In this document: positions 1-29,533 of the stretch, piece by piece
How positions within the stretch are numbered: position 1 is the stretch's first letter
How the letters are laid out: each line of letters begins with the position of its first letter
Source: a virus
Reading direction: 5' to 3' (one strand)
Virus record (IMG/VR): IMGVR_UViG_3300031565_000248
Coordinates: 1 to 29,533 of that record
Length of the DNA: 29,533 bases
Notes under the pieces: model-generated
The model's database searches: none
Seen by the model: the letters and a program-made list of their open reading frames with translations, nothing else
What the model was told of the DNA's origin: nothing
Translations under genes and position numbers: made by a program

Positions 1-279
1 TTTCATAATCATCCGAATAACGATCCCAGAAGATATACCTATACCAGCCCGAGTGATGCTGATATAGTTTTAGCAAAGAAATTATCCTATATTCTGGACT
101 GGAAAAGCATTAATCTCATTGAGTTTGTCTGTGAAAGAGGAAGGCATTATGAATATTACCGTGCTATTGTGGATAGGTTCGAACCCATTAAAGGCTATTT
201 AGAAACAATAAACAAAATAAATGGTTCATCGATGGCTAATAATCTATCGCTTCATGTAGAAAGATTATTTAATAATTAA
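1..279 (+). CDS. C-terminal part of a JAB/MPN (JAMM)-like protein, truncated by window edge
   Basis: An open frame enters from the left edge and ends at TAA 277-279, giving 92 visible residues; the start lies outside the window. It begins with His-Asn-His-Pro and continues to a Ser-Pro-Ser-Asp-Ala-Asp segment. This resembles the HxHP...SxxD metal-binding signature of JAB/MPN (JAMM) metalloprotease-like and RadC-like domains. In bacteria such proteins are isopeptidase-like enzymes or RadC-type proteins of unclear function. The remaining 65 residues are charged and helix-rich and I do not recognise them. The gene is on the plus strand, opposite to the phage late operon, so it is probably host or accessory DNA. 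The frame is certain; the family is tentative because only the end of the domain is visible. Confidence 0.55.
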   Translation, partial: FHNHPNNDPRRYTYTSPSDADIVLAKKLSYILDWKSINLIEFVCERGRHYEYYRAIVDRFEPIKGYLETINKINGSSMANNLSLHVERLFNN

Positions 280-365
280 GGCAACTATTAGAGTGCCCCT
301 GATTTGCATTATATTGTTTCACGTCGTTTATCAATACCCAGTAGAATATATTTTCGGAATTATAT

Positions 366-791
366 TTATTTATCCGGGAAAGCTTTTTGATTATCTATGC
401 GTTCTTGTTGTCGTTTATTTAAATCATTCCAATATTGATTGAATTCCTTATTTGACATATTTGAAATATCTGTTTCTTGGTTCGGAACATTGTTAAATTT
501 AAAATCACTTGGATTAATTAAAAAACAAATAAACATAACCAATGCAACAAAAATAATTGCTGTTAAAAGTCTATATTTTGAAATCCATTCATTCAGTGAA
601 AGTTTTTTAGGGTAAATAATTTCTGTTGGTTTTATTTCACAATCTACAGGTTTTACTTCACAATCTACAGGTTTTACTTCACAATCTGCCTTTTTAGGAT
701 GAGCAATTTTGCGCCCACAATTAATACAATAATCGCTTCCCTGTGAAATGCTATTTTCGCAGTGGCACCATATAGAAGTTTTATCACTCAC
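366..791 (-). CDS. Zinc-ribbon, single-pass membrane protein with 7-residue repeats
   Basis: A 141-residue protein starting at GTG 791 with GGGAGG eight bases upstream. The N-terminus carries a short zinc-ribbon-like cluster (C9, C11, C22, C25), of the type fused to membrane anchors in many Firmicutes. Residues about 37-55 are three copies of a heptapeptide D-C-E-[VI]-K-P-[VT], encoded by a 21-bp tandem repeat. A hydrophobic stretch at about residues 73-92 is a likely transmembrane helix, followed by a polar tail rich in Asn, Gln and Lys. The extra cysteine in each repeat could add metal or disulfide chemistry. Function is unknown. It is transcribed from its own promoter (816-844) and is not part of the phage late operon. 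Confidence 0.7.
   Translation of the reverse strand: MSDKTSIWCHCENSISQGSDYCINCGRKIAHPKKADCEVKPVDCEVKPVDCEIKPTEIIYPKKLSLNEWISKYRLLTAIIFVALVMFICFLINPSDFKFNNVPNQETDISNMSNKEFNQYWNDLNKRQQERIDNQKAFPDK
628..690. repeat. 21-bp tandem repeat, three copies
   Basis: Three consecutive 21-bp units (628-648, 649-669, 670-690) encode the D-C-E-[VI]-K-P heptapeptide repeat of the minus-strand zinc-ribbon membrane protein. Copies differ by one base in the first unit and by the last three bases of the third. Period 21 keeps the frame, so copy number can change without breaking the gene. Confidence 0.85.
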
Positions 792-815
792 AATAATCGC
801 CTCCCGTTTTTCTTT

Positions 816-844
816 ATTCTACCATATTTCAGCACGTGTGAAAA
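816..844 (-). promoter_or_regulatory. Sigma-A-type promoter for the zinc-ribbon membrane protein
   Basis: Read on the minus strand: -35 TTTTCA (839-844), 17-base spacer, -10 TAGAAT (816-821), with a TGG extension just upstream of the -10. It lies 25 bases ahead of the GTG start at 791. Confidence 0.55.
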
Positions 845-851
845 ATAATTG

Positions 852-879
852 TTTAAAGTTTTGATATTTGTGATATAAT
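852..879 (+). promoter_or_regulatory. Extended -10 promoter driving a short antisense RNA
   Basis: Plus-strand TGATATAAT (TG at 871-872, TATAAT at 874-879) is a perfect extended -10. A weak -35, TTTAAA (852-857), stands 16 bases upstream. Transcription would start near 886-888, immediately before the terminator of the convergent small toxin-like gene. Confidence 0.6.
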
Positions 880-908
880 AAAATAAAAGGAAGGGTTTTA
901 TCCCTTCC
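875..908 (-). terminator. Terminator of the toxin-like gene (minus strand)
   Basis: Perfect 7-bp stem GGAAGGG (889-895) with CCCTTCC (902-908) and a 6-base loop. On the minus strand it is followed by a T-rich tail (TTTTATTTTATT). The stop codon of the 898..1029 gene lies inside the hairpin. Confidence 0.8.
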
Positions 909-952
909 TACGATGGGTTTTAGAACGCTTCTTATGGGCGTTCTTTCTTTTT
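887..952 (+). ncRNA. Candidate antisense RNA (possible type I antitoxin)
   Basis: This is inferred from a plus-strand extended -10 promoter (874-879) and an intrinsic terminator on the same strand (stem AGAACGC 922-928 with GCGTTCT 938-944, then a T-rich run). The predicted RNA is about 65 nt, contains no credible coding sequence and is fully complementary to the 3' end of the minus-strand 43-codon membrane peptide gene, covering its last 18 or so codons. Convergent 3'-overlapping RNAs are the known layout of txpA/RatA and bsrG/SR4 type I toxin-antitoxin pairs. RatA and SR4 are longer, so the shortness here is unusual. Existence and role are inference. Confidence 0.5.
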
Positions 953-1029
953 GTGTACATCACTACAATCGGAGAGATCGCAATAATTGTACCGGACACA
1001 TATTTCAGTATCTCAAGAAAGACCTCCAT
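898..1029 (-). CDS. Small hydrophobic, basic-tailed peptide; candidate type I toxin
   Basis: A 43-residue peptide starting at ATG 1029, preceded by an ideal AAAGGAGGTGG ribosome binding site with a short spacer. An upstream in-frame extension to 1158 exists, but the strong site decides for 1029. Residues about 5-26 form one hydrophobic helix. The rest is very basic (KRKNAHKKRSKTHRRKG). This is the architecture of membrane-acting type I toxins of the TxpA/BsrG kind, though I see no clear sequence match. The gene has its own extended -10 promoter, a leader of about 110 nt and its own terminator, and its 3' end is overlapped by a convergent antisense RNA unit. Alternative: an ordinary small membrane peptide. 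Confidence 0.6.
   Translation of the reverse strand: MEVFLEILKYVSGTIIAISPIVVMYTKRKNAHKKRSKTHRRKG
922..953 (+). terminator. Plus-strand terminator of the antisense RNA
   Basis: Stem AGAACGC (922-928) / GCGTTCT (938-944), 9-base loop, followed on the plus strand by TTCTTTTTG. It lies inside the minus-strand toxin-like coding sequence, where it encodes part of the basic tail. Confidence 0.65.
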
Positions 1030-1148
1030 AAAACCACCTCCTTTCGTAATCTTCCGTATGTGCCTCCCCTCCAGAGTCGCCTCCAAATTCCAAGAGGACA
1101 CGCGCAATAAAACGAAATTCGGCATAACACCCTTAACCCACCGACATA

Positions 1149-1177
1149 ATATTACCATAAATTACACGAAAATAGTA
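1149..1177 (-). promoter_or_regulatory. Extended -10 promoter for the toxin-like gene
   Basis: Minus-strand TGGTAATAT (1149-1157) gives a TGn-extended -10. The -35 is poor. Predicted start near 1142 leaves a 5' leader of about 110 nt before ATG 1029, long for a 43-codon gene but typical of type I toxin mRNAs. Confidence 0.45.
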
Positions 1178-1205
1178 ATAAAAAAGACCGCTCAAAAAGA
1201 GCGGC
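1178..1205 (-). terminator. Minus-strand intrinsic terminator upstream of the toxin unit
   Basis: Stem of 6-7 bp CCGCTC/GAGCGG with a 5-base loop (about 1188-1205), followed on the minus strand by CTTTTTTATT. It would end transcription of the 1497..1796 gene and insulate the toxin-like unit. Confidence 0.75.
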
Positions 1206-1281
1206 ATATTTCGGCGATGGAGGAAATGTTTTATTCCATATTTCTACATTGTTTGATAAGATAGGGAGGGGGGCGAAGCGA

Positions 1282-1524
1282 TTGGAGGAGGGTGATAATA
1301 TCGAGGGTTATGAAAAAACAAGAACAGTACATTGCGAGGTAGCCAGTAAAGAAGTGCGTCAGGTTTTAAAATATAAAAAACTCGAATTATTAAACAGCAA
1401 AGAGGAAATTCGTTTTGCTGACGCAGACTGTACCGGATATCCGCAATGCAAGAAGAATGACTGTCAACTTCAAGTTGGATCTAAAAATGGTAAGATTTAC
1501 AGTGAAGAATTGCCGTCAAGATAG
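1282..1524 (+). CDS. Small cysteine-containing protein of unknown function
   Basis: The open frame runs from 1249, but the only good ribosome binding site (GGGAGGGGGG, 1264-1273) stands eight bases before TTG 1282, so an 80-residue product is preferred. It has a His-Cys pair near residue 17 and a D-C-T-G-Y-P-Q-C...N-D-C cluster near residues 50-61, suggesting a small metal-binding or disulfide-bonded fold. I do not recognise a family. Its 3' end overlaps the convergent gene 1497..1796 by 28 bases. It may be a host or accessory gene; the start is uncertain. Confidence 0.5.
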   Translation: MEEGDNIEGYEKTRTVHCEVASKEVRQVLKYKKLELLNSKEEIRFADADCTGYPQCKKNDCQLQVGSKNGKIYSEELPSR

Positions 1525-1796
1525 TTGCCGTCAATACGATAACCATATTGTACTGACAACTTAACATATCCCAGGAATAAATTCACTTCTTCAAGCGTAA
1601 ATTTTTGGGACTGCATTATTTTTACTACAGCTTCGCCCGCCTCAATTATTTTTTCCGGAGATCTTTTCACGCCTGATACTGTACCATCTTCCAGCACTTC
1701 GCGAAGGATTCTCATTTCACCTGCATTCTTATTGAACTTACTTAATGCTTCTGGCGAATCGGAATAAGGCAATGTTGAAATAATTTTTTTATCCAT
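1497..1796 (-). CDS. Hypothetical protein (about 99 residues)
   Basis: The frame is open from 1811 (GTG), but ATG 1796 with AAAGGTGGTGAG upstream is the more likely start. The product is soluble, charged and predicted mostly helical, with no signal peptide or membrane segment and no motif that I recognise. Transcription probably ends at the hairpin near 1190. The gene is divergent from the 1845-1850 promoter and convergent with the gene at 1282..1524. Confidence 0.55.
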   Translation of the reverse strand: MDKKIISTLPYSDSPEALSKFNKNAGEMRILREVLEDGTVSGVKRSPEKIIEAGEAVVKIMQSQKFTLEEVNLFLGYVKLSVQYGYRIDGNYLDGNSSL

Positions 1797-1821
1797 CTTT
1801 CTTCTCACCACCTTTCTTCAT

Positions 1822-1850
1822 CTGACATTAATTTCTAATGGTTGTATAAT
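1822..1850 (+). promoter_or_regulatory. Sigma-A promoter for the signal-peptide micro-ORF, with possible operator
   Basis: -35 CTGACA (1822-1827), 17-base spacer, -10 TATAAT (1845-1850). The spacer contains CATTA-N5-TAATG. The string TGACATTAAT is shared with the promoter at 1966-1994 ahead of the ribbon-helix-helix gene, so both could be read by the same regulator. Confidence 0.65.
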
Positions 1851-1871
1851 TATGTTATGGAGGCGATTGTT

Positions 1872-1943
1872 ATGAAAAAGTTTATCTCAGGTCTTATTAT
1901 TGGAGCTTTATTATTTTCCGTAATGCCGATTAAAGCCGCATAA
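1872..1943 (+). CDS. Micro-ORF: signal-peptide-like 23-residue peptide (possible remnant)
   Basis: ATG 1872 follows GGAGGCGATTGTT and a consensus-like promoter. The 23-residue product (starting MKKFISGLIIGALLF and ending KAA) looks exactly like a Sec signal peptide up to an Ala-x-Ala-type end, then stops at TAA 1941. Clostridial secreted proteins often begin this way. It is either the surviving 5' end of a deleted secreted protein gene or a genuine small hydrophobic peptide. No continuation of a mature domain is visible downstream before the next promoter at 1966. Confidence 0.5.
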   Translation: MKKFISGLIIGALLFSVMPIKAA

Positions 1944-1965
1944 AAATAAATTTATATATCAGTAC

Positions 1966-1994
1966 TTGACATTAATGCTCATTAGACATATAAT
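1966..1994 (+). promoter_or_regulatory. Perfect consensus sigma-A promoter with palindromic spacer
   Basis: TTGACA (1966-1971), exactly 17 bases, TATAAT (1989-1994). The spacer holds the inverted repeat TAATG-CT-CATTA, a plausible operator for the ribbon-helix-helix protein encoded 20 bases downstream. The same half-site words occur in the 1822-1850 promoter. Confidence 0.85.
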
Positions 1995-2013
1995 GCCAAT
2001 AAGGGGGTGTAAT

Positions 2014-2169
2014 ATGAAATTCAACATAGTTATTTACGACGAGGACGTAATAAAAAAACTGCAATCTCTGGACAGAGGAAAAGGCAAATACATCGCAAGT
2101 GTTATCAAAGAAGCTATCTGGAAGGAACAAATAGAAGCCAGAATGAAAAAGCTGGAGGGAGGAAAATGA
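2014..2169 (+). CDS. Ribbon-helix-helix (CopG/Arc-type) protein
   Basis: A 51-residue protein. The frame is open from 1966, but that overlaps the promoter; ATG 2014, preceded by AAGGGGGTG, is the real start. A short N-terminal strand (KFNIVIYDEDVIKKLQ) followed by two helices (KYIASVIKEAIWKEQ...) matches the ribbon-helix-helix DNA-binding fold, which acts as a dimer. It overlaps the next gene by ATGA, so the two are translationally coupled. The palindromic sequence inside its own promoter suggests autorepression. It could be a phage-encoded regulator or the DNA-binding half of an accessory module. Confidence 0.7.
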   Translation: MKFNIVIYDEDVIKKLQSLDRGKGKYIASVIKEAIWKEQIEARMKKLEGGK

Positions 2170-2768
2170 TTATGTTTAAAAAAATGTTGTCCAAAATATT
2201 AATAGGAGTTTTAATGATTGCCGCGGTAGTAGTAATACTGTCCTTTATTGATCTTGCTCCTGCCGAACCTACCGCATCAAGCGAAATTACAAAAGACTTT
2301 ACTGCTGAGGACTTTTCAATATTTGACGTTATCACATTTAAAAATATCTCGCTCGGCATGACAAAGGAACAGGTTGACGAGATTTTAGGCAAGTCTACAG
2401 TGAACGAAAGAGAATATTCCCAACTACTTGAATATGATTATTCGGGATTGTACGTTATTTACCGGAATAATAAAGTAGTCAATCTTAGGGTCAACAAACA
2501 CACAAGTAAGGATTCATTCAGGTTTCAGTCTGCCCGCAGCGTAGGAATAGGCGATAGTGCTGAAGATGTTCTGATAAAATATAACAACATGAATATTGGT
2601 GAATCATGGATAGGCTGTACCTTATACGGTGATAAGATAATCAGCGAATCAGAAGCAGACAAATATGATTCCGAGAAAGTACACCTACTCTACTTTGCAA
2701 AGGACACGAACGATAAAATATATCTTATAACCATAATGGACTATAAAAACAGGATAACGCAGAATTAA
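2166..2768 (+). CDS. Membrane-anchored protein with SmpA/BamE-like fold signature
   Basis: A 200-residue protein whose ATG overlaps the preceding stop codon (ATGA). Residues about 8-27 form a single hydrophobic N-terminal anchor; the rest is extracytoplasmic if the helix inserts in the usual orientation. The segment I-S-L-G-M-T-K-E-Q-V-D-E-I-L-G-K followed by paired strands resembles the SmpA/OmlA (BamE-like) fold, and a second weaker copy (about residue 125, VGIGDSAEDVLIKY) follows. No lipobox cysteine is present. Together with the ribbon-helix-helix gene it forms a two-gene unit with its own promoter and terminator, convergent to the phage late operon; this is the layout of a prophage moron. 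Function is unknown. Confidence 0.6.
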   Translation: MIMFKKMLSKILIGVLMIAAVVVILSFIDLAPAEPTASSEITKDFTAEDFSIFDVITFKNISLGMTKEQVDEILGKSTVNEREYSQLLEYDYSGLYVIYRNNKVVNLRVNKHTSKDSFRFQSARSVGIGDSAEDVLIKYNNMNIGESWIGCTLYGDKIISESEADKYDSEKVHLLYFAKDTNDKIYLITIMDYKNRITQN

Positions 2769-2790
2769 GGGAGTTTATCACTCCCTTTTT
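2769..2790 (+). terminator. Intrinsic terminator of the plus-strand moron operon
   Basis: Stem GGGAG (2769-2773) / CTCCC (2781-2785), 7-base loop, followed by TTTTT. It abuts the end of the convergent late operon (stop at 2789). No comparable T-run serves the minus strand here. Confidence 0.8.
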
Positions 2791-5700
2791 ATACTCCTAA
2801 AAACACCTGCATGAAATAAACGCAATTTATCCTGCCTAACTGCGTACTTGAAAGTTCTATGTAGTGCCAGCCAGCCGTAGTAATCCATGTTGATAAATCA
2901 AGATTGTCTTGGTCTGTTGTATATCCAGCGCCGCCATTATCAAGTCTTAATGTACCATCTACATAAACCTTTACACCTGTAGCTGATGTACTCTCATAGA
3001 TTCCATAGGTTATATCATGTGTATGGGCAGAAATGGTAACATCATGTGTGTGTTTACCAGATGCAATTTTTGAATAAATATTTGTACTACCACTAGATGA
3101 TTCCATGCCTACTTCCGCCCCAGCGCCACCAGATGCATCACCAGTTGTAAACCATCTTGTCGATTCGTTTGCGGCATGAACATTAACACTTCCTCCAGCG
3201 GCCTTTACAACAGAAACTATATCATTAATCGTACTGTTATATGTCATTATTAGATGGACGTGATCACCATTCTCTTCACTTGTAGGAGAGCTACTACCAC
3301 CGCTTGCCGCACCTGTTTCATAGGCTCTGAATGCCTCCAAAGAGAAGTTAAGCAATACTTTTTTGACCGATAGTGTTTCAGTAGGTATATAAAACTTTAT
3401 CTTTAGCTTATGTGTAGCGTCTACGTTATCTGCGTATGAATCGCCCCAAGATTGGATAATACCATCTTGGTCAAGTACAGTTGCATCCCCGGCAGCGTTT
3501 TTTATTTCTATACCATACTTATCAACCGCATAATTACCTATTTGTACTCTTTCGACCTCTGCCGCATCAAATACCTGAATTCCTCCTGCTGAAGTTATTT
3601 TGACCTTATTATAAAGGGTGTTCACTTGCACACTTGTATCAGCTAAAGCTTGTGCTGTATCAGCCAAATCCTTTGCCTTAGTAGCAATCGCATTGAGAAG
3701 CTTTGTCCGTTCATCATAGTAATTCTTCCAAGCAGTATCCCACGCTGACCTTGTAACATCTGTTGTGGTAGTCATATTGGCGAACACAGTCAAAGTTGTG
3801 TTTAGGTAAGTGTTCAATGCTGCATAATCAGTATCGAAGTCCGTATCGGCAACACCGAATGCGATTGCCTGTACTGGTATTGTGCCGGTAGCAGGAGTTC
3901 CTTCAACCACTATAGCATCCCATCTTTGCTTTGCTTCAAGCTTTTCAACAGGTGTTATTTTAGCATCAGAAGCTATATCAGACAAAGTATTCAAAGCTGT
4001 AGTTGCATCGCCTTGAGCATCCTCTGCGGCTCCTTGAGCTGTAGCTGCATCTGCTAGGGCTTGAGTAGCATCTCCCTGAGCATCGTCAGCCAAATCCTTT
4101 GCCTTAGTAGCAATCGCATTGAGAAGCTTTGTCCGTTCATCATAGTAATTCTTCCAAGCAGTATCCCACGCTGACCTTGTAACATCTGTTGTGGTAGTCA
4201 TATTGGCGAACACAGTCAAAGTTGTGTTTAGGTAAGTGTTCAATGCTGCATAATCAGTATCGAAGTCCGTATCGGCAACACCGAATGCGATTGCCTGTAC
4301 TGGTATTGTGCCGGTAGCAGGAGTTCCTTCAACCACTATAGCATCCCATCTTTGCTTTGCTTCAAGCTTTTCAACAGGTGTTATTTTAGCATCAGAAGCT
4401 ATATCAGACAAAGTATTCAAAGCTGTAGTTGCATCGCCTTGAGCATCCTCTGCGGCTCCTTGAGCTGTAGCTGCATCTGCTAGGGCTTGAGTAGCATCTG
4501 CTTGTGCCGCACTAGCTGCCGTATCGTCTGTGTACTTTGTAGCCAGTTCCCAATCGGCTGCATTATAAGCCCCTGTTAGCCTTTGGGTTTTACATTTCTT
4601 TAAATCAGCCGCCGTACCGCCCGCCCACAAATCACCCACATCATATGGGGTTGTAGGAGTGGTAGTAAACGTTCTTGCTGCTGTACCTTGCCCAATATTA
4701 GTACCAACCACAAGTGTCTCAATCTGTGCAACGCCTATCTTAGCAACCGCTGTGGTGATCTTATTCGCTTCCATGCTGGCTATTTTTGCATCCGTAACCG
4801 CCAAATCATCTATATGTGCGGTTAATACTGCAAGATCGGCTATAAAGGCAGATCCAATAAACTGTCTTGCAAGGCGGCTGTACCATGCAATATCGTGAAT
4901 GCCGCTATTGTTCACGGCAATTATAAAATCGGTATCCGCAAGGGTGATTGCCGAAAATTCTGCCTCTGTATATGCCTGATAAACAGTGGTACTTGTATCT
5001 TTCCTCCAGACGGTATACTTTTTGATTGTGTTTCCAGCCGCAATGGAATATTCCGCGCCGGCATAATATAGTTTATGGGCATTCCAGGCAACATAGCCAG
5101 CGCTTGGCGAATTGTCAGTCCAAGTATCACCTGTAAGAATAATTTGCTTTGTATTAAATTTTGTCGCATCTACAGCCGCACTAGCTATTTTAGCGGTAAT
5201 GACACTCTCGTCTACAAGGTGAAATGCGGATATTTGACTTTTTGATGTTGTTATCTTTTTTATAAAGTCCGTCACATCAAAGGATGATTTTAGACTGTCG
5301 ACGAATCTTTCAGAAAAGTCCCCAGCTTCAGTTTCGCAAATCCAAGGTTGAAAAAGATTATATTTGTGCCTTGTTACCCTTTCTTGAACATTTATTTCGG
5401 CATTGGCGCCTATAACATCTACGAATTCACCTAAGGAAAAATCTTCATGGTTATATTCCGGAAGGGTGCGCAGGTCAACCATTTTTGTTCGGTACGTATA
5501 CCGGGGTCTGCATATTTGGGCCAGATCAGTTGTAGCCTTATCCTTCAATTCCTGCGCATCGTATATATCCGGGTATTCCTTTACACCAACAAAAATAGTT
5601 GACGTGTATGTATCGTTAGTCAGGAACTTTACTCCATCATTGACAGAAGATATATCCAGGTTGTCAGCTCCAAAAGGGTACACCTTTGTCATCATTGAAT

Positions 5701-6391
5701 TATTTGCCGTTCTTGATATATGCTTAAGATTTTTTGCATACCTTATCTGGAAGCCTGAATAATCCTGCCAGACATTCCCGTCGCGGAGGCTGACGGTTTT
5801 ATTGACACTATCCCATACCAGTAGACCGCCCCAAACAGATTGGATCTCTTTTATGAGTTGGAACCTACTTTTCTTTTCCATTTCAATATCATGGGTACCG
5901 GTAACATCAACCGTGCCGATAGTCCATCCAGAGCCGTCCAAGGCAACAAAAAGTGCATGCTCTGCACTTCCAACAGCATACAAGCCGCCAGAAAGATCAG
6001 TGCCTCCAGAAATGATTATTACAGATAGATCGGCTGGAGTAGGATTCAACGGGTCGTTTGAAATGTAGGGTTCAATGAATTTAGTTTCCAGTTCTGCCCA
6101 ACGTTCAACCGCACGAAAAGAAGCCCACCGCTTTCCGGATTCGTCCATGACTATCTCGGAAGCCTCGTCTTTGAGTATGTTGTAAACTTTGTTGGTCGTC
6201 CAAATCTGGCATTCCGGAGTTAATATATCAATCTTGGATGAATTAGCAGGAAGTAAAAATTCCAACGTTGACTCGCCGTTCAGCCTGCAATCTACATAAG
6301 CATCTTTTAATTTATCTGATTTTGGCGATAAAAAAGCAGCTCTTATACCAGCTGCGGTTTTGACTTCTAAAAATTTTGGGATTGTTGCCAT
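2789..6391 (-). CDS. Tail endopeptidase / tail-tip and receptor-binding structural protein
   Basis: A 1200-residue protein with an AAGGAG site eight bases before ATG 6391. About 370 N-terminal residues resemble the tail-associated lysin/baseplate hub domain (prophage endopeptidase tail family): mixed-strand sequence with a conserved-looking 'YPFG' segment and a 'QERVTRHKY' stretch. An Ala/Thr/Asp-rich fibrous middle follows, containing a 414-bp perfect tandem duplication (residues about 632-769 and 774-911). Near 945-977 is the motif RVQIGNY...KYGIEIKN...TVLDQDG, and near 1110-1130 a His-rich [13 protein letters not shown] segment typical of fibre metal-binding regions. The C-terminus probably contacts the host surface. 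It is the last gene of the late operon and has an extra promoter/terminator element ahead of it. Confidence 0.8.
3660..4499. repeat. Perfect 414-bp direct duplication, period 426 bp
   Basis: Bases 3660-4073 and 4086-4499 appear identical by eye throughout, separated by 12 bases. The period of 426 bp equals 142 codons, so the tail-tip reading frame is kept. Identity including third codon positions indicates a recent or continuously homogenised duplication. Confidence 0.92.
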
Positions 6392-6410
6392 AAAATCAAC
6401 TCCTTAAAAA

Positions 6411-6450
6411 AGATAATACAAAAAGACACCCTCGGTTAAGAGAATGTCTT
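6411..6450 (-). terminator. Intrinsic terminator ahead of the tail-tip gene
   Basis: Minus-strand AAGACA-T-TCTC pairs with GAGG-G-TGTCTT (about 6422-6450) and is followed by TTTTGTATT. It lies about 20-60 bases upstream of ATG 6391, inside the late operon. Confidence 0.65.
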
Positions 6451-6459
6451 TGTCTGTGC

Positions 6460-6520
6460 TTTGCTTCGCAGTGCCGTGCCCAGCAATGCAGTGCACAACT
6501 TCGCAGCGCCGTGCAAGGCT
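6460..6520. repeat. Short imperfect repeats in a GC-richer intergenic segment
   Basis: Plus-strand CTTCGCAGTGCCGTGC and CTTCGCAGCGCCGTGC occur about 30 bases apart, with further GCAGTGC/GCAATGC words between and a third CTTCG nearby. The composition differs sharply from the AT-rich flanks. Confidence 0.6.
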
Positions 6521-6530
6521 TCGTATTTTA

Positions 6531-6558
6531 ATTATACCGCAATCATTTCCATTGTCAA
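6531..6558 (-). promoter_or_regulatory. Consensus sigma-A promoter inside the tail operon
   Basis: Minus-strand TTGACA (6553-6558), 16-base spacer, TATAAT (6531-6536). It sits directly after the stop codon of the distal-tail-like gene at 6560, so it can transcribe the repeat element and, if the terminator is bypassed, the tail-tip gene. Confidence 0.75.
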
Positions 6559-6559
6559 A

Positions 6560-7270
6560 TCAAATCCAGCGGTCGTTCCATGAAACCGATATTGAACTTA
6601 TTGACGGAACAACCGCCACTGACACCCCAGGCGCAAGTTTATAGTCAGCATCACCCGTAAGAGTCGCCATGGCGTTTATAGAGCCTATTTTAGCAGTCTG
6701 TGTATCGGTATCAATCACAAGCAAGGCACCAGCAGAAATATATCCAGTATAAGCCAGTACAGATGCACCCACAGAAATTGATGGACTTGTCATAGGTCCG
6801 GGAATCTCAATCAGTATTGGGCATTCGAACGTGCCATTGTTTACGATATTTCCAGCTCCAGTCAATGAATATTCCGTAACACTTCTCCAAAATGGGTCAG
6901 CTTTGAATTGTGCTCTAACTTCAATATGATGAGGATTTTCAGTTATTTCAGGTTTACCAGTTAATCTTACAAGAGCATATATGGTCGGCTGGCATTCATA
7001 AGTTAATTCCTGTTGAATACGGCAATCATTTAATTGGTCTTTTAAAACGTCAACAACCGCATATTTATCATCATCGTCTTCCAACTCAATTATGCCGTGC
7101 AATAAAAAATCAACCATACCAAGGTCTGTACCGAAGTCAACATCGCCGTCAGCTGCTTCTACTTCTTCGTATGAATCTCTGGTTTCAGGCATAAGCGACA
7201 ATATTGTTTCGCGTGAAGCAATTATACTAAATGGACTTATGATACCATCTTCCTGAATTAAAATAGCCAT
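6560..7270 (-). CDS. Distal-tail-like structural protein (paralogue 2)
   Basis: The frame is open from 7330, overlapping the previous gene, but that start has no ribosome binding site. ATG 7270, preceded by GGTGATTGC, gives 236 residues beginning MAILIQEDGIISPF. The C-terminal half aligns by eye with the C-terminal half of the preceding gene: LTGxGxxxNxG, then a strand segment ending in ISAGxxLVIDT, then a W-x-D-R-W-[IL] terminus. This is the galectin-like domain layout of Dit-type and related tail proteins. It probably forms part of the tail-tip hub below the tape measure. Confidence 0.7.
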   Translation of the reverse strand: MAILIQEDGIISPFSIIASRETILSLMPETRDSYEEVEAADGDVDFGTDLGMVDFLLHGIIELEDDDDKYAVVDVLKDQLNDCRIQQELTYECQPTIYALVRLTGKPEITENPHHIEVRAQFKADPFWRSVTEYSLTGAGNIVNNGTFECPILIEIPGPMTSPSISVGASVLAYTGYISAGALLVIDTDTQTAKIGSINAMATLTGDADYKLAPGVSVAVVPSISSISVSWNDRWI

Positions 7271-7313
7271 GCAATCACCAAGCTTTCCTGATATATGACT
7301 TTTACGAATGTAA

Positions 7314-8210
7314 TTACAACCAGCGGTCATACCATTTGAAAGTGACCTGACTGCTTGCCGTTACAACGGTATTACCTGGTTGTAACATAAGTGGCATTTC
7401 ACCTGTAAAATTATCAATTACATTTACTCCGTCCAACTCAACAGTCATAGCTTCAGTATCAATGACAAGTGTTTGACCTGCTGATATAGTGCCATCATAA
7501 GACAATGTATAGGCGCCTATTACTATAGATGGGTCGGTTATGGCGCCGGATATTTCTATAATCATGCCAGTCTCTAAATTCCCCGAATTGGTCAATGTAC
7601 CGTTGCCGGTAAGCGTATTTTCCACCGAACTTACCGCTGCAGGATTTGCCATTTTAAAAGGTATAGTAAAGTCCATCCAGTCGGAATACTGAGTCAAGTC
7701 GATTTTGCCTGCATATTTCACTTCATATGCCTTATCTTCGTCATCCTGGAATATAAGCTTCTTTGTCCCTGCGACGGGGTTGAGGTATCTTGCAATAGTC
7801 CGTTTCAATTGTTCTTTCTGCAAGGGAGTAAGCCCGTCATCAGTAGCAACATGGAGTTCTAAGAGCCTACTTGAAAGTTTTGTATCGAATAGAAGTTCTC
7901 CATGTCTTCCAGGGGCGTTATCGACATACTCCTTTACTGAAGGCTGTTCTTTTCGACTATCGCCCAAAACAAGGACACCCAATGGCTCCATCCGACCTGC
8001 AGTTGTAATAATGAAATAAGAGTCAGCGGGATATTCTGTGGGCGTGCCAACGGTATCAACACCTATGCCAGAATCGGAAGTGGATAGGCTGGCTATCAAG
8101 GATATTAATTCCGCCCCATGTCCAGCATTCGATACCTCGACTATGAAATAGGTAGCGGAATTATAGTTCACGGCAGAATTGTACGAAAAACCACTGTTAT
8201 AATTGGTCAT
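7314..8210 (-). CDS. Distal tail (Dit-like) protein (paralogue 1)
   Basis: A 298-residue protein starting at ATG 8210. Its ribosome binding site lies inside the end of the recombinase gene, whose stop is only six bases upstream. The N-terminal part has the compact strand-rich character of distal tail proteins. The C-terminal domain ends F-K-W-Y-D-R-W-L and is clearly paralogous to the next gene. In siphoviruses such proteins form the hexameric ring joining the tail tube to the tip protein. Position immediately before a second copy and the tail-tip protein supports this. Normally it would follow the tape measure gene directly; here about 5.8 kb of lysis, fibre and recombinase genes intervene. 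Confidence 0.75.
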   Translation of the reverse strand: MTNYNSGFSYNSAVNYNSATYFIVEVSNAGHGAELISLIASLSTSDSGIGVDTVGTPTEYPADSYFIITTAGRMEPLGVLVLGDSRKEQPSVKEYVDNAPGRHGELLFDTKLSSRLLELHVATDDGLTPLQKEQLKRTIARYLNPVAGTKKLIFQDDEDKAYEVKYAGKIDLTQYSDWMDFTIPFKMANPAAVSSVENTLTGNGTLTNSGNLETGMIIEISGAITDPSIVIGAYTLSYDGTISAGQTLVIDTEAMTVELDGVNVIDNFTGEMPLMLQPGNTVVTASSQVTFKWYDRWL

Positions 8211-8216
8211 AATCCA

Positions 8217-9116
8217 TCACCGTCCCTTTAATGCATTGTCCAACTGGTCTATTTTATCCTGTACATCGTTGATGTTTTGATGTGCGTATATTTGTGTTGT
8301 GGCAATACTGGCATGCCGTAGAACATTTTGTATTACATCCAAAGGCGCACCTTTTTTAAGCAGAGACATTGCGCGTCCATGTCTAAATATATGAGGATGA
8401 ACATTTTTAATTATGCCGGATCTCACTCCTGCGTTTTTTACGTAACATTGTATAGCTTTCTTACTCCACCTGTTATGCTGCCTAGAAAGAAATAAGGCAG
8501 GAATATCATCCTTTCTTGGAGCTAGATACTCCTTAATCTTCTCAGAAGCAAACTCAGAAAATATGCAAACTCCTTCTTTATCTCCTTTGCCTAAAACTTT
8601 AAACCGCCTCGTTGTGAAGTCTAACGATGCCTTATTTAATTGATAGAGCTCCGATAATCTGCACCCACTCGAAAAAAGTAAACTTGTCAATGCCAAACCT
8701 CTTTTATCACCTTTTACAAAATCATAAATCGCCTGTATTTCATCATCAGTAAGAAAATCCCTTATCTTTGTCCGTACTTTGATGGGGTCTACTTTGTCCA
8801 AGGGATTTTTCATATCAAGATACTCTTTTTTAATCATTGCTTTAAAAAATGAATTAAGAGCCACATATTTTCTGTCCAAAGCTGCATCACCATTTTTACG
8901 TTCTTTTGTACAATAATCAAAGAAATCTTCAATATCAATATGACTTGTTTGTTCTAGTGGTTTATCTTTAATATATCTTAAGTATAAAGGAATATCACCT
9001 TTGCAAAATGCCTCAATTGACCTGTCTGTCAAACCTTTATTTCTACATATAGTTTCATATCTAGAAAGATGTTTAAGGTTATCTTTGTTACATTCCTCTA
9101 ATTTACATAGTTCCAT
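8217..9116 (-). CDS. Tyrosine recombinase (XerC/D / phage integrase family)
   Basis: A 299-residue protein with AAGGAAGTGAG before ATG 9116. Residues about 25-105 form the SAM-like N-terminal core-binding domain. The catalytic domain shows R153 (SGCRLSEL), K177 (GKGDKE), H242-x-x-R245 (HIFRHGR), H268 (RHAS) and the nucleophile Y277 (QIYAH), a complete active set. Such enzymes integrate, excise or invert DNA at short core sites. Its location is unusual: it lies within the tail operon, same strand, six bases before the distal tail gene, instead of next to an attachment site. It could act on tail or fibre segments or be the prophage integrase relocated by rearrangement. The role is inference. 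Confidence 0.9.
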   Translation of the reverse strand: MELCKLEECNKDNLKHLSRYETICRNKGLTDRSIEAFCKGDIPLYLRYIKDKPLEQTSHIDIEDFFDYCTKERKNGDAALDRKYVALNSFFKAMIKKEYLDMKNPLDKVDPIKVRTKIRDFLTDDEIQAIYDFVKGDKRGLALTSLLFSSGCRLSELYQLNKASLDFTTRRFKVLGKGDKEGVCIFSEFASEKIKEYLAPRKDDIPALFLSRQHNRWSKKAIQCYVKNAGVRSGIIKNVHPHIFRHGRAMSLLKKGAPLDVIQNVLRHASIATTQIYAHQNINDVQDKIDQLDNALKGR

Positions 9117-9189
9117 GTTGTCTCACTTCCTTCTGTCTTAAATAAAAGAGGACTCACTTCTCAGCAAACCCTCAGCATAATTATTTTGA

Positions 9190-9381
9190 CTAATCTTCTG
9201 GTACTTCCGGTACCGGATTCATCAATCCCAACAATTCATCTGCGTCTGCTTCATCTAATGTCCCTGCCACATAGTGCATATCAATCAGTATGCCGAGCAA
9301 GTTTGCATCAATCGACTTATCCGCTATGGCCTGTGCGTAAGCTTGTTTCCGTGTAGCATTATTAATAATTGCCATAAACAT
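9190..9381 (-). CDS. Small tail-associated (XkdX-like position) protein
   Basis: A 63-residue protein with AGGAGG six bases before ATG 9381. It is acidic at its C-terminus, has a short helical body (KQAYAQAIADKSIDANLLGILID) and resembles in size and position the small proteins that follow fibre genes in many Firmicute prophages. It starts 10 bases after the fibre gene stop, so it is co-translated. Function is unknown, possibly fibre assembly. About 73 bases separate it from the recombinase and include a weak hairpin followed by TTTTATTT on the minus strand. Confidence 0.6.
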   Translation of the reverse strand: MFMAIINNATRKQAYAQAIADKSIDANLLGILIDMHYVAGTLDEADADELLGLMNPVPEVPED

Positions 9382-9391
9382 AATTTACCTC

Positions 9392-11599
9392 CTATGCTTC
9401 GAGTGCTGTTATACGAGCATCGAATAAAATATTTTGAGCATTCTGATATGACATAAAACTTGATAGTTCTTTCGAAGTAATTGAAGCCATCTCCGCTGTA
9501 GAATCTCCTTGTGCTGCTCTGTTTATTGGATACGAATAGGTAGTATCTCCGATAGTTGTTTCAGCCCAATCATACAGATATATCACCTCGAACATATAAT
9601 CATCCAGCGTAGAATCTCCAATTACCGTAATTGTAGTTGTGTCATTTGTGCTTGGAGTGATGCTCTCATAAGTCATACTTCCATCATCATTTTCCGTAAT
9701 CATCTTCACCGATTTCACACTAACGATGTCTTTCCATCCTGACGGTATAGTGATAACTCCGCTTACTGGTTTTGCATAGAACCTAGGTGCTGGCTCCCAT
9801 ATTAGCGAACCACTCGGCTCTGCCACTAATTGTCCCATACCCTCGATATATGTCACAATAGGCGTTGCCAACTGATAATTTAGCGTAACTGAAAAATTAC
9901 TTGGCGTTTGCCAATATCCCAAAGTTTGTCCAGATGCAACTACAAAATATATATATCCACTATATGCGTAATAATTACCAATTTGTGCGACATCATCTCT
10001 ATCTGCAAGATTTATTTCTTTTGCACCATTATACACATTTATGCATCCATCTATAGCGGTACTTATAGCCGAACCACTCAATCCCGCCAATACCCCATAT
10101 ATAATATCTACATTTACAGGGACAGTAGATACTCCCTCAATTTTCGCACCTTCTAAGACGTAATCTCCACTATTCCTCTGCGTCTTTATCCTAGCAACGA
10201 AGTCAACTTCATCTTTGACGTCGCCCACAGAGGTGTAGCCATTAGTTGACGGGGGGATATAGGCTTCTGTGTCTGTGTAGGCTTCGTAGGTTGTGGCTGA
10301 TGAGCCTAGTTCTAGTTGAATTTCATTATCTAATATAGTATATCCCAATATATTAAAAGTAATATATGCGGTGTCTGGAGATATCACTAAAGTGGCTTCT
10401 GTTAGATTAAGGTTCCCAATATGTGTTGCACCTAAAAAATTGTTAGCTATCCCAAAATTAAAGCGATACTTATCTCCTGTACTTACAGGCAACCCCGATA
10501 TTCTCATATTACCAGGGTGTACAAACGTTTTGTTTTTACTTCTTACAGCAGTAGCAGAAACCTGTTTAGCTCCCGTAGAACCAGAATAGCTTCCTGATTC
10601 CAATTCGCCATCAAAAAAGTTTATGCCATGTGAAGTACACCTACCACCGCCACTAAATGTGGATTTAGTGCCGGATGTTCTGTAGTGGTATCTGTTCATT
10701 AAAACGGTTAAGCCTTCAGCATATTCTGCGGAGGTAATTTCCTGAATGAAGAACTGGTAGTATTCGGTATAGCCATTGCCCTCATGAGTAACATATAATC
10801 TTGGAGTTTTGCCAGTCAAATCAGATGCTTGTACAATAACGCCTATACGTTTATTATCTACCGCATTTAGACTTGTGAATAACTTTATATTAGCAGGAGC
10901 ACTTGTGTCATACAACATACAAGTATATCCAGATGTTTGAGCATTATTTGTAGCTGCTATGCCCTGAATAGTAAGCAAATAGTTTTTAGTCACATCTAAA
11001 ATTGTTGATACATCTCTATATCCAACAGCACCTGTTGCACCGGTAAGTCTATACCTACTTGACACTATACTATGACCAGCAGAATTCCATCCATCAAGTG
11101 AAGTTGCCCATGTCTCAGGAGCAAGTTGGTTCTTTGTGTTGCCGCTTAGAGTGACGTCAAATTGACCTTTAAGGGCGATACCATCTGGGTCATACGAGAT
11201 TATGGATTGGGTGACGGTTTCGGGAGTGGAATAGGAGGCTACAATAGAACCTATAGTATACGTGACGTCCGCAGTAAATACATCGGTAATAATTGCCGCT
11301 GGGCTGACAATTATGGCTCCGCCGCCATAGTCGATTGTAAAACCTTCGGTTATTATACCACCGTTTTTCTTTATAACTGGAGCAGGGGAGAGCAGCCAGT
11401 TTCTTTTACCCGCTGCAACTTGATATATACGATATCTATCATCAGCCGAAATATAAACTTCCGTCAGAGCAACGGCTGTTTCGGCGAGCGTCGATATATC
11501 AATAGCTTCCTCAAGCTTTTTAACTGCGCCCATTAAACCAGATATATGCGTAGAACGTATTTCAGAAGTTTGAGGGTCTTGCCAGTTAGTCTTAGCCAT
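9392..11599 (-). CDS. Tail fibre / adsorption structural protein
   Basis: A 735-residue protein starting at ATG 11599. The N-terminus (NWQDP...EIRSTHISGLMGAVKKLEEAID) is a helical segment likely to attach to the tail or to trimerise. The remainder is long, low in Lys and rich in Gly, Ser, Thr, Tyr and short strands, typical of fibre shaft and carbohydrate-binding modules. Around residues 155-300 a strand-rich segment (ENWATSLDGWNSAGHS-like, with repeated short strands) could be a carbohydrate-binding domain. The last 40 residues are helical. Receptor binding is inferred from composition and position; no catalytic motif is visible. Confidence 0.7.
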   Translation of the reverse strand: MAKTNWQDPQTSEIRSTHISGLMGAVKKLEEAIDISTLAETAVALTEVYISADDRYRIYQVAAGKRNWLLSPAPVIKKNGGIITEGFTIDYGGGAIIVSPAAIITDVFTADVTYTIGSIVASYSTPETVTQSIISYDPDGIALKGQFDVTLSGNTKNQLAPETWATSLDGWNSAGHSIVSSRYRLTGATGAVGYRDVSTILDVTKNYLLTIQGIAATNNAQTSGYTCMLYDTSAPANIKLFTSLNAVDNKRIGVIVQASDLTGKTPRLYVTHEGNGYTEYYQFFIQEITSAEYAEGLTVLMNRYHYRTSGTKSTFSGGGRCTSHGINFFDGELESGSYSGSTGAKQVSATAVRSKNKTFVHPGNMRISGLPVSTGDKYRFNFGIANNFLGATHIGNLNLTEATLVISPDTAYITFNILGYTILDNEIQLELGSSATTYEAYTDTEAYIPPSTNGYTSVGDVKDEVDFVARIKTQRNSGDYVLEGAKIEGVSTVPVNVDIIYGVLAGLSGSAISTAIDGCINVYNGAKEINLADRDDVAQIGNYYAYSGYIYFVVASGQTLGYWQTPSNFSVTLNYQLATPIVTYIEGMGQLVAEPSGSLIWEPAPRFYAKPVSGVITIPSGWKDIVSVKSVKMITENDDGSMTYESITPSTNDTTTITVIGDSTLDDYMFEVIYLYDWAETTIGDTTYSYPINRAAQGDSTAEMASITSKELSSFMSYQNAQNILFDARITALEA

Positions 11600-11614
11600 G
11601 AGATTTCACCATCC

Positions 11615-12190
11615 TTAAGATATAGTAACTGTACATGATACAACCCAGGTATCGGGTGAGCTTTTCGTGCCATGTGCCTCTTGCTTTCTGCAAAGATTGT
11701 CACCGGTATCATCAGAAGATGAGACGATGGTGAATTCGTTCCAAGCATAATTGCCGACAGAAGCGCCGAATGTCGCCCTGAAAGTCACGGTTTGATTTAA
11801 TACCTGCGGATACGTCCCATCCATTGCCACATACACCTTATTCGTAGCAGCCTGTAATCCTGTTTGGGAGGCTATAGCTGCAGTTGTACTATCGCCAACA
11901 CCTATGTATGTATTTGCAGCATTAAATGGCGTTTCAGCGGCGCCAACAAGCAAATTGAGCATGGCAGTAATGCCTTCATTTAAAAGGCAATTGCCATCCC
12001 ACTCTTCAATCGCATAAAGGTTTTTTGGGCATGCACTGCCATGATATTTTTCGATTTTCCAATGAGGTTGCCATTTTGCAGTCTCTTTTATGCCAATACC
12101 AGCACTCACAGATATATTTACGTCGCCCTTACCTGTAACTTCAAATGGCGTATTTTTCAAAAGCAGATTAAGAAAACTTTTCAAATCCAT
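11615..12190 (-). CDS. Tail/fibre protein with conserved EEWDGN...LNEGITAML motif
   Basis: A 191-residue protein, ATG 12190 after GGAG. The stretch IEEWDGNCLLNEGITAMLNLLVGA followed by YIGVGDST is characteristic of a class of phage tail-fibre-associated structural proteins, and the C-terminal half is strand-rich (TVTFRATFGASVGNYAWNEF...). It is the first gene after the terminator that closes the lysis cassette and precedes the large fibre gene by 15 bases. It is probably part of the fibre or its baseplate attachment. Confidence 0.65.
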   Translation of the reverse strand: MDLKSFLNLLLKNTPFEVTGKGDVNISVSAGIGIKETAKWQPHWKIEKYHGSACPKNLYAIEEWDGNCLLNEGITAMLNLLVGAAETPFNAANTYIGVGDSTTAAIASQTGLQAATNKVYVAMDGTYPQVLNQTVTFRATFGASVGNYAWNEFTIVSSSDDTGDNLCRKQEAHGTKSSPDTWVVSCTVTIS

Positions 12191-12210
12191 GGAATCAACT
12201 CCAGTCCTGT

Positions 12211-12242
12211 TAAATAGAAAAGCCGTCCCATTACGGAACGGC
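12211..12242 (-). terminator. Terminator closing the lysis cassette
   Basis: Minus-strand GCCGTTCC (12235-12242) pairs with GGGACGGC (12222-12229), with a 5-base loop, followed by TTTTCTATTT. It separates the holin/endolysin genes from the fibre genes that follow on the same strand. I see no convincing promoter between it and ATG 12190. Confidence 0.75.
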
Positions 12243-12269
12243 CTATAATTAGTAATTGAATTTTAGCCT

Positions 12270-12689
12270 TTATTTTTTAATTCCATCTTGGTTAAGCACA
12301 GTTGTTGTACCATCATCATTTTTAATTGCTATACCATACTTACCAGATTCCAAATTGCCAAGCATCACTCGACTATTTATTATGCCGTCATCCAAATAAT
12401 TTTTCGCCAAGTTGTACCATTCCTGCAGTTTTTCCCGAATAGATTCCGGAGTAACAAAAAGGCGCAGCCAAAGGGGTATCAAATTGAAATACAGAGCCTC
12501 AAAAACGGCTTCAAACTTCTTTTTACCTTCCTCGGAGGAAAACACTCTTTCGGCGGTCAACATAAGCGCATACGCCTGTTCGCGGAGCTTAGTCCACTGC
12601 TTTGTGACTATGAGATAGATTTCAAAACCAAGCAGTACCACTGCCAATAATAAAACAAACCAGTTTGCGATTAAAAATTCTTTCATCAT
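12270..12689 (-). CDS. LL-H-type holin with a fused tail-tip motif at its C-terminus
   Basis: A 139-residue protein whose ATG overlaps the endolysin stop. Residues about 5-27 form one transmembrane helix. The following amphipathic part (LREQAYALMLTAERVF...KKKFEAVFEALY...LIPLWLRLFVTPESIREKLQEWYNLAKNYLDDG) fits small Firmicute phage holins of the LL-H family. Residues about 106-138 (SRVMLGNLESGKYGIAIKN...TVLNQDG) are not holin-like. They match residues about 945-977 of the tail-tip protein, and the DNA is also visibly similar to bases around 3460-3550. This looks like a recombination fusion. Its job may be holin or antiholin beside the 13365..13868 gene. Confidence 0.65.
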   Translation of the reverse strand: MMKEFLIANWFVLLLAVVLLGFEIYLIVTKQWTKLREQAYALMLTAERVFSSEEGKKKFEAVFEALYFNLIPLWLRLFVTPESIREKLQEWYNLAKNYLDDGIINSRVMLGNLESGKYGIAIKNDDGTTTVLNQDGIKK

Positions 12690-13378
12690 ACGACCTTCCT
12701 TCCTGTTATTTTTTCATACAGCCTTACCGTGATTACGGCGGCCTGTTCTCGTGTCAATGGTCCTTCTGGATTAAACGTACCATCCGGATTACCGGTTATC
12801 AGCCCCAGGTCCTTTGCGGCCTTAACATACTTAGCTGACCACCTTGATTTCGGAACATCTTTAAACATATTCTCATCCTCCTCGTAGGAAAGGTATGGGC
12901 ATTTTAGCCAGTGAGTCCATGGAGTAGCTCCAGCTCCAAACAAAGGAGTCTGAATAACTCCGTACTTTGTACCATGAGACTCGATAACCTGCCCATTGCC
13001 GATATATACTCCGATATGCCCATCTTTCCATAAACAAATACCCGGCAGGTCGGGATATGTCGGTCCCAAAGTTTCTTTTACAGTCGCGGCATTATACATG
13101 CCATTAGCACTCACGTCAGTCTGTTGAGCATATACAGGATTGTTGCCATTCCACCATAAGTAAGACTTAATCAGTCCCACGCAGTCTGCAACTCTTTTAC
13201 CCATCCAATTCTGACGAATGAAGGATTCATATTGCTTAACATTGCTTGGATACTGTTTCAATTTATCCTGTAGAATTTTCTCTGTAATCGTCAACCCGTA
13301 AGTCCCGTATACGTACCCCCACGCCTCATTCAAAGCCTTTTTACAATGCTCTACCAGTCCAATATTAGATTTGCTCAA
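12686..13378 (-). CDS. Endolysin: NlpC/P60 peptidase with SLH domain
   Basis: A 230-residue lysin. The frame is open from TTG 13399, but TTG 13378 has GGGAGG seven bases upstream and is preferred. The NlpC/P60 fold is marked by C66 (VADCVGLIK), H121 (DGHIGVYIG) and a polar third position near E133-H135. Residues about 172-225 are one S-layer homology domain (FKDVPKSRWSAKYVKAA...LITGNPDGTFNPEGPLTREQAAVI). SLH domains bind pyruvylated secondary cell-wall polymer, so this enzyme should cleave peptidoglycan stem peptides while anchored to that polymer. The gene overlaps the holin by 14 bases and the second holin by 4. The SLH domain indicates a host with an SLH-type S-layer or cellulosome-like surface system. 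Confidence 0.85.
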   Translation of the reverse strand: MSKSNIGLVEHCKKALNEAWGYVYGTYGLTITEKILQDKLKQYPSNVKQYESFIRQNWMGKRVADCVGLIKSYLWWNGNNPVYAQQTDVSANGMYNAATVKETLGPTYPDLPGICLWKDGHIGVYIGNGQVIESHGTKYGVIQTPLFGAGATPWTHWLKCPYLSYEEDENMFKDVPKSRWSAKYVKAAKDLGLITGNPDGTFNPEGPLTREQAAVITVRLYEKITGRKVV

Positions 13379-13868
13379 TGTCCTTCCTCCCTTCGTCAAG
13401 CTTTTCCTCCAGCGCTTCCTTCTCCTTTTTCTTCACCCAGAACAACAGAGGCTGTAAATAGTCAGCCCCGGCTTCAATCAAGTTTTCAATATTTGAAGCG
13501 AACTCCCGGAAGAACAAGAATGAATAGACCACTGTTGCAACAATATTACTTATATATGGAATAGACACGAAGCGCATTGAGAGTCCGGCCAGTATCTGAA
13601 TGACAAGATAAGACACGATTTTAATGCTCGTTTTATGGAACATCGCTTCCGAATTCCAAGCTTTGGCTTTAAATGCCTTGACAATCCCGCCACTCTTTAC
13701 GAATATGGCAAACCATCTTGTAAAGAGATCAAGTACCACGGCCACCCATAAGGCGATAAACCAGACTACGAAGCTTTGTTCCGGAAACATTAGCCAAGTA
13801 ATAATAGCGCTTAATATTGCTATTGCCGGTTTTACTGTGTTGTATATCTTTTCAAAAAGCTCAAACAT
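13365..13868 (-). CDS. Phage holin (TcdE/toxin secretion-lysis type)
   Basis: The frame is open from 13982, but ATG 13868 with GGGGGTG four bases upstream gives the expected 167 residues starting MFELFEKIYNTVKPAIAILSAIITWL. Several hydrophobic helices alternate with basic loops (about residues 13-30, 35-55, 85-105 and 108-125), and the C-terminus is strongly charged and dimorphic (KKKEKEALEEKLDEGRKD). This matches the holin family that includes TcdE and many clostridial prophage holins. It forms membrane lesions that release the endolysin at the end of the lytic cycle. It starts 116 bases after the tape measure stop, past a terminator-like hairpin. Confidence 0.85.
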   Translation of the reverse strand: MFELFEKIYNTVKPAIAILSAIITWLMFPEQSFVVWFIALWVAVVLDLFTRWFAIFVKSGGIVKAFKAKAWNSEAMFHKTSIKIVSYLVIQILAGLSMRFVSIPYISNIVATVVYSFLFFREFASNIENLIEAGADYLQPLLFWVKKKEKEALEEKLDEGRKDIEQI

Positions 13869-13904
13869 CTTGCACCCCCGCGTATTTATTGTAGAATAAA
13901 AGAA

Positions 13905-13948
13905 CCTTCCCTTATTTACCCGCGTAGGTAAGAGGAAGGCAAATAGGA
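13905..13948 (-). terminator. Terminator-like hairpin after the tape measure gene
   Basis: Minus-strand CTTCCTCTTACC pairs imperfectly with GGTAAATAAGGGAAG across a short loop, followed by TTCTTTTATT. It would reduce read-through from tail shaft genes into the lysis cassette. Confidence 0.6.
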
Positions 13949-13984
13949 CCGTTGGTGTTAGCGCACCTCCGGCCTCTTGCACAA

Positions 13985-16900
13985 CTAAACCATTGAAGTT
14001 AGCACCTTCTTAAGTTCTCTTGAAAGAATCGAAGCATCAACTTCATCTTCCATATGCATGTTTTCAACTTTCAATAAATTGTCGAATTTTACAGATTTCC
14101 GATTATCAGTAGAACTGTAAGAATCGCCGGCACGAGTTTTACCCGTAATCCCGGATGATACAGCAATAAGCGTCTTTAGGTCGGTCGACAAAGAAGGGGG
14201 GAATGTCAATTCTCCAGGCTTCATGTAAACAGCGCCATAGGAAAGGGTTTCGCCACCACTATGCATTTTAGGGAGTCTTTTTAAATATTCCTCGGTCTGC
14301 TTATAGTTCATATTGTGAAGCTGATCTGCGACTCCCGGAGAAAGCTTCTCAAGCTCATCATAATAGGCCTTTGCCCTGTCAGCAGCGCTTTTATCGCCAC
14401 CAATTTCATATTGTTTCTTCATCTCAAGGATGCTACTTGCATTCTGGTATGTTTGCATTTTTTCAATGGAAGCTTCAGCTTCTGTTGTGGCTTTGTTAAA
14501 GCCGGACACATCACCTTTTTTAAGAGCCTCCTGCATTGGAACGAGGTAATTGTCAACCCATTGCTGATATGCTTCTTTGGAGCTTGCGGCAGCCTTTGCA
14601 ACAATTTCAATATTGTGGGTATCAAACAAGCCTTCAAGGACTTTGTAACTATTTTCCCAGACTATTTTTTCTTCCTTAGCGGTTTCCTCTGCAATACGAA
14701 TTTTTTCTTGTGCAGCTTCTTTTTCATCATCAAGTTCTTGCTTCCTGAGTTCAATCTCACGGTCATGAGCGGATTCTGCAATGTCGTTATTAAGCTCGTA
14801 GATGGATTTATTATAGCTCGCAGTTTCTTCGGCTATTTGCTTGTCTATGTCTTCAATGGCTTTTCTATGTTCTTCGCCCGTTCTTAACTCATGATATTTT
14901 CTATTCTTTTGAAGTTCGGCCAGCTTTTTGTCATGCTCTTTATCAAGCTCAAGCCTTTTGTCATTGAGGTCATGCTGCTCGTTTTCGTAATCATGCTTAT
15001 CTTCATCACGGCTGAGACGTTTTTCCCTTTCTTCGATACGGCGAATTTCTTCTTCTTGAGTATCTTTAACCTTCTGCGCTACCCCTTCGATTTGGTCAAT
15101 GCGTTCATCGTAAGCATCTTTTAATGCGTCCTGCTGTTCTTTAAGCTTATCTTTGTAATCTTCTATATCTTTTTCCCTGAGTTCTTTTTGGAGTTTGTAG
15201 AGGTTGACCGTAGCTTCTTTGCGCGCTTCAATATTATCTTTCTGATTAGTCAATACCCTGTTCCATGCGGCTATTTCCTCATCTGCCGAGAGCTGATCAA
15301 GTGATTTTTTCTCATTAATCCAGTTGACTGAATCCTGGAGGCGTTTGTCCATCAGCCGTTTTTCAGCCGAATAAATGCGCTCAGCCATGTTCATACGTTC
15401 TTCAGGGGTTTTTGCATAGAGAGAGTTTATTTTGTTAAGGTCTGCGATTTCCTGTTTAATGGATTTTTGCGATTCCTTGGCCATGTTTTTTTCATGTTCA
15501 AGAAGACTTAATGCCTTTTGCAAGGCTTCGTTCTGCTTGCTGCCCGCTTTTCCCTTGTAGGTATCCAACCCTACGGTGCTATAAATATCAATCTCTTTTT
15601 TTAGAGCACCAATTTCATCAACTAAACCTTGAGCCTCTTTTAATTTCTCTAAGGCTACGCTAGTGTCAACTGTTGCCTTTTTTGAAAATTGGTCTAATGC
15701 TCCTGACCAAAAATCTAATTGGAAACCTTGATTAAAAAATTGACCTTTTGATTCAGCATCTTGTTTTTGTTTTAATAGAGTATCTATTTGAGATTGTGCA
15801 TAATCTCGTGTCTGTCCAGCTAATTCTTGCCGCTGATCAACTTTTGCCTGTTCAAGCTCCATTAGATTTACAATGCTTCGACCTTCCTTTTCGTTTACAT
15901 CTAAAGTCTTTAGCAGTGCATCTTTCTGAACTTCTAAACCTTTTTTAGTATCTTCAAGCTTTTTGATATGCCTATCTTTTTCAATTTGCCATAAATCTTC
16001 TAATGCTTGCTTGTTAAGCTTTATATGGCCGTTTTCAATAGTCATTGCATCAGCTAGCTGCGGATATGTTTCAAGTAAATTCATTGCAGTTTCAACACTA
16101 AGTTCATTATTTGAAGACATTTCCTCATAAGCAGAACTAAGCGATTTCGAAGCTGTTTCCAAATCATCAAAAGCTGTTTTAACTACTTGCCGCATCCCCT
16201 CGATGTTTGATGTAAAATCAGTAACGGCATTAGAATTGTTTAAGGTTGAACTATCGCCAAAAGCTGATTCAATTGCCAATGCAGCGCTTTCCAGTTCCGG
16301 ATGAAGTCTAATCAAGGCATCTGTAAACTTTTTAATCTCCGCCGCTGACCTGTCAACACCTGCTGTGTCACCTTTGAATTTAAAATTGTTATACCTTGCC
16401 ACGGCTTCATCGAAGTCTGAAGAATTCATTTGGTCAATGAAAACCTGCAATGCCTTTTTTTGCGTATCAATATTAACACCTTGACCACCGAGTGCATTTG
16501 CGAATTCAGAGATATACGCCTTTGCAGCATCGGACACTTTAGCGCCGTTGTCCTCAATCTGTTTGATGATGACTGTAGCATCATTTTGAAGCACTTGTTG
16601 ACGGTCCTTTGATAAATTCTGAATAGTGTCGTTAGTGTCTTTTGCATCGTTAACTAATTGTGCCAACAAATCCTTTGCTGATTGACCAGAAACGCCATGC
16701 ATACCCATATAGCCCCAATTCTGAAGCTTGCTTGAATAATACTTTCCGCCTTGATCAATCGCGGTTTGTAATTTAACTATTTCATCAGAATATGCATCTT
16801 TTGCATCAAGTTCAACGTGTAGCTTTTTAACATCTTCTGTATCTTTTGCCTGGACTGCAATTTCCAGTAGTTTTTGCTTTGCCGCTATTTCGTCCTCAAG

Positions 16901-18013
16901 AGCTTTTACTCTCAATTTAATTGCAACAACAGAATCTGAATAGGCTTTACCTTCGGAATTAATCCCAGTAATGGAAACTCCAAATGCATCAACCAATTCT
17001 TTTTGGACTTCAAGCAATCTTAACTTCTCATCTGCCGTAGCGGTTAAGGAATCCTGCTTTGCTTTTAAAGTTTCGTACTCCGACGAAAGTTCTTTTAAAC
17101 CATCCTTTTCATCAGAAAGTGACTGTATATTTTTTTTGGTATTTTCAACTAATAACTTTTGTTCTTCGTTGTACCTGCCTATGGCACCTACTAATACGGA
17201 TATCGCAGCTGCCGCTGCTGATATTACCAATAGCCACGTATTGACAGTCATAAAGGTCTTAGAGGCTGCGGTCGCAGTGTTTGTAGCAGCCGCTGTTGCC
17301 GTAGCAGCCGCTGCCATTTCTCCCATAGCACCTGCGGCTACTTTTGAAGCTACTGCTGTAGTTCCTGCTGTAATACCGAATAGTTTAAGGGCTTGCTGTC
17401 CTGTTTTCAAAACTACAAACATGGCAGTAAAGGCAAGAACTCCATCTTGAACTGGCTTAGGCAACTTTTCAACTACTTGAAGAACGCCTGTGCCAGCATC
17501 CACCATAAGTTTAAGAGTACCTGTCAGCCCTGAATCTCCCAACGATACTGCCAATTGCTGTGCGGCAGCCTGTAAGGATAAATATTTTTTTTCCAGCGTG
17601 TCCATTGTACGTTCATTTTCCGCAACAGAATATCCGGCTGCGTCTGTCATATTGTTTAAGACTTTTTGAGCTCCAGTTAATCTTTCAATCATGCCGATGA
17701 AGTAATTCCTGCGGTATACACCTGCTGCGGCCTGTGAAATGTCCCTCTGTTGCAAATCGTTCCATTGTTCTTGTGAGCCAATTGCAGCCGCCAATTCTTC
17801 ACTGTAAAGTCCTGCGTCATCTGCGGCTTTAACAAAACCATCCTGAATTTCAGGAGCCAACTGTCCCCATTTTGCAGCAACATCTGTAAATATGCCCATG
17901 ACATTACGGAATTGCGTCTTAGCTGCATCGGCAAATACTTGAATTCCTAACCCTTCAAATGTTTTGATTGCAACAGGTCGTTGCACATAGGAAAGAATTG
18001 AATTGAGAGCGTT
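13985..18013 (-). CDS. Tape measure protein, exon 2 (C-terminal 1342 residues)
   Basis: The second exon begins at 18013, directly after the group I intron, and is in frame with exon 1 (codons V-G | N-A-L-N-S-I-L-S-Y-V-Q-R-P). A GTG at 17986 is open but is only an internal Val codon. The exon has an Ala-rich membrane-like segment (about 200-260 residues in) with hydrophobic helices. Then come long helical parts and a very highly charged coiled coil (RIEEREKRLSRDEDKHDYEN... through KEEK), then a shorter globular end. This is typical of siphovirus tape measure proteins, which set tail length and pass into the host membrane. With exon 1 the spliced protein is 1644 residues, implying a tail of roughly 240 nm at about 1.5 angstrom per residue. 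Confidence 0.88.
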   Translation of the reverse strand, partial: NALNSILSYVQRPVAIKTFEGLGIQVFADAAKTQFRNVMGIFTDVAAKWGQLAPEIQDGFVKAADDAGLYSEELAAAIGSQEQWNDLQQRDISQAAAGVYRRNYFIGMIERLTGAQKVLNNMTDAAGYSVAENERTMDTLEKKYLSLQAAAQQLAVSLGDSGLTGTLKLMVDAGTGVLQVVEKLPKPVQDGVLAFTAMFVVLKTGQQALKLFGITAGTTAVASKVAAGAMGEMAAAATATAAATNTATAASKTFMTVNTWLLVISAAAAAISVLVGAIGRYNEEQKLLVENTKKNIQSLSDEKDGLKELSSEYETLKAKQDSLTATADEKLRLLEVQKELVDAFGVSITGINSEGKAYSDSVVAIKLRVKALEDEIAAKQKLLEIAVQAKDTEDVKKLHVELDAKDAYSDEIVKLQTAIDQGGKYYSSKLQNWGYMGMHGVSGQSAKDLLAQLVNDAKDTNDTIQNLSKDRQQVLQNDATVIIKQIEDNGAKVSDAAKAYISEFANALGGQGVNIDTQKKALQVFIDQMNSSDFDEAVARYNNFKFKGDTAGVDRSAAEIKKFTDALIRLHPELESAALAIESAFGDSSTLNNSNAVTDFTSNIEGMRQVVKTAFDDLETASKSLSSAYEEMSSNNELSVETAMNLLETYPQLADAMTIENGHIKLNKQALEDLWQIEKDRHIKKLEDTKKGLEVQKDALLKTLDVNEKEGRSIVNLMELEQAKVDQRQELAGQTRDYAQSQIDTLLKQKQDAESKGQFFNQGFQLDFWSGALDQFSKKATVDTSVALEKLKEAQGLVDEIGALKKEIDIYSTVGLDTYKGKAGSKQNEALQKALSLLEHEKNMAKESQKSIKQEIADLNKINSLYAKTPEERMNMAERIYSAEKRLMDKRLQDSVNWINEKKSLDQLSADEEIAAWNRVLTNQKDNIEARKEATVNLYKLQKELREKDIEDYKDKLKEQQDALKDAYDERIDQIEGVAQKVKDTQEEEIRRIEEREKRLSRDEDKHDYENEQHDLNDKRLELDKEHDKKLAELQKNRKYHELRTGEEHRKAIEDIDKQIAEETASYNKSIYELNNDIAESAHDREIELRKQELDDEKEAAQEKIRIAEETAKEEKIVWENSYKVLEGLFDTHNIEIVAKAAASSKEAYQQWVDNYLVPMQEALKKGDVSGFNKATTEAEASIEKMQTYQNASSILEMKKQYEIGGDKSAADRAKAYYDELEKLSPGVADQLHNMNYKQTEEYLKRLPKMHSGGETLSYGAVYMKPGELTFPPSLSTDLKTLIAVSSGITGKTRAGDSYSSTDNRKSVKFDNLLKVENMHMEDEVDASILSRELKKVLTSMV

Positions 18014-18921
18014 CAGTTTGTTACTCTGCTACGAATAGCAGGAGCAGGTCATTTCTGCCTGCTTCTGTGCATTCATTACTAGGTTATACGCACACGATCG
18101 GACTATCCCTTCGCCTTTACAGGCGTGCTTATTATAGAAATACTATATCCTTTTTCTTGTATTTTAATTCCAGTTTATAGTGCATACCTGGGAATTCTTT
18201 GACTATAGGAGCAACTATCCCTAAGAGCTTTATAGTGTTTTCTGTGTTACACCACAATCTAGGGTGTCCTTTGTCTGATGTTATTCCAAATTTTAAGCCG
18301 AACTTGTTTAGCAGCATTTCCTTAAACAATCCCGCTTCTTCCCAAGTAAATCCATGAGTGCAAAGATAGGCGTTTCTTGCATTTATGGTATCACTGCCCT
18401 TTTTATTTTTTAAGCTCAAAGAGCCATCATCCATATAAAAAAAGGCCAGTGAAATTTCATTAAATCTATTAAGCAAGGTTTTTGTAATAACTTTTTTTCT
18501 TTTTTTGTATATGAGGTTGTATAGATAACTTAATTTTTTACTATTATAATAAGCATAGCGAGCTATATATCCTTGTTTGTCGGTAAAAGTTCTTAATGTT
18601 GTTGGTTTAATGTACGCTTTTAAAAACTTCACTTTTTCATCTACATATGTTAATTGCTTTCCGCCATGCCTAATATATAGTGTATTTTGGTTATTCATAC
18701 TTCCATCGCCTAAAATCATGCCTAACAAGGCACTGTTAAACTGGTGTTTTGATTTGGCTAGACGCATAAAGCATCCACTCCCTATATAAGATATAAGTAT
18801 TTTAATAGTCTCTGCACCTTCCGCATTAAGCGGCTTGGCTCACGATTGTCCACCTCTGGACTTTTCCTGAATTTAAAGCAAGTTTTCCTGCAAGATTGCT
18901 CTTGCAGGGGGCAACATGTTT
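18014..18921 (-). ncRNA. Group I intron (908 nt) in the tape measure gene
   Basis: Minus-strand core elements appear in order: P2 hairpin CCTGCAAG/CTTGCAGG just inside the 5' end; P-like AATTCAGGAAA (about 18862-18872); P5 GTCC...GGAC; Q-like AATCGTGAGCCAAG (about 18832-18845); R GGTGCAGAGACTA (18806-18818); then the LAGLIDADG ORF; and S AAGGGATAGTCC (about 18101-18112). P7 pairs GACTA with TAGTC. The 5' exon ends in U, which pairs with G of the guide GCCCCC (P1), and the adjacent GUU pairs with the first three bases AAC of the 3' exon (P10). The intron ends in G. Excision restores the tape measure frame exactly (exon 1 906 nt, exon 2 4029 nt). Confidence 0.9.
18132..18767 (-). CDS. LAGLIDADG homing endonuclease encoded in the group I intron
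   Basis: A 211-residue protein with GGGAGTGG upstream of ATG 18767. Two LAGLIDADG motifs are present, LLGMILGDG (residues 14-22) and LAFFYMDDG (107-115), so a monomeric two-motif enzyme is expected. The two acidic residues (D21 and D114 or nearby) would coordinate the catalytic metals. Such enzymes cut intronless alleles at the exon junction and promote intron homing. It lies between the R and S core elements, i.e. in the peripheral P8 region, the usual site for intron ORFs. Both motifs are intact and there is no frameshift, so it may be active. Confidence 0.92.
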   Translation of the reverse strand: MRLAKSKHQFNSALLGMILGDGSMNNQNTLYIRHGGKQLTYVDEKVKFLKAYIKPTTLRTFTDKQGYIARYAYYNSKKLSYLYNLIYKKRKKVITKTLLNRFNEISLAFFYMDDGSLSLKNKKGSDTINARNAYLCTHGFTWEEAGLFKEMLLNKFGLKFGITSDKGHPRLWCNTENTIKLLGIVAPIVKEFPGMHYKLELKYKKKDIVFL

Positions 18922-19827
18922 ACCCACCTCTCTACCAGTCCTTCCTGAAGCCTCCTTCATTACAGTTAGCAATGAAATAGTTTGCTCAAGAGACATGCCC
19001 ATTATTCTTGCGGCACCTGATGAACGGAGAAGTCCATCCACTAAATCCTGAGATTCGACAACAAAATCATCTGCGGTTTTGTTAATTTTATCCAGGACTA
19101 GGGGCAAATCTCCGGCTGTTAGTCCCCACTGAGACATTATGCCGACAAAAGCTTTTGTCGAAGTGGCTGCGTCCAATTCTGCTGTATTTAAAGCAAGCAG
19201 GGAAGTCTTAGTTAGTTCAATGCTATCACGAACATTATAGCCTGCCTGTGCCCATCTGAGGGTTATATCCTGAACCTTGTCAAACGTCTGTCCGTAATCT
19301 ACGCCAAGACCAAGCAAATTGTCACGAAAGTCATTGAATACGAAGTTAGTATCTTCCATGACACGGGCAATCTCGGTAACGCCCATTTCAACATCGGAAA
19401 TCGTTTTAGTGGCTGCTTTTGCACCATTAATAAGACCAAAAAAAAGCGATCCACTGAGAAACCACTCCGCGCGCCTTTGAAAACCACTTGCAAATATATT
19501 ATTAGGGTCATCTTTGATTTTGCTATTATTAAATTGATCGACTACTTTTTTTACCGACGTGGTGGTTTTTGTGGCTTCGGTTTGAATAGTTTTTAGAGGT
19601 TGGCCAAATTGATTTAAAATAGTAGTGCCAGCACCCATGCTACCTAACTGAGAAGAAAACGACTGATTAATATCTCTGGCCCCTGCAATAGCATTCATTT
19701 TCATTTGAGACAATTGAAGATTTAAACTAGCAACTCTGCCTTCAAAAGATTTAATTGCTAATTCTGCAGGGTTAAAATTTAACCCAAGAGTTTCCATGAT
19801 TTTTACCATCGAGGTATCGTCCAACAA
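18922..19827 (-). CDS. Tape measure protein, exon 1 (N-terminal 302 residues)
   Basis: Starts at TTG 19827 with AGGTGA five bases upstream, inside the end of the preceding endonuclease gene. Exon 1 ends at 18922 after the Gly codon of REVG. Unspliced translation would continue 31 residues into the intron and stop at 18826. The sequence has the tape measure N-terminal pattern: a helical start, then I-S-D-V-E-M-G-V-T-E-I-A-R-V-M, Q-T-F-D-K-V-Q-D-I-T-L-R-W-A-Q-A-G-Y, and E-A-S-G-R-T-G-R-E-V-G immediately before the splice site. The latter is a highly conserved segment of phage tail tape measure (TP901-type) proteins. Introns often choose such conserved sites. Confidence 0.88.
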
Positions 19828-19832
19828 TTAGA

Positions 19833-20945
19833 TCACCTGCCTTTTCCTGGATTGACTATACCTACTTCTTTTAAGCGACTATTAACATGAGTTTCATTTA
19901 AAGGTTCATCAAATCTAAACCTTAATAACTTAAGCCCGTTTTTTGGTATTAACTCATTTTTTAAGGTATCGTGAAATTGTACTCTTTCCAATCCCTTCTC
20001 AGGGTCTTGATTTGGGAGAAATTGTATTGGCTTAAAATGTGCCTCTCCATCAAACTCAACGCATAGTTTGTGTTCTGGATAGAAAACATCCACCCTCAGA
20101 TGATAGTTTGTTATGGGAGACCTTAGCCAATCAAATCGCTTTTCCCTTTTGAATTCGGGAAACCCCAAAACTTTGTTAAAAAAAGAAATGCATTCATATT
20201 CCCAAGCTCTCCATTTTTCAAGGCTTTTGCCAAAAACCTTCTTTTGCCAAAATGGAATTCCGCCTCTCAAACCATAAGTCATTGAGCTGGGACACAACCC
20301 TTCTTTACAAAATTTGTCAAGGTCTCTAGCGGAAGGTATCCTGCCTATTTTTTTACCTAAACTTCTTAGCATTTCCTCCATCTGAGCATCTGTATATTTT
20401 TCACCATGTGTTTCATGCCAGTCTTTTGTTGATATGCCGTGCTTTTTCAGCCACAAGGCAACCATTGTAGGTGATGTCCCTAATTCCTCTGCAATTTCAG
20501 GCATGTTCCTGTTTTCAGTTATATACCTCTGGTATAGCCAGTTTTTGCTTCTGAGTTTTTTAAGTCCAGGAGTTTTCTCCAACATTCTTTTCTCAAAAGT
20601 TTTCATCTCTACCCCTGCCTCACTTAATCTGCAGCATATGGCATGAATGCTACAAGACATTTTTGCGGCTATTTCCTTACAGGTAAGTTCTTGTTCGGCA
20701 TAAAGGTTCTTAATATATTCATGGTCATTAATTAGTCTGATATTTTTGTTATCAGGCATCCGGGATTCTCTTATGTTTCTAGTAGCAATATTATGGATTG
20801 TAAGCCATCTTTTCACGGTAGTATCGCGCACCTTAAGCTCTTTAGAAATGTTGTTTGCACTTCTCTTTTTGACTACATATTGTTCATTTAGCCAGTCTTT
20901 GTTTTCTAATAAGCTATAGGCATCTGAGACACAACCTTTGCTCAT
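19833..20945 (-). CDS. Free-standing homing endonuclease: three HTH modules plus VSR/EDxHD-like nuclease
   Basis: A 370-residue protein with GGTGAT before ATG 20945. Residues about 18-50, 76-108 and 136-170 are three helix-turn-helix modules of the same kind (W-L-x-x-x-Y...N-I-S-K-E-L/EIAAKM/EIAEEL...V-x-x-W-L). Residues about 270-345 are a VSR-like nuclease: RVDVFYP (284-290), C-V-E-F-D-G-E-A-H (295-303), H325-D326 and L-L-R-F (340-343). This matches the EDxHD homing endonuclease class and related phage proteins. It is inserted between the tail chaperone and tape measure genes with only 19 and 5 bases of spacing, so it is transcribed with the late operon. It probably cleaves phage genomes lacking it near this position; the target is unknown. 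Confidence 0.85.
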   Translation of the reverse strand: MSKGCVSDAYSLLENKDWLNEQYVVKKRSANNISKELKVRDTTVKRWLTIHNIATRNIRESRMPDNKNIRLINDHEYIKNLYAEQELTCKEIAAKMSCSIHAICCRLSEAGVEMKTFEKRMLEKTPGLKKLRSKNWLYQRYITENRNMPEIAEELGTSPTMVALWLKKHGISTKDWHETHGEKYTDAQMEEMLRSLGKKIGRIPSARDLDKFCKEGLCPSSMTYGLRGGIPFWQKKVFGKSLEKWRAWEYECISFFNKVLGFPEFKREKRFDWLRSPITNYHLRVDVFYPEHKLCVEFDGEAHFKPIQFLPNQDPEKGLERVQFHDTLKNELIPKNGLKLLRFRFDEPLNETHVNSRLKEVGIVNPGKGR

Positions 20946-20964
20946 AGAGAATCACCACTTTTCT

Positions 20965-21270
20965 TTAAATCCCGTTAAAAGCGTTTGCGAAATTCATAAA
21001 TTGAGAAAGCTTTGGAGGTTTTCCGGTATCGGTAGACGGAGCAGTGGAGGTGCCAAGCGAACCACCGAAAATTCCTGGCATCCCGATTTTTATTGCTATA
21101 TTGTCACCTAAACTATCACGATAAGCCTGTATAACAGGTATTGACATTTCCATTAATTCGCTTCTTGTAATATTGGTATGACAAGCAAATTCGGTAAAAA
21201 CCTTGCTCCAATCGGGCTTAGGATTTTCGGCCCCATCCTTTTGAGATGGAGCCGTATTTAACCCGACAAA
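20965..21270 (-). CDS. Tail assembly chaperone gpT-like extension (frameshift product)
   Basis: The frame is open from 21270 (after a TGA at about 21271-21273) to TAA 20965. The first ATG is mid-ORF (21153) with no ribosome binding site. Residues before that ATG look coding (KPDWSKVFTEFACHTNITRSEL) and resemble the T part of siphovirus tail chaperones, which is made as a fusion to gpG by frameshifting. It lies in the -1 frame relative to the upstream gene and overlaps its end, so a -1 slip in 21258-21264 (G GGT TAA) is the likely route. The gpGT fusion binds tape measure and tube subunits during tail assembly. The slip site is not the canonical heptamer. Confidence 0.7.
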   Translation of the reverse strand, partial: FVGLNTAPSQKDGAENPKPDWSKVFTEFACHTNITRSELMEMSIPVIQAYRDSLGDNIAIKIGMPGIFGGSLGTSTAPSTDTGKPPKLSQFMNFANAFNGI

Positions 21271-21581
21271 TCACACAACTTTTTGAAAAAGCCTTTCAGG
21301 TCAACAATATCCCAGTCATCAGCCATGGCCTTTTCAAGAGTCACAGCTTCACCTTTTGCATCAAAGCAATATCCGGCGAGCCATTTGTCAACCTTTGTTT
21401 TGGCATCAGGATTTGAAATATTGAAAAGTTGACTTCCGAGACTGAGGTTGTCCTTCATAAATTCATCTATCCGTTTTAATGCTATTGACTTTATGGTATA
21501 GATTTTATCCTTTGCAGAAAAATCTTCCCCTGTACCTAGCATGTTTGCCAATGATACAGGGGAACCATCTGTTTTACTCAT
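21258..21581 (-). CDS. Tail assembly chaperone gpG-like protein
   Basis: A 107-residue protein with AAGGAGG eight bases before ATG 21581. It is a small, soluble, Lys/Asp-rich helical protein located between the tail tube and tape measure genes, the invariant place of the gpG chaperone of long-tailed phages. Its 3' end overlaps a second reading frame with gpT features, supporting the G/GT arrangement. I assign it from position, size and the overlapping frame, not from a sequence signature. Confidence 0.75.
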   Translation of the reverse strand: MSKTDGSPVSLANMLGTGEDFSAKDKIYTIKSIALKRIDEFMKDNLSLGSQLFNISNPDAKTKVDKWLAGYCFDAKGEAVTLEKAMADDWDIVDLKGFFKKLCDLSG

Positions 21582-21611
21582 AAATTTTGCCTCCTTAATT
21601 CAATAATTCAA

Positions 21612-22403
21612 TTACGATCTAGGTGCAAACTTGAAGTCTACAGCCTTATTGCTCCCCCTGGGCTTCAATACCTTAAGCGTGATACTTTGAGGTTTCGGTT
21701 CTCTGCCAAGTTCAGGCGGGTTAATATTTCCGGTAGATTTACACCTATCGACAACAAGATTCACATCATAGAACGTGCTTTCGTCTTCGCCGACAGCTTC
21801 ACCAGATATGATACATTCCATAACGGGCCTTGAACCTGACTTCGGAAGTCCGAACTCGCTTGCTGTCAATGCAGTCCAGTCGTAAGTGAGAAATACAGCC
21901 TTGCCTGCATCTGCGCTGTTAAATACTGCGGCAGCTGCACTGATTGTATACTCAGTTGTTGCAGGTGTAGCACTCACGCTGGCTGTTTTAGACCAAGCCG
22001 AAGTATTCTGGTCTACTAAGATGGTCGTACCAAGTGCCGGCGTATGGTCAAGATCAACCGTATAAGGCGAATCTTCAGGTATTAATATTTCTTCGTCGTT
22101 CGCCCACATTTGAGTATTGGAAAGCTCTTCTACTGTCGTTCCCATCAACCATGCATACAATTCGGGTGGCATGAAGGAAAGATTTACTGCAAAGCCACCT
22201 TCTTTACCGGTATCCGGTTCAGCTGCATCCCAGTCACTATTGCCATCCGGCAATGGGGTAGTTTTTATATTGACGTTTGGGACAATTGACTGTACTGCAC
22301 CATTTCTGAAATATGAATTTGTAGAACTTCTTACAAGAGCTCCGGCAACATACTTGGTAAACATAAGTTTACCGGCTTTTGAAAAATGAATAGGTTGTAT
22401 CAT
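21612..22403 (-). CDS. Major tail (tube) protein
   Basis: The open frame reaches 22541, overlapping the upstream gene, but ATG 22403 (AAAGGAGTTG upstream, long spacing) gives a 263-residue product starting MIQPIHFSKAGKLMF. The sequence is strand-rich with Thr/Ser/Ala stretches. It has the features of siphovirus tube proteins: an N-terminal FxKYVAGALVRSS-like segment, a central Gly-rich portion, and a C-terminal ITLKVLKPRGSNKAVDFKF block. It forms the hexameric rings of the tail tube. It precedes the chaperone genes by 30 bases, the expected order. Confidence 0.78.
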   Translation of the reverse strand: MIQPIHFSKAGKLMFTKYVAGALVRSSTNSYFRNGAVQSIVPNVNIKTTPLPDGNSDWDAAEPDTGKEGGFAVNLSFMPPELYAWLMGTTVEELSNTQMWANDEEILIPEDSPYTVDLDHTPALGTTILVDQNTSAWSKTASVSATPATTEYTISAAAAVFNSADAGKAVFLTYDWTALTASEFGLPKSGSRPVMECIISGEAVGEDESTFYDVNLVVDRCKSTGNINPPELGREPKPQSITLKVLKPRGSNKAVDFKFAPRS

Positions 22404-22425
22404 CTTGCTTTCAACTCCTTTCGAG

Positions 22426-22842
22426 TTAAATTTTACGGTTAAAGACATATCTGCTCCCAACACAAAAAAAGCCGGACATGGTAGGGAGTTCACCAAGTTG
22501 GCCATCAAAATAGGTAGTTCTTTTATTAATTGTTTTTTCATTCAGAAGTAGGAAAATTCGTTCTTGTACTTGGTAAGCTATATAATCAAGCGTAGCAGGT
22601 ACATGACAATCAATTTCCAACACCTCTTCATTGAATTTTTGATTACCCATTTTTCTTGCTGGACGAAAGAAATTACATAGACGTCTTTCGTTTGTTACAA
22701 TATCTGTCCACTGGCTCCGCTTGATAATCCTCTTTGCAATTTCAACCTGTGTTTTCCCCGTGAGTGCAAGAAGGTTTAAGATTGCGGCATCTGCTATTTC
22801 GATATTCTGTATTGCCGTAAGGTCACTTGATGGATTAAACAA
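22426..22842 (-). CDS. Tail terminator / tail-completion-like protein
   Basis: The ORF is open from GTG 22851, but TTG 22842 has AGAGGTGG five bases upstream and is a better start, giving 138 residues. It is a mixed helix-strand protein with an IECH-type central strand (VLEIDCHVPATLDYIAYQVQERIFLLL) that resembles tail-terminator or neck proteins, which cap the tail tube and attach it to the head. Its position between the gp10-like gene and the tail tube gene is the main evidence. It ends 22 bases before the tube start. Confidence 0.6.
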   Translation of the reverse strand: MFNPSSDLTAIQNIEIADAAILNLLALTGKTQVEIAKRIIKRSQWTDIVTNERRLCNFFRPARKMGNQKFNEEVLEIDCHVPATLDYIAYQVQERIFLLLNEKTINKRTTYFDGQLGELPTMSGFFCVGSRYVFNRKI

Positions 22843-22863
22843 AGATACCACCTCTTTCAGGGC

Positions 22864-22887
22864 GAAAAAATTGCCCCTTGTAGGGGC
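22864..22887 (-). terminator. Short GC hairpin with T-run (terminator or attenuator)
   Basis: Minus-strand GCCCC (22883-22887) pairs with GGGGC (22873-22877), followed by AATTTTTTCG. It begins immediately at the stop codon of the upstream gene (22888). With a stem of only five base pairs it probably attenuates, not stops, transcription. Confidence 0.5.
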
Positions 22888-23391
22888 TTACTTTGTATCA
22901 CAAATTATGAACTTGCCGAATGGGAACGCCTTGACAACTGACCGAATTTTATCATGGAATCGCCCATTAGCCATCCATCTTGCTGCTGTCTGCATTGCAT
23001 GTGACGGAGGCTGGGGAATAACTTTGCCGTCTGCTTCAAGGTCATGTCCGCCTTTACCAACACCGTCAACCGAATTACCGAAAATATCAATTTGACCTGA
23101 TTGCTTCGGTCTGCTGCGGATTTTGTTATCACGACGGGCAGGATTCCACATTGGACTGTTTTTATAAGCCGATAATGCGGGGTTTCCAGAATCCATTTTT
23201 GAGCCCGAGCCCCACTCGTCAAGCGTAGCCCACGGTCCGCCAACGATACTTGCAACAATTATGCCCGCAACTTCTTTGATTGCTTCATCTTCCAGGTCAG
23301 CTTCACCCTCAGGAGTCAACATGCCTTGTCTTGCACTTAGTAAAAGTTCCTGTTGCAATTGCTTCATTGCACCCAAAAGATTCAAGTACAA
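22888..23391 (-). CDS. Head-tail joining / HK97 gp10-like protein
   Basis: A 167-residue product if TTG 23391 is used. ATG 23367 with GGGTG nearby is an alternative start (159 residues), and neither site is strong. The sequence has a helical N-terminus and then a Trp/Pro/Gly-rich region (IVGGPWATLDEWGSGSKMD...NSPMWNPARRDNKIRSRPKQSG). It ends with a basic helix (HAMQTAARWMANGRFHDKIRSVVKAF) reminiscent of gp10-like neck proteins. It lies in the expected slot between the connector genes and the tail terminator. Confidence 0.6.
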   Translation of the reverse strand: MYLNLLGAMKQLQQELLLSARQGMLTPEGEADLEDEAIKEVAGIIVASIVGGPWATLDEWGSGSKMDSGNPALSAYKNSPMWNPARRDNKIRSRPKQSGQIDIFGNSVDGVGKGGHDLEADGKVIPQPPSHAMQTAARWMANGRFHDKIRSVVKAFPFGKFIICDTK

Positions 23392-23420
23392 GAAATCAGC
23401 ACAGGATTGGCCGTCAAATC

Positions 23421-23882
23421 TTACCCCATGTGCATCAACTCCATCATCTGACCATTTGCATACCTCATGAATTTCTCTCGCTTCTTATTCCAGTTACGCT
23501 TATATTCCGGAATGTCGTATGGCGGTGTAGAGGTCCGGCTTTTTAAAGCAAGGCAGAGAACCCCAGCAAGATAATTCAATGCGGCATCATTGAGCTGTTC
23601 ATACTTCTTTTCCGTATTTACAAATTTGCCATATTTCCGCATTTCTTCAACAACAGGAGCAATGAGCAGCTTCATTGCGCCAACATTCAAATCAGCATCG
23701 ATTATCCGATCTGGGAGTAGTGTTTCATCAATAGTGAGCATCTTGCGGATTCGTTCATGATAGCCCTTACCTAGATATTCTTCATAGCCTTTTGAGTTGT
23801 TTTTATCTTCTGAGGTATCCGAAAGCATAGCTTTAAATTCTTCCGGAATCTCATTTGCAATTTCTTTTGATTCGTTTTGCAT
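23421..23882 (-). CDS. Head-completion or neck protein of unknown family
   Basis: A 153-residue acidic, helical protein with AGGAGG before ATG 23882. The N-terminal 30 residues are Glu/Asp/Asn-rich and probably disordered; the remainder is helical with a conserved-looking LLIAPVVEEMRKYGKFVN segment. I recognise no motif. Position among head-tail joining genes suggests a structural or assembly role. Confidence 0.6.
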   Translation of the reverse strand: MQNESKEIANEIPEEFKAMLSDTSEDKNNSKGYEEYLGKGYHERIRKMLTIDETLLPDRIIDADLNVGAMKLLIAPVVEEMRKYGKFVNTEKKYEQLNDAALNYLAGVLCLALKSRTSTPPYDIPEYKRNWNKKREKFMRYANGQMMELMHMG

Positions 23883-23902
23883 GATTTTCGCCTCCTAATA
23901 TT

Positions 23903-24481
23903 TTAATCTGGTCTCAAATCTGTTGAAAGTTGAATCCTTAAGACTCCTATCAAACCTATGGAGTCCACCGACTCAACTTGATAATTACTGCCATCATAAA
24001 CCATCCTATCAAGGGCAATTGCACTGATTGACTTCGGAACTTGGAAAACATACTTTGTTGCATCCAATAGCCCCGGGTCCTCCTGCCGTAAATTTGCTGT
24101 GACGATTGCGCCATAGGACGGTACACTTGAAACTTGAACCTGCCACTCCTGCACGACATTGTTGTTCTCGTCCACAGTCTCAACAAAACGCTCATGCATC
24201 AGGTCGGCATTCGTCTTAACACAGAAGAAAATGTCCTCGCCGGATTCTGGGTCATTGTCAACTGACTGTATAAGGTACTCATTTGTGCTAACAGAAAATA
24301 CCTCACCGCTGGCAAGCCCGGCATCAGCAAGGATTAAACCTTCCCAGGCTGCATCACGAATGCCGATATTGCTGGTTGACTTTGAAGAGCGCTTCATTGA
24401 GACTTTTGAAGTTATAATCGGAGTCCGACTTATTGAGCATGAAAGCCCACGAGCATTAAGCATTTTACCTGCATACGACAT
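23903..24481 (-). CDS. Head-tail joining protein (stopper-like)
   Basis: The frame is open from GTG 24490, but ATG 24481 with GGTGA five bases upstream gives a 192-residue protein starting MSYAGKMLNARG. The N-terminus has a Ser/Thr/Lys-rich patch (SRTPIITSKVSMKRSSKST); the rest is strand-rich with 'ATKYVFQVPKSISAIALDRMVYDGSNYQVESVDSI'-type strands typical of head-closure/stopper proteins. It lies directly after the connector-like gene, where the stopper normally is. Confidence 0.6.
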   Translation of the reverse strand: MSYAGKMLNARGLSCSISRTPIITSKVSMKRSSKSTSNIGIRDAAWEGLILADAGLASGEVFSVSTNEYLIQSVDNDPESGEDIFFCVKTNADLMHERFVETVDENNNVVQEWQVQVSSVPSYGAIVTANLRQEDPGLLDATKYVFQVPKSISAIALDRMVYDGSNYQVESVDSIGLIGVLRIQLSTDLRPD

Positions 24482-24495
24482 AATTGTCACCGCCC

Positions 24496-24921
24496 TTAAT
24501 GATGATGATGGTGATGATGAGATGGGGAAGAAATGCTGAAATGAGAAAAGGATGAGATGGTAACGGTACTTATATTCCCGATATATCCATCCCTCTCTGT
24601 CTCAAAATCAGCCTTCTTTTGCGTCCAATCAATACTAAGTTCATGAGTTTCGCTGGGTCCCTGCTGACGTACTGGCAACCGTGCAGGCATGGAGATGGAC
24701 AATAAGCTTGCGCACTCACAAACCACGGCAGCTTCCAGATAAATTAAATCATCATCTGTCAAGCTGGCGTAATCGGGCACTTGCTTTATTATATTTGCCT
24801 CTGCCACGGAAACAACCTCTGGTTGACCTATTGATGCATCAGAGAGATAAGGCTCTAAAACGCCCATTTTGGAACGAATTCGAGCCTCCCATCCTACAAC
24901 GGTCAAAATCCTGTTACTCAT
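24496..24921 (-). CDS. Head-tail connector (gp6-like) with a natural C-terminal His7 tail
   Basis: A 141-residue protein. ATG 24921 overlaps the endonuclease stop by ATGA, and its ribosome binding site lies in the endonuclease 3' end. The helical body (ASLTDDDLIYLEAAVVCECASLLSISMPARLPVRQQGPS...WTQKKADFETERDGYI) resembles gp6/gp15-like connectors that sit under the portal. The final residues are Ser-Pro-Ser followed by seven histidines, preceded by a Ser/Phe/His-rich linker. This His tract is unusual for the family. Confidence 0.7.
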   Translation of the reverse strand: MSNRILTVVGWEARIRSKMGVLEPYLSDASIGQPEVVSVAEANIIKQVPDYASLTDDDLIYLEAAVVCECASLLSISMPARLPVRQQGPSETHELSIDWTQKKADFETERDGYIGNISTVTISSFSHFSISSPSHHHHHHH

Positions 24922-26081
24922 ATAATCACCTCGCTGGACTTATTTCTGGACTCGAACAGAATTCCCAGTCCGGACAAATTTTGCTCAAGTATTTGGTGTA
25001 ACTTTCTAAACTGCCGATACGATATTCTAACAAGAGGTATATTGCGTTCTTGACAATACATTGTTTTGATATTGTCGTTAATCTTTAATCGAAAAAATGC
25101 CTTTTCTCCACCAAATGCCTTTACTGGTTTAAAATGCTGCACACCATCAAACTCAATTAATGCAATAAGAAATTTATCCTTAAAAACTCCAAAATCAAAA
25201 GGTAACGGAAATATGTTTTTGCAATCATTAATCTTATATCCCATGACAAAATCAATTCCTTTTGATTCTAAATATTTCCTTATAAGTTTTTCTCCTATGC
25301 TTTTTGATGAATTTGCGCAATATGGGCATCTATTCCCGCTTAAAAACATTGATGGAGTTACTTCGTAAACTTGCCCACAATCAGAATGCATCATTTCGAT
25401 TTTTATGTCATTTTTCTCATATCGACCAATTACTTGATATTCATCTGCCTCTAAAGCATAAACTCTTTCTACAAATTCGCCTTGAGACATTGTGCGCTTT
25501 TCCCCGTTGAGCCGATACATGCATTTAGGGCATCTTGTACCTTTCAGAAACCACATCGGGCTTGCATTCCATTCATGTCCGCATGTGTTATGTCTCATTT
25601 TTATAGGGATATTATTTTTGCGATATTGCCCTAAAACCGAATATTCATCTCCAGCCAACTCAAGTACTTGGCTTGTGAATTGTTCGGTTGTCCGTGCATG
25701 TTTTCTGCCATATTCAGTATATTTACATTTTGGACAGCCATGTCCAGCAAGAAGACTATGAGGAGTTTTGTATATTTCTCTTCCGCATACGTTATGCCTC
25801 ATTTTAATATTTGCTTGTGCTTTAATATACGGTTCAAGAATTGTAAATTCATCCCCATAGAGCGATTTTACTTCTTGCAGAAACTGTTCGTTGGTCTTTA
25901 AACCAGCAGGAGGCAAAGGGATTCTATTCGCCTTACGAATTGCTGACTTTTCTCTGCTTATTAGTTTCCTACAATTCTTACAGACCGATGTGAGACCATA
26001 TTTTCCGGTCTTTTGCTTGCTAAAATATTCATTGGTAGCCGGATATTCATTATTACATCCCGTGCAAATCTTATAATTCAT
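24918..26081 (-). CDS. Free-standing homing endonuclease: zinc modules plus VSR/EDxHD-like nuclease
   Basis: A 387-residue protein with GAGGTGATG before ATG 26081. An N-terminal zinc ribbon (C6-x2-C9...C34-x2-C37) is followed by three repeats of about 68 residues ending in MRHxxCG...PxxxLxGxxCPxC (zinc pairs near C99/C116-C119, C167/C184-C187, C235/C252-C255). The C-terminal nuclease has F-D-F-G-V-F (295-300), I-E-F-D-G-V-Q-H (309-316) and a basic helix with N-D-N-I-K (335-339). It shares EFDGxxHFKP with the endonuclease at 19833..20945. It lies between the capsid and connector genes and has its own promoter. Related proteins are seen as free-standing phage homing endonucleases; activity is inferred. 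Confidence 0.82.
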   Translation of the reverse strand: MNYKICTGCNNEYPATNEYFSKQKTGKYGLTSVCKNCRKLISREKSAIRKANRIPLPPAGLKTNEQFLQEVKSLYGDEFTILEPYIKAQANIKMRHNVCGREIYKTPHSLLAGHGCPKCKYTEYGRKHARTTEQFTSQVLELAGDEYSVLGQYRKNNIPIKMRHNTCGHEWNASPMWFLKGTRCPKCMYRLNGEKRTMSQGEFVERVYALEADEYQVIGRYEKNDIKIEMMHSDCGQVYEVTPSMFLSGNRCPYCANSSKSIGEKLIRKYLESKGIDFVMGYKINDCKNIFPLPFDFGVFKDKFLIALIEFDGVQHFKPVKAFGGEKAFFRLKINDNIKTMYCQERNIPLVRISYRQFRKLHQILEQNLSGLGILFESRNKSSEVII

Positions 26082-26099
26082 ATCATCACCTCAGTAATA

Positions 26100-26128
26100 A
26101 TTGTACCATAAATTACATGTAAGTACAA
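26100..26128 (-). promoter_or_regulatory. Promoter of the zinc-module endonuclease
   Basis: Minus-strand TTGTAC (26123-26128), 17-base spacer, TACAAT (26100-26105), 19 bases before ATG 26081. The spacer holds the perfect palindrome TTACATGTAA (26113-26122). TTGTAC and GTACAA also form an inverted repeat around it. Confidence 0.7.
26113..26122. promoter_or_regulatory. Palindromic operator candidate between divergent promoters
   Basis: TTACATGTAA is a 10-bp perfect palindrome lying inside the endonuclease promoter and 11 bases upstream of the -35 of the divergent ribbon-helix-helix gene. It is a plausible binding site for that protein, a repressor-type fold. Confidence 0.5.
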
Positions 26129-26132
26129 GCAC

Positions 26133-26161
26133 TTTACATCAATGCCTTGTTGTTGTATTAT
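26133..26161 (+). promoter_or_regulatory. Promoter of the ribbon-helix-helix gene
   Basis: TTTACA (26133-26138), 17-base spacer, TATTAT (26156-26161), 22 bases before ATG 26184, with a GGGAGG ribosome binding site between. Confidence 0.65.
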
Positions 26162-26183
26162 TAATGCAAAGGGAGGTAATTCC

Positions 26184-26357
26184 ATGGATGATAAGAAATT
26201 GCGCTTAAAAAACAGAACACCGCTTTCCAATGCCATAGAAAACAAATTATTTATTAGTCTGCAAAAACTTTCAAAAACTACGCGCATACCGATTTCAAGG
26301 CTACTCGATGAAGCTGTAGAGGACTTACTTAGCAAATATGACGTAAAGGGGATTTAA
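26184..26357 (+). CDS. Ribbon-helix-helix protein, divergent from the endonuclease
   Basis: A 57-residue protein. The frame is open from 26142, but GGGAGG sits eight bases before ATG 26184. After a basic tail the sequence NRTPLSNAIENKLFISLQKLSKTTRIPISRLLDEAVEDLLSKY has the strand-helix-helix pattern of the RHH_3-type small DNA-binding proteins. It is the only plus-strand gene inside the phage structural region and runs antisense to the late operon, with its own promoter and hairpin terminator. The shared intergenic palindrome suggests that it represses itself and the neighbouring endonuclease. Together they may be a mobile pair. Confidence 0.8.
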   Translation: MDDKKLRLKNRTPLSNAIENKLFISLQKLSKTTRIPISRLLDEAVEDLLSKYDVKGI

Positions 26358-26368
26358 CCCCTTATTTG
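26346..26368 (+). terminator. Hairpin at the convergent ends of the RHH and capsid genes
   Basis: Stem AAGGGG (26346-26351) / CCCCTT (26358-26363) with loop ATTTAA, then ATTTG. The RHH stop codon lies in the loop region. The T-run is weak on both strands, so it may act bidirectionally at low efficiency. Confidence 0.5.
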
Positions 26369-26378
26369 TAGAAATTTG

Positions 26379-27464
26379 TCAATTTATTTCAAGCACAGCC
26401 GACGCTTCCTGCATGATCTTGTTGAAACCAGCATTCTCGGAGATCGTCAGAACTTCCGTCTGATTCAATATGAATCTTCCTGCCTCTTGCACTTCCGAGC
26501 CGATTTCAGTGACCTTCTCAATTGCGTACCTTGAGTCAAGTCCATAAATGGCAGCATGGGCATTGAGAGCTTCAACCTGAGGCTCATAGAGTAGGGTGAA
26601 TTCAGAGAATATGCCCTGAGGCATTTGAACCTTGGCCGGCAATGCCATTCCACCGATGAGCAATGCAACAAGATGGGATGCAGTAGCAGCGGGGAAGAGC
26701 ACATTTAATATCTGCAATAAACCAGCTTCGTTGGCAACCATAGTATTGCATTTGTATGGGAAGAACTTCAGCAAGAATGAAATCAACGCGTTCTGAGAAA
26801 GGGTCCCTGAAGATGCGGAGGTATCAAGAGTAGTGTTTTTATACTGAGTTGCGGCATTGTCATTTCCGTCGCCATCCAAGATTACATCCAGGATATCCAG
26901 AACTTCATCACAACTTGCCTGCTGCCCGATCCTTCTGATATGAAGTGCCAGCAAATCAATTTTCATCCTGCGGATAACTTCATAGGATGACTCGATTGCG
27001 TTACCAAACTTGTATATTTTGGTTGTGTTCTCAGCAGTAACAAGCCTGGATTTTGGAAGGTCTGTGGCTTCTACAACTCTTTTTCTCTTTGCAGCCTTCG
27101 TATTTGCAGTAGTATTTTTACAGTAAATTGTCCTATAGGCATTTCCCTCAATAGGAGTAGTCATGCCGACAAGATATCGTATAATACTGTCTGCAATCAG
27201 ACTTTCTCTTAGTGTTGCACCAACAAATTCAGGGAAAAGGACTTTGCTTTCATCAGTCCTATAAAACGCATCGACCTTTGAAGCGTTAATTCCCTTTTCC
27301 GGAATAGTTTTTGTCACTATACCGTGTTCTTTAAATTGTCTTTCCAAAGCCGATAATGTCGAAACTTCACTATTTGGGTCAAGTCTATCGAGCAGTTGAG
27401 TAAATGTTATGCCCTCTTTTTTTGCCTGGTCATACATTTCTCTTGCTAATGCAATTTTACCCAT
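26379..27464 (-). CDS. Major capsid protein (HK97 fold)
   Basis: A 361-residue protein with AAAGGATGTG before ATG 27464. The N-terminal 50-60 residues are helical and charged (LAREMYDQAKKEGITFTQLLDRL). The central part has the HK97-type features: L-F-P-E-F-V-G-A-T-L-R-E near residue 78, a long spine helix (SSYEVIRRMKIDLLALHIRRIGQQASCDEVLDILDVILDGDG) and a strand-rich C-terminus (PQVEALNAHAAIYGLDSRYAIEKVTEIGSEVQEAGRFI). Its place after the protease and decoration genes and before the connector genes supports the call. About 415 subunits would form the usual T=7 shell if the capsid is standard. Confidence 0.82.
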   Translation of the reverse strand: MGKIALAREMYDQAKKEGITFTQLLDRLDPNSEVSTLSALERQFKEHGIVTKTIPEKGINASKVDAFYRTDESKVLFPEFVGATLRESLIADSIIRYLVGMTTPIEGNAYRTIYCKNTTANTKAAKRKRVVEATDLPKSRLVTAENTTKIYKFGNAIESSYEVIRRMKIDLLALHIRRIGQQASCDEVLDILDVILDGDGNDNAATQYKNTTLDTSASSGTLSQNALISFLLKFFPYKCNTMVANEAGLLQILNVLFPAATASHLVALLIGGMALPAKVQMPQGIFSEFTLLYEPQVEALNAHAAIYGLDSRYAIEKVTEIGSEVQEAGRFILNQTEVLTISENAGFNKIMQEASAVLEIN

Positions 27465-27497
27465 TAAATTTCACATCCTTTCAATGATTTGAGCACA

Positions 27498-27546
27498 AAA
27501 ATAGACCGCTAATAAACGGTCTGCATGATTGCCCTGTTTCGGGCAT
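27498..27546 (-). terminator. Hairpin terminator/attenuator between decoration and capsid genes
   Basis: On the minus strand a TGCCCGAAACAGGGCA hairpin (about 27530-27546) is followed by AGACCG...CGGTCT (27503-27522) and then ATTTTTG. The second is a typical intrinsic terminator lying about 40 bases upstream of the capsid start. Confidence 0.65.
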
Positions 27547-27570
27547 TTATCTTTTGTCGAGTGACAAAGT

Positions 27571-27987
27571 TTAGCCTATGAACACTACAACAGTGTTGAC
27601 CTCTGCTGTATCATCAACTGACTCTGCACGTGCTTGGCCGCGACCAGCTGCAGTTTGAATTGCGCATGCACTTACTGCGCCTGATCCATCAACACAAACA
27701 TAATCGCCTGCCGTTGGCAAGTAACCCGATATACCAGGAGCAGTCTTATAACCTTCAACCTGAACACCCATATATCCATCATCTTCATATCTGTCGATAA
27801 TGCCATCCAACGGGTCGCCAGCATCACCATAACCCATCTGACCATTACCGGTAATTGTTACAGCGCATGCCGAAGCATAAACATAAGCAGCACCGGAAAC
27901 AAGAGCTACAGCGCTTACGCTACCATGAGTCTGATATGTCACATACCTTGCACCTATGCCTTCAAAATCCTGTACACGTCTTGACAT
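27571..27987 (-). CDS. Capsid decoration / stabilising protein
   Basis: A 138-residue protein starting at ATG 27987 after AAGGGATGTG. It is rich in Gly, Ala, Val and Ser with short strands (VSAVALVSGAAYVYASACAVTITGNGQMGYGDAGDPLDGIIDRYEDDGYMGVQVEGYKTAPGISG is the pattern in the middle). This resembles the fold of small capsid-decoration proteins that trimerise on HK97-type shells (DUF2190 or lambda gpD-like position). Its place between protease and capsid genes agrees. Assigned by composition and position. Confidence 0.6.
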   Translation of the reverse strand: MSRRVQDFEGIGARYVTYQTHGSVSAVALVSGAAYVYASACAVTITGNGQMGYGDAGDPLDGIIDRYEDDGYMGVQVEGYKTAPGISGYLPTAGDYVCVDGSGAVSACAIQTAAGRGQARAESVDDTAEVNTVVVFIG

Positions 27988-28019
27988 TGTTTTTCACATC
28001 CCTTCACAAATTTTGTCAT

Positions 28020-28043
28020 AAAAATAACCGCTGTTTAGCGGCT
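28020..28043 (-). terminator. Hairpin terminator/attenuator after the protease gene
   Basis: Minus-strand AGCCGC (28038-28043) pairs with GCGGTT (28026-28031), loop TAAACA, followed by ATTTTTATG. It is located between the protease stop (28075) and the decoration gene start (27987). Confidence 0.65.
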
Positions 28044-28074
28044 TTAAACTTATTTATTTACTTGCTTTACTTGC

Positions 28075-29520
28075 TTATTTCATTTTGTAAGCTTCATCAG
28101 GTAAGTCACCAACAGAAGCGTTTCCCTGACCTGCTGCTGGATCCGTCTGTCTTTTTGCCGGGATAGTTGCTTTTGCCTGAGCTTCCCAAGTTTTGGCGAT
28201 ATCCTGAATTGCCGGAGTACCCATTGTTGCAAAGGTATTCTTCCAGGTATCAGCAGGGAAGTCATTGCCCATAGCCCTGACGCCCATTGCTATGGCATCA
28301 TCAACTACCTTTTGGTGATAGTCCCTACCTTCAACAGCCAGCTTCAAGATAGCATCTGCTGATGTTTCCTTACCGAGCTTTTCAACTACCTGCTCACTGG
28401 TCATAAAAGCTGCAAGCGGCTTTATCGGTTCAACAGAATCCTTTATTTTCTGGACTGCAGAATCCCACTTTTCACCCAACTGATTAAACAGCTCTTCAGC
28501 TTTGGTTTCGCCTTCCTTGAAGGTTACGCCAAATTCTTCGAGCATTTTAAGAGTTTTTTCATTTAAACTCACTTTTGGTTCATCTCCTTTCAAAACGAGA
28601 TTAGCTATGTTCTTAACCTGTTCCCTTGAAACACCTATTCTGTCGCCTATAGCAAATATGCTGTCGCGGTCTGTAGCAGAGACCTTGGCATGCTCAATCA
28701 GTCCTCCGATAGCAAATGGCTTTTTGTGGTTTGCTTTTTTGACCATGGTCAACAAACCGGTTCGCTCACTATATGTGGCTATAATAGGTTTTAAGGGGTC
28801 TATATCTTTTAGGTCGGTTATGACCTGATAGATACCGTGTTCATTTTGAAGCTCATCCCCAGCAGACATAGACATGATTTCAGATCCAGGATATGCGCCA
28901 TCGAAGACACCGGAATGCTCATATAACCCGCCGGGAGGACATGCTTTAATGTAGCATAAGAGCTCTTCTTCGGAATCGTCTTCCTTCTTGATTTTATATG
29001 TCTCTCCTGGATAATGAGGGCAATCATCGCTATGGAAAAGATCGTTCCCGCATATCGAGCAAATGCCGACATTAAAGTAAAAGCCTATGGAAGTATCAAA
29101 AAGCGTTCCACCTTCTATGCTCCGGATAAGACCATCTGTGTTTATACCGTCGATATCGACGCCTCGCATCATATATGTAGAACCGTTAAGAGAAATAGTT
29201 TCTCCTTCCTCAATGCCAGGTCCATATTGCGATTCGAAAGTTCGTCCGTAAGGAATGGCTGGTTTTGGTCGACCGCCTACTCCGAGGAATCCGCCATTAT
29301 GCCAACTATGGTCAAGAAGAAACGAAACGCCCTTGTTTGCATTTGCGGCAAAAACGTCAAGCAACTCTTTTTGAAGCTGGACATACCGGTCGGGAATTAT
29401 CATGTCGCCAGCAAGCTTTGATGGAAAAACAAAAACATCTTCTTCGCTAAGCTTTCGTCTTGCAAGCTTATTTATTTTTGCAAGTTGAGCTTCGGTTGGT
29501 ACTCCGTATATATCTGGCAT
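28075..29520 (-). CDS. Prohead protease fused to a scaffold-like C-terminus
   Basis: The frame is open from GTG 29529, but ATG 29520 has AAGGTGG five bases upstream, giving 481 residues. The protease part resembles the U35/HK97-type prohead protease: F-L-L-D-H-S-W with H71 and F-D-T-S-I-G-F with S144, the His/Ser of the active site. A zinc-finger-like insert follows (C154-x2-C157...H163...C167-x-H169). Residues about 290-481 are helical and charged with few aromatic residues, like the scaffolding region that is cleaved off during head assembly. It is the first gene of the window's late operon; portal and terminase should be just outside the right edge. Confidence 0.75.
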   Translation of the reverse strand: MPDIYGVPTEAQLAKINKLARRKLSEEDVFVFPSKLAGDMIIPDRYVQLQKELLDVFAANANKGVSFLLDHSWHNGGFLGVGGRPKPAIPYGRTFESQYGPGIEEGETISLNGSTYMMRGVDIDGINTDGLIRSIEGGTLFDTSIGFYFNVGICSICGNDLFHSDDCPHYPGETYKIKKEDDSEEELLCYIKACPPGGLYEHSGVFDGAYPGSEIMSMSAGDELQNEHGIYQVITDLKDIDPLKPIIATYSERTGLLTMVKKANHKKPFAIGGLIEHAKVSATDRDSIFAIGDRIGVSREQVKNIANLVLKGDEPKVSLNEKTLKMLEEFGVTFKEGETKAEELFNQLGEKWDSAVQKIKDSVEPIKPLAAFMTSEQVVEKLGKETSADAILKLAVEGRDYHQKVVDDAIAMGVRAMGNDFPADTWKNTFATMGTPAIQDIAKTWEAQAKATIPAKRQTDPAAGQGNASVGDLPDEAYKMK

Positions 29521-29533
29521 ATTTACCACCTTC

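Follow-up and report, generated by a model that had tools for sequence, protein, structure and literature searches.

The window analysed here is a 29,533-nucleotide stretch of viral DNA, positions 1 to 29,533 of IMG/VR record IMGVR_UViG_3300031565_000248. A second record, IMGVR_3300031539_008576, was 100% identical to the window across the shared DNA compared and reaches past the window. An endonuclease gene and a ribbon-helix-helix (RHH) gene, which diverge from an intergenic region of 102 bp, separate a capsid gene from a small gene at the connector position. The features of this locus are as follows.

24496-24921, minus strand: small gene in the connector position (assigned by position alone)
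24918-26081, minus strand: EDxHD (VSR-like) free-standing homing endonuclease, 387 aa (phrog_559, E 1e-80; DUF4379, 2.2e-5; alignments; AlphaFold model)
24922-26378, no strand: cassette as inserted, 1457 bp, from capsid stop to connector start (empty site in 11 of 13 related contigs)
26084-26092, minus strand: endonuclease ribosome-binding site GAGGTGATG (sequence)
26100-26128, minus strand: endonuclease promoter with -35 TTGTAC (26123-26128), 17-bp spacer and extended -10 TGG-TACAAT (26100-26105) (sequence; same architecture in about 40 other cassettes)
26113-26122, no strand: putative RHH operator TTACATGTAA (palindrome wholly inside the endonuclease -35/-10 spacer; operators at the same position elsewhere track RHH type)
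26133-26161, plus strand: RHH promoter TTTACA-17-TATTAT, 10 of 12 consensus matches (promoter scan)
26170-26177, plus strand: RHH ribosome-binding site AGGGAGGT (sequence)
26184-26357, plus strand: RHH protein (RHH_3, Arc/CopG-type), 57 aa, antisense to the structural operon (PF12651, E 5.9e-16; phrog_3180 Arc-like repressor)
26346-26363, no strand: hairpin AAGGGG-ATTTAA-CCCCTT over the RHH stop codon (sequence)
26379-27464, minus strand: capsid gene (PF25209, phrog_3922)

The positions and strands given to the endonuclease and RHH genes in the initial annotation were borne out. Its naming of the flanking genes held for the capsid, while the "connector" (24496-24921) had no family match in the domain and phrog profile search and keeps that name from its position only. 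The C-terminus of the connector-position protein (window 24496-24530) carries seven histidines (SPSHHHHHHH), and its relatives are without the His tail.

The endonuclease gene starts at the ATG at 26081 and its stop codon overlaps the ATG of the connector-position gene. The N-terminus of the protein consists of zinc-ribbon-type repeats and the nuclease domain is C-terminal. Residues E264, D296, E310, H316, D336 and K339 were invariant across 25 aligned relatives, as expected for an EDxHD (VSR-like) homing endonuclease, and the protein has the catalytic E, D, x, H and D residues expected in the VSR-like fold of that group. Its AlphaFold model, built from an alignment restricted to proteins of the window and of viral contigs, had a pLDDT of 83 and a weak Foldseek match to 3r3p, the I-Bth0305I catalytic domain (prob 0.89, E 0.19, TMt 0.59); sequence searches of the PDB gave no useful match.

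The RHH gene was assigned the ATG at 26184, preceded by AGGGAGGT, as an upstream ATG at 26142 falls within the promoter and so is not the true start. The 57-aa product has both the sequence match and the strand-helix-helix layout of RHH_3/Arc-CopG proteins. Its model contained helices at residues 14-33 and 37-53 and gave weak Foldseek matches to ORF56, CopG and Arc, with the strand not formed in the monomer. The hairpin at 26346-26363 is probably a bidirectional terminator and is similar to the GGGGG(N4)CCCC hairpin of the empty sites described below.

The two promoters are located back to back with their -35 boxes separated by 4 bp. Divergent sigma-A promoters a few bases apart had been proposed, and the spacing stood and the promoter calls were supported by the comparative footprint, whereas the promoter scan did not rise above chance and the endonuclease -35 was weak. 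The scan of 24.5-27 kb returned three promoter-like sites versus 6.9 in shuffles, so that the promoter predictions taken by themselves do not exceed chance and support comes from the comparative footprint; the scan was rejected as sole evidence. The endonuclease promoter was missed by the scanner because its -35 matches only three of six positions. A 10-bp palindrome reported beforehand in this promoter was found again as TTACATGTAA within the -35/-10 spacer, and it occurs once in the window (0.03 expected). The chance of any 10-bp palindrome within 102 bp is about 1 in 10 by a rough estimate, for which reason the palindrome was also rejected as sole evidence.

Other features of the window are recorded here. 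A LAGLIDADG-like open reading frame (18132-18767) lies between tape-measure-like reading frames at 18826-19827 and 13985-17986, an arrangement that resembles a gene interrupted by an intron or intein; no group I intron reached the gathering threshold in Rfam. Just upstream of the tape measure, 19833-20945 encodes a second EDxHD-like endonuclease with helix-turn-helix repeats (phrog_8446/7545) and no RHH partner. A tyrosine-recombinase-like gene (8217-9116) sits among tail genes, a position that would suit switching of tail fibres better than integration of the phage. In a 1200-aa tail protein (2789-6391), a segment of about 150 residues is repeated in tandem, the two copies being almost identical.

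Insertion at the capsid-connector junction

Of the 13 related phage contigs, 11 had an empty capsid-connector junction of 13-20 bp and two had a filled one, with RHH and EDxHD genes in the window and with RHH and HNH genes in L009/L103. Examples of empty sites included L003, from the same metagenome and about 81% identical in nucleotide sequence, and L101. Both genes were missing together from the empty sites of the 11 relatives and the pair recurs in other phages, in agreement with the earlier suggestion that it moves as a unit. The endonuclease is free-standing in that it has its own open reading frame, no intron or intein, and a present/absent polymorphism at one intergenic site (11 empty, two filled). 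Empty sites often carried a GGGGGTAATCCCC hairpin. At L101:5575-5612 and other empty sites the gap is this hairpin and contains the connector ribosome-binding site, so initiation on the connector gene may require ribosomes coming off the capsid gene.

The other filled junction, on the 22 kb contig L009/L103, has 1129 bp in the gap with an RHH gene divergent from an HNH endonuclease, and in both filled junctions the nuclease reading frame extends into the start codon of the connector gene. Their RHH proteins share 64% identity and were not sisters in the tree, which is weak at 57 aa, so that independent entry of each cassette is more likely than a single entry followed by a nuclease swap; same-site RHH alleles grouping as sisters with the nuclease exchanged were unsupported. 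Residues 1-42 of the window connector were 52% identical to L003 and the remainder 84%. This drop is compatible with a co-conversion tract from exchange near the insertion, yet it is not specific and was not taken as evidence of one.

The phage carries a second cassette shortly beyond the window. It follows the portal gene on contig 008576, where an RHH gene (L002 2555-2713, minus strand) diverges from a LAGLIDADG gene (2817-3782, plus strand) and TTACGTAA precedes the extended -10 TGATACAAT in the intergenic region. An RHH and LAGLIDADG pair occupied the corresponding portal-protease junction of L029, and in nine other relatives this junction was only about 110-600 bp, leaving no room for a cassette.

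RHH relatives beside mobile nucleases

An alignment of RHH proteins only was used as bait against viral contigs and bacterial genomes, so the resulting sample of 66 dereplicated loci was not selected on neighbours. The divergent neighbour was a nuclease or mobility gene in about 50 of the 66 loci. Approximately 46 were recognized by Pfam and inspection as an HNH, GIY-YIG, LAGLIDADG or EDxHD endonuclease, TnpB, Y1 transposase or serine recombinase, and four more (L021, L052, L054, L058) had divergent units with GIY-YIG or HNH sequences that the gene caller overlooked. This count includes L064, L065 and L093 as HNH-like by eye; L064 and L093 were scanned with Pfam and gave no informative match. 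Pfam assignments among the divergent neighbours (n=65) comprised 11 TnpB, 10-13 HNH, 6 GIY-YIG, 3 LAGLIDADG, 3 DUF4379 and 2 Y1_Tnp, and the convergent-side neighbours were capsid, portal and other ordinary genes. Similarity to cassette nucleases was found for 39 of 51 divergent genes versus at most 11 of 317 others (Fisher p ~6e-32), a contrast that is if anything understated since several of the 11 were mis-tagged divergent genes. The gap between the RHH and nuclease genes had a median of 95.5 bp (range 87-148, with 40 of 44 within 85-120 bp). RHH clades mixed nuclease classes, and about a quarter of the RHH relatives had no nuclease partner.

The pairing of an RHH gene with an EDxHD endonuclease, sought in other phages as the initial annotation had advised, was present in L020, L111, L132, L161 and several phages of Streptococcus thermophilus, and the RHH gene is therefore not missing beside every homologue of the endonuclease, the outcome that would have spoken against the proposal. 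Moineauvirus CHPC873, P7573, P8922 and P7601 have the order TerS, reverse RHH, EDxHD endonuclease and TerL, of which YMC-2011 has a shortened copy. In other S. thermophilus phages the RHH partner was an HNH gene, intact in Brussowvirus 93 and CHPC1042 and carrying an in-frame deletion in SW1151; CHPC1248 has an HNH remnant and no RHH gene was found there. In the reverse survey, which took in 79 viral loci encoding an endonuclease of the window family, only three (L111, L132, L161) had a directly divergent RHH-like gene, these belonging to other RHH subfamilies and being recognized by eye rather than by profile in L132 and L161. Coupling as a property of all homologues of the endonuclease was thus rejected. 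The repressor would be an optional, repeatedly acquired part and, since most endonucleases of this family have no RHH neighbour, one not required for homing.

Three further contexts of RHH_3 sequences were observed. L096:2692-3129, from a Lachnospiraceae MAG, encodes a single 145-aa protein in which a GIY-YIG domain is fused to RHH_3. In Bacillus-type genomes (L077, L085, L086, L087, L091) a DLKTRTRIGN-type RHH_3 gene lies 13-35 bp ahead of a codirectional gene of 615-625 aa, a context distinct from the nuclease pairs. In Clostridium-type genomes (L079, L080, L094, L095) RHH genes of the same type are beside short, apparently decayed IS200/IS605 TnpA and TnpB genes.

Operator types and predicted repression

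Aligned intergenic regions shared a common layout of RHH ribosome-binding site and -10, a TTGCAA-like box usable as -35 in either direction, a palindrome, and the nuclease extended -10. The palindromes differed with RHH type. GLKNRTPISN proteins were associated with AACTACAAGTAGTT at loci including EDxHD, HNH, GIY-YIG and LAGLIDADG endonucleases, NKDLK...TPISN proteins with TCCTTGCAAGTCCTTGGAC (TnpB, HNH), VVPNS proteins with TGTCAATTGACGGTCA (TnpB, HNH) and RIGN proteins with CTTATAGCAACTTATAG. The operator of the window cassette is unlike the commoner classes. Operator similarity followed RHH similarity across 667 pairs of different nuclease classes (Mantel r 0.40), with none of 2000 permutations as high (best 0.27), and nuclease class had no effect on operator similarity (0.557 versus 0.545). 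Palindrome content was 5.46 of 7 compared with 4.27 in shuffles (largest shuffle 4.56). Within RHH groups, the -35 to -10 block was 85-92% identical and the flanks 41-68% in three of the four groups; in the fourth (VVPNS) the RHH-side flank (0.86) was about as conserved as the operator block (0.89). Some of the correlation may stem from co-inheritance, not recognition, given that the operator adjoins the RHH gene. Taken together, these comparisons strongly support a putative operator, matched to the RHH type, within the endonuclease promoter.

The space between the -35 and -10 boxes is a standard position for a repressor, and Arc and CopG, which are RHH proteins of similar length, act at such sites as dimeric repressors. 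From this combination it is concluded that the RHH protein is likely to repress the nuclease and, as the promoters are back to back, probably to limit its own transcription as well. RHH dimers would bind the palindrome and block RNA polymerase at the endonuclease promoter. Upon entry into a cell or genome free of repressor, a short burst of nuclease would cut the empty capsid-connector site and the cassette would be copied in; the nuclease would then be silenced as RHH protein accumulates, which would spare the host phage DNA damage and remove a strong promoter from the structural operon. The RHH-operator unit appears portable and could serve EDxHD, HNH, GIY-YIG and LAGLIDADG endonucleases as well as TnpB/IS200-IS605 genes. 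The original proposal that the nuclease is kept silent in the lysogen was too narrow: S. thermophilus phages of the Brussowvirus and Moineauvirus groups, which are mostly virulent, have cassettes too, and the lysogen is one case only.

The RHH protein could instead serve mainly the host phage by insulating the structural operon from the cassette promoter, with nuclease silencing secondary. The location of cassettes inside late structural operons, the hairpin at the RHH end and the survival of the SW1151 RHH gene despite the deletion reducing its HNH partner fit this explanation. It is nevertheless unlikely, as RHH units are also found beside TnpB and in bacterial genomes with no late operon to protect, CHPC1248 kept its HNH remnant without an RHH gene, and the operator is located in the nuclease promoter. 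Antitoxins often have RHH folds and a nuclease is potentially toxic, which would suit a pair of the type II toxin-antitoxin kind in which the RHH protein would inactivate the nuclease by binding to it. Such antitoxins are tailed and co-transcribed with the toxin, however, whereas the RHH proteins here (46-58 aa) stop just past the second helix without a toxin-binding tail, the genes are divergent rather than in one operon, and the same RHH clades are paired with several unrelated nuclease folds, making this very improbable. Slightly less credible still is an RHH protein that aids targeting as a DNA-binding partner, or regulates another gene, rather than repressing the nuclease. The GIY-YIG fusion in L096 and the codirectional Bacillus genes are in its favour, but the divergent geometry is constant and the palindromes of the nuclease promoter, which look like operators, correspond to the type of RHH protein. 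Chance insertion of a homing endonuclease beside an unrelated small regulator, to which the 3 of 79 in the reverse survey might point, has practically no standing against nuclease neighbours in about 50 of 66 loci from RHH-only searches (p 6e-32) at constant spacing and empty sites lacking both genes together.

EDxHD, HNH, GIY-YIG, LAGLIDADG and TnpB elements have a small set of operator types in common, so that, if the RHH protein does repress its nuclease neighbour, a resident repressor might silence a newcomer of the same group. It is conceivable, although we hold this only tentatively, that unrelated selfish nucleases fall into immunity groups defined by their RHH-operator units, a situation that can be likened to the superinfection immunity conferred by prophage repressors.

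Comparison with known systems

Most descriptions present free-standing homing endonucleases as unregulated or as dependent on promoters of the host phage. No paper on RHH proteins paired with homing endonucleases or IS200/IS605 TnpB was found in a search largely confined to the open-access literature, and within that scope the earlier statement that the cassette has no standard description was upheld. The occurrence of the same RHH switch beside five unrelated kinds of mobile nuclease suggests a common and apparently undescribed mode of control. If this is correct, four endonuclease superfamilies and the RNA-guided TnpB have solved the problem of being active on arrival and quiet later with one exchangeable part. 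A role would thereby be found for numerous RHH genes now labelled hypothetical or "Arc-like repressor", small nuclease-linked switches with several distinct operators would become available, and the cost of unregulated homing would be directly testable in cultured S. thermophilus phages.

The window endonuclease resembles the EDxHD enzymes I-Bth0305I and phrog_559 ("HNH endonuclease") in nuclease family and in the conserved acidic and histidine residues; no RHH partner was reported for described EDxHD homing endonucleases in the papers found. The C proteins of restriction-modification systems are also small DNA-binding proteins, which delay or limit a nuclease on entry into a new cell. These are HTH proteins that usually activate the endonuclease gene while a methyltransferase protects, whereas there is no methyltransferase here.

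I-TevI of phage T4 represses its own promoter via an overlapping operator, and seven T4 free-standing endonucleases have been described as apparently promoterless cassettes (PMC2988022). The window is alike in that a homing endonuclease promoter is predicted to be blocked by a protein on an overlapping operator. In I-TevI, however, the intron-encoded endonuclease is itself the repressor, whereas a separate dedicated gene is present here.

The closest described parallel is found in type V-K CRISPR-associated transposons. There, the Arc-like RHH proteins Arc_1 and Arc_2, of 53-72 aa, are encoded divergently upstream of cas12k and were proposed as repressors, CvkR (MerR-type) being the characterised repressor of these elements (PMC9938897). 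Both arrangements place a small RHH gene divergent from a nuclease gene on a mobile element, cas12k being TnpB-derived. No cas12k or Tn7 genes were seen among the window open reading frames, and the window protein does not belong with these regulators since its partner is a homing endonuclease and it is RHH_3 rather than RHH_5. Arc_1 and Arc_2 are of the PHA01623/cl10310 and RHH_5 families on Tn7-like transposons, whereas the RHH_3 genes described here are found in free-standing homing endonuclease cassettes and with IS200/IS605-type genes across Bacillota and phages.
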